Assembly (NCBI GenBank): GCA_030123565.1
Contig: CP126122.1
Span: 1,623,001 to 1,687,000 of the forward strand
Length of the DNA stretch: 64,000 nucleotides
Source: Nitrospira sp.
GTDB taxonomy: Bacteria; Nitrospirota; Nitrospiria; Nitrospirales; Nitrospiraceae
Direction: 5' to 3'
This document shows, piece after piece, positions 1-64,000 of this stretch. Each line of letters begins with the position of its first letter. Position 1 is the first letter of the stretch. Both the position numbers and the translations under genes were made by a program. The notes beneath the pieces are model-generated. The model made no database searches. It saw only the letters and a list, made by a program, of their open reading frames with translations, and was not told the origin of the DNA.

Positions 1-1
1 C

Positions 2-1060
2 GCCAAGGACCCGGCGAAAGCCTATGCCTTCACCATCAAGAGCAACAGCGTGGCCGTCGTCACGGACGGGTCAGCCGTGCTGGGGCTTGGCAACCTCGGC
101 CCGGCGGCGGCGCTGCCGGTGATGGAAGGGAAGGTCATGCTCTTGAAGGAATTGGCCGGCATCGACGCCTGGCCGATCTGCCTGGCGACCCAGGACTCGG
201 AGGAAATCGTCCGCATCGTCCGCGCCATCGCGCCCGGCTTCGGTGGCATCAACCTGGAAGACATCAGCGCCCCACGCTGCTTCGAGATCGAGCGCGCGCT
301 CAAGACCTCGCTGGACATTCCCGTCATGCACGACGACCAGCACGGCACGGCGGTCGTGTTGCTGGCAGCGCTGACCAATGCGCTCAAGGTGGTGGGCAAA
401 CGGATGGACGAAGTCCGGATCGTGGTGAACGGCCTGGGGGCGGCCGGCACCGCCTGCTGCCGTATCCTGCTCGCGGCGGGCACCTGCCATCTCGTGGGAT
501 GCGACAAGGAAGGGGTTGTGCTGATGGGAGAGGCGGAAGAGTTGCGCGCCTGCCGCACCGACCTGCAGTCCTGCATCCGGCGCGACCAACCACGCGGAAC
601 CCTGCACGAGGCCGTGAAGGGGGCCGATGTCTTTATCGGTCTCTCTGTGGGCAATGTGCTGACTAGGGACGACCTGGAGCAGATGAACCGGGACCGCATC
701 GTTTTCGCGATGGCCAATCCCGATCCGGAGGTCGATCCGAAGGTCGGCGACGAGGTCTCCCGGATTTTCGCCACGGGCCGCTCGGATTTCCCGAACCAGA
801 TCAACAACGCCCTGTCGTTTCCGGGAATTTTTCGCGGAGCGCTCGACGTACAAGCCGTCGAGATCAACGAGGCCATGAAACTCGCGGCGGCCCAGGCGAT
901 CGCCGAATGTGTGCCGGCCGCGGCGCTCTCGGAGGACTACATCATTCCCAGCCTGTTCGACCGTGACGTGGTTCCCCGCGTGGCGAAGGCCGTGGCAGCC
1001 GCCGCGCGCGCCACCGGCGTCGCCAGACGCCGGACCAGGATGGACGACGACCTCCGCTGA
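2..1060 (+). CDS. Malic enzyme, 5'-truncated by the window edge
   Basis: The product is the C-terminal ~352 residues of a malic enzyme (oxidative decarboxylation of malate to pyruvate with NAD(P)+). The frame is open from base 2, so the true start lies outside the window. The first visible residues include the conserved DGSAVLGLGN stretch, followed by the family hallmark HDDQHGTA (residues ~110-117) and a Rossmann NAD(P)-binding segment around VNGLGAAG. NPDPEVDP and SDFPNQINN near the C-terminus are also typical. There is no phosphotransacetylase-like extension: the protein ends shortly after the Rossmann domain, as in the short bacterial enzymes. Cofactor preference cannot be read from what is visible. 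With the nearby citrate synthase and fumarase it belongs to central carbon metabolism. Confidence 0.93.
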   Translation, partial: AKDPAKAYAFTIKSNSVAVVTDGSAVLGLGNLGPAAALPVMEGKVMLLKELAGIDAWPICLATQDSEEIVRIVRAIAPGFGGINLEDISAPRCFEIERALKTSLDIPVMHDDQHGTAVVLLAALTNALKVVGKRMDEVRIVVNGLGAAGTACCRILLAAGTCHLVGCDKEGVVLMGEAEELRACRTDLQSCIRRDQPRGTLHEAVKGADVFIGLSVGNVLTRDDLEQMNRDRIVFAMANPDPEVDPKVGDEVSRIFATGRSDFPNQINNALSFPGIFRGALDVQAVEINEAMKLAAAQAIAECVPAAALSEDYIIPSLFDRDVVPRVAKAVAAAARATGVARRRTRMDDDLR

Positions 1061-1210
1061 TCACACTCCCGACAAGAACGTCCCCGCCGTTTCGCTTCCT
1101 GCTTGGCGTGGTACGTACGATCCATGTAGAGTGCGAGGAGAGGCTCCTGCGGGAGTTTCTTCGGCCGGAAGCCCCGGCAGGCCGGCCATGTTCATATTGA
1201 GGACAACGTT

Positions 1211-2470
1211 GTGATTCCGACCGCCATCCAATTGATCGGCACCGCCTTGTTTGCCGTCGCGATTTTCCATACCTTCGCCACCTCCTTTTTCGAGCACTTG
1301 GCCCATACCCGCCCGGCGCATGCGGGGCTCTGGCATTTGCTGGGGGAAGTCGAGGTGGTGTTCGGTTTCTGGGCCTCCGTGCTCATGGTCGCGATGTTCA
1401 TGACGGACGGTACGGCGGCGGCCACGACGTACCTTGACTCGCGCAATTTCACCGAGCCGATGTTCGTCTTCGCCATCATGGTGATCGCGGGAACCCGCCC
1501 GATTCTTCACACCGCCTTGCTGGGGGTACGCCTCGTGAGCAGGGCCATCCCCTTGCCGGCACAGATGGGATTCTATTTCACGGTCCTGGCGCTGGTCCCG
1601 TTGCTGGGTTCCTTCATCACGGAGCCGGCGGCCATGACACTGGCGGCCCTGATTCTGCGCGACCGCTTCTTTCGAAAGGGGCTGTCGACGCGCCTGAAGT
1701 ACGCGACGTTGGGCGTGCTGTTCGTGAATATCTCCATCGGCGGGACCCTCACCCCCTTCGCCGCCCCGCCGGTGTTGATGGTGGCCGCCACATGGCAATG
1801 GAACATCGGCTTTATGATGGTCACGTTCGGGTGGAAGGCGGCCTTGACCGTCGTGGTCAATGCGGCGGTGGCCACGCTGTTGTTCCGCAAAGACCTGTGC
1901 GCCCTTCCCTCCGCCGCTCCGGAAACGGGGAACGAGGCGGTTCCCCCGGCCTTGATTCTGATTCATCTGGCGTTCCTGACCATGGTCGTACTGTTCGCCC
2001 ACCACCCTGCGATTTTCATGGGGCTGTTCCTGTTCTTTCTCGGCGTCGCCCAGGCCTATGAACGCCACCAGGACCGGTTGATCCTGCGGGAAGGGCTGCT
2101 TGTCGCCTTCTTTCTGGCGGGCCTGGTCGTGTTGGGCGGGCAACAACAGTGGTGGTTACAGCCGCTGTTGATGGGCATGGGCAGCGACGCGGTCTTCTTC
2201 GGCGCCGCCATCCTGACCGCCTTCACGGACAATGCGGCACTGACGTACCTCGGCTCGCTCGTCGAGGGGCTGTCCGAGGGATTCAAGTATGCGCTGGTCG
2301 CCGGGGCGGTCACGGGCGGCGGCTTGACCATCATTGCGAACGCCCCGAATCCGGCAGGCCACGCCATCCTCCGCACTCACTTCGAAGATGAGACCGTCCA
2401 TCCGGTCGGACTGTTCCTGGCCGCCTTGCCGCCGACGATCATGGCGGTCTTGGCGTTCAGATACTTGTGA
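1211..2470 (+). CDS. Putative Na+/H+ antiporter (integral membrane)
   Basis: The 419-residue protein is almost entirely hydrophobic, with about ten predicted membrane segments. It resembles the 'putative Na+/H+ antiporter' family (Pfam Na_H_antiport_2), distantly related to the ArsB/NhaD ion-transporter superfamily. Two inverted-topology-like motifs are visible: ITEPAAMTLAALIL in the first half and TDNAALTYLGSL in the second, with NAPNPAGHAIL close to the end; such D/N-A pairs are typical of this transporter fold. The start is GTG at 1211, the first in-frame start after the malic enzyme gap. The transported ion is inferred from family name only and has not been established from the sequence. 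Confidence 0.75.
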   Translation: MIPTAIQLIGTALFAVAIFHTFATSFFEHLAHTRPAHAGLWHLLGEVEVVFGFWASVLMVAMFMTDGTAAATTYLDSRNFTEPMFVFAIMVIAGTRPILHTALLGVRLVSRAIPLPAQMGFYFTVLALVPLLGSFITEPAAMTLAALILRDRFFRKGLSTRLKYATLGVLFVNISIGGTLTPFAAPPVLMVAATWQWNIGFMMVTFGWKAALTVVVNAAVATLLFRKDLCALPSAAPETGNEAVPPALILIHLAFLTMVVLFAHHPAIFMGLFLFFLGVAQAYERHQDRLILREGLLVAFFLAGLVVLGGQQQWWLQPLLMGMGSDAVFFGAAILTAFTDNAALTYLGSLVEGLSEGFKYALVAGAVTGGGLTIIANAPNPAGHAILRTHFEDETVHPVGLFLAALPPTIMAVLAFRYL

Positions 2471-2589
2471 TCCATCATCTGCGCATCGATGACCGGGACG
2501 CACGGCCCTTATCGCAGCCTCAAACGTTGTGCTAAGATGCGACCGACCTCGCACCATCACCATGGCGAGGTCGCGCCCAGCGAGGACCC

Positions 2590-3219
2590 GTGGCCTTTTC
2601 AAGCAACCGACTCTTCAAGTATCAACGGGGAATGAGACGGCGGATCGGGATGCTGCGTGCCAAGAACGCGGACAGCATGGAATTCGCGGTCGACTTCATG
2701 ATGCAGGAACGGGTGGACAGTTATTTCCGCATCGAACCGGGATTGGAAGAAGTCGAGCGATCGCTGCAGCAAATCGAGGACGAGTTGGACCTGGTGAAGG
2801 ATGTGTCCGGCGCCATTCGCTTGGAATCCCGATTGGAGTTCGTGGAAGACCGCTGGGACGAACTCGACAGTGAAGTGCGCGAGCGCCCGCGGCGTCGCCG
2901 TCGTAAGATCAACCTCGCTGATTTTTTGAAGGCGGCGGGAGGGGAGGGAAGTCCCACCGGCTCCGGCAGTGAAGTCACCAACGCCTGCGATGCCTATCAG
3001 ATTCTGGGCCTTGAATTCGGCACGCCGCTGGCCGATGTGACGACGGCCTTCCGGCAACGTGCCAAGGAATTGCACCCGGATGCACGCAACGGTGATCGGA
3101 GTTCGGAACCCGAGCTTCGGCGCATTCTCGAAGCCTATCAATTCCTGAAGGAATACTTGAGCCTCAGCAATACCGAACCGCCGATTTCACGCGGGGCGGA
3201 GTACCGTCCCACCGAGTGA
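2590..3219 (+). CDS. C-terminal J-domain protein
   Basis: This 209-residue protein has a charged, probably helical N-terminal region (residues ~40-105, rich in Glu/Arg with a heptad-like pattern) and a basic RRRRRK patch. A compact C-terminal J-domain-like segment (~residues 133-190) carries the diagnostic HPD tripeptide in KELHPDARNGD. J domains stimulate the ATPase of Hsp70 (DnaK). Placement at the C-terminus, without the Gly/Phe or zinc domains of DnaJ, makes it a class III (DnaJC-like) co-chaperone with an unknown client. The start is GTG; a TGCTAAGAT extended -10-like sequence lies about 55 bases upstream. RNase D begins four bases after its stop. Confidence 0.75.
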   Translation: MAFSSNRLFKYQRGMRRRIGMLRAKNADSMEFAVDFMMQERVDSYFRIEPGLEEVERSLQQIEDELDLVKDVSGAIRLESRLEFVEDRWDELDSEVRERPRRRRRKINLADFLKAAGGEGSPTGSGSEVTNACDAYQILGLEFGTPLADVTTAFRQRAKELHPDARNGDRSSEPELRRILEAYQFLKEYLSLSNTEPPISRGAEYRPTE

Positions 3220-3222
3220 CCG

Positions 3223-4428
3223 ATGCCCACACCGCAACCAGACCAGATCTTCGTCACCTCCGACGAGACGCTCGACGCCCTTTGCGATCGACTCGTGGGC
3301 TGCTCCATCATCGCCATCGATACCGAATTCATGGGAGAAGAACACTTCGTCCCGCGCCTGGAGTTGATCCAGGTGGCGGCGGACGGAGTGGCCGCGGTCA
3401 TCGATTTTCCCGCCGTACAGGAGACCGCGCCGATCACCCGCTTCTGGAACATTCTCTGCGATAGCCACATCGAGAAAGTCCTGCATGCAGGGCGACAGGA
3501 CCTCGAATTGTTTTCGCACCATGCCGGCCGCCTGCCGAAACCGTTTTTCGATACGCAGATTGCCGCCGCCCTGGTCGGATATGGCGCACAAACCGCCTAT
3601 GCCAATCTGGTGCAGCGGGTCCAAGGCGTCAAACTCGACAAGGCCCACACCTTCACGAATTGGAGCCAGCGACCGTTGAGCCACGATCAACTGGTCTATG
3701 CGCTGGACGACGTGACGTTTCTCCTGCCCGTGCACCGGCACCTGCGACAAAAACTGACCGTCATGGGGCGGTTGCAATGGGTCGATGAAGAATTCTCCCG
3801 CCTGGAAGTGTCCCTTGGCGCGCAGGCCCGGGACCCGCAAGAGCGATACCAACGCATTCGCGGATGGGACAGCCTCAAACCTCGCGCTGCCGGCGTCCTG
3901 CGCGATCTCGCTGCCTGGCGGGAAGGGGAAGCCCGGCGTCGGAATGTGCCGAGGGGCCGCGTCTTGCGTGATGAGGTCCTGGTGCAGTTGGCCCGTCAAA
4001 CACCGCGCACCCTCGATCAGCTCCGCAGCATGCGCGGCATGTACTCTTCCGAGGTGGAACGCAACGGCCAGGCCCTCCTCGCTACGATGCAGCAGGCGCT
4101 GGCCAGACCGGAATCCGAATGGCCCGAGGTGCCGCGAGACCGCAAACCAGACCCCGAGTCCACCGGAATGTTGGAACTCCTCCAAGCGGTCCTCAAGTCC
4201 CGCGCCTCCATTGAAAACATCGCACCCACCTTGATCGCCACCACGGGCGATCTGCAGGCCCTGATCGAACGGACCTCGCCGGAGGAAGAAGTCGATGTCC
4301 CGGTCCTACGCGGGTGGCGCCGTCAACTGGTCGGTGAAACCCTGCTCAGCATGTTGGCAGGCCGTCTCAAGGTCTGGATCGATCCGGATGCCGGCAAACT
4401 CCGATTCGGCCACCTCGACCAACCATAG
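3223..4428 (+). CDS. rnd: Ribonuclease D
   Basis: This DEDD-family 3'-5' exoribonuclease is involved in tRNA and small RNA 3' maturation. The 401-residue length fits RNase D. Exo motif I is IDTEFMGE (D and E, ~residue 26), motif II lies in LHAGRQDLELF, and motif III is YALDDVTFL. An HRDC helical RNA-binding domain follows (~residues 210-290, containing VLRDLAAWRE and PRTLDQLRSMRGM). The C-terminus has a second helical segment typical of RNase D. ATG 3223 is three bases beyond the stop of the J-domain gene, so the two are likely co-transcribed. Confidence 0.93.
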   Translation: MPTPQPDQIFVTSDETLDALCDRLVGCSIIAIDTEFMGEEHFVPRLELIQVAADGVAAVIDFPAVQETAPITRFWNILCDSHIEKVLHAGRQDLELFSHHAGRLPKPFFDTQIAAALVGYGAQTAYANLVQRVQGVKLDKAHTFTNWSQRPLSHDQLVYALDDVTFLLPVHRHLRQKLTVMGRLQWVDEEFSRLEVSLGAQARDPQERYQRIRGWDSLKPRAAGVLRDLAAWREGEARRRNVPRGRVLRDEVLVQLARQTPRTLDQLRSMRGMYSSEVERNGQALLATMQQALARPESEWPEVPRDRKPDPESTGMLELLQAVLKSRASIENIAPTLIATTGDLQALIERTSPEEEVDVPVLRGWRRQLVGETLLSMLAGRLKVWIDPDAGKLRFGHLDQP

Positions 4429-4494
4429 AAAATCCCCTTCAGGACAGACCTCCCTGCGGACCCCACCCAGCGAGCAATCGGATGTCTCTGAACC

Positions 4495-4737
4495 TCACTT
4501 CGTTGTGCTGCGGGAAAAGCCCCGTCGGCTGCTGATTCGACGGTCTTTCCACAACCCCAGCAACAGCGTCAACAGGGCCAGGCCGATTTCATCGGCCAGC
4601 GGAATCACGTCCGGGATGACGAGGTCGGCCAAGGTGAGCGCGGCGAACAGGACGAACAACGAAGGAAATCGCAGATTGAGTCGTTGCAGAATCCGCCCGA
4701 GAAGCGACGCTCGATCAACAGAACCGAACGCATCCAT
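4495..4737 (-). CDS. Small two-helix membrane protein (DUF6116-like)
   Basis: An 80-residue protein starting MDAFGSVDRAS. It has two hydrophobic stretches (about residues 22-35 and 46-59) separated by an LIPDVIPLADE linker, and a basic tail. This layout resembles the small DUF6116-type membrane proteins; function is unknown. A longer in-frame reading to 4875 would overlap the ArsC-like gene upstream and gives a Cys/Arg-rich, non-natural-looking N-terminus, so the ATG at 4737 was preferred. It follows the ArsC-like gene on the same strand with a 76-base gap. Confidence 0.6.
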   Translation of the reverse strand: MDAFGSVDRASLLGRILQRLNLRFPSLFVLFAALTLADLVIPDVIPLADEIGLALLTLLLGLWKDRRISSRRGFSRSTTK

Positions 4738-4813
4738 GGTCCCCGCCCTCCATCCTGCCTGTCGCACCGCCACTCCCGCCGCCGCGCGCAGGAGTGCCCG
4801 GTGCCGGACTCCG

Positions 4814-5164
4814 TTACAACAGTTTCCTGATCGTGTCGGCCGGTCGCGCCAACATCGCCTGGTCACCCTTCTCAACGAGGGGCCGCTGGATCAAGTCCGG
4901 ATGTTCGACCATCAGGTCGAGCACCTCGTCGTCGCTCAACGTTTTGTCGGCAAGTTTGAGGGACTTGTACAGGTCCTCTTTCGTGCGCAAGACATCGAGC
5001 GGGGCGAGCCCTGCCTTCTTCAACAGCGCCTTGAGCCGACTCTTGGTGAACGGTTGCTCATAATAGTTGATCGCCTTGAACGGCTGTCCGCTTTCACGCA
5101 GCAGCCGGACCGCTTCCCGACAGGTCGAACAAGTGGGTTTCTGGTAGATCGTGATCTCCGCCAT
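4814..5164 (-). CDS. ArsC/Spx-family thioredoxin-fold protein
   Basis: The 116-residue protein has the ArsC/YffB/Spx fold. The N-terminus carries KPTCSTCREA, a CxxC on the first helix, and a later conserved RPLVEKGDQAML segment carries the arginine that in true ArsC helps bind oxyanion. Family members include glutaredoxin-dependent arsenate reductases and uncharacterised YffB-like proteins; no ars genes are nearby, so arsenate reduction is only one possibility. The start ATG lies 92 bases from the divergent gene at 5257, and a promoter for that gene sits in the gap. Confidence 0.8.
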   Translation of the reverse strand: MAEITIYQKPTCSTCREAVRLLRESGQPFKAINYYEQPFTKSRLKALLKKAGLAPLDVLRTKEDLYKSLKLADKTLSDDEVLDLMVEHPDLIQRPLVEKGDQAMLARPADTIRKLL

Positions 5165-5198
5165 GGCTTCAACCTTTCCCCTTCATATTAAGGTTCCC

Positions 5199-5226
5199 TT
5201 GACGCAATTTTTTCACCTGTGATACA
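5199..5226 (+). promoter_or_regulatory. Putative sigma70 promoter for the 5257 gene
   Basis: A -35 TTGACG (5/6 consensus) and a -10 GATACA preceded by TGT (extended -10) are separated by 16 bases. The site lies in the 92-base divergent gap, about 30 bases before the ATG at 5257. Confidence 0.5.
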
Positions 5227-5256
5227 TCAACCTCTACGAACGAAGCAGGACACCTC

Positions 5257-5634
5257 ATGCCGCTTTTTGGAACCGATACCAGCGACCAAACAGGAAAGTT
5301 TGCCTGCGCGACGACGAGTCAGCGCACGTTGAAGGACCTACGCACCAAACGCAGGGGACAGCCGGTGTTCGTCGTCGGGCATCGTGTGGAACGGAGGGGC
5401 AAAGAAGCCACCTTCGAAGTGTTCAATGACCGCCTCGCCGTCATTCGATTCGAGGATGATGTCCGGCTGGGCTACGACCCCATCGAACTGCTGCTCCCGA
5501 CCGACATCGACGAACAGGGAGTAGCCTACTTTGAAATCCGCACCTGCCGGCAGTGCGAGCAGTTTTTTCCGTTGACGGCGGACGAATGCGATACAGAACA
5601 AGAACCGACGATCTGCCCCACGTGCAACTCGTAA
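5257..5634 (+). CDS. Zinc-ribbon hypothetical protein
   Basis: A 125-residue soluble protein that I do not recognise as a named family. The last ~35 residues hold two CxxC pairs (CRQCEQ and CPTCNS, with another Cys in DECD), consistent with a structural zinc ribbon. The central part is a mixed alpha/beta stretch with no catalytic motif that I can name. ATG 5257 has an AGGA sequence nine bases upstream. A promoter-like sequence precedes it, and an inverted repeat follows its stop. Its convergent neighbour at 5723 is unrelated. Confidence 0.65.
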   Translation: MPLFGTDTSDQTGKFACATTSQRTLKDLRTKRRGQPVFVVGHRVERRGKEATFEVFNDRLAVIRFEDDVRLGYDPIELLLPTDIDEQGVAYFEIRTCRQCEQFFPLTADECDTEQEPTICPTCNS

Positions 5635-5706
5635 GTTCTGAGTTTTGAATTCTAAGTTTACATGCGGAGTTCCAACTTATCATTCAGAACTCAACACTCA
5701 GAACTT
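5633..5706. repeat. Inverted repeat between convergent genes
   Basis: Perfect 11-base arms AAGTTCTGAGT (5633-5643) and ACTCAGAACTT (5696-5706) enclose an AT-rich loop that contains further copies of the CAGAACT word. The 5' arm begins at the stop codon of the 5257 gene and the repeat lies between convergent genes, so a bidirectional terminator is possible. There is no clean U-tract next to a tight stem. Similar CAGAACTCAGAACT sequence recurs at 44900-44914. Confidence 0.4.
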
Positions 5707-5722
5707 CCAGAACTTCTCAATT

Positions 5723-6100
5723 TCAGTCCGCCATCGGCGCAATCTCCACCGCTTTCTTGATCAAGCAATCTCCGGCATACCCCTGCAACGCCATCGGCAG
5801 CATGCTGGCATCGAGCACCCGCACCGAGTTCACCCTGAATCCATCTCCTGATTTCGTGCCCTCGAGCTTGAGCGCGTGACAGATCTCAAGGTTGCGCCAC
5901 ACCGTATTGCCTACCACCGATTCCGCCGGCACCAGCTTCATATCGGACACGGTACCATCCAGGAGCGTCTTCGCGGATACGCGCGCCTTGTCTTTCGGCG
6001 GATCGCTGACGACGGCAAAGGCCGTCACGTCATCTTCGGCCCAACCAGGGACGACACAGCCCATCACCATGACGATCGCCAGCAGGCGAAATCGATACAT
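5723..6100 (-). CDS. Secreted hypothetical protein
   Basis: A 125-residue product with a standard signal peptide (MYRFRLL followed by a hydrophobic core to GWAEDD, probable cleavage after PGWA). The mature part holds two cysteines (EICHALK and AGDCLIK) that could form a disulfide in the periplasm. No recognised family. A short membrane-anchored gene lies three bases upstream on the same strand. Confidence 0.65.
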   Translation of the reverse strand: MYRFRLLAIVMVMGCVVPGWAEDDVTAFAVVSDPPKDKARVSAKTLLDGTVSDMKLVPAESVVGNTVWRNLEICHALKLEGTKSGDGFRVNSVRVLDASMLPMALQGYAGDCLIKKAVEIAPMAD

Positions 6101-6103
6101 CTC

Positions 6104-6379
6104 TTACCTCCCAGGGGAGTCCTGAGACTGGTCGGAGGACGCGTTGCGACCGGGCAAAGCCGGCCGTCGTTGCGCGTCCGGAAGGGGGCCCGCGGCAGGT
6201 CCTCCATGGCTCAATGTGCTGCGCCCGAACCGTGATGGTTCCGGCGGAGCCGCCGGCCCCTGTGGAGCAGTCGTGCGATCATCTTGCCAGAGGACCACCA
6301 ATGCCAGGCCCAGGACCACAAAGCCGAGCACGACAAAAATTCGCACTGATCCTCTCACCGATTCCCCACATTCGAGCAT
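6104..6379 (-). CDS. Small single-pass membrane protein with Pro-rich tail
   Basis: A 91-residue reading from ATG 6379. It has one strong hydrophobic segment (RIFVVLGFVVLGLALVVLW) followed by a Pro/Arg/Gly-rich, probably disordered, tail. A start at GTG 6346, just before RIFVV, has a better GAGAGGA ribosome-binding site and gives an 80-residue protein, so the N-terminus is uncertain. The three-base spacing to the secreted protein downstream suggests co-transcription. The tail composition is close to random high-GC sequence, so the gene is only moderately supported. Confidence 0.45.
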   Translation of the reverse strand: MLECGESVRGSVRIFVVLGFVVLGLALVVLWQDDRTTAPQGPAAPPEPSRFGRSTLSHGGPAAGPLPDAQRRPALPGRNASSDQSQDSPGR

Positions 6380-6584
6380 CGCAGCGGCATGCCGCTAGTA
6401 TGCCAAGCGGGTCCGGTCAATTCAAGGTGACGGCTGAGTCGAGGCCGCCGATCATGGTAAGCTGGGCCGAGAGAATCGTAGAGACGAGGCGAACGGGTCG
6501 GCACAGAACGTTGATGCCGAACGAACCGCGTCGCCCCGTTCGATAACCGGCCATTGATTTCATTGAGAAGAGGAGACAGCACAT

Positions 6585-7718
6585 ATGCCGCATGATTTCA
6601 TGCCGGGCCTGGCGGGTATTCCCGCCGCAAAATCGGCGATCAGCGATGTCGATGGAACAAGGGGAATACTCGAATATCGTGGCATCAGGGTGGAAGAATT
6701 GTGCAAACAGTCGTCCTTCCTTGAAACCAGTTACCTCCTGCTCTTCGGCAGATTACCGACGGCGCCCGAACTCACCAGGTGGGTTCAAGACATCACCCAC
6801 CACCGGCGGATCAAGTTTCGCATCGTGGATCTGCTGAAGTGTCTGCCGGAGCACGGCCATCCCATGGACGCGCTCCAGGCCGCTGTGGCCGCCCTCGGGA
6901 TGTTCTACCCCGGGCGTAACGTGAAGGACGCGGACAACAACTACTGGTCTGCCGTGCGGCTGATCGCCAAACTGCCGACCATCGTAGCGGCCTGGGCCAG
7001 GCTGCGGCGCGGAGATGAATACATTCCGCCGCGCGATGACCTCCCGTTCGCCGACAACTTCCTCTATATGTTGACCGAAACCGTGCCGCACCCGTTATGG
7101 AGCGAGGTCTTCGACGACTGCCTGATTCTTCACGCCGAACACACCATGAACGCCTCGACCTTCGCCGGCATGGTCACGGCCTCGACCCTGGCCGACCCCT
7201 ACACCGTCGTGGCCTCGGCGATTGGAGCGCTGAAGGGGCCGTTGCACGGAGGCGCCAACGAGGAAGTCGTGACGATGCTGAAGGAGATCGGCACCGCGGC
7301 TCAAGCCCGTGCCGCCGTCGAGACCAAGTTGAACGGCAAACAAAAGCTCATGGGATTCGGACATCGCGTCTACAAGGTCAAGGATCCCCGTGCCACCGTG
7401 CTGCAGGATCTCTCAATACGGCTGTTCAATGTCTGCGGCACCTCGCCGCTCTACGAGGTGGCGGTGGCGGTGGAACAACTCGCCGGCGAACGGCTGCAGG
7501 AGAAGGGGATCTACCCGAACGTCGATTTCTATTCAGGCATCATTTACGACAAGATGGGAATCGAGGTGGATCTCTTTACACCCCTCTTCGCCATGGCGCG
7601 GGTGAGCGGGTGGCTGGCGCACTGGCTGGAGCAACTCCGGGAAAACAAGCTGTACCGCCCCGATCAGATCTATTCAGGAGAACACGACCGGCCCTATGTA
7701 CCGATCGACCGCCGATAG
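6585..7718 (+). CDS. gltA: Citrate synthase
   Basis: Condenses acetyl-CoA and oxaloacetate to citrate (TCA cycle entry). The 377-residue length matches the short, hexamer- or dimer-type bacterial enzymes. Catalytic residues are visible: His in GPLHGGANEEV, His in MGFGHRVYKVKDPR, and Asp in NVDFYSG. GIYPNVDFYSG and the terminal RPYVPID match the family well. ATG 6585 follows a good AGGAG box (GAGAAGAGGAG). It reads in the same direction as fumarase 1 kb downstream, but the two are separated by Hsp20 and a terminator and are not one operon. Confidence 0.95.
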   Translation: MPHDFMPGLAGIPAAKSAISDVDGTRGILEYRGIRVEELCKQSSFLETSYLLLFGRLPTAPELTRWVQDITHHRRIKFRIVDLLKCLPEHGHPMDALQAAVAALGMFYPGRNVKDADNNYWSAVRLIAKLPTIVAAWARLRRGDEYIPPRDDLPFADNFLYMLTETVPHPLWSEVFDDCLILHAEHTMNASTFAGMVTASTLADPYTVVASAIGALKGPLHGGANEEVVTMLKEIGTAAQARAAVETKLNGKQKLMGFGHRVYKVKDPRATVLQDLSIRLFNVCGTSPLYEVAVAVEQLAGERLQEKGIYPNVDFYSGIIYDKMGIEVDLFTPLFAMARVSGWLAHWLEQLRENKLYRPDQIYSGEHDRPYVPIDRR

Positions 7719-7722
7719 CCGC

Positions 7723-7812
7723 TCATTCGGTCCGACGGATGAATACCCACAAGACGAGAGACGTCGCGAACATGATACCGCCGAGCAATGCGTATGAGAT
7801 GAATTCCAACAT
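7723..7812 (-). CDS. 29-residue single-pass membrane microprotein
   Basis: Directly after the citrate synthase stop, on the opposite strand, lies a 29-codon frame starting MLEFISYALL and ending FIRRTE. It has one continuous hydrophobic helix (about residues 3-24) and a basic C-terminal RR cap, so N-out or N-in single-pass insertion is plausible. A strong GGAGAGGA ribosome-binding site sits at correct spacing before the ATG. Small membrane subunits of respiratory oxidases look like this, but there is no sequence evidence for a specific partner. It is too short for routine gene callers. Confidence 0.5.
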   Translation of the reverse strand: MLEFISYALLGGIMFATSLVLWVFIRRTE

Positions 7813-7999
7813 GATGTCCTCTCCATCCGTAATGCACGTTACTAAATAATGCCGGGGCCTCGAATGTCAAGGCCGTCAGCCGGCCATAACTCTTCGCCCC
7901 TCACCCTTGACTTCACCGGCGCCGAGATTACCTACCTCCTAGCGGGCAGGATGTTTCGTAGATGGAAACACTCAACACACCCACACAGGAGGTCGTACC

Positions 8000-8455
8000 A
8001 TGGCTATCGTGAAATGGGATCCGTTCCGGGAATTGGAAGAGATGTCCGATCGCTTGAATCGGATGATCGCGCGACCGGCAATCAGTCCGGCCGTCGGGCA
8101 GGCCAAGGAGGTCATGACCGTCGCCGACTGGACACCGACCGTGGACATCACTGAAACCGAAGGTGAATACGCCATCAAGGCCGAGCTTCCGGAGGTGAAG
8201 AAGGAAGACGTCAAGGTGACGGTGGAAGACGGAGTCCTAACGATTCAAGGCGAACGGAAGCAGGAGAAGGAAGAGAAGGGCAAGAAATATCACCGCATCG
8301 AGCGATCGTACGGCCGATTCGTCCGAAGCTTCACACTTCCCGATACGGTCGACGAGGGCAAGGTGAGGGCGGAGTATGCCGATGGTGTGCTGCACCTCCA
8401 TCTCCCGAAATCGGAAAAGGCGAAACCGAAGCAGATCGATGTGAAGATCGCTTGA
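8000..8455 (+). CDS. Hsp20-family small heat-shock protein
   Basis: A 151-residue alpha-crystallin-type chaperone that binds unfolding proteins without ATP. The alpha-crystallin domain spans ~residues 42-145: VDITETEGEYAIKAELPEV begins it, KKEDVKVTVEDGVLTIQGER forms the core, and FTLPDTVDEGKVRAEYADGVL is the conserved G-x-L-type strand. The C-terminal motif is KPKQIDVKIA with an I-x-V-like sequence for oligomer contacts. The start MAIVKWDPFRELEEM is family-typical and an ideal AGGAGG box precedes it. A strong terminator follows. Confidence 0.95.
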   Translation: MAIVKWDPFRELEEMSDRLNRMIARPAISPAVGQAKEVMTVADWTPTVDITETEGEYAIKAELPEVKKEDVKVTVEDGVLTIQGERKQEKEEKGKKYHRIERSYGRFVRSFTLPDTVDEGKVRAEYADGVLHLHLPKSEKAKPKQIDVKIA

Positions 8456-8477
8456 TCGAATCAAGCACCATGCGAAG

Positions 8478-8508
8478 AAAGGCCCGCTTCGGCGGGCCTT
8501 TGCTTTTC
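8478..8508 (+). terminator. Rho-independent terminator after hsp20
   Basis: A 10-base-pair stem AAAGGCCCGC/GCGGGCCTTT is closed by a UUCG tetraloop, with a T-rich tail (TTTGCTTTT) from the end of the stem. It lies 23 bases after the hsp20 stop. Confidence 0.9.
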
Positions 8509-8690
8509 CAACCCAAAAAACCGTTCCGTTCCCCGGCTCCAGTCATTCATCGTTTCGGACCGACCTGTCGCCTCGGTGAGGGGAGCCGCAACCTCGTCCT
8601 GAGCGGACGGCGCTTGTGCTTCCGCCGCGGGACCGTTTAAGATGCGCGGCTCCGGCACGACAACCGCCAGCTACTCGAGGAGACCCGACG

Positions 8691-10148
8691 ATGAAGAAAG
8701 CGCCACGCGAAACCGGCACGGCTGCCACGACTCCGACGACACAGACACGCATGGAACGGGATACGATGGGAGAACTGCCGGTTCCCGCCGATGCCTACTA
8801 CGGTGTGCAGACGGCCCGGGCGATCGAAAACTTCCCCATCAGTTCGCTGCGCATGCCCCGCGCCATGATCCGCGCCATGGGATTGATCAAGCGCGCGGCG
8901 GCTTCCGTCAACCATTCCTTGAGACTGCTCGACAAGAAGCCGGCCGAAGCGATCATGCGCGCCGCCACCGAAGTGGTGGAGGGAACCCTCGATGCCGAGT
9001 TTCCGGTGGATATTTTCCAAACCGGCTCCGGTACCTCGACCAACATGAATACGAACGAAGTGATTTCGAACCGCGCGACGGAACTGCTCGGCGGCGCCAG
9101 GGGCAGCAAGCTGGTGCACCCGAACGACCACGTGAACCTGGGGCAGTCGAGCAACGACGTCATTCCCACCGCCATTCACATCGCGGCCTCGGAAACGATT
9201 CAACGGCAACTGATCCCGGCCCTCACGCGGCTCCACAAGGCGCTGAACGGGAAAGCCCGCGAGTTCGACAAGGTCGTGAAGATCGGCCGCACCCATTTGC
9301 AGGACGCGACGCCTGTTCGGCTGGGTCAGGAATTCGGGGGCTATGCGCGACAAATCGAATTGGGCATCGCGCGGATGAAGAGGGCTCAAGCGGCCTTGAG
9401 CGAGGTCGCCCTCGGCGGCACGGCGGTCGGCACCGGGCTCAACTGTCACCCGAAGTTCGCGACCAAGGTCATGGCCATCATCTCGAAAGAAACCGGCTGT
9501 CCCTTTGAAGAGGCCGTGAACCACTTCGAAGGACAGTCGGCCCAGGACTCCCTCGTGGAGGCGAGCGGAGCCTTGAGGACCGTGGCGGTCAGCCTGATGA
9601 AGATCGCCAATGACATCCGCTGGCTCGGCTCCGGTCCGCGTTGCGGCCTCGGCGAGATCAATCTCCCCGAAACCCAGCCGGGATCCTCCATCATGCCGGG
9701 AAAGGTCAATCCGGTCATTGCCGAATCCGTCACCATGGTCTGCGCCCAGGTGATCGGCAACGATGTCACGATCACGGTCGGGGGACAGGCGGCCAATTTC
9801 GAATTGATCGTCATGCTGCCGGTCATGGCCTACAACCTGCTGCAATCCATCGAACTCCTGGCGACGGCCTCGACGAACTTCGCCGTAAAATGCATCGAGG
9901 GCATCAAGGCGAATGAAGAACGCTGCAAGAGTTTGATCGAAGAAAGCCTCGCGATGTGCACGGCGCTGGCTCCCGTCATCGGCTACGAAGCCGCTGCAAA
10001 ATTGGCCAAGGATGCATACAAATCAGGAAAGACCGTCCGGGAGGTCGCCCGCGAACAAAACGTGTTGCCGGAAAAGCGGCTCACCCAACTGCTCGACCCT
10101 TGGCGCATGACCGAGGCAGGGGGGCCGGTCGGAAGTGCGGGCGGGTAG
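8691..10148 (+). CDS. fumC: Fumarate hydratase, class II
   Basis: An iron-independent fumarase interconverting fumarate and malate. The 485 residues contain the superfamily signature GSSIMPGKVNP, the SGTSTNMNTNEV loop, and the TxHLQDATP-type segment RTHLQDATPVRLGQEF. ERDTMGELPVPADAYYGVQT at the N-terminus is shared by fumarases and aspartases; the HPNDHVNLGQSSNDV segment and context favour fumarase, but aspartate ammonia-lyase cannot be excluded without alignment. The start MKKAPRET at 8691 has a CGAGGAGA box; the longer frame from 8616 lacks one and adds an Arg/Pro-rich stretch. Residues 1-20 form a Thr-rich extension beyond the usual N-terminus. Confidence 0.88.
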   Translation: MKKAPRETGTAATTPTTQTRMERDTMGELPVPADAYYGVQTARAIENFPISSLRMPRAMIRAMGLIKRAAASVNHSLRLLDKKPAEAIMRAATEVVEGTLDAEFPVDIFQTGSGTSTNMNTNEVISNRATELLGGARGSKLVHPNDHVNLGQSSNDVIPTAIHIAASETIQRQLIPALTRLHKALNGKAREFDKVVKIGRTHLQDATPVRLGQEFGGYARQIELGIARMKRAQAALSEVALGGTAVGTGLNCHPKFATKVMAIISKETGCPFEEAVNHFEGQSAQDSLVEASGALRTVAVSLMKIANDIRWLGSGPRCGLGEINLPETQPGSSIMPGKVNPVIAESVTMVCAQVIGNDVTITVGGQAANFELIVMLPVMAYNLLQSIELLATASTNFAVKCIEGIKANEERCKSLIEESLAMCTALAPVIGYEAAAKLAKDAYKSGKTVREVAREQNVLPEKRLTQLLDPWRMTEAGGPVGSAGG

Positions 10149-10220
10149 GGCCTGTTCACAACCGGGCCGGTGACTAGGCGGATGGGCCGGCAGAGAGGCG
10201 GTCCGCTCACGCCGTCGCTT

Positions 10221-10250
10221 TTGACAGTCCGGCGACCCCTATGCTAACGT
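10221..10250 (+). promoter_or_regulatory. Putative promoter for the ferredoxin reductase gene
   Basis: A perfect -35 TTGACA is followed after 18 bases by TAACGT as the -10. It lies 66 bases before the ATG at 10316, in the only non-coding gap here. The -10 is weak, so the call is moderate. Confidence 0.45.
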
Positions 10251-10315
10251 GCGCAAAATTTTGAAACTTCCGCCGTGCGACGGCGTTCGTTCACTATCTC
10301 GATAAAGGGTAAACG

Positions 10316-11686
10316 ATGAGTGCTACCGGTTCCGAGTCAAGTCGGCATGTCGTCATCGTCGTGGGGGCCGGTCCGGCCGGAATGGCGTTGGCCAAAAAGA
10401 TGGCGGACGCAGGCCATGACGTCATCATCCTCAATCGCGACATCAAGTTCGGCGGGTTGGCCGAATACGGGATTTTCCCCAGCAAGCTCAAGTTGCGCGG
10501 CGGCTTGAAAAAACAATATTGGGAGATGCTCGAACAACCGAACGTCCGCTACTTCGGCAATGTCTCGGTCGGGCAAGGAAAGGACCTCACGGTCGAAGAC
10601 CTGCGTGGATTGGGCGCGAGCGCCATCGCATTTTCCATCGGCGCGCAGGGCACGAAGGCCATCGGCGTGGAGGGGGATTCCGCCAAGGGCGTGTTCCATG
10701 CCAAGGACGTGGTCTATCACTTCAACCGCCTACCTGGTTTCGGGGACCGCCCGTTCGACATGGGGAAACATGTGGCGGTCATCGGGGTCGGCGACGTAAT
10801 GGTCGATATCGCCCATTGGTTGATCCGTTACAAGAAGGTCGAACGGGTGACGGCCATCGCCCGCCGGGGCCCCGTCGAACGGAAATACAATCCGAAAGAA
10901 ATTCGCGCCGTCTGTTCGAACATGGACCTGGAGGGAATCGCGAAAGAGTTCGCCCGCATCAAGGACCGTCTGGCCGCCGTGGGACAGAACGCGGACGAAG
11001 TGTTGGCAAGCATGACCGCCGAGTTTACGAAGTGTGAGCCGACAGGCAGCCATTCTAAAATGGGGTTCCGCTTCCTGGCTTCGCCGAAACGGGTGCTGGT
11101 CGATGCCGACAACCGTGTGCGGGCCCTCGAGATGGAAGAAAACAAGCTGGAGCCGAAAGGCGACGACACCGCCGCGGTCGGACTCAAGCAGTATTACGAA
11201 TTCCCGGTGGACAGCGTGGTGTTCGCCGTGGGCGACAAGGTCGATGAAACCGTCGGTTTGCCCTATAAGAACGGGGTGTTCGTCACGAATCCCAACAAAA
11301 CGAGCAACGATCCCGACGACGCCCTGTTTCAAGCCTACGATGAAAAGTCCGGACAGGTCATCGAGGGCCTGTTTCTGGCCGGCTGGGCGCGCAAGGCGAG
11401 CGAAGGCCTCGTAGGCATCGCCAAACGGGACGGAGACTGGTGCGCCGAAGTCATCACGCGCTACCTGGCGACCAAGGCTCCGCTGTCACGCACGGCCATC
11501 GACGGCGTGCTCACCAAACTGCAGGCACTACTCAAGGAACGAAAGAGTCAGCCGGTGGATCTCGAAGGCCTCAAGGTGTTGGATGCGGTGGAAAAGGCCC
11601 ATGCCGCCTCTTCCGATGCCATCGGGGAATTCAAGTTTGCCTCGAACGCCGACATGCTGGCTCACATCGAGCGGGGGCGCGGCTGA
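10316..11686 (+). CDS. Adrenodoxin-type ferredoxin-NADP+ reductase
   Basis: A 456-residue FAD protein of the adrenodoxin reductase/FprA group. The N-terminal dinucleotide fold GAGPAGMALAKKMADAGH (~residues 16-33) binds FAD. A second fold, VIGVGDVMVDIAHWL (~residues 159-173), is the NADP(H) site, and the following RRGPVERKYNPKEI is typical of this group. GLFLAGWARKASEGLVGIAK near residue 355 matches the conserved C-terminal FAD-contacting segment. Such enzymes pass electrons between NADPH and ferredoxin. The extra ~75 residues at the C-terminus are charged and helical, without a recognised domain. The partner ferredoxin is not in this window. Confidence 0.82.
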   Translation: MSATGSESSRHVVIVVGAGPAGMALAKKMADAGHDVIILNRDIKFGGLAEYGIFPSKLKLRGGLKKQYWEMLEQPNVRYFGNVSVGQGKDLTVEDLRGLGASAIAFSIGAQGTKAIGVEGDSAKGVFHAKDVVYHFNRLPGFGDRPFDMGKHVAVIGVGDVMVDIAHWLIRYKKVERVTAIARRGPVERKYNPKEIRAVCSNMDLEGIAKEFARIKDRLAAVGQNADEVLASMTAEFTKCEPTGSHSKMGFRFLASPKRVLVDADNRVRALEMEENKLEPKGDDTAAVGLKQYYEFPVDSVVFAVGDKVDETVGLPYKNGVFVTNPNKTSNDPDDALFQAYDEKSGQVIEGLFLAGWARKASEGLVGIAKRDGDWCAEVITRYLATKAPLSRTAIDGVLTKLQALLKERKSQPVDLEGLKVLDAVEKAHAASSDAIGEFKFASNADMLAHIERGRG

Positions 11687-11703
11687 TCGCGCTCCGACTT
11701 GCG

Positions 11704-12564
11704 TCACCCGTCTCCCCATTTCAGTTTCTCCCGCAACACCTCGTAATAACTGCTCTCGGGAAAACGGAGCAGCCTGGTCCGGTGCTCCGAAGCCCTGATC
11801 TCGACCGTGTCACCCTGCGTCATTGCCACGCCGACTTGGCCGTCGAGCGTCGCCATCGCTCCGTCGTCTTTGCTGGTGAGCACCACGGCGATTTCCGCAT
11901 CGGCGGGAACGATCAACGGCCGATGGGTCAAGGTGTGCGGACAGACGGGGGTCAAAATCAAGGACTGTACCGCCGGGTTGATGATCGGACCACCGGCCGA
12001 CAGGGAGTAGGCCGTCGATCCTGTCGGCGTGCCGACGATCAGACCGTCTCCGCGCAGGTTGGTCACGAATTGGCCCTGGATGGCGATTCTCAGTTCGATC
12101 ATACGGGCGAGCGTCCCCTTGCTGATCACCACATCGTTGAGAACGACACCGCGGGCGACGGTTTCGCCATGTCGGTGCACGTGGGTCTTCAGCATGAGCC
12201 GCTCGTCGAGAACATAGTCGTTGGCGAACACGCGTTCAAGCGACGGATACAAATTCTCAAGGAGGACTTCCGTCAGGAACCCCAGCCCGCCCATATTCAC
12301 GCCGAGAATGGGAATTCCGCGTTCGCCTGCCAATCGCGCGGCATTGAGCATCGTTCCGTCGCCGCCCAGGACGAGCAAGACATCGGCCTTGCTTGCCAAT
12401 TGGGTTTTTTGGAATCCGCCCGGCTCGCCCAGCAGCGCCGTCGCCGTCGTATCCAACAGCACATCGATGTTCCGAGAGCGCAACCAGGTGACGACCGCCT
12501 GCACGGTGGACTTCACCTCGGGAAATTTCGGTTTCGTCAGGATCCCGATGCTCTTGCTTTTCAT
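11704..12564 (-). CDS. nadK: NAD kinase
   Basis: Phosphorylates NAD+ to NADP+. The 286-residue protein carries the GGDGT motif (LVLGGDGTMLNAAR, ~residue 65) and the conserved GDGLIVGTPTGSTAYSLSAGGP segment that forms the NAD site. TLTHRPLIVP is also family-specific. The frame is open back to 12744, but MKSKSIGILTKP at 12564 matches the usual NAD kinase N-terminus and the upstream part is unlike any domain. It converges on the ferredoxin reductase gene, with a 17-base gap between the stops. Confidence 0.93.
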   Translation of the reverse strand: MKSKSIGILTKPKFPEVKSTVQAVVTWLRSRNIDVLLDTTATALLGEPGGFQKTQLASKADVLLVLGGDGTMLNAARLAGERGIPILGVNMGGLGFLTEVLLENLYPSLERVFANDYVLDERLMLKTHVHRHGETVARGVVLNDVVISKGTLARMIELRIAIQGQFVTNLRGDGLIVGTPTGSTAYSLSAGGPIINPAVQSLILTPVCPHTLTHRPLIVPADAEIAVVLTSKDDGAMATLDGQVGVAMTQGDTVEIRASEHRTRLLRFPESSYYEVLREKLKWGDG

Positions 12565-12732
12565 AGGTACCGCCGCGTCGCTGCGGCGCCGAGAAGTCGG
12601 TTGAAAGGTGCGGGATTGTATCGGGATGGTTCTTTGACTGTCAAACAACACATCGGTGCCGCGCAGGGTTTCACTGTCGCTCAAGCATCGATGCAACGAT
12701 CGCCGATGATCACTGTCGAATCGTTCAATACC

Positions 12733-12761
12733 TTGACACCCCATATTGCTCTAGTTAGAAT
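12733..12761 (+). promoter_or_regulatory. Sigma70 promoter for clpC
   Basis: Perfect -35 TTGACA and -10 TAGAAT (5/6) are separated by 17 bases. The -10 ends 90 bases before the clpC ATG, leaving an ~80-base leader with an AAGGAGG ribosome-binding site. No CtsR-type operator was recognised. Confidence 0.8.
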
Positions 12762-12850
12762 CACAACATCCGATTTTTCGAGCCTTTGACCTGCATTTAT
12801 TCACTCAGCTAAGGCTTCTTTTACAGACCCCATCACCATAAGGAGGCGGG

Positions 12851-15280
12851 ATGTTCGAACGGTTCACGGACAAGGGTCGCAAGATCATCATCCTGGCACG
12901 TGAAGAAGCCGAGCGTCATCAGAACGATTACCTGGGCACCGAACACTTGGTGCTGGCCATCCTCCGCGAGACGGACGGCATTGCGCTGATGATCCTCAAG
13001 AAAATGGGGCTCTCGACGGAACAGATCCGCCTCGAGATCGAGCGGAACCTTCCGGGCGGCGGTACCACGATGACCTTCGGGGAAATTCCCTTCAGCCCGC
13101 GGGTCAAGAAGGTCATCGAGTACGGCGTCGAAGAAGCCCGCCTGCTCGGCCACAATCACATCGGCAGCGAGCATCTATTATTGGGGCTCCTCCGGGAAGA
13201 AGAGGGGATCGGCGGAAAGATTCTCCGGAGTCTGGGTGCCAACCTCCTCACTGCCAGACAACTCACCGTCACCTTCCTGAGAAAGTCTGCGCCGCGCGAG
13301 CGGGACCGCAAGAGCAACACGCCGGCGCTCGACGAGTTCGGCCGCGACCTGACCCAGCTGGCCCAGGAAGGACAGCTGGATCCCGTCATCGGACGAGCGG
13401 ATGAAATCGAACGTGTCCTCCAGATTCTCAGCCGTCGCTCGAAGAACAACCCCGTGCTCATCGGCGAGTCCGGCGTCGGAAAGACCGCTATCGTCGAGGG
13501 GCTTGCCCAACGGATCGTCGCCTCAGAAGTGCCGGACAACCTGCTGTCTCGCCGCGTCATTGCCCTTGATTTGGGTTCGCTCGTGGCAGGGACAAAATAC
13601 CGCGGGCAGTTTGAAGAACGGTTGAAGGTGGTGATGAAGGAAATCGTGCAGGCAGGGAACATCATCATCTTCATCGACGAATTACACACGTTGGTCGGCG
13701 CCGGCGCGGCCGAAGGGTCCATCGATGCCTCCAACATGCTCAAGCCGGCCCTGTCCCGCGGCGAAATTCAATGCATCGGCGCCACCACGTTGGACGAATA
13801 CCGCAAACACATCGAGAAGGACGGGGCGCTCAAGCGGCGTTTCCAGCCGATTTATGTGCAGCCGCCCAGCACCGATGAGACGGTCCGCATCATCCAGGGC
13901 CTGCGGGATCGGTACGAGGAACACCACGGCGTGGAGATCACCGAAGACGCCATCGTGGAGGCGGTCAAATTGTCGGACCGGTACATCACCGATCGGTTCC
14001 TGCCGGACAAGGCCATCGACTTGATCGACGAAACCGGTTCCCGCGCCAAGCTCCAAACCTATGCGTTGCCGTCGGAACTCAAGGCGCTCGAGCAGGAGCT
14101 GAAGAAGATCTCCCGCGACAAAGAGTTGGCCATCTCGATGCAAAACTTCGAGGAGGCCGTCCGCCATCGCGAAGAGGAAGAACGTTTGCGGAAACTGCTC
14201 GACGAGTCCAAACGGGAGTGGAAGAAGAACCAAGAGAAGCACAAGCCGACCATCGGGAAGGAAGAAGTGGCGTACGTCGTCTCCAAGATGACCGGCATTC
14301 CTCTCTTCAAGTTGGAAGAGGAAGAATCCAACAAGCTGCTCCGAATGGAGGATTTCCTCCACAAGCGGGTCATCGGACAAAACGAGGCCATTTCGGCCGT
14401 GGCCCGGGCCATCCGCCGATCCAGGGCCGGTCTCAAGGAAGCGAAGAAGCCCATCGGCTCCTTTATCTTCCTGGGTCCGACCGGTGTCGGCAAGACGGAG
14501 TTGGCGCGAACGCTCGCCGAGTTCCTCTTCAACAGCGAAGACGCGCTCATCCGCATCGACATGTCGGAGTATCAGGAAAAGTTCACCAGTTCCCGCCTGT
14601 TCGGAGCCCCTCCCGGGTATGTGGGCTATGAAGAGGGCGGGCAACTGACCGAAAAGGTGCGTCGCCGCCCCTATTCGGTGGTGCTGTTCGACGAAATCGA
14701 AAAGGCGCATCCGGACGTGTTCAACGTCCTGCTGCAGGTGCTCGACGACGGCGTCTTGACGGACAGTCTCGGGCGAAAAGTCGATTTCAAGAACACGGTC
14801 GTCATCATGACGTCCAATATCGGCACCAAGCTGATCCAGAAGGGCGTCTCGCTCGGGTTCCAAAGCGACGAAAAGGACGGGCAACAGTTGCGCCGAAAAG
14901 ACGAAGTGATGGGAGAACTGCGGCGGTCCTTCAGCCCGGAATTTTTGAACCGGATCGATGAAATCGTCGTCTTCCATTCCCTCGAAAAGGAGCATCTGAT
15001 CAATATCCTGGACATTCTGCTGCGCGAACTGAACCTTCGCCTCATCGAGAAGAGCGTCACCATCGAAGTGGACGACGAGGTCAAACAGTGGCTCATCAAG
15101 GAAGGGTACGAACCGCTCTACGGCGCACGCCCGATGCGCCGCATCATCCAACGCGCGATCGGCGACCCCCTGTCCGAGGAGCTGATCAAGGGCCGCTTCA
15201 AGGACAACCGGAAGATCAAGGTGGTCCTGCGGGACGGCGCACCGGCCTTCATCGAACAGGAAGCCATGGCGGGCGTATAG
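12851..15280 (+). CDS. clpC: ATP-dependent Clp protease ATP-binding subunit ClpC
   Basis: An AAA+ unfoldase that feeds substrates to ClpP. The 809 residues show two N-terminal Clp repeats (~1-145), a first AAA module with Walker A GESGVGKT (~205-212) and Walker B IIFIDELH, a UVR/M-domain segment (~residues 425-465, containing [16 protein letters not shown]) that distinguishes ClpC from ClpA, and a second AAA module with Walker A GPTGVGKT (~542-549) and [14 protein letters not shown]. The C-terminal D2-small domain includes [13 protein letters not shown]. Length and the short M domain fit ClpC rather than ClpB. AAGGAGG lies six bases before the ATG. Confidence 0.95.
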
Positions 15281-15340
15281 CCCGAATGAACGATGTCCTT
15301 CTAGGATCGAACCTGACTTGAGATCCTTTCGACCAACCGG

Positions 15341-15375
15341 CAACCCCCGCGGTCCTTCTATGGATCCGGGGGTTG
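15341..15375 (+). terminator. Possible terminator hairpin after clpC
   Basis: Nine-base arms CAACCCCCG and CGGGGGTTG, extended inside by GGTCC/GGATC pairing, form a strong stem 60 bases after the clpC stop. The tail TCGCATTTC is not a true U-tract, so the hairpin may slow rather than terminate transcription. Confidence 0.4.
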
Positions 15376-15528
15376 TCGCATTTCATGGCGGGACAACTTG
15401 TTGACCCGTTTTCGTTTTACACAGAATGCGCCGCATCCCGCACCCACTGCGCCCCGACCAGCAGGCGATCCGGCGTTCCGTTCTTGCGGCCGCCGCGCGA
15501 TTCCATCCACCTCCTACGCGTTCTCCCT

Positions 15529-16599
15529 ATGAAGAAGACCTCAGACTCCGCATCCCTCGGCCCGATTCTCGGTATCGAAACATCCTGTGATGAAACCGCC
15601 GCGGCATTGCTCGACGGGGAGGGACGTGTGCTGGCCAATGTGATCTCGTCCCAACAGGCCGTGCATGAGAAATTCGGAGGTGTGGTGCCGGAACTGGCAT
15701 CGCGGGCCCATATTCAGAATGTGGATTGGGTCACCAGGCAGGCCCTCGAAACAGCAGGACTCCGATGGCAGGACCTCGGCGCCATCGCCGTCACACAAGG
15801 TCCCGGCCTGGCCGGTGCGCTGCTTGTGGGCATCAGCTATGCCAAATCTCTCGCCTATGCCCTGGGCATTCCGTTGGTGGGCGTGAGTCACCTTGAAGGA
15901 CACATCGCCTCCGCCTGGATCGACGCCCCTTCCTTTCCTAGAGCCTGCGTGGTCTTGATCGCCTCGGGCGGACATACGCATCTCTTCCACGCCGACCAGG
16001 AGGGTGGTTTCCACCTCATGGGAAAAACCATCGACGACGCGGCCGGTGAAGCGTTCGACAAGGGTGCGCAGCTGCTCGGCCTCGGGTATCCGGGAGGACC
16101 CTTGATCGACAAGGCCGCTCGCGGCGGACATCCGACCGCCGTGCGGTTCCCCCGCTCACATGTGAGGACCGGACGACTGGATTTCAGCTTCAGCGGCCTC
16201 AAGACCGCCTTGCTCTATCATCTCCAACCTATGACTCCAACGATGATCGTCGACCAACAGGCCGACCTCGCCGCGGCCTATCAGGAAGCGATCGTGGACA
16301 TCCTGGTGCGCCAGGCTTTCGCGGCGGTCCGGCAGACCGGGGTTTCGGCCCTCGCCGTGGTCGGCGGCGTGTCGGCAAACTCCCGGCTGCGGGCCAGGTT
16401 GGCGGCGCGCGCCGCCGAGGAAGGGATTGCCTTGGGCCTGCCGGCCCTGTCCTATTGCACCGACAATGCGGCGATGATCGCAGCGGCCGGCCGGCAAGCT
16501 TTTCTGCAGGGGAGGGTGGCCTCGTTTGATTGCGAAGCGATGCCCGATATGGCACTCCCTTCATCCACCAACATCGGCACAGTCCGCCATAGGCAGTGA
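15529..16599 (+). CDS. tsaD: tRNA N6-adenosine threonylcarbamoyltransferase TsaD
   Basis: Transfers the threonylcarbamoyl group to A37 of ANN-decoding tRNAs (t6A synthesis, with TsaB/TsaE). The 356-residue ASKHA-fold protein starts ILGIETSCDETAAAL, has the metal-binding HxxxH in VSHLEGHIASAW (~residue 120), a glycine-rich IASGGHTHLF strand, and FSFSGLKTAL and GGVSANSRLR later. MKKTSDSAS at 15529 was chosen because it leaves the typical short lead before the conserved GIETSCDET; the frame extends upstream to 15373 without family similarity. No obvious ribosome-binding site precedes the ATG. Confidence 0.95.
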   Translation: MKKTSDSASLGPILGIETSCDETAAALLDGEGRVLANVISSQQAVHEKFGGVVPELASRAHIQNVDWVTRQALETAGLRWQDLGAIAVTQGPGLAGALLVGISYAKSLAYALGIPLVGVSHLEGHIASAWIDAPSFPRACVVLIASGGHTHLFHADQEGGFHLMGKTIDDAAGEAFDKGAQLLGLGYPGGPLIDKAARGGHPTAVRFPRSHVRTGRLDFSFSGLKTALLYHLQPMTPTMIVDQQADLAAAYQEAIVDILVRQAFAAVRQTGVSALAVVGGVSANSRLRARLAARAAEEGIALGLPALSYCTDNAAMIAAAGRQAFLQGRVASFDCEAMPDMALPSSTNIGTVRHRQ

Positions 16600-16624
16600 C
16601 GAACGATTACCAAGGAGCACGGCC

Positions 16625-18319
16625 ATCCCGACCGTCCATGGACATATCAGCGGCCTGAAGGCCAGCCACCTCTCGGCATTGGAGCGTTTGTATCGACGAC
16701 GCATTCCTTCCTCGGCCGTCATCACCCTAGAGTTGGCCCGCACGGCCTGCCAACTCACCAGAGAAATCAGACGCCCTATCGGGCTCCTCATCACACGCCG
16801 CGGAATCATCCAGCAGGTACTGGTCGGAGCGGGATGCGCCCCTACGGTTGAATCCCTGGCCAAGTTTCGCGTGGGGCCACATTCCCTCCGCGGCCTCCGG
16901 TTGATTCGCACCCATCTCCACGATGAACCGCTGAGCCAGGAGGACCTGACGCATCTGGCATTGCTGCGTCTGGATCTGATGGGTTTGTTGGGAGTGGATG
17001 ACGCGGGCGAACCGGCCGTGCTTCACCTCGCACACCTGCTTCCGCCTAATCAGCAGGGGCAAATCTGTCGAATTCTGAAGCCGGTCCCCTTCCACCATCT
17101 GGATCTCCAGTTCGATACATTCATCCACACGCTCGACAGCGACCTGCTTCGGTCGGACATCCGTCATGTCGTCGGCGGCGGCAAGGAATCGGCCATTCTC
17201 GTGAGCGCCTCATCCAAGAGCCGCGCGGAGCAGGAAGAGCATTTGGAAGAATTGAACGAGCTGGCGGAATCGGCCGGCATTCTCGTCCTGGATCGGGTGT
17301 TGCAGCGCACCCACGAGGACTACCAGCGCTTCTTGCTCGGCAAGGGGAAATTGAAAGAGGTCGTGATCCGCGCGCTCCAGCAGGGCGCCGACCTGTTGAT
17401 CTTCGACCAGGATCTGGCTCCGGCCCAGGCCCGCGCCATCTCCGAAGTGATCGACCTCAAGGTCATCGATCGCACCCAACTCATTTTGGATATATTCGCG
17501 CGACGGGCCCACACCCGCGAAGGCAAGGTCCAGGTGGAACTGGCACAACTCCGCTATCTCCTCCCACGGCTCTCCGGACACGGGACATCGTTGTCGCGCC
17601 TCGGAGGCGGAATCGGCACGCGGGGTCCCGGCGAAACCAAATTGGAAACCGATCGCCGCCGCATCCGCGACCGCATCGCCCACCTGGAGCGGGAGCTTGG
17701 CCACATCGCCCGTCATCAGGATCAACGCCGCTCTCGCCGTCTTCGGCATGCGCTGCCGATTCTCTCCATCGTCGGCTACACCAACGCCGGGAAATCGACA
17801 TTACTCAATACGTTGACCCACAGCCAGGTCGCGGCTCAAGACCGCCTCTTCGAAACACTCGATACGACCAGCCGGCGCCTGCGCTTTCCGCACGAGCGCG
17901 AAATCATCGTGACCGATACGGTCGGGTTCATCCGGGATCTTCCCAAGGACCTGGTCGGGGCCTTCCGCACCACCCTCGAAGAACTGCGGGACGCCGACAT
18001 GCTGTTGCACGTGGTCGATGCCACGGCCCACGACATCGACCTCCAAATCACTGCGGTCGAGACGGTCCTGCGCTCGCTCGACTTGGAGACGATTCCCCGG
18101 GTGCTGGTCTTGAACAAGTGCGACCGGCTCTCCGCCCACGAATGCCTCGTCCTCTGCCAGCGGTATCGGGCCATCGGCATCTCGGCCCTGCATCGGGACT
18201 CGCTGCGCCCCTTGATCACACATCTCGAAACTCTGTTGCCCGCCAACCCCATGCCAGGCGATCCGGCCGAGGATTCCGCATCGGTTTCCCGGAACCTGGC
18301 ACTTGCATCTCAATCCTGA
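16625..18319 (+). CDS. hflX: GTPase HflX (apparent ATC start)
   Basis: A ribosome-associated GTPase that splits stalled or stressed ribosomes. Of the 564 residues, the N-terminal ~190 form an extra domain, followed by the HflX subdomain (LDRVLQRTHEDYQRFLLGKGKLKE; RAHTREGKVQVELAQLRYLLPRL), the glycine-rich GGGIGTRGPGETKLETDRR linker, and a G domain with Walker A GYTNAGKST (~384-392), DTVGFIRDLP (G3) and NKCD (G4). Between the tsaD stop and a TTG inside the conserved start of the protein (16679) there is no in-frame ATG, GTG or TTG. An ideal AAGGAG (16612-16617) sits seven bases before ATC 16625, which therefore looks like the real initiator. The alternative ATG at 16526 lies inside tsaD and has no ribosome-binding site. 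Confidence 0.92.
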   Translation: MPTVHGHISGLKASHLSALERLYRRRIPSSAVITLELARTACQLTREIRRPIGLLITRRGIIQQVLVGAGCAPTVESLAKFRVGPHSLRGLRLIRTHLHDEPLSQEDLTHLALLRLDLMGLLGVDDAGEPAVLHLAHLLPPNQQGQICRILKPVPFHHLDLQFDTFIHTLDSDLLRSDIRHVVGGGKESAILVSASSKSRAEQEEHLEELNELAESAGILVLDRVLQRTHEDYQRFLLGKGKLKEVVIRALQQGADLLIFDQDLAPAQARAISEVIDLKVIDRTQLILDIFARRAHTREGKVQVELAQLRYLLPRLSGHGTSLSRLGGGIGTRGPGETKLETDRRRIRDRIAHLERELGHIARHQDQRRSRRLRHALPILSIVGYTNAGKSTLLNTLTHSQVAAQDRLFETLDTTSRRLRFPHEREIIVTDTVGFIRDLPKDLVGAFRTTLEELRDADMLLHVVDATAHDIDLQITAVETVLRSLDLETIPRVLVLNKCDRLSAHECLVLCQRYRAIGISALHRDSLRPLITHLETLLPANPMPGDPAEDSASVSRNLALASQS

Positions 18320-18353
18320 CCGCTTCACAATTGGCCGCCACCAGCAGCACATC

Positions 18354-19025
18354 ATGAAGGCAACAGCAACCCATCAGCCGGCCGGTCGTCCGGACAAGCG
18401 CCGCGTCACACGGATCCTGAACGCCTTACGCTCGTCGATGCCGACGATCAAGGTGGAACTTGACCATCGCAATCCCTGGGAACTGCTGGTCGCCACGATT
18501 TTATCGGCGCAATGTACAGACCAGCGCGTCAACCAGGTCACACCGCAGCTCTTCCGTCGATACCACCGCCCTCGCGACTACGCGGAGGCAGGCCCGGCTG
18601 AGTTGGAAGCCCTCATCCGCCCGACGGGGTTTTACAAAACCAAGGCCAAGAGCCTCATCAACTGCGCCAAAGTGGTCACAGAGCAGTTTCACGAGCAGGT
18701 GCCGGATACGATGGAGGAGCTGACGGCCCTGCCCGGTGTCGGGAGAAAGACCGCCAACGTCATTCTTGGCAATGCGTTCGGAAAGCCCGCCGTTGTGGTC
18801 GACACGCATGTCAAACGGGTGGCAGGACGGCTCGAACTGACCAGCCACACAGACCCGGACAAGATCGAGGCGGACCTGCGGCAATTACTGCCGGAAGACC
18901 AGTGGACGGAAGGATCGCAACGGCTCCTGCTGCACGGACGGTACGTCTGTCTGGCCCGCATTCCGAAATGTGGACACTGTCCTCTCTATGCCGATTGCCG
19001 ATGGAAGGGGAAACTTACACGATGA
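18354..19025 (+). CDS. nth: Endonuclease III
   Basis: A base-excision-repair DNA glycosylase/AP lyase for oxidised pyrimidines. The 223-residue protein has the helix-hairpin-helix LTALPGVGRKTANVIL followed by the catalytic Asp in VVDTHVKRVAGRL, preceded by LSAQCTDQRVN with the catalytic Lys-bearing helix downstream. A C-x6-C-x2-C-x5-C [4Fe-4S] loop (CLARIPKCGHCPLYADC) closes the protein. The ATG at 18354 follows the hflX stop by 34 bases; the frame extends to 18303 inside hflX without family similarity. The stop overlaps the next start as ATGA. Confidence 0.95.
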   Translation: MKATATHQPAGRPDKRRVTRILNALRSSMPTIKVELDHRNPWELLVATILSAQCTDQRVNQVTPQLFRRYHRPRDYAEAGPAELEALIRPTGFYKTKAKSLINCAKVVTEQFHEQVPDTMEELTALPGVGRKTANVILGNAFGKPAVVVDTHVKRVAGRLELTSHTDPDKIEADLRQLLPEDQWTEGSQRLLLHGRYVCLARIPKCGHCPLYADCRWKGKLTR

Positions 19026-19900
19026 TCCGGAGCATGACAGGGTACGGGAAAAAGGACGGGACATCGCAGGAAGTCGGGGTGACCGTGGAGATCCGCTCGG
19101 TGAACCATCGATTCCTGGAAGTGGCGGTGAAGGTTCCTCGTTCCCTGACGCAGTTGGAGGAACAGATTCGCAAGGCGGTACAGGAACGGTGCCTCCGCGG
19201 CAGGGTCGATGTCTCGGTCTCCCTGCACAACAGCGGCGGCGGTCTCAAGACCGTCCAGATCGATCAGGCCCTTGCCAAGCAATACCATGCAGCCCTCAAA
19301 AAACTCCAAAAGACACTGGGGCTGCGCGGGACGGTCGATATCTCGATGCTCGCGGGGTTCCGCGACATCCTCTCACTGTCCGATCAGCCGGTCGACTCCG
19401 GTCAATTGTCTAAGACAATCCTGCGGGTGCTGGGCGGTGCGTTGACAGACTTGGAACGGATGCGACGACGGGAAGGGGAGGCGCTCGCCAAGGACCTGGC
19501 GACCCACGTGGAAGCCATCCGAACGGCCAAGGCCGCCGTGGCGGAGAAGGCACCGAAGTTGTCTCACGAAGCGTTCGAACGGATGAAGGGCCGTGTCCAG
19601 ACTCTGTTGCAGGGTGAATTGTCGGATCCGGCTCGTCTCCAACAGGAACTGGCGCTGTTTGCCGACCGCTCCGACATCTCGGAAGAATTGGTCAGACTTG
19701 AGTCACATATGGTACAGTTCGACCAGACGCTTCGAAGCAAGGAGTCGGTGGGCAAGACGCTGGAGTTTCTGCTGCAGGAAATGGGACGGGAAGTGAACAC
19801 CATCGGCTCGAAAGCCAACGACGCCGAGGTCGCTGGTCTCGTCGTCCGCATGAAGGCCGAACTGGAAAAACTGCGGGAACAGGTTCAAAATGTCGAATAG
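19022..19900 (+). CDS. YicC-family endoribonuclease/RNase adaptor
   Basis: The 292-residue YicC family protein starts with the hallmark MIRSMTGYG and has EIRSVNHRFLEV and VEQGxR-like segments; the C-terminal DUF1732-type end reads GKTLEFLLQEMGREVNTIGSKANDAEV and is near-invariant in the family. YicC proteins have been described as endoribonucleases and as factors affecting small RNA decay. Start and the nth stop overlap (ATGA), pointing to coupling. As in many bacteria it directly precedes gmk and rpoZ, supporting the assignment. Confidence 0.92.
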   Translation: MIRSMTGYGKKDGTSQEVGVTVEIRSVNHRFLEVAVKVPRSLTQLEEQIRKAVQERCLRGRVDVSVSLHNSGGGLKTVQIDQALAKQYHAALKKLQKTLGLRGTVDISMLAGFRDILSLSDQPVDSGQLSKTILRVLGGALTDLERMRRREGEALAKDLATHVEAIRTAKAAVAEKAPKLSHEAFERMKGRVQTLLQGELSDPARLQQELALFADRSDISEELVRLESHMVQFDQTLRSKESVGKTLEFLLQEMGREVNTIGSKANDAEVAGLVVRMKAELEKLREQVQNVE

Positions 19901-19925
19901 GGTCGGCTTCGACGCCGGCTGATCT

Positions 19926-20642
19926 ATGAACCAGACGCCAGCTCCATCCCACGACAAACCGGCTCAAGTGCGCCGGGGCATTCTGTTCATCGTGTCCGCC
20001 CCGTCCGGCACGGGGAAAACAACCCTGTGCAAGCAGATCGCCGCCAACGTTCCGGGACTCTGGCATTCGGTGTCCTATACGACCCGCAAGCCGCGCCCGG
20101 GAGAGGTGGAGGGGCAGGATTATTATTTTCTGGATGAGGCCACCTTCCGACAGATGATCGACCGCAATGAATTCGTCGAATGGGCCCATGTTTACGGGAA
20201 CCTGTACGGCACACCCAGGAAAATGTTGTCGGATAAGCTGGAGCAGGGTATCGATGTTCTGCTCGAAATCGACGTGCAGGGGGCGCGGTCGGTGAAGAAA
20301 AAGTTTGAAGATGCCGTCTACATTTTCATTCTCCCGCCGTCGTTCGACACGTTGCGGACGAGGCTCCAGAACAGGGCGGGGGACTCGCCGGACGAAATTC
20401 AACGCCGGCTGCAGAAGGCCAAGGAAGAGGTCTGGAGCTACCGGGAGTACTATTACATCGTCCGGAACGACGACTTGAAACAGTCCCTCAAAGAACTCGA
20501 AAGCATTTTTCTCGCGGAACGGATCAAGACCAAACGCCTCAACATGACCTGGCTGGAAGAAAAATTCATTCTCGACAAAGAGGGAGCGCGGGGGAATTCC
20601 TCCTCCGTCCCCCTATCAAAGGAGCAGACGCACCATGGTTGA
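19926..20642 (+). CDS. gmk: Guanylate kinase
   Basis: Converts GMP and ATP to GDP and ADP. The P-loop is SAPSGTGKTTL (~residues 25-35), followed by the GMP-binding SYTTRKPRPGEVEGQDYYFL and EWAHVYGNLYGT. The 238 residues exceed the usual ~205: about 20 extra residues precede the P-loop strand and a C-terminal tail of ~20 residues (from KEGARGNS) follows. The 3' end overlaps rpoZ by eight bases in another frame. Confidence 0.94.
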   Translation: MNQTPAPSHDKPAQVRRGILFIVSAPSGTGKTTLCKQIAANVPGLWHSVSYTTRKPRPGEVEGQDYYFLDEATFRQMIDRNEFVEWAHVYGNLYGTPRKMLSDKLEQGIDVLLEIDVQGARSVKKKFEDAVYIFILPPSFDTLRTRLQNRAGDSPDEIQRRLQKAKEEVWSYREYYYIVRNDDLKQSLKELESIFLAERIKTKRLNMTWLEEKFILDKEGARGNSSSVPLSKEQTHHG

Positions 20643-20994
20643 CATGTTATCCCTGTTACCGGAATACGCCGCCGACGAATTTGATTCACGACACCGCCTG
20701 GTCATCGTCGCCGCGCAGCGGGCCAAGCACCTGGTCCAGGGCGCGCGAACGTATGGTCCGTCAAAATTCACCAAAGAAACCAGCATCGCGCTCGATGAAG
20801 TGCTGCAGCACAAGGTGAAGTTCCTCTGCGGAAAGGAAGCCCGCGACGCCATCAAGGAATCGAAGCGCGTCAAGGAAGGCGAAACGGAACGCATGGCCAT
20901 GATGACCGGCGAAGACGCCAAGGAAATCAAGAAGGAACTCAGCATCTACGTGGACGATACCGTCAAGCCCGCCGCCCCGGAGGGCGAGGAGTAG
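20635..20994 (+). CDS. rpoZ: RNA polymerase omega subunit
   Basis: A small RNA polymerase subunit that helps fold and hold beta-prime. The 119-residue protein carries the omega core (SRHRLVIVAAQRAKHLVQGAR and TSIALDEVLQHKVKF) and an acidic tail. Directly after gmk, as in many bacteria, which supports the call. The start overlaps the gmk stop by eight bases and has an AGGAG box inside the gmk end. Confidence 0.88.
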   Translation: MVDMLSLLPEYAADEFDSRHRLVIVAAQRAKHLVQGARTYGPSKFTKETSIALDEVLQHKVKFLCGKEARDAIKESKRVKEGETERMAMMTGEDAKEIKKELSIYVDDTVKPAAPEGEE

Positions 20995-21003
20995 TCCCGC
21001 TCC

Positions 21004-22257
21004 GTGCAGACGACCGGCCCTTCACTCACCGCGGTCCGTCTCGTGCTCGGCGTCACCGGGAGTATCGCCGCCTCCAAAGCCGTGGGGCTGCTGCGTCTGC
21101 TTCGCCGCGAATCAGCACAGGTCCGCGTCGTCATGACGGCGGGGGCCTGCCGCTTCGTGACCCCGCTCACCTTTGAAGTGTTGTCCGGCGCCCATGTGGC
21201 GACCGACCTCTTCGAAGCCCACCAGGAAATGCTGCACCTGTCCCTTCCCGAGGAGGCCGATGCCATCCTGATTGCGCCGGCCACGGCCAATTGCCTGGCC
21301 AAGGCAGCCCTCGGACTCGCCGACGATCTCCTGTCCACCATGCTCCTGACGACCTCTTGTCCGGTGATCGTCGCCCCGGCCATGGACGGCGACATGTGGC
21401 GACACCCGACCGTCGTCGAACATGTCGCAACCTTACGACGGCGCGGGGTTCTGGTCGTGGAACCGGAAGAGGGGCTGTTGGCATCGGGCCACATAGGGCA
21501 AGGACGGTTGGCGGATGAACAGCATATTTTGGCTGCGGTCCAGGCGGCCGTCCGTCCACATCGAGATTGGAGCGGCCGCCGGGTTTTGATTTCCGCCGGC
21601 CCCACACAGGAAGCCATCGATCCGGTGCGGTTCATTTCCAACCGTTCGTCCGGAAAAATGGGCTATGCCCTCGCAGAAGCGGCCAAGGCTCGAGGGGCCG
21701 AGGTGGTATTGGTCTCAGGCCCCACGGCGCTCACGCCGCCGAGCGGAATCGAGTTGCTCTCGGTGACGACGGCGGAGGAGATGAGGAAGGCCGTCTTGAG
21801 CCGGTTGTCCTGGAGCGATACGGTCATCATGGCCGCGGCGGTCGCGGACTTCCGTCCCGCCAGACCGTCGGCCCAGAAACTCAAGAAACGTCACCGCCCG
21901 ATCACCGGCCTGGAGTTGGAACCGACCGAGGACATTCTTTTGGAACTGTCCGCTCGCCGGACGACGCAACTGCTCGTGGGATTTGCGGCGGAAACCGAGG
22001 ATCTGCTTGCCCATGCGCGGAAAAAACTGCATGCTAAGGGCGTGGATCTGCTGGTCGCGAACGACGTGACGGCCGTCGGCTCCGGATTCGGATCGGACAG
22101 CAATCGAGTCATCCTTCTGGATCGCAACGGACAGACCGAGGAGCTGCCGCTCCTGTCCAAACGTGATGTCGCCGATCGGATTCTCGACCGCATGCTGACA
22201 TTGCAGGTCGTCCGGCAATCGGGCAAAAAGCCGTCGCGAACCAACCGCAAGGAGTAG
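21004..22257 (+). CDS. coaBC: Bifunctional phosphopantothenoylcysteine decarboxylase/synthetase
   Basis: Coenzyme A biosynthesis: CoaB ligates cysteine to 4'-phosphopantothenate and CoaC decarboxylates the product. The 417 residues comprise an N-terminal flavoprotein decarboxylase (LGVTGSIAASKAVGLL; ATANCLAKAALGLADDLLST; APAMDGDMW, where most homologues read APAMN-x-x-M-W) and a C-terminal ligase (ISAGPTQEAIDPVRFISNRSSGKMGYALA, then AAAVADFRP and KKLHAKGVDLLVANDV). The GTG start at 21004 lies nine bases after the rpoZ stop. The order gmk-rpoZ-coaBC is a common conserved string. Confidence 0.93.
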   Translation: MQTTGPSLTAVRLVLGVTGSIAASKAVGLLRLLRRESAQVRVVMTAGACRFVTPLTFEVLSGAHVATDLFEAHQEMLHLSLPEEADAILIAPATANCLAKAALGLADDLLSTMLLTTSCPVIVAPAMDGDMWRHPTVVEHVATLRRRGVLVVEPEEGLLASGHIGQGRLADEQHILAAVQAAVRPHRDWSGRRVLISAGPTQEAIDPVRFISNRSSGKMGYALAEAAKARGAEVVLVSGPTALTPPSGIELLSVTTAEEMRKAVLSRLSWSDTVIMAAAVADFRPARPSAQKLKKRHRPITGLELEPTEDILLELSARRTTQLLVGFAAETEDLLAHARKKLHAKGVDLLVANDVTAVGSGFGSDSNRVILLDRNGQTEELPLLSKRDVADRILDRMLTLQVVRQSGKKPSRTNRKE

Positions 22258-22260
22258 GGC

Positions 22261-22929
22261 ATGGCTTCGTCACAAAGTCGTGGTCCTTCCAACAGCGCCG
22301 AAATCGACCGGCTCGCGACCGCCTTCGCCAAGGACCCTCGCTCCAAAATGTTTCTGCCCCTCGCGGAAGCCTATATCAAGGCCGACATGTGGCAGGAAGC
22401 TGCGGCGGTGCTCGAAGACGGTCTCGCGGTCTATCCGAATTTTGTGACCGCCATGGCGGCGTTGGGTCGCGTCTACGATCAATTGGGGCAGCCGGCGAAA
22501 GCGAAAGCGATTCTGGAACAGGTCATCACGCACAGCCCCGACAACCTTCGCGCGCACCGTATTCTGGCCAAACTGTTCAATGCCGAGGGGCGAGCCGAGT
22601 CGGCTCTGCGCTCCTGCCATGCAATCCTGGTTGCCAATCCATACGATGAAGAGGCGCTCTCGATCAAACGCAGCATCACCGGCGCCTCCAACGACGCTCC
22701 CAAATCTACAGGCGAGAACAAGCGTGCCGACGTTGAAGCCAAACCGGAGGGGATAAAGGAACCAGCGCCCGTCGCAACGGTGCCGGAGCAGGCAACTCCC
22801 GCAACGGCCCCCTCGCCCGAACCGGTTCCTGAACCTCCGGTCATGAAACATGCCGCGACGATCGCCCGCCTCGAAGCCTGGCTCCGTACCATTCAGACCC
22901 ACCGCCGGACCACATCCGAACGGCTGTAA
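22261..22929 (+). CDS. TPR-repeat protein
   Basis: The 222-residue protein contains about three tetratricopeptide repeats between residues ~10 and 135 (PLAEAYIKADMWQEAAAVLEDGL; ALGRVYDQLGQPAKAKAILEQV; ILAKLFNAEGRAESALRSCHAIL), each with the typical A-x-Y/L-x2-x-G-x4-A spacing. A Pro/Ala/Glu-rich linker and a short C-terminal helix (ARLEAWLRTIQ) follow. There is no signal peptide, so it is probably a cytoplasmic scaffold; partner unknown. The ATG is three bases past the coaBC stop, making it the last gene of the housekeeping operon. Confidence 0.85.
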   Translation: MASSQSRGPSNSAEIDRLATAFAKDPRSKMFLPLAEAYIKADMWQEAAAVLEDGLAVYPNFVTAMAALGRVYDQLGQPAKAKAILEQVITHSPDNLRAHRILAKLFNAEGRAESALRSCHAILVANPYDEEALSIKRSITGASNDAPKSTGENKRADVEAKPEGIKEPAPVATVPEQATPATAPSPEPVPEPPVMKHAATIARLEAWLRTIQTHRRTTSERL

Positions 22930-23305
22930 CATTTCGCTCAAAGCCATCTCAGTCTGCCTGCAGCCACACCGTCACATCGTAATCAGAGGCAAATGACGTC
23001 CGGTCGATCAGGTGATCCGTCACACGGAGAGCGACTCGGTTATTATTTTGCAGGATCAATGTTACGAACAGGAAACTGTTATTGCGATGGCTGAGGACGG
23101 AGGAGGGCGGCGATCAGACAGCCCTTCTTGCTCGCTGCCCGCGCACCGTAAATCGATAGGACATCTAATTGCAGGCGATGCTCGGTCAACGCGCGCAGTG
23201 GAGTGCTGCCTCATCACCGCCGTCTGTGAGAGCCAGATACTTCCCCATCCATTCAGCCCTAGCCGGTTGTATGGAGCAGAGACAAGACCACCCCGTGAAC
23301 AGCGT
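22930..23305. other. Intergenic region with no recognised gene
   Basis: About 375 bases between the TPR gene and the aroQ promoter. Open frames here look random (Arg/Ser/Cys-rich translations, no ribosome-binding site), and no tRNA cloverleaf or strong hairpin was found. Base composition is slightly more AT-rich than the flanking genes. Confidence 0.5.
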
Positions 23306-23334
23306 TTGACCCACCTGGAACAGCCTGTTACAAT
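23306..23334 (+). promoter_or_regulatory. Sigma70 promoter for aroQ-efp-accBC
   Basis: -35 TTGACC and -10 TACAAT, each one base from consensus, with 17 bases between. The ATG of aroQ lies 63 bases after the -10. It probably drives the whole aroQ-efp-accB-accC-thiE run. Confidence 0.75.
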
Positions 23335-23397
23335 GCCGCCGCTGCTGGCAATCCTATCCACTGCAGCCTACTGATAACCGAGACGCACTACAGAGAC

Positions 23398-23895
23398 ATG
23401 CTGCGGCTGCTCGTGCTTCATGGTCCCAATTTGAATCTGCTGGGGACGCGAGAACCATCCGTCTACGGACACCTGTCGCTGGCGGACCTCGACAAGGCCA
23501 TCGCCCGCCGCGCCGGCGAGTTGGGAATCGAGGTGGAGACCAAACAGTCGAATGTGGAAGGAGAATTGGTCACTTGGATTCAGAATGCCGGGGGCCGCTT
23601 CGATGGAATCGTGATCAATCCGGCCGCCTACACGCATACCAGTATCGCGATACGTGATGCGATCGCCGCCGTCGCCCTGCCGACGGTAGAAGTGCACCTC
23701 TCGAACATTCACCGGCGGGAGGAATTTCGCCGTCATTCCTTCATCGCCGCGGTCGCCTTGGGACAGATTTCCGGATTCGGACCCACCGGCTATCTTCTGG
23801 CATTGGAAGGACTTGTCACCCATCTCGGCGCCGACCGTAAAGCATCGCGTCCGGGATCCGCATCGAACAGAAAACCAGCGGCCGCGCGCCGTTGA
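23398..23895 (+). CDS. aroQ: 3-dehydroquinate dehydratase, type II
   Basis: Third step of the shikimate pathway (3-dehydroquinate to 3-dehydroshikimate). Type II is recognised by [18 protein letters not shown] with the catalytic Tyr in its loop, the [17 protein letters not shown] segment, and the catalytic His in [18 protein letters not shown]. The 165 residues are slightly longer than usual because of a C-terminal basic tail after residue ~148. The stop region overlaps the frame of efp but precedes its real start. Confidence 0.95.
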
Positions 23896-23921
23896 ACTTT
23901 GTCGCACCAAGGAGTGTTGTT

Positions 23922-24482
23922 GTGATTTCGACCGCAGATTTTCGAAACGGCAGCCGATTGATGGTGGAGGGCCAACCCTTCCATATCGTGGAATTTCAAC
24001 ATGTGAAACCAGGAAAGGGCGGCGCCTTCGTCCGGACGAAGCTGAAAAGTTTTCTGACGGGCAACGTCCTCGACCGGACCTTTCGCTCCGGCGAGCGGTT
24101 CGACGAGCCAGACCTTGAGGAATGCGAGATGCAGTTCCTCTATGCCACCGGCGACTCCTACACCTTTATGGATACGGCCACCTACGAGCAGTTTACCTAC
24201 GAGAAGAGCCAGCTGGGGAGCAACGCCGATCTGCTCAAAGAAAATATGATCGCCCAAATCCTCATCTACGAACACCGCCCGATCGCCGTCGTCTTGCCCA
24301 CGTTCATCGAGCTGAAGGTGGTGGACGGCGAGCCCGGTGTCCGCGGCGATACGGCTTCGGGCGGCAGCAAGCCGGCCATCGTGGAGACTGGCGCAACGAT
24401 CAAGGTTCCGCTCTACCTGGAAGTGGGAGAAACCATCCGTATCGATACCAGAACCCGTGAATTCGTGGAGCGTGTGCGTTGA
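23922..24482 (+). CDS. efp: Elongation factor P
   Basis: Relieves ribosome stalling at proline stretches. The 186-residue, three-barrel protein starts [10 protein letters not shown] and has the modifiable lysine loop VKPGKGGAF (~Lys34 region) and the C-terminal signature segment [26 protein letters not shown]. The GTG at 23922 was chosen because AAGGAG (23909-23914) lies seven bases before it and the protein then begins exactly as other EF-Ps. The unmodified-type context cannot be judged: no epmA or epmB gene is in the window. Its 3' end overlaps accB by four bases. Confidence 0.94.
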
Positions 24483-25057
24483 GTCCATCACGCAAAAAGG
24501 GTGGAAAGCGCGGAGGCGCCGGCAAGCCGATCGTGCTGCCGAGCGCGTTCGCACCCCGGCCTCCGGGAGCGGACCAGCTCCTGCTGCACCAGGACCATGT
24601 CGCTCAGATTCAACAGCTGGCCGACCTGCTGAAGCGCAATCACCTGACCGAGTTGGAGATCGAACGCAGCGGGATGCGTATCCGCATCCGGCACGAACCG
24701 ATGATCAGACCGGCGCCGGCCCAGGCCGTGGAAACGGTCCACAGCCAGGCACCGTCGGCCGGCACCCAGGCTGCCGCACAGATGCAGGCTCCGTCGGACA
24801 CGGAAGGCCTGGTCACGATTACATCGCCCATCGTCGGGACCTTCTACCGTTCTCCCTCACCGGATGCAGACCCCTATGTGGAAGAGGGGGACTATGTGAA
24901 GAAGGGCCAGGTCCTCTGTATCGTGGAAGCCATGAAGCTCATGAACGAGATCGAGTCCGAGGCAGATGGAAGAATCACCAAAATCCTGGTGGAAAGCACC
25001 AAGCCCGTCGAGTATGGACAACCGCTCTTCTTGATCGACCCCAACGCCGCACCTTGA
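24479..25057 (+). CDS. accB: Biotin carboxyl carrier protein of acetyl-CoA carboxylase
   Basis: Carries the biotin that accepts CO2 from AccC for malonyl-CoA synthesis. The 192-residue protein has a basic N-terminal tail (RKKGGKRGG), a helical region, a Pro/Ala-rich linker (~residues 75-105) and a biotinyl domain with the biotin-accepting lysine in EAMKLMNEI (~residue 153). The start is TTG, overlapping the efp stop (TTGA), with GGAG eight bases upstream. accC follows 87 bases later. Confidence 0.92.
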
Positions 25058-25144
25058 CGACGACACAAACCTCGACGGCCTATCGGCATTTGCAAAATCT
25101 TATGAACTTGGGGCTTCATAGTCTGATCCACGGCGGAGCAGGTC

Positions 25145-26494
25145 GTGTTTAAGAAAGTCTTGGTCGCCAATCGCGGGGAGATCGCGCTCCGGGTCATCCG
25201 AGCCTGCAAGGAACTCGGCATCAAGACCGTCGCGATCCATTCCGAAGCTGATACGGCGGGGCTGCATGTGCGGGCGGCGGACGAACACGTCTGCGTCGGC
25301 CCGCCGGAATCTGCGCTGAGCTACCGCAATATTCCCAACGTCTTGAGCGCCGCCGAGATCACCGGCGCCGACGCCATTCACCCAGGCTATGGGTTCCTCT
25401 CCGAAAACGCGCATTTTGCGGAAGTGTGCGAATCGATCGGGATCAAGTTCATCGGTCCCACCTCGGAAAACATCGCGTTGATGGGCGACAAGTCCAAGGC
25501 GCGCGAAGTCGTCGCAAAACGGGGGCTCCCGGTCACACCCGGCAGTCCCGGCGAACTCCGGAGCGAACAGGATGCGCAGGAGGCGGCGAAGACCATCGGT
25601 TTCCCCGTCATCATCAAGGCCTCCGCCGGAGGCGGTGGACGCGGCATGCGCGTGGTGAACAAACCGGAGGAATTGGCGCGGGCGTTTCAGGCGGCGCAGG
25701 CCGAAGCGAAGTCCACCTTCGGTCACGACGGAGTCTATCTCGAACGTTACTTTCTCGAACCACGCCACATCGAAGTCCAGATCGTGGCCGACCATCGCGG
25801 CCACGTGGTGCACCTCGGCGAGCGGGATTGTTCGATTCAACGCCGCCACCAGAAGCTGGTCGAAGAAACCCCGTCGCCGGCGATCGATGAGCGGTTACGG
25901 CGCGAAATCGGCCGCGTCGCAGTCGAAGCCGTCAAGGCCATCCACTACAGCAGCGTCGGCACGGTGGAGTTTCTCCTCGACAAGGATCGCAACTTCTTCT
26001 TCATGGAAGTGAACACGCGCATTCAAGTCGAGCATCCCATCACGGAAATGGTCACCGGCATCGATCTGATCAAGGAGCAAATCCGGATCGCCTCCGGCAT
26101 GGTGCTTTCGTTCAAGCAGCCGGACATCAAGCTCAACGGGCACAGTTTCGAGTGCCGGATCAACGCCGAGGACCCGGAAAAGTTCACCCCCTGCCCGGGC
26201 CAAATCACGAAATACTCGGCTCCCGGAGGGTTCGGCGTCCGTGTCGATTCCGCGATGGAACCGAACGCCATCGTGGTGCCCTATTACGACTCCTTGATCG
26301 CCAAACTGATTACCCACGGTCGTGACCGCCAGGAGGCCATGGCCCGCATGCGCCGCGCACTGGATGAGTTCGTCATCGAAGGCATCAAGACGACGATCCC
26401 GCTCCACCGGCGGATCTTCACCGATCCCGATTTTCAGAAGGGCCATGTCTCCACGACGTTCCTCGATCGCTTTCTTGCCAACCAGTCCTCCTGA
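25145..26494 (+). CDS. accC: Biotin carboxylase subunit of acetyl-CoA carboxylase
   Basis: ATP-dependent carboxylation of biotin on AccB. The 449-residue ATP-grasp enzyme opens [22 protein letters not shown], has [15 protein letters not shown], the glycine-rich lid [32 protein letters not shown], and the catalytic [10 protein letters not shown]-like [20 protein letters not shown]. The C-terminal domain includes [17 protein letters not shown]. Start GTG, directly downstream of accB. bioD on the other strand downstream would supply biotin. Confidence 0.96.
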
Positions 26495-26557
26495 TTCACG
26501 CCAGATACCAGGGAGCGCGTCACGTCTCAGGCCGGCCGACAGCAGTTCCTCAAGGGG

Positions 26558-27181
26558 TTGTACCTCGTGCTCGACCCCGCCGTCCGTTCAGACCGTCCGC
26601 TGCCCGACTTGCTCCGAGAAGCGGCCGGCCAGGGTGTTCGCCTCTTCCAATATCGAGACAAGCAGGCCTCGATGAAAGAGGCCTATCGACAAGCCCTTGC
26701 CCTGCGGCAGGCCGCGACGGAGGTCGGCGCCTTATTGATCGTCAACGACCGTTGCGACCTGGCCATGGCCGTGGAGGCGGATGGCGTGCATCTTGGACAG
26801 GAAGACCTGCCCATCACCTACGCGCGCAAGCTACTGGGGCCGGACAGGATCATCGGACTCTCGACCCACAATCCGGCCCAAGTGCGTGAGGCGGTCACAG
26901 GTCGGCCGGACTACTTGGGATTCGGACCGATCTTCGGGACTGCGACCAAGGCCGACCACGAACCGGTGGTGGGACTCGAAGGGTTGCGCGCGGTGCGGCC
27001 CCTGACCACTCTGCCGATATTTGCGATCGGAGGCATCACGGCGGACTCGGCAGGGGAGCTCCTCGCAGCAGGGGCGGACGGCCTGGCCGTCATCTCTGCG
27101 ATCCTCAAGGCTCCTGACCTCGGAGCGGCGATACGGAACTTCCAACAGTCTCTCTCAACAGGCGATCGGCGAGATCCTTGA
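26558..27181 (+). CDS. thiE: Thiamine-phosphate synthase
   Basis: Joins HMP-pyrophosphate and thiazole phosphate to thiamine phosphate. The TIM-barrel protein shows [44 protein letters not shown], the pyrophosphate-binding [23 protein letters not shown] and [31 protein letters not shown] 26558 is the first canonical start after accC, but it has no spaced ribosome-binding site; an AGGGAG box sits six bases before an in-frame ACG at 26522, which would add 12 residues. The 3' end overlaps bioD on the other strand by 77 bases. It is the last gene of the aroQ-acc run. Confidence 0.9.
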
Positions 27182-27875
27182 TAGGGCTACTCTGAGCCAA
27201 CATCTCGATCGCAGCACACCAACCGTGGTCCAGCCCTGCCTGGTAGGGGAGCGGTCCCAGCACAGGAACGCCGGCCCGCTCCCGCAACAGAGCAATCGTC
27301 GACGCAACCTGTTCCTTCTCTGTGGAAGTCGTAGAAGGTCTTGTCTCATTCAAGACCAGAGCGAAGGTCCCAATGCCTGTACGTTCAAGGGATTCCAGCG
27401 TAAGGAGCGCATGGTTGATTCCGCCGAGTCCGGCCCGTCCCACCAGAAGGACAGGCAGCTGCAACCGACTGATCAGGTCGCGCATGGACCAACCGCTGCC
27501 CATCGGAACGAGCAGACCGCCGGCCCCTTCGACGACGACACAAGAATAGCGGCTTGTCAGTCGTTCATATTGCCGAAGAATCTGTTCCCTATCGATGTTC
27601 CGTCCCTCCGCAGAAGCAGCGGCGAAGGGAGCGAGGGGAGCGTGGAATCGGTAGGGAGAGACGAGATCGAGCGCATCCTCGACTCCCGCCGCAGCCATCA
27701 ATCGACCGGCGTCACTGTCTTCCTGCGCACCAGCCTGCAGGCCCGTCTCAACCGGTTTCATCACACCGACCGAACAACCAGCCTGCACGAGTCTGCGGAC
27801 CAGTGCGGCGGAGACAACGGTCTTGCCGACGCCCGTATCCGTCCCTGTCACGAACAACCCTTGAGCTATTCCCAT
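27105..27875 (-). CDS. bioD: Dethiobiotin synthetase
   Basis: ATP-dependent ring closure of DAPA with CO2 to dethiobiotin. The 256-residue P-loop enzyme has GLFVTGTDTGVGKTVVSAAL at its N-terminus, GVMKPVETG with the substrate-binding Lys, and VVVEGAGGLLVPMG further on. It follows an SDR gene on the same strand by 120 bases and converges on thiE. Nearness to accB/accC is consistent with biotin supply, although bioA, bioB and bioF are not in this window. Confidence 0.94.
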   Translation of the reverse strand: MGIAQGLFVTGTDTGVGKTVVSAALVRRLVQAGCSVGVMKPVETGLQAGAQEDSDAGRLMAAAGVEDALDLVSPYRFHAPLAPFAAASAEGRNIDREQILRQYERLTSRYSCVVVEGAGGLLVPMGSGWSMRDLISRLQLPVLLVGRAGLGGINHALLTLESLERTGIGTFALVLNETRPSTTSTEKEQVASTIALLRERAGVPVLGPLPYQAGLDHGWCAAIEMLAQSSPIKDLADRLLRETVGSSVSPLRGQEP

Positions 27876-27995
27876 GCTCTTTCCGTGTAACAGGCTGCAA
27901 AAAACTCTGTTTAGCCCTGCGAAATCGACGAATGGGCATCTGAAGCCGCGAGTGAATATCCCAGCAGGATGCTCAAAACGGCCGCCAGCATTCGA

Positions 27996-28754
27996 TCAGA
28001 GGATACGGCTGTCCAGGTTCCATATCTGCCCCGACACATCGGAGAGCTGCGCCAGCAGGCAGATCGCCTTACCCACGTCATCGAGATTCGAGGCCCGTCC
28101 CAAGACATGGTCGCGAAGCTGCTGGGCCGAAGGAAACGAATCGCCGGCCATCGCGGTCTGATGCCGGCCGGGACAGGCCAGATTGACACGGATATTGTGG
28201 GGCCCCCATTCACGCGCCGCCGTCTTCACGAGACCAGTGAGCCCGGCCTTCGAGGCCGCATAGGCGCCCTGTCCGTTCGTTCCCTGCAAACCGGCATAGG
28301 ACCCGATCACGACGATGGAACCCCCTCCATGTGTCATCATGGAAGCAGCCGCGACCGTCATACAACGATAGGTGCCGGTCAAATTCGTGTCGATGATCCG
28401 TGCCCATTCCGCTTCCGGGCAGGTCATCACCAGCTGTCCGCTCGCGGTCCCGGCATTGCAGAGCAGGATATCGAGTTGCCCGCGCTGCCGTACGATGGCT
28501 TCGACCATGGCCTGGACCTCATGGCTCGATCGTATATCCGCCCGATAGAGCGCTCCCTGCCCACCGGCTTCCGAGACAAGCGCCAGGGTCTCTTCCGCCG
28601 CCTTTTCATGACGGAAATAGTGCACGCCGACCCAGCAGCCGGCGCGGGCAAAGGCAAGGCAGAGTCCGCGCCCGATTCCGCCGGACCCGCCGGTCACCAG
28701 CACGGTCCTGGCTTCTCGAACAGGCTCACTCTGTGGAGGGGGCACCGGCATCAC
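27996..28754 (-). CDS. Short-chain dehydrogenase/reductase (FabG-like)
   Basis: A 252-residue NAD(P)-dependent oxidoreductase. The cofactor motif is VTGGSGGIGRGLC (~residues 19-31), the NAG motif is ILLCNAGTASG, and the catalytic Ser and YxxxK are in GSYAGLQ and GAYAASKAG, so the active site is intact. Substrate is unknown. As the gene upstream of bioD, it may act in pimelate or biotin precursor synthesis in the manner of FabG-like enzymes; this is only inference from position. Confidence 0.82.
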   Translation of the reverse strand: MMPVPPPQSEPVREARTVLVTGGSGGIGRGLCLAFARAGCWVGVHYFRHEKAAEETLALVSEAGGQGALYRADIRSSHEVQAMVEAIVRQRGQLDILLCNAGTASGQLVMTCPEAEWARIIDTNLTGTYRCMTVAAASMMTHGGGSIVVIGSYAGLQGTNGQGAYAASKAGLTGLVKTAAREWGPHNIRVNLACPGRHQTAMAGDSFPSAQQLRDHVLGRASNLDDVGKAICLLAQLSDVSGQIWNLDSRIL

Positions 28755-28858
28755 GGCGAGCGATTATGCGAGGAGGCAGGGCGGAAGGCAAGGGACAGGC
28801 CCCGGCTTGCTGCAGTTCGGCGAGTATGGTACCGTCATTTTTTTATTGGAGGCTACCC

Positions 28859-29764
28859 GTGATCGTTCAGAAGCTGGTTCACTCGACCCTCGTCGGAATG
28901 GGACTGCTCGGATGCGCGGCCTTGTGGTCGGCGCAGGAACAGGCTCACGCGGCCGAGGGCGGCGAGAGCATCGCCCAATCCGCCGATTATTTTCCTGACA
29001 GCATCGGCACGCGCTGGCAATACCGTGGACAGATCACGGAAGGGCCGTTGCAGACGATCGAGCATAAGTATTTCACCAACGTGTCCTCGGTGACCGGAAC
29101 CCGCACCTTGAAAGGCGGCCTGACGGTCAGCGTCTTTCATGATACCAACCCCGGCAACCACGGCCCTTCCGACAGCTTCTACCGGCGCGATGCGGCCGGC
29201 ATCGTCTACTACGGCTCCGAGCCCGGGACTCCGCTGGAGCGGCAGCTGGTGCCGTACCAGATCATCCGGTTTCCCATGAAAGTGTCCCAGTCGTTTCAAC
29301 AGTTCAACCGCACGGATATCGATTTCGGGAGCGATATCGACGGAGATGGGACCAACGAACATGTGGATGTCGAAGGACATTCGACGGTGCTCGGCCTGGA
29401 ATCGGTCACGGTGCCGGCCGGTACCTATGCTGATGCGATAAGGGTGGAAGCAAGGATGACGCTCCGGATCAGACTGTCCTCCGCCGACCGGACGGCGGTC
29501 GGCACGGACGTCATGACCGCCTGGTTCGCCAAGGGGGTGGGGCTGGTCAAATACGTCGAACGGCAGGAGTTGGCCGCGCTCAAAGACGACCGCGGCAGCG
29601 TCACCGACATCATGGAAGAGCTGGAAGAATTTACCGTGAAATCCTCGCCGGCCCTACAGGGTCGGGGCGAATCCACGCCGCAGGGTCTGCTCGCTGACGA
29701 CGCGGGCGATCATAAATTGTTTCAGGTACTCTTCTCCGCCGGCCTTCGCGCCTACCCCCGATAA
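28859..29764 (+). CDS. Secreted hypothetical protein
   Basis: A 301-residue protein with a signal peptide (hydrophobic core LVGMGLLGCAALWSA, probable cleavage after AHA). The mature part looks like an all-beta domain: DYFPDSIGTRWQYRGQI at the start and VTVPAGTYADAIRVEA later are reminiscent of families of periplasmic proteins seen in many environmental bacteria, where the conserved YFPLxxGxxWxY and PAGxFxxxxRVE patterns recur. A segment DIDGDGTNEHVD resembles a calcium-binding Asp loop. GTG 28859 was chosen for its GGAGG box and the signal peptide. The 3' end overlaps putA by 111 bases in the opposite direction. Confidence 0.75.
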   Translation: MIVQKLVHSTLVGMGLLGCAALWSAQEQAHAAEGGESIAQSADYFPDSIGTRWQYRGQITEGPLQTIEHKYFTNVSSVTGTRTLKGGLTVSVFHDTNPGNHGPSDSFYRRDAAGIVYYGSEPGTPLERQLVPYQIIRFPMKVSQSFQQFNRTDIDFGSDIDGDGTNEHVDVEGHSTVLGLESVTVPAGTYADAIRVEARMTLRIRLSSADRTAVGTDVMTAWFAKGVGLVKYVERQELAALKDDRGSVTDIMEELEEFTVKSSPALQGRGESTPQGLLADDAGDHKLFQVLFSAGLRAYPR

Positions 29765-32635
29765 CCGATGCCCGCCGAACGGCTGCCGCCCTACCAAGGC
29801 TCCGGTGATCGGGCGGTTGATGTAGAGGTTCCCGACATCGAACGCCAGGCGCGCCAACTCGATGTGCCGGGGACTGCGTGAATAGAGTCCCCCCGTCAAC
29901 GCATAGGCGGTGCTGTCGGCCAACTGCAGGGCCTGCTCGAACGACTGTGCCCGCATCACGGCGAGCACCGGCCCGAAAATCTCTTCCTGCGCCAGCCGGT
30001 GGGAAGGCTCGATCTCGGCAATGACCACCGGTCCGATCACATAACCAGATCCTTCGGACGACCGGTCGACCACGACCCGTCCTTCCTGCCGACCGATCGC
30101 AATATATTCCTGAATTCGTTTCTGCGCCCGCCCGTCGATCACGGGACCGACTTGAGCGGCAGGATCGTCCGCCGCACCGATGCGAAGGCTCAGGACCGCC
30201 TCTGCCAACCGTTGCACGAACTCGTCATGCACCCTGTCCGTCACGATCACCCGCGAACAGGCGGAACATTTCTGCCCCGCATAGCCGGTGAACGAGGCCA
30301 CGACCCCCGTCACCGCCTCGTCGAGGTCGGCCGTGTCGTCCACGATGATCGCGTTTTTTCCGCCCATCTCGGCGATGACCCGTTTCACGAACCGCTGTCC
30401 CGGCTGCTGCAGACCGGCGGCCTGCATGATGCCGAGGCCCACGTCCTTCGATCCCGTAAACGCAATCGTCGCCACCGCCGCTCCCGTCACCAGTTCACGC
30501 CCCAAGTCGGGGCCGCCGGGCACGTACTGCAGCGCCCCCACCGGTACCCCCGCCTCGGTCAGGATTCTGGCGAGCCAATATCCCGTGGCCGACGATCGCT
30601 CGGAGGGCTTGAACAGCACCGGGTTGCCGGAGACCAGGGCCGCCGCCACCATCCCGGTCGGAATGGCCAGCGGGAAATTCCAAGGCGCAATGACCACGGT
30701 GATGCCGCGCGGACTCCAGAACAATTCGTTCAGCTCGCCCGGATAACGCCCCAGGCGGTGAGGGGCATCGAGCTGCTCCATTTCGCCGGCATAGTACTCC
30801 AGAAAATCGATGGCCTCCGCGACATCGGCATCGGCCTCTCGCCAAGGCTTGCCCTCCTCAAACACTTCCCATGCGGCCAATTCCCGACGCTGTGTTCGCA
30901 TCAACGCCGCCGCCTTGCGCATGATCGCGACGCGATTCGCGATCGGCCTCTCCTTCCAGGCTTCTGCATGGGCCTCTGCCCCTTCCATCAAGCCTGCGAC
31001 ATCGGCAGGACCATAACTCTGCACGACCGCCACCAGTTGATCCGGTCGGCTGGGGTTGAACGAGCGCAGATCCGGCCCGGTCGGTGGATGGCATGCGAGC
31101 TTCGAGGCCTCCAGACGTTGTCCCAACCGCTTTCGCACCAGATCGAGCGCTTCGGCCATGGAAGCACGAACCTGAGGACGGGAAAAGTCCGCTACCGGTT
31201 CATTGACGAACCGGCGAGGGCCGGCCGGCGGAGAGGCCTCATGATCCGTCTCCGCAGGAACCGAGGCAACCTTGGGTACGACCTCCGGCGGGGCCAGCAA
31301 CAGCGCCAGTGGCTGCGACTCCACATATTCCTTCCGCAGGAACGATTCATTCGACGTATTCTCCAGCAGGCGGCGGACGAGGTAGGCCATGCCCGGCAGC
31401 AACTCTCCCACCGGGGCATAGAGCCGCAGGCGCCGCCCTCGATCGCTGATCGCATGTTGAAAGGGCTCTGCCATGCCGTAGATCATCTGATACTCCCAGG
31501 CTTCGGGAGACAGCTTGAGGGCCTCGGCCACCGCCTCGACCACGGCCAGACTGCGGAGGTTGTGCGTACCGAACGCCGGCCTGACGAGGTGATGGTTCTC
31601 CAGCAACAGCCGAATGAGTGACTCATAGTTCACGTCCGTCTCAGCCTTCTGCTCGAACAGCGGCATCGGCCAGCCGCGCTGTCGATAGCGAATCGCGTCC
31701 GAATCCCAATAAGCGCCCTTCACCAGCCGGATCGTGATCGGCACCTGTCGTTCGGCGGTCCAGGCCAGGAGCCGGCGCACGTCATCCTGCGTATCGGTGC
31801 GATAGGCCTGCAGCGCAATCCCGGCATGGGGAAAGGTCCGGTAGGGTTCCTCCAAAAACAGCCGCATGAAGGTGGAGAGGATCAGGTCCTTCGTGTCCGC
31901 CTGCTCCATATCGAAGATCACCGAGGCGGGGAGGGTACAAGCAGTATTCAAGAGCGGCCGCAGGCGGGCGGCAAGCGCGCGATAGCTGCCGTCCGGATCG
32001 ATCGGATCGAGTTGCGAGTAGAGCGCCGAGATCTTGATCGAGAGCTGCAGGCGGGGAAGGGGACCCAGATGGTCCCGTTCGAGCAAGGGCGCAGATGACC
32101 AGGTCGGACAGACTTCACCGAGGCTGTGCAACGCCGCGAGGCAACGGTCTCGATAGCCGTCCGCCTCCCGCTCGCTGACGGTCGCTTCCCCAAGAAGATC
32201 GACCGAAAAGGCCCGCCCGTCATCCCACAATTTACGCAGGGTCGGGACTGCTTGCTCAATGGAGGCTCCGGCGATAAAGCTGGTCGCCATCTGCTCCACC
32301 TGATGCCGGATGGCCTTTCCGCTCAGGGTCGCGCCCAACTTGGTGGAGGCGAGCGCCTTGAGTCCCCACTGCGCGCCGAACAGGTTCGCGCCCATGTCGC
32401 CGAAGTATTCCTCGGCCAGACGCACGACCTGCGCATCGTCCCGCAACGACGGCAGTACATCGATGAAGCGGAACAATTGGGCCTTGAAGGCGGGATCTTT
32501 CATCGCCAGGTTAATGGCCGCCTGGGACCACCAACGGGAATCGAACAGGCCGGGAGCCAGCCCGCCGGAACGGCTGGCCAGGTCTTCGCCGATGGCGCGG
32601 ATGCGGGATTCGAGCAGGGCAGGGTTGAGGGTCAT
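29654..32635 (-). CDS. putA: Bifunctional proline dehydrogenase / P5C dehydrogenase (PutA)
   Basis: Oxidises proline to glutamate in two steps. The 993 residues include an N-terminal proline dehydrogenase barrel (~residues 60-460; LSIKISALYSQLDP, VRLVKGAYWD, YQMIYGMAEPFQ) and a C-terminal aldehyde dehydrogenase (~500-985) with the catalytic Cys in GYAGQKCSACSR and Glu in AEMGGKNAI. There is no N-terminal ribbon-helix-helix domain, so it is not a transcriptional self-regulator. ATG 32635 has a perfect GGAGGA box six bases upstream; earlier in-frame GTG 32680 overlaps the promoter -10 and is unlikely. Confidence 0.95.
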   Translation of the reverse strand: MTLNPALLESRIRAIGEDLASRSGGLAPGLFDSRWWSQAAINLAMKDPAFKAQLFRFIDVLPSLRDDAQVVRLAEEYFGDMGANLFGAQWGLKALASTKLGATLSGKAIRHQVEQMATSFIAGASIEQAVPTLRKLWDDGRAFSVDLLGEATVSEREADGYRDRCLAALHSLGEVCPTWSSAPLLERDHLGPLPRLQLSIKISALYSQLDPIDPDGSYRALAARLRPLLNTACTLPASVIFDMEQADTKDLILSTFMRLFLEEPYRTFPHAGIALQAYRTDTQDDVRRLLAWTAERQVPITIRLVKGAYWDSDAIRYRQRGWPMPLFEQKAETDVNYESLIRLLLENHHLVRPAFGTHNLRSLAVVEAVAEALKLSPEAWEYQMIYGMAEPFQHAISDRGRRLRLYAPVGELLPGMAYLVRRLLENTSNESFLRKEYVESQPLALLLAPPEVVPKVASVPAETDHEASPPAGPRRFVNEPVADFSRPQVRASMAEALDLVRKRLGQRLEASKLACHPPTGPDLRSFNPSRPDQLVAVVQSYGPADVAGLMEGAEAHAEAWKERPIANRVAIMRKAAALMRTQRRELAAWEVFEEGKPWREADADVAEAIDFLEYYAGEMEQLDAPHRLGRYPGELNELFWSPRGITVVIAPWNFPLAIPTGMVAAALVSGNPVLFKPSERSSATGYWLARILTEAGVPVGALQYVPGGPDLGRELVTGAAVATIAFTGSKDVGLGIMQAAGLQQPGQRFVKRVIAEMGGKNAIIVDDTADLDEAVTGVVASFTGYAGQKCSACSRVIVTDRVHDEFVQRLAEAVLSLRIGAADDPAAQVGPVIDGRAQKRIQEYIAIGRQEGRVVVDRSSEGSGYVIGPVVIAEIEPSHRLAQEEIFGPVLAVMRAQSFEQALQLADSTAYALTGGLYSRSPRHIELARLAFDVGNLYINRPITGALVGRQPFGGHRLSGVGAKAGGEEYLKQFMIARVVSEQTLRRGFAPTL

Positions 32636-32671
32636 CGCTTCCTCCAGGACGGCATGAAGACTCTCCATTGC

Positions 32672-32700
32672 AGTATACACCGCGCTAGGCCGGTTGAAAA
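32672..32700 (-). promoter_or_regulatory. Putative sigma70 promoter for putA
   Basis: Reading on the minus strand: -35 TTTTCA (4/6), 17 bases, then -10 TATACT (5/6). The -10 lies 36 bases before the chosen putA ATG, which argues against the two upstream in-frame starts. Confidence 0.5.
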
Positions 32701-32814
32701 TTTGACCGCCGGTTCTGGCGCCGGTGGATTGTCGCTGCGCCAGGCGACGTGGAGAGGGGCAGATGTGCCAGGGCTGAATGGAGGGGCTTGCCGGACAATG
32801 GATCGATGGGCACG

Positions 32815-33549
32815 TTATGTGAGTCGTGTCCGTTTCTTCCTCCCCGTTTGTATGGCCCAGAGAGCCAGGCCTGTGATCCCCATGAGGAGCAGGGGGACCC
32901 CGGGAATATTGAGCAAGGTTTTTTCAAAGCCGAAGAAGTTCAGCTGGTGCAATTGCATGACGAGGAAATGAAATTTCCGCCAGCGGCCTTCATCCTCCAG
33001 GATCTCACCGCTCTGCCGATCGAGAATGATGTGAGTCTGTTCGCGATCGTTGAACGTGACCCGAACAGCCTCGACGGCCTGGTGTTTTTTCCGCGGCGTA
33101 TACTGCTCCGTCGTGACGGAAGTCACGTCGGCAGGCACACGTACATATTGCCGGGCGATGCGCGCAGCCAGGTCGTCGCCGATCGGCGAGAGCCGCTCTC
33201 CCGTATCGGCATCGATCAACAGGCTCTTGGCCGACTTGCCGAACCGTAGGCGCAACTCATAGACAAGCCGGCCGAAGTCAGGCCGTAAGGCAATCTGCTC
33301 GACGGTGCCGGATCCCTCCCAGGCTGTCGCATGTTCACGCAGGACGTCGCGGATCGACAGCTTGGCCGATTCCACCGCCGGTCCCTTCAGCGGGCGAATT
33401 TTTTCTTTGTAATGATCATCGAAATACACAAACCGCGCATTGGCCCAAAGCAATCCGGTGACGACCGAGAGAAGGAGAAAGGCGAGCGACGACAGGCCGA
33501 TCCAGCGGTGGAGCAACCGGACCCGTCGCTCCCGGTCACCTTTGGCCAT
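32815..33549 (-). CDS. PepSY-associated membrane protein
   Basis: A 244-residue protein with an N-terminal membrane segment (LHRWIGLSSLAFLLLSVVTGLLW), a PepSY-like periplasmic region containing LLIDADTGERLSPI and IILDRQSGEILEDEGRWRKFHFLVMQLHQ, and a C-terminal membrane helix (GVPLLLMGITGLALWAI). Proteins with this layout often sit next to TonB receptors and are related to iron-siderophore reductases, but no haem-binding pair is proved here. ATG 33549 overlaps the DUF4198 gene by 14 bases; the same-frame extension to 33756 reads as Arg/Pro-rich non-protein sequence. Confidence 0.8.
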   Translation of the reverse strand: MAKGDRERRVRLLHRWIGLSSLAFLLLSVVTGLLWANARFVYFDDHYKEKIRPLKGPAVESAKLSIRDVLREHATAWEGSGTVEQIALRPDFGRLVYELRLRFGKSAKSLLIDADTGERLSPIGDDLAARIARQYVRVPADVTSVTTEQYTPRKKHQAVEAVRVTFNDREQTHIILDRQSGEILEDEGRWRKFHFLVMQLHQLNFFGFEKTLLNIPGVPLLLMGITGLALWAIQTGRKKRTRLT

Positions 33550-34360
33550 GGCGAGTGTCCATGGGGGAACGGCCCACGACATCGAGCGACAGGGTGGCTC
33601 GATGCCGCATCGCTTCGTAGGGTTTCCCTTTGAATTCGCCCGGCGTCTTGTCCTGGTGCTCGACCTCCAACACGTACCGGCCAGACCACAGGGGCGTAAA
33701 GGTCGCGATGCCCTGCGCATCCGTGTGGAGTTCCTTGTCCCACCCGATCGGAGCACGGGCGATCACCTGGCGGGAAGCGAGGGGGACGCCCTTGTACAGC
33801 ACCTTGACGACGATCTCTCCGCCAGGCCAGTAATTAGTCACCCCATCGGCCAGGTTCATACCTTTGCTCACCGGGACGACATCTAAATCGAACTGCGGGG
33901 CGACCTCCGGTTCGCGTTCGCCGAACCGCCCGGATTCATAACAGGCAAACTGGGATCTCGCGTGGAACATGGGTTTCACGATACCGTGGTCATACTTAGT
34001 CAAGTCTTGAACCTCGGCGACCTTCTGTTCCGCCAGCACCGCATAGCGGCCCGGCTTGCAGGAGGCGAGGACACCTTCGAAAAAGTTTCCCTTCTTGACA
34101 AGGGGCAGCTCCGTCACCACGCGCTTGGCATCCATGACCTTGAGGGTCACGCCGTCGATGGTATCCAGCCGGCCACCGCTCTCTTCGCGCAGGAACTCGC
34201 CGTATTCTCCGAAGTAGATCTTGACGGACTGCTCACGGTCCGGGGCCGCCGTGCCTTCCGTTTCCACCCACACGACATGGGCGTCCGTGTTGGAGACGAG
34301 TACCAGCACCGCGCCGGCTAGGGCCCCCAGCATCCAACTCTGTTTCAGACTGTACGTCAT
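33536..34360 (-). CDS. DUF4198 periplasmic protein
   Basis: A 274-residue secreted protein (signal peptide ending near SNTDAHVVWVE). DUF4198 (NikM-like) proteins are periplasmic carriers or accessory proteins found beside metal and TonB uptake genes. The N-terminal AHVVWVE after cleavage gives the mature protein an exposed histidine, as is common in this family. The C-terminal part (LHTDAQGIATFTPLWSGRYVLEVEHQDKTPGEFKG) is the conserved carboxypeptidase-like beta domain. AGGAGG lies seven bases before ATG 34360. It is downstream of the TonB receptor gene with a 54-base gap. Confidence 0.82.
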   Translation of the reverse strand: MTYSLKQSWMLGALAGAVLVLVSNTDAHVVWVETEGTAAPDREQSVKIYFGEYGEFLREESGGRLDTIDGVTLKVMDAKRVVTELPLVKKGNFFEGVLASCKPGRYAVLAEQKVAEVQDLTKYDHGIVKPMFHARSQFACYESGRFGEREPEVAPQFDLDVVPVSKGMNLADGVTNYWPGGEIVVKVLYKGVPLASRQVIARAPIGWDKELHTDAQGIATFTPLWSGRYVLEVEHQDKTPGEFKGKPYEAMRHRATLSLDVVGRSPMDTRHGQR

Positions 34361-34414
34361 GACAACTCCTCCTTGCAGTTGAATCGATCCGGACAGCGCG
34401 GTCTTGTTCTCCGA

Positions 34415-36898
34415 TTAGAAACGCATGGAGATGCCGCCGTAGAAGTTTCGAATTTCGCCCGGCTGGATGCCGATGAAACTGCCGGTCGTGCGTTGGGCGA
34501 TAAACGACTCATCGGTCAAGTTCCGCACACCGGCGAAGAGGGCCCACCGCGCCTTAGGCGGAGCATAGTTCAAGCGCAGGTTCCAGATGGTGTAGGAGGG
34601 GATTGCACCGGTCGTGCCGAGGGCGTTCTCCGTCTGGGTATTCGCGCCATCGGTAAATTGCTGGGCGACGAACAGCGCATCCGCCTCGATCGACGCGCCG
34701 GTCGGATGGTAGTAGCCCACCGACCCGTAAAACGTCATGCGCGGCGCATAGGGAAGATCCTTCCCGTTCGTGGCTCCGAAGAGCGACTTGGGCCGCAGGA
34801 GCGTGATATTGCCCCTGGTGACGAAGCCTTCCAACGGGCGCACCAATTCTCCCCAGTCGAGGGTTACGGTACTCTCGATTCCTTCCTGAAGGGTCTTGCC
34901 CGCATTGACGAACCGGCTGCCCTGTTGCACGATTTGGTTGCTGAATTCGGCCCGGAAGACCGCGACCTCCGCACTCACGCCTGGAACGATCGTGGACCGG
35001 ACTCCAACGTCGGAACTCAACGCGCGTTCCGCCGACAAGTCCTGCGTCGTTCCGCTGGTGGGATCGACCGCATTGGCGAAGGTCGGGGGGCGGAACGTGG
35101 TATGGACGTGGCCGAACAGCAGGCTGTCCGGAGTGAGTTGATACTTGACCCCCGTTCCATAGATCAGTCCTTGGGTCGTCTTGTAGCTTTTGAAATTGGG
35201 CCCGGTCGCCGGGGGAATGGCGTTCATCGCCTCGCGGCTCTGATTCACCTGTTCCCAGCGTACGCCCGGCGAGATGGTGAGGGCTTGGGTCAAGCGGATG
35301 GCGGTTTCCGTGTAGGCTGCGTAGGCCACCGACTCGAGATCGGCATTGTTCGTCGTACGGCTGATTTTCGAGCCGGCTGTGCCGATTCCTTGGATGTCGG
35401 TCAAGCGTTCCGCATGGTAACGAAACCCGGTAGTGATCCTCTGATCCAGCCCAAAGAGTGAGAAGGTGAACTGATGCTGAGGGACCACACCGAAGACGTT
35501 AAACTTGCGCAAAAAGTTGGTGCTGGTGGAGAGCAGCGTGCCGTCTGACGCCTGATCCTGGATATACCAGTTCCGTTCGAACACATTGCCGTAGACGATG
35601 ACCTTGGCCGTGTTGTGCGCATCGATGTCACGGCGCGCGGTCACGTCGATCGCCCCCCGCTGCCCCTTGAACTCGTCCAACGGCTTTCCCGCCAGGGTGC
35701 GGTCGTTTCGATATTGTGTGGGGGTGATGCTGCCCGGAGTCTGCGTCGTCTCGTCGTACCAGGAGATGTTGGTCGTGATCCTGGTGCGATCATCCGGAGT
35801 GGCTTCGAAACGCAGGGTGAAATCGTCCAGCTGGGAGGCGCTGTGCTGCCGGAAGCCGTCCGACTGGCGCCGGAGATAGCCCAGTTGCGCGCCGAAATTG
35901 CCGAAGTAGCCGCCGTATTGCGTGTCGGACTGAAAAAGATTGAAACTGCCGAAGGTATTCGTCGTGGAGAAGGTCGGCGTCCTGGGAATGCGCTTCGTGA
36001 CGAAATTGATCAAGCCGCCTTGGGTGTTGGGCGAATAGAGGACGGAGGCTCCGCCTTTGATCACTTCGATGTGGTCGATGCGTTCGATCGGGACCATGTA
36101 GTAGGTCGACGCATCCCCGAACAGGGCCGGCTGAATGGGAATGTCGTCCAGCAGCAACAGAATGTTCTTGCTCCGCCGTGGATCCATGCCGCGGATTCCG
36201 ATGTTCGGACGCAAACCTTGACCATATTCATCCAGCACGTTGACACCGGGGATGCGCCGCAACATTTCATCCGCATTCTTGGGCCTGGCGCGCTGGATTT
36301 CCTCGCGCGTGACGACATTGACCGTCCCTGCGATCTCCTTGACCTCTTCTTGATCGGGCAGGTTTCGATCCTGGACGTCTTTGACGACGATTTCCGGCAC
36401 CTTCACCGGACCGGGGCCGGTTGAGGCTGCCGCCTGGCGATCGCCCGTTGTCGCGCTGTGGCCCTTCGCAGCCGGAACGACTGGAGTCATGGCTGGACCG
36501 CCTCGTTCCAATGTCACCGTGTCGACACTGGTAAAGCGAAACGAAAGCCCTGTTCCTGCCAGCAACTCCGACAACGCCTCTTCCGGCGTATAGGACCCGA
36601 CGACTTCGCGCGATGTCCGCCCGGCGGCGACGTCGTCTGGAAAGCTGACCTGGAGCCCGGACGCCAAGGCAAAGTCGCGCAACGCCATGTTGAGAGACTG
36701 AGCAGGGATCTGATAGTGAGCTTTGGGTCGGGGCTCCGTCGATCCGCCTGTCTCGGCGAAGGCGATCGCGCTGGCGGCGAGCAGGGCCACACACATGATG
36801 ACCGACGGTCGGAGTCGAGCGTTCCATCGTCGGACTGCTGGGGACACTTTCGCCGGTATCGGAGCACAGTCGTCGACAATAGGGGCCCTTCTCTGCAT
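34415..36898 (-). CDS. TonB-dependent receptor with N-terminal STN signalling domain
   Basis: An 827-residue outer-membrane receptor of the FecA kind. After an atypically long basic lead and a membrane segment (SVIMCVALLAASAIAFA) comes an STN domain (~residues 60-115; LRDFALASGLQVSFPDDV, SYTPEEALSELLAGTGL). A plug domain follows (~175-290; VNVVTREEIQRARPKNADEMLRRIPGVNV, GIRGMDPRRSKNILLLLDDIP), then a 22-strand barrel ending in aromatic RF. The STN domain implies contact with the FecR anti-sigma protein encoded upstream. ATG 36898 has GGAGG five bases upstream. The ligand (ferric siderophore, citrate or other metal complex) cannot be read from sequence. Confidence 0.92.
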   Translation of the reverse strand: MQRRAPIVDDCAPIPAKVSPAVRRWNARLRPSVIMCVALLAASAIAFAETGGSTEPRPKAHYQIPAQSLNMALRDFALASGLQVSFPDDVAAGRTSREVVGSYTPEEALSELLAGTGLSFRFTSVDTVTLERGGPAMTPVVPAAKGHSATTGDRQAAASTGPGPVKVPEIVVKDVQDRNLPDQEEVKEIAGTVNVVTREEIQRARPKNADEMLRRIPGVNVLDEYGQGLRPNIGIRGMDPRRSKNILLLLDDIPIQPALFGDASTYYMVPIERIDHIEVIKGGASVLYSPNTQGGLINFVTKRIPRTPTFSTTNTFGSFNLFQSDTQYGGYFGNFGAQLGYLRRQSDGFRQHSASQLDDFTLRFEATPDDRTRITTNISWYDETTQTPGSITPTQYRNDRTLAGKPLDEFKGQRGAIDVTARRDIDAHNTAKVIVYGNVFERNWYIQDQASDGTLLSTSTNFLRKFNVFGVVPQHQFTFSLFGLDQRITTGFRYHAERLTDIQGIGTAGSKISRTTNNADLESVAYAAYTETAIRLTQALTISPGVRWEQVNQSREAMNAIPPATGPNFKSYKTTQGLIYGTGVKYQLTPDSLLFGHVHTTFRPPTFANAVDPTSGTTQDLSAERALSSDVGVRSTIVPGVSAEVAVFRAEFSNQIVQQGSRFVNAGKTLQEGIESTVTLDWGELVRPLEGFVTRGNITLLRPKSLFGATNGKDLPYAPRMTFYGSVGYYHPTGASIEADALFVAQQFTDGANTQTENALGTTGAIPSYTIWNLRLNYAPPKARWALFAGVRNLTDESFIAQRTTGSFIGIQPGEIRNFYGGISMRF

Positions 36899-37062
36899 TC
36901 CAGCCTCCATCTGTGATGTTCGAAGACTGTCAGGGCCTGTATGCCGCCCATGCCGTCCTCACTGTGTCTGAACGTATGAGGAGAAAAAATTCCCACCCCA
37001 GGCAGAGAGTCGGCCATGAGGGTGGAGGGGAGAAGAGGAGGACGGAGCTGTGGATCAGCGGA

Positions 37063-38106
37063 TCAGCGAATGACAATCATATGGTCCGTCAGCCGGGCCA
37101 TATGGATCGGGAGGGTGTCGGCCAATGTCGTGAAGATATGGGAAGGGTCGGAGAGATGATAGATTCCGGTGACCGGCAACGATTGCAAGGCGGGGTTCCA
37201 AATTAAGATGTAACCTCGATGGTAACGATCGAGTTCCCGCACCACATCGGCCAGTGGGGTTCGGACGAAGACGAGGCGGCCCTGCAGCCACGCAGCGCTG
37301 GCGGCTGTGTCGACCTTGGCAATCGGTCCCGCACCGTCCGGTCCCAGGGAAACCTGGTCGCCGGCGGCCAACCGGAAGGCATCGGCCGTGGGGGCCTTAC
37401 GATCCGCGACCTGGACCGATCCGCTCAATACCGTGACCAGCACGTCTTCGCTGCCGGCCCTCACGAGAAATTGCGTGCCGACGGCCGTGGTCTCCACACC
37501 GCGGCTCTCCACGGTGAAGGGCCGCGCACGATCTGGCCGGACGTTGAATGAAGCCTCCCCTCGCAACAGTCGCAGGTCGCGCCGGTCCGGCCCATAACGA
37601 ACCGCGATGGCGCTGTTCGTGTTCAAGGTGACGACGGACTGATCCGGAAGCGTCACGACGCGCTGCTCGCCGACCCCCGTTCGATGGTCGGCTTCGAGCC
37701 GGGTCAACAAGTCGCCGTTCCAACGCGCTATGCCGGCGAGCAGAAGCACCGCGGCGGCAGTGCTGATCCATCTCCACCGCGATTGAACCGGACGCCGTCC
37801 CAGAATGACCTTGCTGGTGGCTGCGACCAGGTTCGCCGCCCGTTCCAAGTCGGGGGAATTCCATAAGGCACGCACATGGTCATACGCCAGCGCATGGGCG
37901 GGACTTCGGCGCTTCCAAGATTCAAACTGCGCCCGTTCCAAGATGGAAAAATCAGGCGCGCCCTGCCGCATGAACCATGTCGTCGCTTCCTGCGTGAGGC
38001 GTGGATCCGGCACGTGCCTTTCGGACGGAGAGTTGGAACTACTGTATTCGGGCCGCATAACCCATTCCGGTTGGCTCCGGCGTGCGATGGACGGAAGAGA
38101 ATCCAC
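37063..38106 (-). CDS. fecR: FecR-type anti-sigma factor/sensor
   Basis: A 347-residue single-pass inner-membrane protein relaying the receptor signal to the FecI-like sigma factor. The N-terminal DUF4880-like region (ATTWFMRQGAPDFSILERAQFESWKRRSPAHALAYDHV) contacts sigma; a membrane segment (WISTAAAVLLLAGIARW) follows, then the FecR domain (RVVTLPDQSVVTLNTNSAIAVRYG; LLRGEASFNV; PFTVESRGVETTAVGTQFLVR) and a C-terminal STN-like part. GTG 38106 has GAGG eight bases upstream; a later ATG at 38058 is possible. It starts 12 bases after the sigma gene. Confidence 0.92.
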   Translation of the reverse strand: MDSLPSIARRSQPEWVMRPEYSSSNSPSERHVPDPRLTQEATTWFMRQGAPDFSILERAQFESWKRRSPAHALAYDHVRALWNSPDLERAANLVAATSKVILGRRPVQSRWRWISTAAAVLLLAGIARWNGDLLTRLEADHRTGVGEQRVVTLPDQSVVTLNTNSAIAVRYGPDRRDLRLLRGEASFNVRPDRARPFTVESRGVETTAVGTQFLVRAGSEDVLVTVLSGSVQVADRKAPTADAFRLAAGDQVSLGPDGAGPIAKVDTAASAAWLQGRLVFVRTPLADVVRELDRYHRGYILIWNPALQSLPVTGIYHLSDPSHIFTTLADTLPIHMARLTDHMIVIR

Positions 38107-38118
38107 TATACCTCTTTT

Positions 38119-38679
38119 CTACCGGCCTGTCAGGGCGTTCTTCCTCCCGCTGCGAATGGGGTAGGCGAGTTCCTGCGACCGCAGCGCCTCCTGGCAGCGA
38201 GTCATCGCTTTCACGAGATGTTTTTCGACCGCCCGTTCGGACATCCCCAGGCGCGCCGCAATTTCTTGATAGGAAAATCCATAGACCCGGCAGAGGACGA
38301 ATGCGGACCTCGTGCGGACGGACAGACCTGCCAATGTCCGTTCGAGCGTCGATACCTGTTGTTTGGCGTAGGTCTGAGTTTCGATGGATGAGGTGTCGCT
38401 CGGGATCTGTTCGGCCTCGTCAAGTTGCGTCTGGCATTGCCCGCGAAATTTTTGCTTTCGAAAGTGATCGAGCGCAAGGTTCGTGGCCGTGCGGAACAGA
38501 AATGCGCGGGGAGAGGCGATGACCTGAGACGGCGGCACGTCGGCCAGTCGGATATAGGCTTCTTGCGCGAGATCGGCGGCAGTATCACGGCAACCGACCA
38601 TGCGCCGGAGCATCGAGAGCAAGGCGCCTTGATGTTCCTGAAACAGCCGTTCGAGGTCGAGCGACGGTGATACCTTCAT
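38119..38679 (-). CDS. fecI: FecI-like ECF sigma factor
   Basis: A 186-residue extracytoplasmic-function sigma factor. The sigma2 region (LFQEHQGALLSMLRRMVGCRDTAADLAQEAYIRLAD ... FLFRTATNLALDHFRK) and the sigma4 helix-turn-helix (FVLCRVYGFSYQEIAARLGMSERAVEKHLVKAMTRC) are complete. It is the first gene of the signalling operon (fecI-fecR-receptor-DUF4198-PepSY) and probably directs its transcription in response to ligand. No Fur box was recognised upstream, so iron control is not established. Confidence 0.92.
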   Translation of the reverse strand: MKVSPSLDLERLFQEHQGALLSMLRRMVGCRDTAADLAQEAYIRLADVPPSQVIASPRAFLFRTATNLALDHFRKQKFRGQCQTQLDEAEQIPSDTSSIETQTYAKQQVSTLERTLAGLSVRTRSAFVLCRVYGFSYQEIAARLGMSERAVEKHLVKAMTRCQEALRSQELAYPIRSGRKNALTGR

Positions 38680-38952
38680 GTCGTGAACTGTCTCGGGGTT
38701 TTCGACGTTCGAACCGTCGGAGCATTTCGGCCACGACGACCGACCGACAGAGTTCGGATTGTGACGGCGGGCAGCCTAAAGCTTCCGGCAAGAAAAAAGA
38801 ATGTTCGGTTTCCATGTCCTCTCCACCCCTACACTTCTCCCTTGAAAATCCGACAGCGGCTTCGTTAGCATGCGCCCCGTTTGTCTTGAGCACTCACGTT
38901 CAGATGGGGCACACGGTGATGACGAGTTGCGCACGATATCCGAAGGAGTACG

Positions 38953-39786
38953 ATGGCCGACTCGTCCGCACAATCCGTCTGCTGGGGTACCGTCGCCCTA
39001 TTCTCGTCGATCACTCTCCTGACCGTCATCGGTGTGCCGCTCTTCGCGTATTACTATGAGTACAGCCTACTGGACTGGATCCTGCTCGCCGTCCTCTATG
39101 TCGTGACTGGGATGGGAATTACGGTGGGCTATCACCGTTTGATCACCCACCGCAGCTTCGAGAGCCGACGGTGGATCAAGGCCTGTCTCCTGGTGGCGGG
39201 CGGGTGGGCGGTTCAAAATTCCGCCCTCCGGTGGTGCGCCGACCATATCCGCCACCATGCGCACACGGACGAGGACGCAGACCCCTACAACGCAACGAAG
39301 GGCTTTTGGCACAGCCACGTCGGCTGGTTGTTCGTGGATACGCCCTATCGTGACGACCGCTTTACGGCGAAGTTGCGCGCCGATCCCCTGATCATGTGGC
39401 AGCACCGATATTACTGGATGATCGCAGCCTCCGGCCTGCTGTTGCCTTTCGCGGCCGGTTATGTGAACGGCGGATTCACCGGCGGCCTGGGTTGCTTCCT
39501 GCTTGCGGGCCTGCTCCGCACCGTATTGGTCTTGAACTCGACGTTTACGATCAACTCCCTCTCCCACCTGATCGGCAGCCAACCCCATGGCACGCAGGAC
39601 AGCAGCCGCGACAGCTGGCTGATCTCCTTCATCAGTTTCGGTGAGGGCTACCACAACTACCACCACACCTACTCTCACGACTACCGCAACGGATCGAAGT
39701 GGTACAACTTCGATCCGTCCAAATGGCTGATCTATGCGCTCTCGCTCTTGGGACTGACCTACAACCTCCACCGAGAACGCACCTAA
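38953..39786 (+). CDS. Fatty acid desaturase (delta-9 type)
   Basis: A 277-residue membrane enzyme of the acyl-CoA/acyl-lipid desaturase family. Three histidine boxes bind the di-iron centre: HRLITH (~residues 57-62), HIRHHAH (~97-103) and HNYHH (near residue 237). Membrane segments flank them (LFSSITLLTVIGVPLFAYY; LLDWILLAVLYVVTGMGI; LLPFAAGYVNGG; FLLAGLLRTVLVLNS). It introduces double bonds into saturated acyl chains with O2. ATG 38953 has an AAGGAG box five bases before it. Confidence 0.92.
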   Translation: MADSSAQSVCWGTVALFSSITLLTVIGVPLFAYYYEYSLLDWILLAVLYVVTGMGITVGYHRLITHRSFESRRWIKACLLVAGGWAVQNSALRWCADHIRHHAHTDEDADPYNATKGFWHSHVGWLFVDTPYRDDRFTAKLRADPLIMWQHRYYWMIAASGLLLPFAAGYVNGGFTGGLGCFLLAGLLRTVLVLNSTFTINSLSHLIGSQPHGTQDSSRDSWLISFISFGEGYHNYHHTYSHDYRNGSKWYNFDPSKWLIYALSLLGLTYNLHRERT

Positions 39787-39984
39787 AAATCCCTGCGGCA
39801 GTCGAAGGCACCAGTGAAGTGCGAAGCGCACCTCGTCATGGAACTTCGACCGATACGACCTGTGCTCTTGTACCCAGAGTCGCACTGCGTCCACCGGCCC
39901 ATTTCTTTTCGTGGACGCGATAGCTTAAGATGGCATCGAATCGAGGATCCCGAGCGGGGTCACGTGTGTGGAGGAGGCATTATT

Positions 39985-40872
39985 ATGGCAGAACAACCAG
40001 GCGGCGCCCCGCAACAAGAAGACGCGTCCGCCCGTCCCAATATCATTCCCGGCGTCAAACACGTCATCGCCATCAGCAGCGGCAAAGGCGGTGTCGGCAA
40101 ATCGACGGTGGCGGTCAACCTGGCGGTCGCCCTCAGCCTGAACGGAGCCAAGGTCGGATTGCTCGATGCCGATATCTACGGCCCCAACATCCCGATGATG
40201 ATGGGCGTGGAAAAGACGCCCGAACAACAAGAGGGCAAAATCACGCCGGCTGAGAGCCACGGAATCAAGCTCATCTCCATGGGATTTTTTGTGCCGGAAG
40301 AAACCGCCGTCGTCTGGCGCGGTCCGATGGTACACACGGCGATCCAACAACTCTTTCGCGATGTCCTGTGGGGCGAATTGGATTACCTGCTGATCGACCT
40401 GCCTCCGGGAACCGGCGATGCGCAATTGACCCTGACCCAACTGGTGCCCTTGGCCGGCGCGGTGACGGTGACGACCCCGCAGGAAGTGGCGCTCCACGAC
40501 GTGCGCAAGGGGATAATGATGTTCCAGAAGGTCAACGTGCCCCTGCTCGGCATCGTGGAGAACATGAGCTTTTTCGTCTGCGGCCATTGCGGGGAACGCA
40601 CCGAGATTTTCTCCCATGGCGGGGGAGAACGGGCGGCGGAGAAACTCGGCATTCCCTTCCTCGGTCGGGTTCCCATCGATCCCGCCATTCGCGCCGGCGG
40701 GGATACCGGCAACCCGATCGTGATCGCCAAGCCGGACTCGCCGCAAGCCAAGGCCTTCCGTGAGATCGCCGACAAGCTCGCGGCGGCACTCCAACGAGGC
40801 GGGGCAGGGGCGGCCAAGAGCCGCATTGAGAGTCTGCTGCAGAAAATCAAACGACCGGCGACCGGCAATTGA
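39985..40872 (+). CDS. Mrp/NBP35-family Fe-S cluster carrier ATPase
   Basis: The 295-residue P-loop ATPase carries the deviant Walker [10 protein letters not shown] near residue 35, [29 protein letters not shown] and the CxxC of [13 protein letters not shown] (~residue 197), which binds a bridging Fe-S cluster in the dimer. It assembles or transfers Fe-S clusters. The frame is open back to 39814, but ATG 39985 follows an ideal GGAGGAGG box and begins the natural MAEQPGG lead. A Rieske protein gene follows by 43 bases, a plausible client. Confidence 0.93.
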
Positions 40873-40915
40873 CGGGAGGCCGGCAGAGGGAAGAATCGAG
40901 CACTCAGGAGGACCT

Positions 40916-41221
40916 ATGGGCGAGTTGATCAGAATCGCAGGCACGGCAGATGTGAAACCGGGGAGCGGCATGGTGGCCGAGGTGAACGGCAGGGCCATCG
41001 CCCTCTTCAACGTGGACGGCACCTATTATGCCATCGACAACACCTGTGTCCATCGCGGCGGTCCGCTGGGCGAAGGCGACGTGGAAGGAGATGTGGTGTC
41101 CTGCCCCTGGCACGGCTGGCAGTTCAACGTGAAGACCGGTGCCTGCGTGAATAACCCCTCGGCCAAAGTAACCGCGTACGAAGTGGCCGTCGAGGGTCCC
41201 GACATCAAAGTGCGGCTCTAA
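40916..41221 (+). CDS. Rieske-type [2Fe-2S] ferredoxin
   Basis: A 101-residue soluble Rieske protein, resembling the small subunits of dioxygenase or nitrite reductase systems. Cluster ligands are CVHRG (Cys-x-His) and CPWHGW (Cys-x2-His); GDVVSCPWHGWQFNVKTGACV matches the family well. There is no membrane anchor. ATG 40916 was chosen because of a CAGGAGG box; the frame extends to 40760 inside the upstream gene without similarity. The redox partner is unknown. Confidence 0.9.
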   Translation: MGELIRIAGTADVKPGSGMVAEVNGRAIALFNVDGTYYAIDNTCVHRGGPLGEGDVEGDVVSCPWHGWQFNVKTGACVNNPSAKVTAYEVAVEGPDIKVRL

Positions 41222-41299
41222 TCGACGGACTATCCCACATCGCACACACATCCCGGCACCGAACGTATGGTCCTGACGCAACCGTGAATGGAGGTTCCC

Positions 41300-41668
41300 A
41301 TGCCTGACAGCACCTTGACCCCGCAACACATCGAGATCGCCGAAACCTTCGTGCGGCTCTATGTCTTCCTGACGCAATACATCGACCGCTGTGAAGATGA
41401 AGCCGCGCGGAAAGACTATCCGGAGGAAGAACTTCAGAAGCACCTGGCCGCGACCCGCACCAAGATGCTGGATATTCTGAAGGTGAATCCCGTCGTCAAG
41501 GGCAAGGTGGAAAAGGAATGTGAACGGGTCCTGAACCTGGGGGCCAAATGTTTGATGGGCGGCACTGAAAAAGTCGCGGCACTCGATGTGCTGGGGGCGG
41601 AGCGGGTCGTCCTCAAGAACAAGACCATCGCCTTGAGCGACCTCCTGGCCGTCTATCGCGCTTTATAA
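41300..41668 (+). CDS. Conserved hypothetical protein, helical
   Basis: A 122-residue soluble, mainly helical protein with no family that I can name. It has hydrophobic heptads in residues 8-45 (IEIAETFVRLYVFLTQYIDRCEDEAA) and three cysteines (RCEDE, KECERV, KCLMGG). ATG 41300 (MPDSTL) has a GGAGG box seven bases upstream that itself would be codons 2-3 of a longer reading. A second unknown gene follows by six bases. Confidence 0.7.
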   Translation: MPDSTLTPQHIEIAETFVRLYVFLTQYIDRCEDEAARKDYPEEELQKHLAATRTKMLDILKVNPVVKGKVEKECERVLNLGAKCLMGGTEKVAALDVLGAERVVLKNKTIALSDLLAVYRAL

Positions 41669-41674
41669 TCAGCC

Positions 41675-42037
41675 ATGTCCGGTCCGGCTGGGGAGAAACA
41701 TCAACTCGCCGGCTTCGATGCCCGGGAACGAGGCTTCAGCCGTCCCGTGGAATTTCTCCGGACAGCGGCCGGCTATCAGGCGACCCTGCGCTACGAATCC
41801 GTTCGCATCGTGACCCCGGAGGCTCCCAGTCCGTCCGAAGCGTTGCAGCAATTGATCCTGCTGCTCCATCAACAGGGCTATCGGCAACTGCGCAGCCAGC
41901 AGAGCTATCGCGACGGCATGTACCTGGGTTCCCAGGAACTCTGGGTCGAGTACCCTGATCCTCCCGCTGTGGAGCAGGTCGGTCTCATCGGGCTTTTCCG
42001 CGGGCTGCTGAAAAAATGGATCGGACGCTCGCATTGA
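41675..42037 (+). CDS. Conserved hypothetical protein
   Basis: A 120-residue soluble protein of unknown function. It has a mixed alpha/beta pattern, with SEALQQLILLLHQQGYRQLRSQQSYRDG as an amphipathic helix-turn, and a basic C-terminal tail. It immediately follows the 41300 gene and is probably co-transcribed. The promoter of the next gene overlaps its stop codon. Confidence 0.65.
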   Translation: MSGPAGEKHQLAGFDARERGFSRPVEFLRTAAGYQATLRYESVRIVTPEAPSPSEALQQLILLLHQQGYRQLRSQQSYRDGMYLGSQELWVEYPDPPAVEQVGLIGLFRGLLKKWIGRSH

Positions 42038-42062
42038 CTCACCCTCGCCCCAAGCCTATAGT
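42034..42062 (+). promoter_or_regulatory. Sigma70 promoter for the 42142 gene
   Basis: -35 TTGACT and -10 TATAGT, each one base from consensus, separated by 17 bases. The -35 overlaps the stop of the preceding gene; the ATG lies 79 bases downstream of the -10. Confidence 0.75.
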
Positions 42063-42141
42063 TTAGAATTGTGTATAGTCCGACAAACCCATTCCCCTCA
42101 TCCCTCAGAAGATCAGGCGTCCCGCGTCGGGAGAGTCGGCA

Positions 42142-42573
42142 ATGATGCCGGTCCGACTCCTGTTCCTCACCCTCGCGGCCCTGCTCCTGTGGAAACAGGC
42201 GGAAGCCAAGGTCTACCGTTGCGAAGGAACCAACGGCACCCCAATCCTGACGGACCAGCCGAAGGGAAAACGCGGTTGCGTCGTGGTCCATACTGCGACA
42301 CCCTCGCTTCCACGCGGGTTCACCCCGTCGGCTGATCCCCCAGCGCCGGCTCAGGACCTTCCGCCTGAGGTGATGCCGCCCTCCGCCTCGCCTCTGTTGC
42401 CACGTCATCTTCCCTCGGCCGAACAGGCCCCGCCGCCCGTCGCATCACAGGAACCGCCCGTGCCGGCCGCGCCGGAAGCGCAACATTGTTCGCCGCGGGT
42501 CAACCCGTTCAATCCCTTTGCCGGCATGAACTGTTCACCGGCCGTGGGAAATACAGGTGACAGCAAACCGTAG
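42142..42573 (+). CDS. Secreted Pro-rich protein with DUF4124-like head
   Basis: A 143-residue exported protein: signal peptide (VRLLFLTLAALLLWKQAEA), then a short DUF4124-like head KVYRCEGTNGTPILTDQPKGKRGC (Tyr-Arg-Cys near the start, Asp-Gln-Pro), then a long Pro/Ala-rich linker and a C-terminal NPFNPFAGMNC. The last part echoes the Asn-Pro repeats of the protein at 54040. Four cysteines suggest disulfides. Function unknown; probably periplasmic or surface-linked. Confidence 0.7.
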   Translation: MMPVRLLFLTLAALLLWKQAEAKVYRCEGTNGTPILTDQPKGKRGCVVVHTATPSLPRGFTPSADPPAPAQDLPPEVMPPSASPLLPRHLPSAEQAPPPVASQEPPVPAAPEAQHCSPRVNPFNPFAGMNCSPAVGNTGDSKP

Positions 42574-42605
42574 TTCGCCGCTCCGGTTTCTCCCGCGTCG
42601 ATTGA

Positions 42606-42634
42606 TTGACTCTCTCAAGGCCTCTTCCTATAAT
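42606..42634 (+). promoter_or_regulatory. Sigma70 promoter of the MutL/DUF6754 operon
   Basis: -35 TTGACT (5/6), 17-base spacer, perfect -10 TATAAT. It lies 36 bases before the first gene of the operon and is the strongest promoter match seen in the window. Confidence 0.85.
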
Positions 42635-42670
42635 GCGAACTTACTGTTTGAGCAGATCTGACAAGCACTT

Positions 42671-43045
42671 ATGTCTGTCTTCTCCGCCGCATCCCTATCC
42701 CGTCACGTGCAAGATCTTCGAGCCGGACTGAAACACGCGTTCGCGGTTCGACCGGAGCGGCCTGACTTGACGATCGAAGACGTCACCCTGCTCGAACGGG
42801 TGGCCGGCGCCATCGTCGCTCGCGGCATGGCCACGCCGGCCGTGTTGTTTCTCGAATCGATGGGCCCGATGAACTTTCTCGGCAGCCAAGCGCTGCACTT
42901 CCTGTCGCCCATCATCGAATGTGTCTTGAGCGGCATGGAACTGTCACAGGTCGCGCGCCTGCTGGAGCGGCGCGATTCCATTTCCCGCCTGATCACGCTC
43001 ATCGAAGCGAAAGCCGCGCCCCCCCAAGGAGCGCCTGCTCGATGA
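42671..43045 (+). CDS. Hypothetical protein, first gene of the MutL/DUF6754 operon
   Basis: A 124-residue helical protein that I do not recognise. It begins MSVFSAASLSRHVQDLRAGL, and its centre (FLESMGPMNFLGSQALHFLSPII) is weakly hydrophobic and could associate with a membrane. There is no catalytic motif. Its stop overlaps the MutL-like start as ATGA, so the two are translationally coupled, which suggests that it belongs functionally to the following ATPase. Confidence 0.7.
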   Translation: MSVFSAASLSRHVQDLRAGLKHAFAVRPERPDLTIEDVTLLERVAGAIVARGMATPAVLFLESMGPMNFLGSQALHFLSPIIECVLSGMELSQVARLLERRDSISRLITLIEAKAAPPQGAPAR

Positions 43046-44898
43046 CGGCGCCTCACTCGTCCGACCAGCCGAACATCGAGCGTCCGCTGAACGTGATCGT
43101 CGCCACCGATTGCGGCAGCACCACCACCAAGGCCATCCTGATCGAGAAGGTCGAGACGGAGTATCGCCAGACCTATCGCGGTGAAGCGCCGACGACCGTC
43201 GAGGCGCCGTTTGAAGATGTCACCCGTGGAGTCTTGAACGCCATCGCCGAAATCGAGGAACTCTCCGGACGCACGATCCTGGACGGCGACCGCATCATCA
43301 CCCCCAACCAAGCCGCGCAGGGCCATCCCAAAACCGGTGTGGACATCTACGTCTCCACCAGCAGCGCCGGCGGCGGGCTACAGATGATGGTCACAGGGGT
43401 GGTGCAGAACATGACCGGTGAGAGCGCACAGCGAGCCGCGCTCGGCGCCGGCGCCATCGTGATCGACGTGCTGGCTTCCAACGATGGGCGGTTGCCCTAT
43501 GAAAAGATCGAACGGATTCGGACCATGCGTCCCGACATGATTTTGATGTCCGGCGGCACGGACGGCGGCGCCGTCACCCACGTCGTTGAGATGGCGGAAT
43601 ACATCGCCGCCGCTGAACCGAGACCGCGCTTCGGCAGCACGTACCGGCTGCCGCTCGTGTACGCGGGCAACAAAGATGCGCAACCGCAGGTCAAAACTAT
43701 TTTAGGCGACAAGACGGCCCTCGAATTCGCCGAGAACATCAGACCGGTGTTGGAACGTGAAAACCTCACGCCGGCCCGCAACAAGATCCATGACTTGTTT
43801 CTCGAACATGTCATGCAGCAGGCGCCCGGCTACAAAAAACTCATCGAGATGGCCGACGCGCCCATCATGCCGACTCCGGCAGCGGTCGGGGTCATCATGG
43901 AAACGATCGCCAAGCGCGAGGGGATCAACTTGATCGGCGTGGACATCGGCGGCGCCACCACGGACGTGTTCTCGGTCTTCAACGGTGTCTTCAACCGCAC
44001 CGTGAGCGCCAACCTGGGCATGTCCTACAGCATTTCGAACGTGTTGGCGGAAGCCGGCCTCGACAACATCATGCGCTGGGTGCCCTTCACCATCGACGAG
44101 CAAAGCCTACGGAACCGGATCAAGAACAAGATGGTGCGGCCCACGACGATTCCGCAAACGCTCGACGAACTCCAAATCGAACAGGCCATCGCGCGCGAAG
44201 CCTTGCGGCTGGCGCTCATTCACCACAAGTCCCTCGCGACGGGGCTGAAGGGCGTGCAGCAGGAACGCACCATTTCCGACGTGTTCGAACAACGCACCTC
44301 TGGTAAGACCTTGATCGATCTCTTGAAGCTGGATTTGATCGTCGGGAGCGGCGGCATCCTGTCCCATGCCCCGCGCCGCATCCAATCCATGCTGATGATG
44401 GTGGATGCCTACGAACCGCTCGGCGTCACGACCCTCTCGGTAGACAGCATCTTCATGATGCCGCACCTGGGCGTGCTCTCCACCGTCAATGAGCAGGCGG
44501 CAACCGATGTCTTCGTGCGCGATTGCATGGTCTACCTCGGGACCTGCATCGCGCCGATCGGCCAGGGGAAGGACGGGGAACGCTGCACGGACTATGACCT
44601 TGCGTTTCCAGACGGACGCATCGAGAAGGGCACGCTCACCTTCGGGGACCTCAAGTTGTTTGCCCTGACACGCGAGCAGCAGGCCACGGTGACGATGCAG
44701 CCGGCCAAACAGGTCGATCTCGGTAACGGTCCGGGTCAGTCGTTCACTGCGACGATGCGGGGGGGCGTCGTCGGCCTCATGCTCGACGGGCGCGGTCGCC
44801 CCTTGCAGCTGCCGAGCGACCAGGCGGCCCGCGTCGCAGCGCTCACGCGATGGGATCAGACAGTCGGGCTGTACCCGACTACCGGTTCTGAATTATGA
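43042..44898 (+). CDS. MutL-family (glutamate mutase L-like) actin-fold ATPase
   Basis: A 618-residue protein of the glutamate mutase L (MutL) family, ASKHA/actin-type ATP-binding fold. The first phosphate loop is ATDCGSTTTKAIL (~residues 21-33) and the second is GVDIGGATTDVFSVF (~299-313); GSGGILSHAPRR and VDSIFMMPHLGVLSTVNEQAA lie in the C-terminal half. In fermenting bacteria MutL proteins accompany glutamate mutase (MutE/MutS), thought to act as a reactivating chaperone. Here there is no mutase and the partners are membrane proteins, so that role is unlikely. Coupled by ATGA to the preceding gene. A hairpin and a palindromic repeat follow its stop. Confidence 0.85.
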   Translation: MTAPHSSDQPNIERPLNVIVATDCGSTTTKAILIEKVETEYRQTYRGEAPTTVEAPFEDVTRGVLNAIAEIEELSGRTILDGDRIITPNQAAQGHPKTGVDIYVSTSSAGGGLQMMVTGVVQNMTGESAQRAALGAGAIVIDVLASNDGRLPYEKIERIRTMRPDMILMSGGTDGGAVTHVVEMAEYIAAAEPRPRFGSTYRLPLVYAGNKDAQPQVKTILGDKTALEFAENIRPVLERENLTPARNKIHDLFLEHVMQQAPGYKKLIEMADAPIMPTPAAVGVIMETIAKREGINLIGVDIGGATTDVFSVFNGVFNRTVSANLGMSYSISNVLAEAGLDNIMRWVPFTIDEQSLRNRIKNKMVRPTTIPQTLDELQIEQAIAREALRLALIHHKSLATGLKGVQQERTISDVFEQRTSGKTLIDLLKLDLIVGSGGILSHAPRRIQSMLMMVDAYEPLGVTTLSVDSIFMMPHLGVLSTVNEQAATDVFVRDCMVYLGTCIAPIGQGKDGERCTDYDLAFPDGRIEKGTLTFGDLKLFALTREQQATVTMQPAKQVDLGNGPGQSFTATMRGGVVGLMLDGRGRPLQLPSDQAARVAALTRWDQTVGLYPTTGSEL

Positions 44899-44906
44899 AT
44901 TCAGAA
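44886..44906. repeat. Small inverted repeat over the MutL-like stop codon
   Basis: Arms TTCTGAAT and ATTCAGAA enclose TATGA, which contains the TGA stop of the MutL-like gene. The sequence then runs into CTCAGAACT, also seen at 5633-5706. It could attenuate readthrough into the next gene. Confidence 0.4.
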
Positions 44907-44924
44907 CTCAGAACTGGTTCACAA

Positions 44925-45044
44925 GGTTGCTCAAAACGTCCTACGGCGAGGCCGCTAGGCGCGAGAGCCCCGAGGCGTACTCTGGGTTGTACGGTGAGGG
45001 GAGCGAGCAACTGAGAACGAAGCTGTAGGACGTTTTCGGCAACC
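44925..45044 (-). repeat. Palindromic REP/MITE-like element, copy 1
   Basis: A 120-base element with 20-base terminal inverted repeats (GGTTGC..AAAACGTCCTAC at the left, its complement at the right; 18 of 20 positions pair). Read on the minus strand, its internal words CTTCGTTCTC and GTACGCCTCGG match the elements at 51335-51828, so it is a reverse-oriented copy of the same family. It fills the gap between the MutL-like gene and the next gene, ending three bases before that ATG. Confidence 0.75.
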
Positions 45045-45047
45045 GAT

Positions 45048-46175
45048 ATGGCGCATTCCTATACACCGGGGCTCACCGTCACAGAACGGACCACCGTCCG
45101 CCGCAGGCGCATCTTGCCTCTACCGGGAACGGTGTTGGTAAAGGTCGGCGAGACGGTGCATGCCGATACGGCCGTCGCCCGTGCCGAACTGCCCGGCAAG
45201 GTGGTCCCGCTCAACCTCGCGAACCAGCTTGGTATCGCACCGGATGAAATCAACGACTATCTGGTGAAGAAAGAAAAGGAGCTGGTTCAAAAAGACGAGG
45301 TCTTGGCCGAGAACAAACCCTTCATCAAATGGTTCAAGACGGAAATCCGTTCACCTGTCGGCGGCACCGTCGAATCGATTTCAACGATCACCGGACAGGT
45401 CCTGTTGCGGGAACCGCCACGGGTGCTCGAATTGCGGGGCTACATCGACGGCACGATCGCCGAGGTGCATCCCGAACAGGGTGTCACGGTCGAAACGACC
45501 TGCAGTCTGGTGCAGGGCATTTTCGGCATCGGCGGGGAGACCAACGGCGAACTGGTCGTCGGCGTGACGGCGCCCGACCAGCCGTTGCTGCCGGAGCGGC
45601 TCACTCCGTCCATGAAGGGCAAAATCGTCATCGGAGGCTCGTTTCTTCCTGCCGCCGCCATGGCGCGCGCCAAGGAGATCGGGGTGATCGGCCTCGTGGT
45701 CGGCGGCATCCACGACAAGGACCTGCGGGCGCTCCTCGGTTATGACCTCGGCGTCGCCATCACCGGCACGGAGCAGGTCGGCTTCACGTTGATCCTGACG
45801 GAGGGATTCGGCACGATCCCGATGGCCCCAAAAACTTTCGCGCTTCTGTCGGCCCATGCGGGACAGAAGGCTTCCATTTCAGGCGCGACACAAATCCGGG
45901 CCGGCGTCATCAGGCCGGAAATCATCATTCCACAGACGTCTCCTTCCGCCGGCGCGCGGGTGAGTCTGGTCGAACGGGAGGGCATTCAACTCGGCGATCC
46001 GGTACGGATCATCAGGGATCCACTGTTCGGCAAGATCGGTGCGGTATCCGGCTTGCCGTCGGAACTGAGGATGATCCCTACTGAGAGCGAGGTCCGGGTA
46101 CTCGAAGTACGGTTTCCGGACGGCACGAGCACTGTGGTTCCGAGGGCCAACATCGAAGTGATCGAAGGAGCGTGA
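45048..46175 (+). CDS. Barrel-sandwich and KOW-like soluble protein (operon member)
   Basis: A 375-residue soluble protein with no named family that I recognise. The N-terminal ~130 residues look like a barrel-sandwich hybrid domain (PLPGTVLVKVGETVHADTAVARA; then EIRSPVGGTVESISTITGQVLLREPP), like lipoyl or RnfC-type folds but lacking a lipoyl-lysine motif. A middle alpha/beta part has GKIVIGGSFLPAAAMARAKEIG and GLVVGGIHDKDLRALLG. The C-terminus (GDPVRIIRDPLFGKIGAVSGLP ... VVPRANIEVIE) is KOW-like. It sits between the ATPase and the DUF6754 gene, and may link them. The palindromic repeat ends just before its start, and I see no ribosome-binding site. Confidence 0.75.
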   Translation: MAHSYTPGLTVTERTTVRRRRILPLPGTVLVKVGETVHADTAVARAELPGKVVPLNLANQLGIAPDEINDYLVKKEKELVQKDEVLAENKPFIKWFKTEIRSPVGGTVESISTITGQVLLREPPRVLELRGYIDGTIAEVHPEQGVTVETTCSLVQGIFGIGGETNGELVVGVTAPDQPLLPERLTPSMKGKIVIGGSFLPAAAMARAKEIGVIGLVVGGIHDKDLRALLGYDLGVAITGTEQVGFTLILTEGFGTIPMAPKTFALLSAHAGQKASISGATQIRAGVIRPEIIIPQTSPSAGARVSLVEREGIQLGDPVRIIRDPLFGKIGAVSGLPSELRMIPTESEVRVLEVRFPDGTSTVVPRANIEVIEGA

Positions 46176-46180
46176 GACGC

Positions 46181-47428
46181 GTGCAGCCTCCCTTCCGCAT
46201 CGTGCCTCTCGTTGTCGCCGGACTGCTCGCCTTCGCGCCGCAACTCCTTCTAGCACAAGCGCCCCTTGCACCGCCGCAACAGCTGCAGGTCTTGGACACT
46301 CCGAGCGACGGGGGAAACAGCCTCACCGTCACGTGGGCTCCTTCGCCGTCCGACAGCACCGGCAAGTATCAAGTGCTGCTGCACGAGGGAGGTGCGCCTC
46401 GAGAGCCGGCAGGCTGGAAGGTCCTGGCTGAATTTCCCGCCGACAGCCACTACATCCGCGATGGAAAGTCTGCCTGGTGGACCAGGCCGGGTCAGCCAGG
46501 CGACCATGCCTATGTCATCAAGAGCGGGAAGGGAGTCGAGCTGAAGCCGGAACAATCGTACGCCGTCACCGTCGCTGTCGTGAACGGCGGGGAACGGTCG
46601 ATCGCTCCGCCGGTCACGGCCTCGCCGGAACCGAACTGGATGAACTGGAACCAGCTGAACAATCTGGTGCTGGCTCTGCTGTTCGGTGCCGTCGTGTTCT
46701 ATGCGATCAATTTGGCCAAGCGAAAGGAGATCTTCCTGCGGCGTATTCCCGGTCTGGATGCGGTCGATGAAGCCATCGGGCGATCCACGGAGTTGGGCAA
46801 GCCGGTCCTCTACATGACCGGGGCGCACGACATGAACGACCCCGCGACGATTGCTGCGGCGATCATTTTAGGTCGCGTCGCCAAGAAGGCCGCCTCCTAT
46901 GAAACGGAATTGCTGGTGCCGCACCGCGAACCCATCACGATGGCCGTCTGCCAGGAAATCACCAAACAGGCCTACCTGGAAGCGGGCAAGCCGGACTTGT
47001 TCAAGGAGGACGCCAACTTTTTCATCACCAGCGATCAATTCAGCTACACGGCCGCCGTGGACGGCATCATGCTCCGGCGGAAGCCGGCGGCGAATTTTTT
47101 CATGGGCTCCTACTTCGCGGAATCGCTCCTGCTCACGGAAACCGGCGCCAGCACCGGGGCGATTCAAATCGCCGGGACCGACTCCGACCACCAGCTCCCG
47201 TTCTTCGTCACGACCTGCGACTACACCCTGATCGGCGAGGAACTCTATGCCGCCAGCGCCTACCTCTCGAAGGAGCCGATCCAGATCGGGACGTTGCGCG
47301 GACAGGACCTCGGCAAGGCCTTCATCCTCGGCGTGATCGGCATCGGAACCTTATTGGCGACGGTCGCCGTCGTCACCGGCGCAACCTGGCCGCAGACCAT
47401 CCTGGACCTCTTCAAGGATCTGAAATGA
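46181..47428 (+). CDS. FN3-TM-DUF6754 membrane protein (operon member)
   Basis: A 415-residue protein: signal or anchor segment (FRIVPLVVAGLLAFAPQLLLAQA), a fibronectin type III-like extracytoplasmic domain (~residues 25-145; LQVLDTPSDGGNSLTVTWAP, QSYAVTVAVVNGG), a membrane helix (LNNLVLALLFGAVVFYAINLA), then a cytoplasmic DUF6754-like domain (PGLDAVDEAIGRSTELGKPVLYMTGAHDM ... TGAIQIAGTDSDHQLPFFVTTCDYTLIGEELYAA) and a second C-terminal helix. GTG 46181 follows AAGGAG by ten bases; GTG 46172 overlapping the previous stop is the alternative. Function is unknown. Confidence 0.8.
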   Translation: MQPPFRIVPLVVAGLLAFAPQLLLAQAPLAPPQQLQVLDTPSDGGNSLTVTWAPSPSDSTGKYQVLLHEGGAPREPAGWKVLAEFPADSHYIRDGKSAWWTRPGQPGDHAYVIKSGKGVELKPEQSYAVTVAVVNGGERSIAPPVTASPEPNWMNWNQLNNLVLALLFGAVVFYAINLAKRKEIFLRRIPGLDAVDEAIGRSTELGKPVLYMTGAHDMNDPATIAAAIILGRVAKKAASYETELLVPHREPITMAVCQEITKQAYLEAGKPDLFKEDANFFITSDQFSYTAAVDGIMLRRKPAANFFMGSYFAESLLLTETGASTGAIQIAGTDSDHQLPFFVTTCDYTLIGEELYAASAYLSKEPIQIGTLRGQDLGKAFILGVIGIGTLLATVAVVTGATWPQTILDLFKDLK

Positions 47429-48075
47429 TTTTTCTTCGCCGGCAACTGCCGCTGCTCATCACGATGGTGACCGGACTGGTCATGGCCGCGCAGTACTACG
47501 TGCCCCATCCTGCCTCGGAGCAACTGCTCACCTCCGTCACGAAGTGGTTGCAGATCATCGGAGGCTTCGCGCTCATCCTGGGCATCACCAGCCTGTTCCA
47601 CGTCCATGCCGCCAAGATTCGCCGGAAGGAAGCAGGGTGGGGGTACAGCCTCGTGCTCTATACCGGCATGCTGGGCACCATCGTCGTGGGGCTCTGGAAC
47701 AACGGGAAAGAAAGCATCGACGGCGCACTGACCTCGTTCGGCTGGATCTATTCCTACACCCTCGTCCCCCTGCAAGGCACCATGTTTGCGATCCTGGCCT
47801 TTTTCATCGCCTCCGCCGCCTATCGGTCGTTCCGCGCGCGCAGCCGGGAGGCGGCCGTGCTGTTGGTGGCGGCGGTGATCGTGATGATGGGCCGGGTTCC
47901 GCTGGGAGAATACATCCTTCCGCTCAGCGGGGACCTGTCGAGTTGGATTTTGAACGTCTTGAACGCATCCGTCCGGCGGGCCATCTTGATCGGGGTCAGC
48001 CTCGGCGCTGTGGCGCTCTCGTTCAAGATCATCTTCGGCGTGGAACGATCGTACCTGGGGGGAGGGAAAGAGTGA
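47425..48075 (+). CDS. Multi-pass membrane protein (operon member)
   Basis: A 216-residue protein with about six hydrophobic helices (LLITMVTGLVMAAQYY; IIGGFALILGITSLFHVH; VLYTGMLGTIVVGLW; FAILAFFIASAAYRSF; AAVLLVAAVIVMMG; ILIGVSLGAVALSFKII). No transport or catalytic motif is recognised. ATG overlaps the DUF6754 stop (ATGA), so the two are coupled and likely form one complex. Confidence 0.75.
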   Translation: MIFLRRQLPLLITMVTGLVMAAQYYVPHPASEQLLTSVTKWLQIIGGFALILGITSLFHVHAAKIRRKEAGWGYSLVLYTGMLGTIVVGLWNNGKESIDGALTSFGWIYSYTLVPLQGTMFAILAFFIASAAYRSFRARSREAAVLLVAAVIVMMGRVPLGEYILPLSGDLSSWILNVLNASVRRAILIGVSLGAVALSFKIIFGVERSYLGGGKE

Positions 48076-48189
48076 TGATGGGCAATCAGCTATTAGCCCT
48101 CAGCCCTCAGTTCCGGAATCGATGGTTCGTCGGTTACCTGAAGGCTACTTGCTGATGGCTGAATACTTGGTGGCGACGAAGGAGCTTCT

Positions 48190-49035
48190 GTGAGTTTCGC
48201 CGAACGCATGTTGCGGATCGACCGGCGGATCATCTTCCTGGTGATCGGGCTCTGCACGCTCTTGCCGTTGTTGTTCCCGGTCGGGCTGCCGATCAAGATT
48301 TCCTCGGAGGTGCGGGGCGTCTACGATTACATCGACAAGCTGCCCGAGGGCTCGGTCTTTTTGCTGTCGCTGGATTTCGATCCTGCCTCGAAGCCGGAAC
48401 TCTATCCACAGGCCATCGCCATCCTGCGCCATGCCTTCCGCAAGAACCTGCGCGTGGTGGCCATGACCCTCTGGGTGTCCGGAACCGGCTTGGCCGATCA
48501 AATCATCTCGCAAACCGCCAAGGAGGCCGGCAAGGAGAGCGGCAAGGACTATGTGTTCCTGGGCTGGAGTCCCGGAGGCAGCGCGGTGATCCTGAACATG
48601 GGGCAGGACCTGTACAATACCTTCCCCGCCGACTATGGCGGCAAGGCCACCAAAGGGCTGCCGGTCCTGGCGGGGGTGCAAAACCTGCGCGACGTGGCCT
48701 ATGCCGTGACTTTAGCCGCCGGCAATCCAGGCGTCGAAGCCTGGTACGTCTTCGGCAAGGACAAGTATAAGTTCGAACTCGGCGGCGGATGCACCGGCGT
48801 CATGGCGCCCGGCCTCTATCCGCTGCTGCGGAGCGGCCAGATCAACGGCTTGATCGGCGGCCTGCGCGGGGCCGCGGAGTACGAAACCCTCGTCGGCCAG
48901 AAGGGGAAGGCCGTGGCCGGCATGGATGCTCAATCGGCCACGCACCTGGCCATCATCGTGCTCGTCGCGATCTGCAACGTCTTCTACTTTGCAATGTTGC
49001 GGCAACAACGCCGTCACGAACGGATAGGGTCATAG
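48190..49035 (+). CDS. Membrane-anchored alpha/beta protein (operon member)
   Basis: The 281-residue protein has an N-terminal membrane helix (IIFLVIGLCTLLPLLFPVGLPI), a ~200-residue alpha/beta extracytoplasmic or cytoplasmic domain and a C-terminal membrane helix (HLAIIVLVAICNVFYFAML). The middle domain includes LPEGSVFLLSLDFDPASKPELYPQAIAIL and VVAMTLWVSGTGLADQII, like a Rossmann-type fold related in pattern to the DUF6754 part of the neighbouring gene, and GKDYVFLGWSPGG. Function unknown. GTG 48190 follows AAGGAG by five bases. A 114-base spacer with short repeats (GCCCTCAGCCCTCAG) separates it from the previous gene. Confidence 0.75.
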   Translation: MSFAERMLRIDRRIIFLVIGLCTLLPLLFPVGLPIKISSEVRGVYDYIDKLPEGSVFLLSLDFDPASKPELYPQAIAILRHAFRKNLRVVAMTLWVSGTGLADQIISQTAKEAGKESGKDYVFLGWSPGGSAVILNMGQDLYNTFPADYGGKATKGLPVLAGVQNLRDVAYAVTLAAGNPGVEAWYVFGKDKYKFELGGGCTGVMAPGLYPLLRSGQINGLIGGLRGAAEYETLVGQKGKAVAGMDAQSATHLAIIVLVAICNVFYFAMLRQQRRHERIGS

Positions 49036-49040
49036 CCGCC

Positions 49041-49796
49041 ATGGACCTTCCGTTTGCCACGATACTCGGCGCCTGGGTCGCGACAGGGTTGACCCTCTTC
49101 ATCCTCTCGTTTCTCTACGAGGACAACCCGGTCTTCAAACTCGCCGAACATCTCTACGTCGGTGTCTCGCTGGGCTATACGATCGTCAAAACGTTCGACA
49201 CGGTGGTCATGACCTTGATCGTGCACCCGATCCTCGACAAGGGGCAATGGTCGTTGTTGATCCCGGTCGGCATCGGCACGCTCATGCTGACGCGTTATGT
49301 ACCCAAGGCAGCCTGGCTTTCCCGTTACGCCTTCGCCTTCATCGTCGGGGTCGGCGCGGGGCTGGCGATTCCCCGCACGATTTCCTCCTTCATCCTGAAA
49401 CAGATCGAGGATACGGTGCGGCCTCTGCTGTCCATCGCGCCGGGCGAGGGCGTCACGTTCACCTTCTCGTTGTTGAATCCCGCCAGTAACCTGAACGGCA
49501 TCATCATCCTGATCGGCGTGGTCTCGGTCCTGTTTTACTTCTTCTTCTCGGTGGAACATTCCGGACCGGGGAAACTGGTCGCGCGCGCCGGCATCATGTT
49601 CTTGATGATCTCCTTCGGGGCGGCCTTCGGCTATACGGTCATGGCGCGTATGTCGCTCCTGATCGGCAGGCTGACGGATCTCATCGAATTCTCCGACGCC
49701 TCCTACGGTCGCCCGACCCTCTGGCTCCTCCTGCTGACCGTGGCCACCTTGATCGTCCTGAGCCGCCGAGGTAACGCGCACCCGCCGGAACGGTAG
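49041..49796 (+). CDS. Multi-pass membrane protein (last operon member)
   Basis: A 251-residue protein with about seven membrane segments (ATILGAWVATGLTLFILSFLY; LYVGVSLGYTIVKTFDTVVM; LLIPVGIGTLMLTRYV; AFAFIVGVGAGLAIP; IIILIGVVSVLFYFFF; AGIMFLMISFGAAFGYTVM; LWLLLLTVATLIVL). No recognised family motif. ATG 49041 is five bases past the preceding stop; a same-frame reading back to 48789 lies inside that gene and is Arg-rich. It ends the operon. Confidence 0.75.
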   Translation: MDLPFATILGAWVATGLTLFILSFLYEDNPVFKLAEHLYVGVSLGYTIVKTFDTVVMTLIVHPILDKGQWSLLIPVGIGTLMLTRYVPKAAWLSRYAFAFIVGVGAGLAIPRTISSFILKQIEDTVRPLLSIAPGEGVTFTFSLLNPASNLNGIIILIGVVSVLFYFFFSVEHSGPGKLVARAGIMFLMISFGAAFGYTVMARMSLLIGRLTDLIEFSDASYGRPTLWLLLLTVATLIVLSRRGNAHPPER

Positions 49797-49842
49797 TGTC
49801 CTGTCTCTGAGGTTCGTGGAATTGATCCACGTGGCTGTTCCC

Positions 49843-49865
49843 CCTCTCCCCCAGCGGGGGAGAGG
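49843..49865. repeat. Perfect G/C-rich hairpin
   Basis: Ten-base arms CCTCTCCCCC and GGGGGAGAGG with a three-base AGC loop, 46 bases after the last gene of the membrane operon. No U-tract follows; the sequence continues AGACGGTGAGGGG. It resembles the CTCTCCCCC-type dispersed hairpins found in many genomes and could still act as a terminator. Confidence 0.6.
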
Positions 49866-50081
49866 AGACGGTGAGGGGATAATCCGCCGAGCGTATGAAA
49901 TGTATCTTTCACACGAGCCGGTTGCTACCACCAACCAGGTCGTTCCTGTTTCGTATCTCGTCGTTCGCAAGAGAAGAACAGGGCGATGTCACCAGGTCCC
50001 ACCACGAAGCCGGCGGCTATCTCAACATCCCCTTGCCCCTGTTGCGCCTTGGAAGTGGGCTCCGTTAGAATGCGCCTCATT

Positions 50082-51332
50082 ATGGAATCAACCCCGACCA
50101 TCGCACCAAAAGATCCCGCACAGTATCCGCTGCTGCGCAACTTGCAATTTTCACCGATCAAAGAAGGGGAAGAGCAGTACGTCGTGCTCTGGGACCCGAC
50201 CGGCTTGAGCAAGGACAAGCTGGTCCTGCCGATGAGCTATTTTTTCATCGTGCAGCACCTGGACGGAGAACATACGGTCCAGGACATCGGCGCGATGTAC
50301 CTGAAGCGCTTCGGCGAATTCCTCATGCCGAACAAGGTCGAACAGTTGTTGGCCGACCTGGATACGAAACTCTTCCTGGAAGGGGAGAAGACCGAACAGG
50401 CTAAACGACAGGCGCTGGAATCGTACCGTCAAGCGCCCTGTCGCCTCCCGGCATTCGCCGGCCGGAGTTATGAAGCGGACGCAGCCAAGCTCCGCGCCCA
50501 GATCAAGGGTTTCTTCACCTCAAAGGAAGGGCCGGAGATCAAGGCCTCCGAACATGCGGGCAAATCGATCAAGGCGCTCGTCGCGCCGACCTACGAACCG
50601 AAACATGCCGGACCGGTCTATGCCTGGGCCTACAAAGAATTGCAGGAAGCCCGGCAGCCGGACCTCTACGTGCTGATCGGGACGGCCTACTCGGGGCTCG
50701 GACAACTCGTGGCGGTGACGGATAAGGACTTCGAAACGCCGCTGGGGGTCGTCAAGGTTGAGCGGAGCATCACAGATCGCCTGCGCGCGCTGGTCCCTTC
50801 CGCCTTCACGGAAGAATTGGCGCATCAAAACGAACATGCGTTGGAATTTCAGCTGCCGTTCTTGCAGGAGAGCCTCGGCAAGGACCGGCCCTTCACGATC
50901 GTGCCGATCCTCACATCCTTTTCAGCGGACAGCCTGCGCGATCCGCAGGTGCGGGAGCGGGTCGAGATGTTTTTAGAGGCCCTGAAAGGGACGTTGGCCG
51001 CCTCGGGAAAACAGTATTGCGTCGTGGCCGGAGCGGAACTGGCCCACATCGGCATGCGCTACGGCGATTCGGCACCGCCCACGGACTTCTCCTTCCACCG
51101 TTGCATGCAAATCGACCTGGAGATGCTCAAGCATGTGGAGAACCGCGCCCCGGAAGAGTTCGCACAGTTCATTCAAAAAGAAAACGATCAACGCCGGATC
51201 TCCGGTTTCTCGCCGATCTACTCGTTGCTGCGATTGATCCAGGCTGAAACGGGGCAGGTCCTGCGGTACGACCGCGGGATCACCGACCAATATAATTCGA
51301 CCGTCACCTATGCCAGCATGGCCTTCTTCTAG
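50082..51332 (+). CDS. MEMO1-family (AmmeMemoRadiSam B-like) protein with PqqD-like head
   Basis: A 416-residue protein. The first ~115 residues form a small helical/winged region resembling PqqD-like domains (LPMSYFFIVQHLDGEHTVQDIGAMYLKRFGEFLMPNKVEQLLADLD). The rest is a MEMO1 domain (GRSYEADAAKLRAQIKGFF; GPVYAWAYKEL; ENEHALEFQLPFLQ-type segment; VVAGAELAHIGMRYGD). MEMO proteins are related to LigB-type dioxygenases and normally hold metal with conserved histidines. Here the usual PH motif reads PTYEPKHAG and the later GxxH reads GTAYSG, so two expected histidines appear replaced. ATG 50082 was chosen; 50070 is also possible. No radical SAM partner is nearby. Confidence 0.82.
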   Translation: MESTPTIAPKDPAQYPLLRNLQFSPIKEGEEQYVVLWDPTGLSKDKLVLPMSYFFIVQHLDGEHTVQDIGAMYLKRFGEFLMPNKVEQLLADLDTKLFLEGEKTEQAKRQALESYRQAPCRLPAFAGRSYEADAAKLRAQIKGFFTSKEGPEIKASEHAGKSIKALVAPTYEPKHAGPVYAWAYKELQEARQPDLYVLIGTAYSGLGQLVAVTDKDFETPLGVVKVERSITDRLRALVPSAFTEELAHQNEHALEFQLPFLQESLGKDRPFTIVPILTSFSADSLRDPQVRERVEMFLEALKGTLAASGKQYCVVAGAELAHIGMRYGDSAPPTDFSFHRCMQIDLEMLKHVENRAPEEFAQFIQKENDQRRISGFSPIYSLLRLIQAETGQVLRYDRGITDQYNSTVTYASMAFF

Positions 51333-51334
51333 CC

Positions 51335-51507
51335 AGAGCGGTGAAAACAACCGCCAGCGTCGTTCTCGCTTCGCGAAGAGCCTCAACGTACCACCATGGG
51401 AAAAGAGCCTGTCCCGGCAGGCTCAGGGTGGGCGGGTAAGAATGTCACGCCTCCGGTTTTCTCTCGCCTGCGGCCTTGGTGGGCGGACTTTTTGAGCAAC
51501 CTGCGCA
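51335..51507 (+). repeat. Palindromic REP/MITE-like element, copy 2 (enlarged)
   Basis: Begins GAGCGGTGAAAACAACCGCC and ends GGTGGGCGGACTTTTTGAGCAACCTGCGC, with the family words CGTTCTCGCTTCG and CTGCGGCCTTGG. An extra hairpin GAGCCTG-TCCCGG-CAGGCTC sits in the middle, making it longer than copies 1 and 4. It starts just after the MEMO-like stop. Confidence 0.7.
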
Positions 51508-51510
51508 TCC

Positions 51511-51698
51511 CTGCTGAAACAGGTCCCCAACTTTGTTCTCAGTCGCTTGTCCAACTCAACGGACCAAACGACGTACGCTTCGGACAAGACACTGCCGACT
51601 CACCGTCTCGTCGGCGTCCACAAACGTGGCGCTCATTATTCTTCGCGTCGTGGACCTTGCTGCGGCCTAGCCGGACAATCGTTTTGACCGTCCGGTAG
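51511..51698 (+). repeat. Palindromic REP/MITE-like element, copy 3 (divergent)
   Basis: Starts CTGCTGAAACAGGTCCCCAACTTTGTTCTC, has GACGTACGCTTCGG in the centre and TTGCTGCGGCCTAGCCGGACAATCGTTTTGA near its end, so order and words match the other copies with more divergence and an insert of about 60 bases. Confidence 0.6.
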
Positions 51699-51828
51699 GC
51701 AGGCTGCTGAAACAGGCCTCCAACTTCGTTCTCGGCTCGAAACCATCCTGACCATATCCCCGCGGATGCGACTCCGACGCTTTTATCGGCTGCGGCCTTG
51801 CGGATGGGTTTTTTCACCAGCCTGCGCA
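51699..51828 (+). repeat. Palindromic REP/MITE-like element, copy 4
   Basis: A 130-base copy with terminal inverted repeats GCAGGCTGCTGAAA and TTTCACCAGCCTGC (13 of 14 positions pair), internal CTTCGTTCTCGGCTCG and GGCTGCGGCCTTGCGGATGGG. It ends eight bases before the stop of the minus-strand lipoprotein gene. Copies 2-4 together fill the whole 504-base gap 51333-51836. Confidence 0.75.
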
Positions 51829-51836
51829 TGAATGGC

Positions 51837-52217
51837 TCAATTGGGCGCGCCGCCGGCAGGATCGGTATACCGGACCGGTTTCTTGAAACGGTCCCACGTG
51901 ACGACGACCCCTTCTTCGAAGTACACGCGAAAATCGGCCGTGATACAGGCATCTCTGCCGATCGGAGGATACAGCCAGACCAGCAACAGCTTCCCATGAT
52001 CTTCGATCTCCTTCTTGCAGACCGGAGAGCCGAGCGCGAGGTATACCTGATCCTGGTTCATACCTCGCATGATGTTCCCGCGATCGATCGCCCGCCGGAT
52101 TCCTTCCGGGTACGAGGGATACTGTTCTTTCATCAGCCGGTGATGCTCCAGGTCGCACCCGGAAAGCCCCGCGGCGAGGACGAACAGGCCGGTGAGGAGG
52201 ACATCTCGCAACGTCAC
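51837..52217 (-). CDS. Small lipoprotein
   Basis: The 126-residue reading from GTG 52217 opens with a lipoprotein signal (MTLRDVLLTGLFVLAAGLSGCDL; lipobox LSGC). The mature part includes MNQDQVYLALGSPVCKKEI, resembling the SmpA/OmlA-type 'M-x-x-x-x-V-x-x-x-L-G-x-P' pattern found in small outer-membrane lipoproteins. Function unknown. A longer frame to 52352 would add an Arg-rich lead without a signal and overlap the next gene. The SGNH gene lies 19 bases upstream on the same strand. Confidence 0.75.
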   Translation of the reverse strand: MTLRDVLLTGLFVLAAGLSGCDLEHHRLMKEQYPSYPEGIRRAIDRGNIMRGMNQDQVYLALGSPVCKKEIEDHGKLLLVWLYPPIGRDACITADFRVYFEEGVVVTWDRFKKPVRYTDPAGGAPN

Positions 52218-52236
52218 CAAAGGCTTCCCTTCTATG

Positions 52237-53373
52237 CTACTCCGCGGCCGTCGCCTGCGCCGCCTGTCGATCGTGACGATGCACCGAGAACAATTGAGCA
52301 AGGCTCGGTTCATTGCGCAATCGCTCATAAATGACGCGCGCCACGAATTCATTGCCCCGTTCGGTAAAGTGCCAGTCCGTTCCGAACATGTCGAGAATGT
52401 CTTTCCTCGGCAAGGAGTGAAAGTCGTCGAAAAGATTGATGAGTAGGATCCCCTGAGCGTTGGACTCCGTCTCGATGAATTCTATCCAGTCCTGCGGAGT
52501 TTCCTTGAGCAGCTCATCCTCCACGGGAAACAACACCAGGACCAGACGGCTGCCCTTCATTTCATTGCTGCGCTTGAGATCCTCGAATATTTTCCGCAGG
52601 ACTCTTTTGGTTTCTTCCCTTGCGTCCGACTCGGTCGTCCGAGGGGCGTTGCGAGACGTCAAGCCGACTTTTCTGAGGGCTTTCGTCACAAATTGAACCG
52701 TGCGCAGTTGGTTCACGTTCCCGACCTGTGTCGTGAGCCAGGAGAGGTCGTAGGTGCGCCGTGGAACCAGGACGTTGTCGATCACCAGCGCGCCGTTCCG
52801 TTCCTTGAGGACGGGTTTGGCATAGCCATAAAACGAATCGAACGGCATGCGGAGAAAGTCGTCCGTGATGAAGGACAGCAGTTGAATCTGATGCGCAAAC
52901 TTCGAGCCGTCGCGCTTATACCACAGATAGGCCTGATCGACCCCGTACCCGCCTTGCCCCATGTTCAACGTCTCGAGGCGGGGATCGAACGAGGTCAGGA
53001 GTTCACACCAGGCATGCCTATTGTCTACACCGTACCCAAGCGTAAACGAATCACCCGAGCAGATGATGCGGACCTTTCCATCGGGAACGGCAAGGTCGAA
53101 ATTCCGCTCGCTTCGAAACCCTTGGCTGTTGATCGCGAGATACTTATCGGGCCCGTACAAATCCGCAATGCGAATGTTCGGCACATGCACCCATCCCAGA
53201 TCGGGGTCGTATTGGGTGTGCCGCCGTTCGACGAGCGGCGAAGTCGTTGCGATGTCGTACAGGAGAATCGTGTAGCTCGCCAGCCCTTCCAGGGCCACAA
53301 GGAGCAACCCGAGCACGATGATATTGACGGCAATGGTCCGGTAATAATTGATCGATGCTCGCAGGCCGATCAC
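52237..53373 (-). CDS. Membrane-anchored SGNH/GDSL-like hydrolase
   Basis: The 378-residue protein has one N-terminal membrane helix (IAVNIIVLGLLLVALEGLASYTILLY). The rest looks like an SGNH hydrolase: block I is IICSGDSFTLGYGV with the nucleophile Ser, the oxyanion Gly/Asn region lies in LNMGQGGYGVDQ, and block V is GTDWHFTERGNEFVA with Asp-x-x-His. Such proteins remove or transfer acyl groups on polysaccharides or lipids at the cell envelope; the substrate is unknown. A lipoprotein gene follows. Confidence 0.75.
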   Translation of the reverse strand: MIGLRASINYYRTIAVNIIVLGLLLVALEGLASYTILLYDIATTSPLVERRHTQYDPDLGWVHVPNIRIADLYGPDKYLAINSQGFRSERNFDLAVPDGKVRIICSGDSFTLGYGVDNRHAWCELLTSFDPRLETLNMGQGGYGVDQAYLWYKRDGSKFAHQIQLLSFITDDFLRMPFDSFYGYAKPVLKERNGALVIDNVLVPRRTYDLSWLTTQVGNVNQLRTVQFVTKALRKVGLTSRNAPRTTESDAREETKRVLRKIFEDLKRSNEMKGSRLVLVLFPVEDELLKETPQDWIEFIETESNAQGILLINLFDDFHSLPRKDILDMFGTDWHFTERGNEFVARVIYERLRNEPSLAQLFSVHRHDRQAAQATAAE

Positions 53374-53405
53374 CAGGCGTCACCGTGGTGAAGCGGTGCC
53401 ATCGC

Positions 53406-53927
53406 CTATTCCTTCACCGTCACCTTCATGCGAATCGGTTCCAGCGGATTGTCGCGCTCATCGCGGGGCAGCTTCGCAATCAGGTCGATGATTTCGATGC
53501 CCCGGAAAATTTCCCCGAAGATCGAATAGCGGCGATCGAGCCCGCTGTTGTCATCGAGGCAGATGAAAAACTGCGAGCCGTTGTCGTTGAAGTCGCGGGT
53601 GCTGCTCCCGTCGCGCGGCATCTTCGCCATGGAAATCGCCCCGCGTTTGTGGGGACGATCATTGGGTTCCGGGTTGAGGAAATAACCGGGGCCGCCGGAC
53701 CCGTGCAGCAAACGGTCCGGGTTCTTGCTCAAGGGATCGCCGCCCTGGATGATGAAGCCCGGCACGACGCGATGAAACGTGGTGTCGTCGTAAAACCCCA
53801 TCTTGGCCAGGTTGATGAAGTTCTCCACATGGCGCGGCGCATCGTCCGGGTAAAACCGGATCTTGATCTCGCCGAACTTGGTGATGATGGTGGCGCGCGG
53901 ATCTTTTTTCTGAAATTGCATCGTCAT
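53406..53927 (-). CDS. Cyclophilin-type peptidyl-prolyl isomerase
   Basis: A 173-residue cytoplasmic PPIase: ITKFGEIKIRFYPDDAPRHVENFINLAKMGFYD at the start, FHRVVPGFIIQGGDP with the catalytic Arg, RGAISMAK, GSQFFICLDD and IFGEIFRGIEIID. All core substrate-binding residues look intact. ATG 53927 or 53921 (two codons later) would both serve; the longer frame to 54059 is not supported. No signal peptide. Confidence 0.93.
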   Translation of the reverse strand: MTMQFQKKDPRATIITKFGEIKIRFYPDDAPRHVENFINLAKMGFYDDTTFHRVVPGFIIQGGDPLSKNPDRLLHGSGGPGYFLNPEPNDRPHKRGAISMAKMPRDGSSTRDFNDNGSQFFICLDDNSGLDRRYSIFGEIFRGIEIIDLIAKLPRDERDNPLEPIRMKVTVKE

Positions 53928-54039
53928 GGGATCAAATCTAACAGGCTGGGGATTCCGACGGCAAGGGGCGGCGCCGTGACCTCGGATGTCACGGCTATCC
54001 GCTAAACTGGTCGGCAAACAAGCAACCAAGGAGGCACCC

Positions 54040-54399
54040 ATGCGATACGCACGGCTCATCGGAGGACTTCTGATTCTGACGTCGGTTGCGACAGGATGGG
54101 CAGAGCAGAGTTTCGATGAAAAATACGAACGCGACTACAACCTCTTCAATTCCATCACGCGTGACCAGCCGGTCAATCCCTTGAACCCCACCAATGCCTA
54201 TAGCCCCGACAACCCGTTTAATCCCGTGAACCAATACGATCCGAACAACCTCACGAGCCCCATCAACCAGTTCAACTTCAACAATCCTTTCAATCCGGTG
54301 AATCGGTATCGGCCGGAGAATCCGTTGAACCCGATCAACAAGTACAACCCGAACACGCCATTCAGGCCGTTGGATGGGGGAGCAAGGCAGAAGCGGTGA
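54040..54399 (+). CDS. Secreted protein of 12-residue Asn-Pro repeats
   Basis: A 119-residue exported protein (signal [21 protein letters not shown]). From about residue 46 it consists of five consecutive 12-residue units of the type N-P-[LF]-N-P-x-N-x-Y-x-P-x: [60 protein letters not shown], then TPFRPLDGG. The regular length suggests a fibrous or solenoid surface structure. Function unknown. ATG 54040 has a perfect AAGGAGG box. The tail motif of the 42142 protein is similar. Confidence 0.8.
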
Positions 54400-54562
54400 G
54401 GCAACTCATGCCTTTCCCGATCCCAACGAAAGACGCTTCACGCCCTCCCAGCACCTAGGCACCGACCAGTCGCATTTGCCGGTAAAAACGCGAGTGATTA
54501 AAACGACGGAAACGGGTATTCTTCGGCGGCCAATTCCAGATCCCGACGAACGGAGAGAATGC

Positions 54563-56173
54563 ATGCAGTGGATTGCCCCATCGGAAAAAGACACTGCGAC
54601 GGACGCGCTGGAAAAACGTCTGTGGGATGCGGCCGATCAGCTGCGGGCCAATAGCGGCCTGACCTCGGCGCAATATTCCACCCCGGTCCTGGGCCTCATC
54701 TTCCTTCGCTTCGCCGACGTGCGCTTTGCCAAAATCAGGGCCGGCCTGGAAAAGATGGCGTCCTCGTCACGGCGTGGCTCACGCGTGGACGAACCATCCG
54801 CCTACCATGCCGAAGGGGTGCTCTATCTAGCCCCCAACGCCCGCTTCGAAAAGCTCCTCTATCTGCCGGAAGGCAGCAATGCCGGCAAGGCGATCAATGA
54901 AGCCATGCGCGACATTGAAAAGCACAATCCCCAGCTTGCCGGAGTGCTTCCCAAGACCTATGAAGTCTTTGCCGGCACGTTGTTGAAGGAACTGCTCAAG
55001 CGCGTGTCCGAAATCCCGGCGACCATGGACTACGACGCCTTCGGCCGCATCTACGAATACTTTCTCGGCGAATTCGCCAGGACGGAAGGGCAGAAGGGCG
55101 GGGAATTCTACACGCCTTCCGGCATCGTGCGTTTGCTGGTTGAAGTGCTGGAGCCCTACCATGGCCGCATTCTGGACCCGGCCTGCGGCTCCGGCGGCAT
55201 GTTCGTCCAAAGCGCCCGTTTCGTAGCCGAGCATAAAAAGAACCCGTCTTCGGAACTCGCTATTCATGGGCAGGAAAAGGTCGCGGCCACCGTCGCCCTC
55301 TGCCGCATGAACCTGGCCATGCACGGCCTCGAAGGGGATATCAAAGAAGCCATCACCTACTACGACGATCTGCACAACAGCACCGGCAAGTTCGACTTCG
55401 TTCTCGCCAATCCGCCGTTCAACGTGAACGCCGTCGATAAGGAGCGGCTCGAAGCCGAGGTCGGCAAAGGCCGCCGGTATCCCTTTGGTCTGCCGCGCAC
55501 GGACAACGCGAACTACCTTTGGATTCAGCTCTTTTATTCCACGTTAAACCAGACCGGGCGAGCCGGGTTCGTCATGGCGAACAGCGCCTCCGATGCCCGC
55601 TCCTCCGAGCAGGAACTCCGCAAGCAGCTCATCGAAGCCCGGGCGGTGGACGTCATGGTTGCCGTCGGGCCGAACATGTTTTACACGGTCACATTGCCAT
55701 GCACGCTGTGGTTTCTGGATAAAGGAAAGCAGAACACGCCGAGAGCCGACAAAGTGCTCTTTCTCGATGCGCGACACATCTATCGCCAAGTGGATCGGGC
55801 GCACCGCGACTGGACCGAAGGCCAGATCGGATTCTTGGCCAACCTGGTGCGGCTCTACCGGGGCGAGGAACCGGACTTCACCCTAGGCGGGCCTGAGGCG
55901 GAAGCCAAGCTCAAAGAAGTGTTCGGCAAAAAGCTCAGGTACGCCGACGTGCCGGGGCTGTGCAAGACGGCCACGATTAAAGAGATGGAAGCCCAAGGCT
56001 GGAGTCTCAACCCTGGTCGTTACGTTGGCGTGGCTCCAGGCGAGGAAGTCAGCGACGAGGACTTCAAGGAACAGCTTGAAACGCTGAATGAAGAACTCGA
56101 AGTCCTGAACGTCCAAGCTCGTAAGCTTGAACAGATCATTGCCCAGAATGTGGCGGAGATTTTAGAAGCGTGA
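54563..56173 (+). CDS. hsdM: Type I restriction-modification methyltransferase subunit HsdM
   Basis: A 536-residue N6-adenine methyltransferase subunit. The N-terminal helical HsdM domain ([39 protein letters not shown]) is followed by the SAM-binding motif [11 protein letters not shown] (~residues 206-215) and the catalytic NPPF (~284-287). ATG 54563 was chosen: GGAGAG lies seven bases before it, and the reading upstream to 54374 is not HsdM-like. The stop overlaps the hsdS GTG start as GTGA, so M and S subunits are coupled. Confidence 0.95.
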
Positions 56174-57417
56174 CGAGCCAGTGGTGTGAAACGACTTTAG
56201 GCGAAATCTGCGACAAAGTTGGTGGCATCATCCAAACAGGCCCATTTGGCTCACAGCTTCACGAGTCTGACTATTCACAGGAAGGCACACCCGTCGTGAT
56301 GCCAAAGGACATTATCGAGGGACGTATCATTACAGATAGTGTTGCGCGAATTGCATCTGAACACGTCGAACGGCTTTCCAGGCATAAGCTTAAACCAGGC
56401 GACATTGTGTATGGCAGGCGAGGCGACATCGGGCGGCAAGCATTAATTCGCAAGGAACAAGACGGATGGCTATGCGGCACAGGTTGCCTTCGTCTTAGTC
56501 TTAGCAACACGGTCATTGAGCCGCTTTTCCTTCACTACTACCTGCGGCAAGAGTCCGTCATCAGTTGGATTTCCAATCAGGCTGTCGGGGCAACGCTGCC
56601 AAATCTCAATACCAGCATTCTTAGGAGCGTTCCAGTTCGGGTGCCTCCGCTTCCGGTCCAACGCCACCTCGCAGGCATCCTGTCAGCCTATGATCAGCTG
56701 ATCGAGAACAACCAGCGGCGCATCAAGATTCTGGAAGAGATGGCCAGATCTCTCTACCGCGAGTGGTTCGTCCACTTCCGCTTTCCCGGCCACGACAAAG
56801 TCAAAATGGTTCCCTCTCCCCTCGGACCGATTCCACAAGCCTGGGGGGTGAAGAGGCTTTGCGAAATTGCCTCTGTGAATCGTACACAGATTAACCCACG
56901 TAACCCTCCAGAAAGGGTACTCTACATCGATATCTCATCCGTCAGTCCTGGTCAGATCAATTCGCTCCAAATGTACACATTCGCTGAAGCACCAGGGCGA
57001 GCCCGGCGTATTGTCCAGCATGGAGACATCATATGGTCTTGTGTCCGACCAAACCGCCGATCTCATGCTTTGTTGTTGCAGCCAGAGCCAAACACGGTCG
57101 CCTCCACTGGCTTTGCCGTACTCACTGCGACTAAGGTACCGTTTACCTTTCTCTATCTCTCGACAACAACCGACGATTTTGTCAACTTCCTCGCGAACAA
57201 CGCTACTGGGGCCGCCTATCCCGCCGTCACTGCCAAGACATTTGAGGATGCCGTGCTGCTCATTCCGCCTGCACTACTCTTAAAGAAGTTCGGGGAGGCG
57301 ACCATACCAATGGCTGAGCAGATCCATGTCCTTCAGTTCCAAATCCAAAACCTCCGCCGCACCCGCGACCTGCTACTCCCTCGGCTGCTGTCCGGACAAA
57401 TCCCTCTAGCCGGTTGA
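56170..57417 (+). CDS. hsdS: Type I restriction-modification specificity subunit HsdS
   Basis: The 415-residue DNA-recognition subunit has two target recognition domains, each followed by a conserved helical region. TRD1 (~1-160; [21 protein letters not shown]) ends in the first coiled coil ([42 protein letters not shown]), and TRD2 (~225-375; [13 protein letters not shown]) ends in [19 protein letters not shown]-like residues. Base composition is lower in GC than its neighbours, as usual for hsdS. Recognition sequence cannot be predicted here. The kinase gene begins four bases after its stop. Confidence 0.95.
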
Positions 57418-57421
57418 TCTC

Positions 57422-58345
57422 ATGCCATCGCTTGATACCTATCCGATCATCTCTCTCCGGAAAGAGGATGTGTTGGCGACTGAAGAGATGGGCAGCAAGC
57501 GGAAGGGATGGGTGCAGGTGGGTACGGATTCGGAGCCGTGGCTCTTCAAGTACGCGCGGCTGAGCAATGGAGAGATCACCGGAGAGCATTGGGCAGAAAA
57601 GGTTGCGGCTGAATTGGCTGGGCTGCTCGAGATTTCCCATGCACGTGTCGAACTCGCCACGCTCGATGGCGCGGTTGGCTGTATCAGCCGACGGTTTCCT
57701 GAGTTGTCTCGACCCGGCACCGAATTGATTCACGGTAACGACCTCCTGGCCGGTGCGGTCCTCGGATATGATCGGGCAGGGCGAGGGGCGCAGCCTGACC
57801 ATACCATCGAGAATATCGCGAAGGCGATCACGGCAGTGATTCCCGATCGTGAGGAACGGGATAGGGCATTCAGCCAACTGGCCGGGTATGTGACCTTGGA
57901 TGCCCTGATTCTGAATACCGACCGGCACCATGAAAACTGGGCACTCATTCGTATGCCTTCCACTAATGGAACACATCTTCACCGGGTGGCTCCCACGTTC
58001 GATCATGCCTCTTCCCTGGGACGCAATGAGCCGGTAGAGAAAATCGGTCAATGGCTGAGAGAAACGAATCGCTTCCAGTGGTATGCCACTCGCGGGCGGG
58101 GAGCAGTGTTCATCCAGCCCACAGATGAGCACGGAGCGAACCCCGTGAGGCTCTTCGAGGTCACTGCCCGAGCCTGGCCTCGCTACTTTCAACCATGGAG
58201 CCAAATGGTGCAGAATGTCGGCCTGGAGCCTATGCTGTCCGTCGTCGATCGTGTGCCGGATCAGTCCATCGATCCACGGCAACGGGCGTTTGCAAAAGGG
58301 CTTCTCGGTGTTACCTTTGGACAAATAGTGGATGCATTTGTATGA
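57422..58345 (+). CDS. HipA-like protein kinase embedded in the RM locus
   Basis: A 307-residue protein related to the kinase core of HipA and CtkA. It has a candidate ATP lysine in WLFKYAR (Lys43), the catalytic loop NTDRHHENWAL (Asp167, Asn172), and a metal-binding FDHASSLG (Asp194, in the position of DFG). The N-terminal beta-barrel of full HipA is missing, as in CtkA-type kinases. Active-site residues appear complete. The stop overlaps the next start (ATGA), so it is coupled to the HIRAN-like gene. The role in a restriction locus is unknown; it may regulate HsdR or act as an abortive-infection effector (inference). Confidence 0.8.
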   Translation: MPSLDTYPIISLRKEDVLATEEMGSKRKGWVQVGTDSEPWLFKYARLSNGEITGEHWAEKVAAELAGLLEISHARVELATLDGAVGCISRRFPELSRPGTELIHGNDLLAGAVLGYDRAGRGAQPDHTIENIAKAITAVIPDREERDRAFSQLAGYVTLDALILNTDRHHENWALIRMPSTNGTHLHRVAPTFDHASSLGRNEPVEKIGQWLRETNRFQWYATRGRGAVFIQPTDEHGANPVRLFEVTARAWPRYFQPWSQMVQNVGLEPMLSVVDRVPDQSIDPRQRAFAKGLLGVTFGQIVDAFV

Positions 58346-59112
58346 AAACGCTGTTCTTGGCTTGGCAGGATGCGAGACCGGATGGTGGGGCGCGCCCTCG
58401 TTCGCGCGCCTGGTTCCCGATCGGTCGCCTGGAATCCGAACCGGGACAGGGATGGTTTCGCTTTCTCTATACGAAGGGTGTGTTGGAGGCCCAATCCAAA
58501 GCAGGCTTTGAGCCATTGGATGCCTTTCCTCAGTTCGAGAAAGTGTATGAATCAGGCGAATTATTCCCCCTGTTCCAAAACCGGCTGATTAGCCCGAAGC
58601 GGGAAGATTATGCCGAGTACCTTGAACGGTTGGCGCTGTCGCCAGAGGAACGGGACCCATTCGCGATTCTGGCCGTCTCCGGCGGGGGACGCCAGACGGA
58701 TAACTTAGAAGTCTTCCCCCAAATCCGTCCCCACCGGGATGGAAGGTTTGCCAGTCGGTTTTTTCTGCACGGGTGGCGTCACGTGAACATGCCGTCCCAG
58801 GAGCGGTTGAGTCGGTTGGAAGCGGGGGCCGCTCTGCAAGTGGCCGTGGAGTTGAACAATCCCGCCACCGGCGCGGCGATCCAACTGTTGACCCCGGATG
58901 ACTACTTCATGGTTGGATGGACGCCCCGGTATCTCATCAAGGACATGCTGGCCGCGATCGCCGGAGGAGTCGAGAACATGCGCGCCCATGTGGTCCGGAA
59001 CAATCCTCCCCCGGCACCCCACAATCAACGCGTGTTGATCGAACTCGAAGGCATGTTTCAGATCGGATACCAACCGATGAGCAGTGAGGAGTTTCTTCCC
59101 CTCGTCGCCTAA
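58342..59112 (+). CDS. HIRAN-like domain protein embedded in the RM locus
   Basis: A 256-residue soluble protein. The N-terminus (MKTLFLAWQD ... RAWFPIGRLE ... WFRFLYTKGVLEA) forms a beta-rich region found with HipA-like kinases. The C-terminal third (RLEAGAALQVAVELNNPATGAAIQLLTPDDYFMVGWTPRYLIKDML) follows the HIRAN pattern, a DNA-end-binding fold where a L-x-P-G-x-x-L strand precedes an N-P-x-x-x-A-I turn and G-[WY]-x-P-R-Y. Coupled to the kinase by ATGA and adjacent to the hsdR ATG, which begins immediately after its stop. Probable role: nucleic-acid sensing or kinase substrate; not proved. Confidence 0.72.
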   Translation: MKTLFLAWQDARPDGGARPRSRAWFPIGRLESEPGQGWFRFLYTKGVLEAQSKAGFEPLDAFPQFEKVYESGELFPLFQNRLISPKREDYAEYLERLALSPEERDPFAILAVSGGGRQTDNLEVFPQIRPHRDGRFASRFFLHGWRHVNMPSQERLSRLEAGAALQVAVELNNPATGAAIQLLTPDDYFMVGWTPRYLIKDMLAAIAGGVENMRAHVVRNNPPPAPHNQRVLIELEGMFQIGYQPMSSEEFLPLVA

Positions 59113-62100
59113 ATGGCTCACGCGTATTCAGAAGATCAGCTTGTCGAACAGCCGGCCATGCAGCTTCTCGCAACCTTGGGCTGGCAGGTTCTCTCCGCTG
59201 CCGAGGAGACTTTTGGTCTGGGCGGCACGTTCGGTCGAGAGACCAAGGGGGAAACGGTCCTTCTTCCTCGTCTCCGTACCTCCCTCGAACGCCTCAACCC
59301 TTCACTCCCACCAGAAGCGCTCTCGCAAGCCATCGACCAATTGACCCGCGACCGATCGGCGATGAGCCTGGCGGCGGCGAATCGGGAAGTGTACGGGCTG
59401 CTCAAAGACGGCATTGAGGTGACTGTTGCGGATGCCGCGAGCGGCGGCCAGGAGCCGAAGCGGGTCCGCGTGATCGATTGGGAGAATCCTGCCGCCAATG
59501 GCTTCCTGTTGGTAAGCCAGTTCAGCGTGACGGGGTCACTCTACACTCGTCGGCCTGATCTCGTCGGATTCGTGAATGGGCTGCCTCTCGTCGTCATCGA
59601 GCTGAAGAAGCCGGGCGTTCCTGCCCAGCAGGCTTTCGACGACAACCTGACCTGCTACAAAGCCGACATTCCCCAGCTCTTCTGGTTCAACGGCCTGACG
59701 ATTGCTTCTAATGGCACGGAGAGCCGTGTGGGGTCGCTCACCGCTGACTGGGAACGGTTCTTCGAGTGGAAGCGGATCGAGCGCGAGGATGAACCCCGCC
59801 GCGTATCGCTCGAAGTGATGCTACGAGGGACCTGCGAACCTTCGCGCCTGCTCGATCTGCTCGAAAACTTCAGCCTCTTCTCCGAGCACAAGGCGGGGCT
59901 GGTCAAAGTGCTGGGGCAGAACCACCAATTCCTCGGCGTCAACAATGCCATTGCAGCGACATTGGCTGCTCGAAAGCAGGGCCATGGTCGGGGAGGCGTG
60001 TTCTGGCAGACACAGGGTTCCGGCAAGAGCTTCTCGATGGTGTTCTTCGCGCAGAAGATCCTCCGCAAGATTCCCGGCAATTGGACCTTTGTGGTGGTGA
60101 CGGATCGCGTCGAGTTGGACGATCAGATTGCCAAGACCTTCAAGGCCTGTGGCGCGGTCAGCGAGACGGAAAGCGATCGGTGCCATGCGCAAAGCGGAGC
60201 ACAGCTGCGGCAGTTGCTCGGTGAGAACCATCGCTATGTTTTTACGCTCATTCACAAGTTCCAGACTCCTGATCTGCTGTGCGACCGGTCCGATGTCATC
60301 GTCCTGACCGACGAAGCGCACCGGAGCCAATACGACACGCTGGCGCTGAATATGCGTGCGGCCTTGCCTCATGCGCTCTTTTTAGCTTTCACCGGCACGC
60401 CTTTAATCGCAGGTGAGGAGCGGACCCGCGAGGTGTTCGGTGACTATGTCTCTATCTATGACTTCCAGCAATCGGTTGAAGATGGCGCGACCGTACCCCT
60501 GTTCTATGAAAACCGGACGCCCGAACTCCGCTTGGAGAATCCGAACCTCAACGACGATATTTACAACCTGATCGAAGCCGCCGGGCTGGATGAAGAACAG
60601 GAGAAACGGCTGGAGCGAGAACTGGGGCGACAATATCAATTGCTCACACGCGATGACCGGCTTGAGACTATCGCGAAAGACATTGTCCAGCACTTCCTCG
60701 GACGCGGCTTTCAAGGCAAGGCGATGGTCATTTCCATCGACAAGGCGACAGCCCTGCGGATGCACGACAAGGTCCGGGCGCACTGGAAGTCCGAAGAGAA
60801 ACGAGTTGAGCAGGAGTTGACCAGGCTGACAACCTACGGGGCCAAGGCTGCCGATCCCGATCGCATCCGGGAACTCCGCGCTCGTTTGGAGGTCATCCGG
60901 ACGACCGACATGGCCGTGGTCGTCTCGGCTGCGCAGAACGAAATTGCGGATATGAAGAAACTGGGCCTCGACATTGCGCCGCACCGGAAGCGAATGAATG
61001 ATGACGGGCTAGACGAGAAGTTCAAGGAAGCGAAAGACCCGTTGCGCACGGTGTTCGTCTGCGCGATGTGGTTGACCGGTTTCGATGCGCCGAGCTGCTC
61101 GACGATTTATCTCGATAAGCCGATGCGGAACCACACGCTGATGCAGACCATCGCGCGAGCCAATCGCGTATTCCCCGGCAAGCACAGCGGCCTCATCGTG
61201 GACTACGCGAACGTCTTTGCCTCGCTGGAGAAGGCGCTGGCGATCTATGCCAAAGGTCGTGGTGGGGAGCAGCCCATCCGGGACAAGCAGAAGCTCGTGG
61301 AAAACCTCCGCCAGGCGATCGCCGAAGCGGAAGCTTTCTGCCTGGCGCACGGAGTCAATTTGGCAGAGATTGAACAGACTCTAGCGGGGACCCTTGAGCG
61401 GCTGACGAAGATTGCCGAGGCGGTCGAATGCCTGATTTCTCCGGACGCCCTCCGCAAAGATTTTCTTGGTCACGAGGGTTGGGTGCGGACGCTCTTCCGG
61501 ACTGTGAAGCCCGATCCCTCTGTGCTGGAGTGTGCCTCGCGCGTGGCCTGCCTGACGACCATAGCCGAGACCATCCGTGAACGAACGGGCGAGGGACCGG
61601 CGGACATCTCAGCCGTGATGGCCGACCTGAATAAGATTCTGGATGCTTCCGTGGCCGCCGACGGCTTTCACATTCCCCAGGGAAAACCTGGCCATGGCGT
61701 GATCGATCTGACGAAGATCGACTTCGAAGCCCTAGCAAAACGTTTTGGAAAGTCCAAAACCAAGAATATCGATCTGGAGCAACTGAAAGCGGCGGTCCGT
61801 TCCCAACTGGACACACTCGTTCGCCTGAACCGGACCAGGGCCGACTATCTCACCAAATTTGAAGAGCTGATCGAATCCTACAATGCGGGGAGCCGGAATA
61901 TAGAAGAACTCTTCAAGGAACTCTTGGCACTCAGCCGTAGTTTGAACGACGAACAGGAACGGCACGTCAGAGAGCGTCTGTCCGAAGAAGAACTCGTGGT
62001 GTTCGATATTCTGACGCGCCCCGCGCCGCAGTTGAGTACAAAAGAACGTGCTGAGGTGAAGAAGGTCGCCCGGGATATGCTGCAGAAGTTAAAGCAGCTT

Positions 62101-62292
62101 CTGGTGTTGAACTGGCGTCAGAAGGCCTCGGCCCGCTCGCAGATCAAGCTCGCCATCGAAGATCTCCTAGACCAGGGGCTTCCGCGTGCTTATACCCCTG
62201 ATTTGTATAAACAGAAGTGCTCTGCGGTGTTCGAACACTTCTACGAAGCCTACGGAGATCGAGGAGCGAGTATTTATCCAACAATGCGGTGA
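59113..62292 (+). CDS. hsdR: Type I restriction enzyme HsdR subunit
   Basis: The 1059-residue motor and nuclease subunit. A PD-(D/E)xK nuclease domain is seen at the N-terminus (RRPDLVGFV around residue 148; VVIELKKPG around 163). The SF2 translocase includes Walker A QTQGSGKS (~298-305), DEAH in LTDEAHRS (~400), FTGTPL, and motif VI in QTIARANRV. A C-terminal helical region contacts HsdM. All motifs are intact, so restriction should be functional. The ATG directly follows the stop of the HIRAN-like gene, which keeps the locus one transcript. Confidence 0.95.
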   Translation: MAHAYSEDQLVEQPAMQLLATLGWQVLSAAEETFGLGGTFGRETKGETVLLPRLRTSLERLNPSLPPEALSQAIDQLTRDRSAMSLAAANREVYGLLKDGIEVTVADAASGGQEPKRVRVIDWENPAANGFLLVSQFSVTGSLYTRRPDLVGFVNGLPLVVIELKKPGVPAQQAFDDNLTCYKADIPQLFWFNGLTIASNGTESRVGSLTADWERFFEWKRIEREDEPRRVSLEVMLRGTCEPSRLLDLLENFSLFSEHKAGLVKVLGQNHQFLGVNNAIAATLAARKQGHGRGGVFWQTQGSGKSFSMVFFAQKILRKIPGNWTFVVVTDRVELDDQIAKTFKACGAVSETESDRCHAQSGAQLRQLLGENHRYVFTLIHKFQTPDLLCDRSDVIVLTDEAHRSQYDTLALNMRAALPHALFLAFTGTPLIAGEERTREVFGDYVSIYDFQQSVEDGATVPLFYENRTPELRLENPNLNDDIYNLIEAAGLDEEQEKRLERELGRQYQLLTRDDRLETIAKDIVQHFLGRGFQGKAMVISIDKATALRMHDKVRAHWKSEEKRVEQELTRLTTYGAKAADPDRIRELRARLEVIRTTDMAVVVSAAQNEIADMKKLGLDIAPHRKRMNDDGLDEKFKEAKDPLRTVFVCAMWLTGFDAPSCSTIYLDKPMRNHTLMQTIARANRVFPGKHSGLIVDYANVFASLEKALAIYAKGRGGEQPIRDKQKLVENLRQAIAEAEAFCLAHGVNLAEIEQTLAGTLERLTKIAEAVECLISPDALRKDFLGHEGWVRTLFRTVKPDPSVLECASRVACLTTIAETIRERTGEGPADISAVMADLNKILDASVAADGFHIPQGKPGHGVIDLTKIDFEALAKRFGKSKTKNIDLEQLKAAVRSQLDTLVRLNRTRADYLTKFEELIESYNAGSRNIEELFKELLALSRSLNDEQERHVRERLSEEELVVFDILTRPAPQLSTKERAEVKKVARDMLQKLKQLLVLNWRQKASARSQIKLAIEDLLDQGLPRAYTPDLYKQKCSAVFEHFYEAYGDRGASIYPTMR

Positions 62293-62314
62293 TTCTTCAG
62301 TGACCTGTTGTTCC

Positions 62315-62446
62315 TCACCCCTCCAATCTCTGTGCCGCATCGATCTTCATCCACATCACCCCGCCTCAGAAGGCGATAAGCGCCGCCACCAACAGTGAGG
62401 CAGTCCAGCCCCGATGATCGACCAGCCAGGGAGCAAAGAAGCTACT
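62315..62446 (-). pseudogene. Remnant of an MFS transporter C-terminus, copy A
   Basis: Translated on the minus strand this reads FAPWLVDHRGWTASLLVAALIAF-stop-GGVMWMKIDAAQRLEG-stop, the usual last transmembrane helix and tail of an MFS permease with an internal TGA. Nothing MFS-like lies upstream (right), so only the last ~42 codons remain. It resembles copy B at 63268-63408 (shared WTASLLVAALIA). Confidence 0.7.
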
Positions 62447-62523
62447 TCACACTTTATGCCCGCGCAAACCGGCTCTTCCCAAACTATACCTACCGATGTA
62501 TCCTGCTGCGGATGCTCTAGCTC

Positions 62524-62898
62524 ATGTACGCGCAGTGTTTTCGTGTTCAGGCACAGCTTCCAGGAATCACCTGCATGCATTTCGACTGTCCTTACCTGAA
62601 CACCCACGTCGAACTGACCGAAGAGCGCGAGGCACATATTCAGGAGAAGCATCCGGATCTCCTGCCCGCTCATCGTGACTATATGTCGGAAACTGTTCGT
62701 GATCCTGACGAAGTGCGAAGGGACCCACGATTCACAAACAGCCTGCTGTTTTCCCACTGGTTTCCTGACCTCAAAGGAGGTAAATTTGTCGTTGTGGTCG
62801 TAGTTGCCGATCCCTCTCCCGCCGATCGCTACTGGATAGTGACCGCGTATGTGGCACGGCAACTCTCAGGAGGCACTGTGACATGGAAACGTCCCTGA
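62524..62898 (+). CDS. Putative PBECR-type nuclease (toxin-like)
   Basis: A 124-residue small basic protein. The core, VELTEEREAHIQEKHPDLLPAHRDYMSETVRDPDEVRRDP, then KFVVVVVVADPSPADRYWIVTAYVAR, resembles the PBECR (Barnase-EndoU-ColicinE5/D-RelE-like) nucleases, which often pair with DUF2283 proteins. ATG 62524 lacks a clear box; ATG 62575 (MHFDCPYLNTHVELTEE) is an alternative start. Its stop overlaps the next gene by 16 bases, a toxin-antitoxin-like arrangement. Activity is inferred. Confidence 0.6.
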   Translation: MYAQCFRVQAQLPGITCMHFDCPYLNTHVELTEEREAHIQEKHPDLLPAHRDYMSETVRDPDEVRRDPRFTNSLLFSHWFPDLKGGKFVVVVVVADPSPADRYWIVTAYVARQLSGGTVTWKRP

Positions 62899-63122
62899 CC
62901 GTTGAATACGACAAGACGGGTGACATTCTCTATCTTGGGAAAACCAAGCCTTATCCAGAACAGGACTCCGAGGAATTAAGCTATGGGGTCGTGGCTCGAC
63001 TCAATCCCAAGACACGCGATCTTGAGAATCTGGAAATCCTCTTTTTCTCTTCCCGGGTTGCCAAAGGGGAGACCTTCCAATTACCGGTGACGGCGGAGTT
63101 TCATCTGCCAAAGGCGGGGTAA
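62883..63122 (+). CDS. DUF2283 protein, probable antitoxin partner
   Basis: A 79-residue DUF2283-type protein: TVEYDKTGDILYLG at the start, YGVVARLNPKTRDLENLEILFFSSR in the middle. Family members are small beta-rich proteins found beside PBECR-like or DUF4258 nucleases. It overlaps the nuclease-like gene by 16 bases in another frame, as expected for a TA pair. Which gene is the antitoxin is inferred from size and family association only. Confidence 0.75.
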   Translation: METSLTVEYDKTGDILYLGKTKPYPEQDSEELSYGVVARLNPKTRDLENLEILFFSSRVAKGETFQLPVTAEFHLPKAG

Positions 63123-63267
63123 TCTGAGGCCAGGGCATTCACTGGGGTCGGCGGCAGCTAATTCAGTAACGGATGGCCGTCAGGAACTGAACTCCGGACA
63201 TAAGTTAGAGTCTAACAGATTCGCGCCTTTGCCAAACGCAGCACTCAGACTGTCACCAGGTATTCCT

Positions 63268-63408
63268 TCACTCCCCCAGCGCTTCACTCGCATCGATCTT
63301 CACTCACGTCATCCCGCCGCAGATGGCGATCAGGGCTGCAACCAGCAACGAAGCCGTCCATCCCCAGTGGTCGGCGAGCCAGGGCGTGAGGCTGGGAGAA
63401 ATGGGACC
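63268..63408 (-). pseudogene. Remnant of an MFS transporter C-terminus, copy B
   Basis: On the minus strand it reads GPISPSLTPWLADHWGW, then TASLLVAALIAICGGMT-stop-VKIDASEALGE-stop. Replacing the TGA by TGG restores a normal MFS last helix and tail, so this is a decayed gene end of ~47 codons. It lies directly downstream of the MazF stop. About 75% identical to copy A over the shared ~100 bases (estimated by eye). Confidence 0.7.
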
Positions 63409-63417
63409 GTCGAAGGT

Positions 63418-63741
63418 TTACGGGGCAAAGAGTTCGGCAAGCAGGGTGAGGACTTGCGAGCGTATCATGTCGTCGATTTTCCCCACACGCTTCACAAGAC
63501 GGCTTTTGTCCACAGTCCGGATTTGATCCAGCACGACTTGCCCGGACTTACCTTTGAATCGAAGCGGGACACGAGTCGGGTAGGGGCGGCCTTTCGTCGT
63601 CATGGGAGCGATGATGACCGTGTCGATGTGCTGATTCATTTCATCCGGAGAAATGATGAGACAGGGGCGGGTCTTGCGGATCTCACGTCCTTGTGTGGGA
63701 TCGAGGCGCACGAGAAAGACATCGAAGCGGGACACTACCAT
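63418..63741 (-). CDS. mazF: MazF/PemK-type endoribonuclease toxin
   Basis: A 107-residue toxin of the CcdB/PemK fold that cleaves mRNA. RFDVFLVRLDPTQGREIRKTRPCLIISPDEMN at the start includes the conserved GxExxKxRPxLI pattern with the catalytic Arg, followed by VIIAPMTT and GKSGQVVLDQIRTVDKSRLV. ATG 63741 overlaps the antitoxin stop (ATGGTAG), which is typical for coupled TA genes; a start at 63762 is possible but would lie deeper within the antitoxin gene. Confidence 0.9.
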   Translation of the reverse strand: MVVSRFDVFLVRLDPTQGREIRKTRPCLIISPDEMNQHIDTVIIAPMTTKGRPYPTRVPLRFKGKSGQVVLDQIRTVDKSRLVKRVGKIDDMIRSQVLTLLAELFAP

Positions 63742-63989
63742 GTCCACTCGCTCCGATCCCATGTGGACATCGCTGCAGATTCCTGATCCAGCAGGTGATC
63801 GTCCCCGTGGCGATGCATCTGCTCAAATGCTTGACGCCAACCGGCGCGCGGTTTGGATGCGGAGCGAATGATCAATTGTCCGTGCTGAATTTCCAGATCG
63901 ACGTCTCCGTGCAGGTGGCACTGTTCAATGACAGATTTCGGAATCCGGATGCCCTGGGAATTGCCGATTCGCACAACACGAGCTTTCAT
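63735..63989 (-). CDS. mazE: MazE/AbrB-type antitoxin
   Basis: An 84-residue SpoVT/AbrB-fold DNA-binding antitoxin: MKARVVRIGNSQGIRIPKSVIEQC matches the AbrB swapped-hairpin N-terminus, and the acidic C-terminus (DQESAAMSTWDRSEWTW) would wrap the toxin. It precedes mazF with a seven-base overlap and probably autoregulates the pair. The ATG is 11 bases from the end of the window, so its promoter lies outside. Confidence 0.9.
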   Translation of the reverse strand: MKARVVRIGNSQGIRIPKSVIEQCHLHGDVDLEIQHGQLIIRSASKPRAGWRQAFEQMHRHGDDHLLDQESAAMSTWDRSEWTW

Positions 63990-64000
63990 TGCGATTTCCT

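Follow-up and report, generated by a model that had tools for sequence, protein, structure and literature searches.

Hereafter, the window is the whole 64,000-nucleotide stretch of Nitrospira sp. DNA that we analysed, which is part of a one-contig genome of 4.6 Mb. In it, hflX probably starts at the AUC codon at 16625, served by a Shine–Dalgarno sequence (SD); a start of the form AU plus any base except G (AUH) has been kept in this gene in two phyla, and output from it is probably low and would rise when initiation factor IF3 is scarce, in parallel with infC. Genes that start with AUU, AUC or AUA are thought of as rare exceptions. As a kind they are known, and hflX stands out among them in how deeply the start is conserved and in which gene carries it: a family of ribosome-acting GTPases keeps an AUH start at 220 of the 246 loci sampled in two phyla. 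The literature searched, which lacks most subscription papers, yielded no report of an AUH start for hflX, which is not proof. The features of the locus are collected in Table 1.

Table 1. Features of the tsaD–hflX junction, in positions of the window.
Feature	Positions	Strand	Remarks
tsaD (tRNA t6A transferase subunit)	15532..16599	+	From ATG 15532; TIGR03723, 404 bits for 15532-16596; upstream neighbour and ordinary-start control
TTG inside tsaD, rival hflX start	16526..16528	+	Sole in-frame ATG/GTG/TTG upstream of the ATC
SD AAGGAG	16612..16617	+	Window sequence; 7-base spacer to the ATC
hflX start codon ATC (mRNA AUC)	16625..16627	+	Aligned ATC in 27/27 genus loci
hflX, long form, 564 residues	16625..18319	+	Stop TGA 18317-18319; TIGR03156 match
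HflX N-terminal domain, ~190 residues	16625..17194	+	Not covered by the HflX matches among solved structures
TTG, first in-frame canonical codon downstream of the ATC, rival start	16679..16681	+	Window sequence

The hflX frame is open from just past TGA 16475 through its own stop, and the upstream gene tsaD ends with TGA 16597-16599. As the initial annotation had read them, AAGGAG stands seven bases before the ATC (window 16612-16627, AAGGAGCACGGCCATC), and no in-frame ATG, GTG or TTG lies between the tsaD stop and TTG 16679; the upstream codon inside tsaD that it had given as an ATG is in fact the TTG at 16526. The observation that hflX appears to start at an ATC with an SD is confirmed as real. 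The identity of the gene is clear from a score of 440.3 bits against TIGR03156 (GTPase HflX; curated cut-off 216.75) and from the order of its domains, PF13167 (GTP-bdg_N, residues 204-292), PF16360 (GTP-bdg_M, 294-372) and PF01926 (MMR_HSR1, 381-498). HflX splits 70S ribosomes according to the accessible part of PMC8327144, a function that we take here from the family.

We compared the start codon across relatives. Among the 28 same-genus genomes searched, 26 had a full-length or near full-length match and two (G012 and G024) had paralogue matches only. The aligned hflX start codon was ATC in 27 of 27 genus loci (the 26 relatives and the window's own), and the comparison with close relatives that the initial annotation had proposed thus returned a conserved ATC. 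With a profile of the N terminus, the start was located in 264 loci, or 246 distinct loci after 18 duplicates had been removed, and 213 of these read ATT, ATC or ATA at the first position of the profile. The 17 rows with neither AUH nor NTG at that position were checked up to two codons on either side, which gave a call for 15 and left 2 uncalled. The final count was 110 ATT, 78 ATC and 32 ATA, against 16 ATG, 6 TTG and 2 GTG (24 loci), with two loci lacking a call. By group, AUH starts were found in all 27 genus loci, in 137 of 148 loci from other Nitrospirota and in 56 of 71 from the phylum of the Desulfovibrio genome G205, in a sampling that is uneven and follows the draw of the tools. The first set held 99 genomes with a match, from which G012, G024, G031, G036, G053, G069, G083, G089 and G091 were left out as paralogues, fragments or contig ends; nine further genomes with a match were also left out of the locus set, as were G240, G257 and G299 (fragments), G228 (contig end) and genomes with weak paralogue matches only. 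In two loci of the 246, L234 and L235, there is no AUH or NTG codon near the start, and a plausibly placed ACG may be used instead.

The AUH start is not universal in long-form hflX, because one long form from Fusobacterium (L398, annotated as hflX) reads ATG. Among 14 short-form hflX loci from the Desulfovibrio phylum, several of them with uncertain calls, none had an AUH with an SD of at least five bases near the conserved start, and most had ATG, GTG or TTG close by. Two of the 14, L328 and L329, have no canonical codon near the expected start and may use ACG. Gene finders limited to ATG, GTG and TTG misplace AUH starts, so many of these proteins probably have incorrect N termini in databases.

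The profile derives from an alignment of this same family at the start, and stop codons and SD matches therefore matter as an independent check that the AUH is a start rather than an internal isoleucine codon. For 147 of the 220 AUH loci, the frame upstream runs back to a stop without passing an ATG, GTG or TTG; this stop is no more than 10 codons away in 92 of the 147, and in L110, L150, L198 and L242 it is the codon immediately before the AUH. Within the genus, 8 of 27 loci likewise lack any canonical codon from the upstream stop to the ATC. All but one of the 220 AUH starts (219) have an SD match of four or more bases ahead of them. For the directly aligned AUH codons, such a match was present in 212 of 213, compared with approximately 21% of 1,433 shifted positions, at which a match of at least five bases occurred in approximately 6%; SD spacing peaks at 5–7 bases. 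Initiation of hflX at ATC 16625, placed by the SD AAGGAG, is strongly supported by these comparisons of sequence.

The AUH start of hflX also looks selected. An SD of five or more bases stands before 176 of 220 AUH starts but only 1 of 24 ATG, GTG or TTG starts, and of the 10 ATG loci that aligned directly, 7 lack an SD match. One starred clade holds L111 and L119 (ATG, no SD) together with L112 and L121 (ATC, six-base SD), which is a swap of weak start and strong SD. The third base of ATN starts tracks gene composition (median four-fold GC of 0.44 in ATA genes and 0.77 in ATC genes). ATG starts are rare, with 16 observed against 70.9 expected from four-fold-site use in 236 rows, although the loci are related and both the Fisher and the composition figures assume independence, so the p-values are descriptive only. 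On a tree of 185 longer rows, we counted at least 33 changes within AUH and at least 13 between AUH and NTG, compared with 17 to 21 AUH/NTG changes after shuffling the labels (50 shuffles); these counts are minima on one tree, made with FastTree only and with long branches meeting.

As a control, the start of tsaD was ATG in all 23 readable genus loci of 26 rows, with the ATG lying within the 12 codons scanned in 8 and at the codon just before, as read from sequence, in 15. In the phylum set, with 25 readable of 30 rows, tsaD had ATG within 12 codons in 17, TTG in 3 and no start in reach in 5. A genome-wide habit of AUH starts was considered and set aside: in a crude screen of 464 kb (the window and 20 stretches of 20 kb, with 361 reading frames taken as genes), 2 of 361 frames had an AUH with an SD of at least six bases and no canonical start with an SD of at least four, and other codon sets gave 2 to 8, which indicates that the pattern is not common. 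The screen passes over hflX itself, owing to the SD-like match at TTG 16526; of the two frames that it picked out, L361 looks unlike a genuine gene. RNA folding over the hflX start showed nothing unusual (z of −0.23 and −0.70).

The gene for IF3 itself has a start of the same class. In 10 of 10 genus loci, the window's own genome included, infC starts at ATC with a six-base SD, and in seven of these (L289-L292 and L295-L297) an in-frame TGA lies two codons upstream of the ATC. The infC of the window's own genome (L283, G000:C1:4188320-4188526) appears to start at this ATC, with an SD of the GAGGTG type. Elsewhere in the order, the infC of family f3 apparently starts with ATG (11 loci), and hflX in the same genomes starts with ATT in 9 of the 10 loci fetched and with ATG in 1; the weak starts of hflX and infC are thus not strictly paired. 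The infC motif located the gene in 9 of 30 loci from the Desulfovibrio phylum, too few for a rate of start codons. The accessible part of PMC5472188 describes IF3 as repressing starts other than ATG, GTG and TTG, and the start of infC, ATT in E. coli and ATC in Streptomyces, as closing a feedback loop. A link to IF3 is made more plausible by the ATC start of infC in the same genus, and we infer that IF3 may control hflX.

Several known systems resemble this arrangement. As with hflX, infC (AUU in E. coli, ATC in Streptomyces and AUA in S. aureus, in IF3 autoregulation) widely keeps an AUH codon and a strong SD; both the conserved AUH at the start and the strong, well-spaced SD of genes of the infC kind are seen in hflX by comparison of relatives. 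Because hflX does not encode IF3, its control would be exerted in trans, not as the autoregulation of infC. In the portion of PMC5472188 available to us, sigR of Streptomyces has a GTC start repressed by IF3; like hflX, it does not encode IF3 and carries a start codon of a kind that IF3 rejects, but its codon is not AUH, it was viewed across Streptomyces rather than two phyla, and the IF3 effect was shown for sigR whereas for hflX it is inferred. In S. aureus, cvfC1 (AUU) and ccpN (AUA) have conserved starts directed by an extended SD, with AUU and AUA giving approximately 10% of AUG output, and as much as 30% for ccpN in rich medium (available text of PMC13009471). These genes share with hflX a conserved AUH and SD; their starts were mapped and measured, whereas that of hflX comes from sequence comparison, and hflX is ribosome-acting and unrelated. 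The AUU start of E. coli pcnB, as cited in the accessible parts of PMC1780047 and PMC13009471, limits output, as proposed here for hflX, in a different gene and lineage. For lepA, an AUU start was proposed in Borrelia burgdorferi and Bacillus licheniformis (PMC1780047, in its accessible part): it too is a ribosome-acting GTPase whose full length needs the AUU, but these are isolated cases from a survey, whereas hflX has AUH in most sampled long-form loci.

Non-AUG starts in bacteria yield formyl-methionine as the first residue. In the mechanism that we propose, the SD AAGGAG would place the ribosome on AUC 16625, hflX would be translated from there, and the first residue of HflX would be formyl-methionine despite the AUC. 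The long-form hflX of the two phyla keeps its AUH codon alongside a strong SD. AUH starts are in the class that IF3 rejects, so hflX output is probably held low; it would probably rise, alongside that of infC, when IF3 is short relative to 30S subunits. HflX splits 70S ribosomes and IF3 keeps the subunits apart, and both would thereby answer a shortage of free, IF3-bound 30S. If IF3 does control hflX, the abundance of a ribosome splitter would follow directly from the balance of initiation factors. An extension that we offer tentatively, with somewhat less than even confidence, is that hflX and infC may form a small, ancient regulon read by the start codon, in which a shortage of IF3 relative to 30S raises both the anti-association factor and the ribosome splitter without a regulator protein or RNA switch, and which would have persisted in long-form hflX from a time before the sampled phyla diverged.

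The main rival explanation accepts the AUH start as genuine and sees in it a fixed brake: too much HflX would be harmful, and the pairing of weak start and strong SD would hold it at a low, constant level with no response to IF3. We consider this rather unlikely. The comparison of start codons and SDs fits it equally well, and the lineages in which an ATG goes without an SD look like another route to low output. However, sensitivity to IF3 is to be expected of any AUH start, judging from the accessible part of PMC5472188, so a constant level would need constant IF3 activity, and the AUC start shared with infC suggests a common input.

Initiation of hflX at AUC 16625 must also be weighed against starts at other codons. 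It is very improbable that translation begins at TTG 16526 inside tsaD, with the ATC as an ordinary isoleucine codon. That TTG does have GGAGG (16511-16515) 10 bases upstream and an open frame, but relatives contradict it, because the stop codons described above leave no canonical codon before the AUH in 8 of the 27 genus loci and in most AUH loci overall, and because the SD precedes the AUH itself in nearly all of them. A start at TTG 16679, the first canonical codon downstream, is less probable still and was rejected in view of the relatives and of the modelled domain. At the aligned place, L008 has tta and L018 has ctg, and such a start would leave the SD at 16612 unused. As the initial annotation had stated, this TTG lies within the conserved N terminus of HflX, inside a domain that was modelled with confidence (pLDDT of 89.5 overall and 91 for residues 1-10). 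Because the domain is confident from its first residues, the TTG start would truncate it, deleting residues 1-18, which comprise a strand (4-6) and part of a helix (13-24). The chance that the ATC arose from an ATG through faulty sequencing or a private mutation is negligible, as no point was found in its favour and all 26 same-genus relatives with full-length matches, one-contig genomes among them, have ATC and none has the aligned ATG that the initial annotation had named as the sign of such a change.

The N-terminal domain that begins at this codon (residues 1-190) matched no Pfam family at E ≤ 10, HflX matches in the PDB start at residue 189 or beyond, and Foldseek returned no match to the model at E ≤ 0.001. 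With VIA-align, the best match was JAMM1 (Z of 7.3, rmsd of 3.5, 111 aligned), where a Z below 8 may reflect a common arrangement only; the 50 matches listed were mostly of the JAB/MPN superfamily. Several Nitrospira genomes contain a second HflX-like frame (L342-L347 and similar) that is absent from the window's genome; it is approximately 45% identical from residue 253 on, and an acidic stretch precedes this part. The model of the long-form N-terminal domain weakly resembles JAB/MPN folds, and an alignment of 62 homologues has H/R-T-H followed by S/T/N and D, with R in place of the first H in the window. We take this pattern to be reminiscent of the JAMM metal motif, with one spacer residue fewer.
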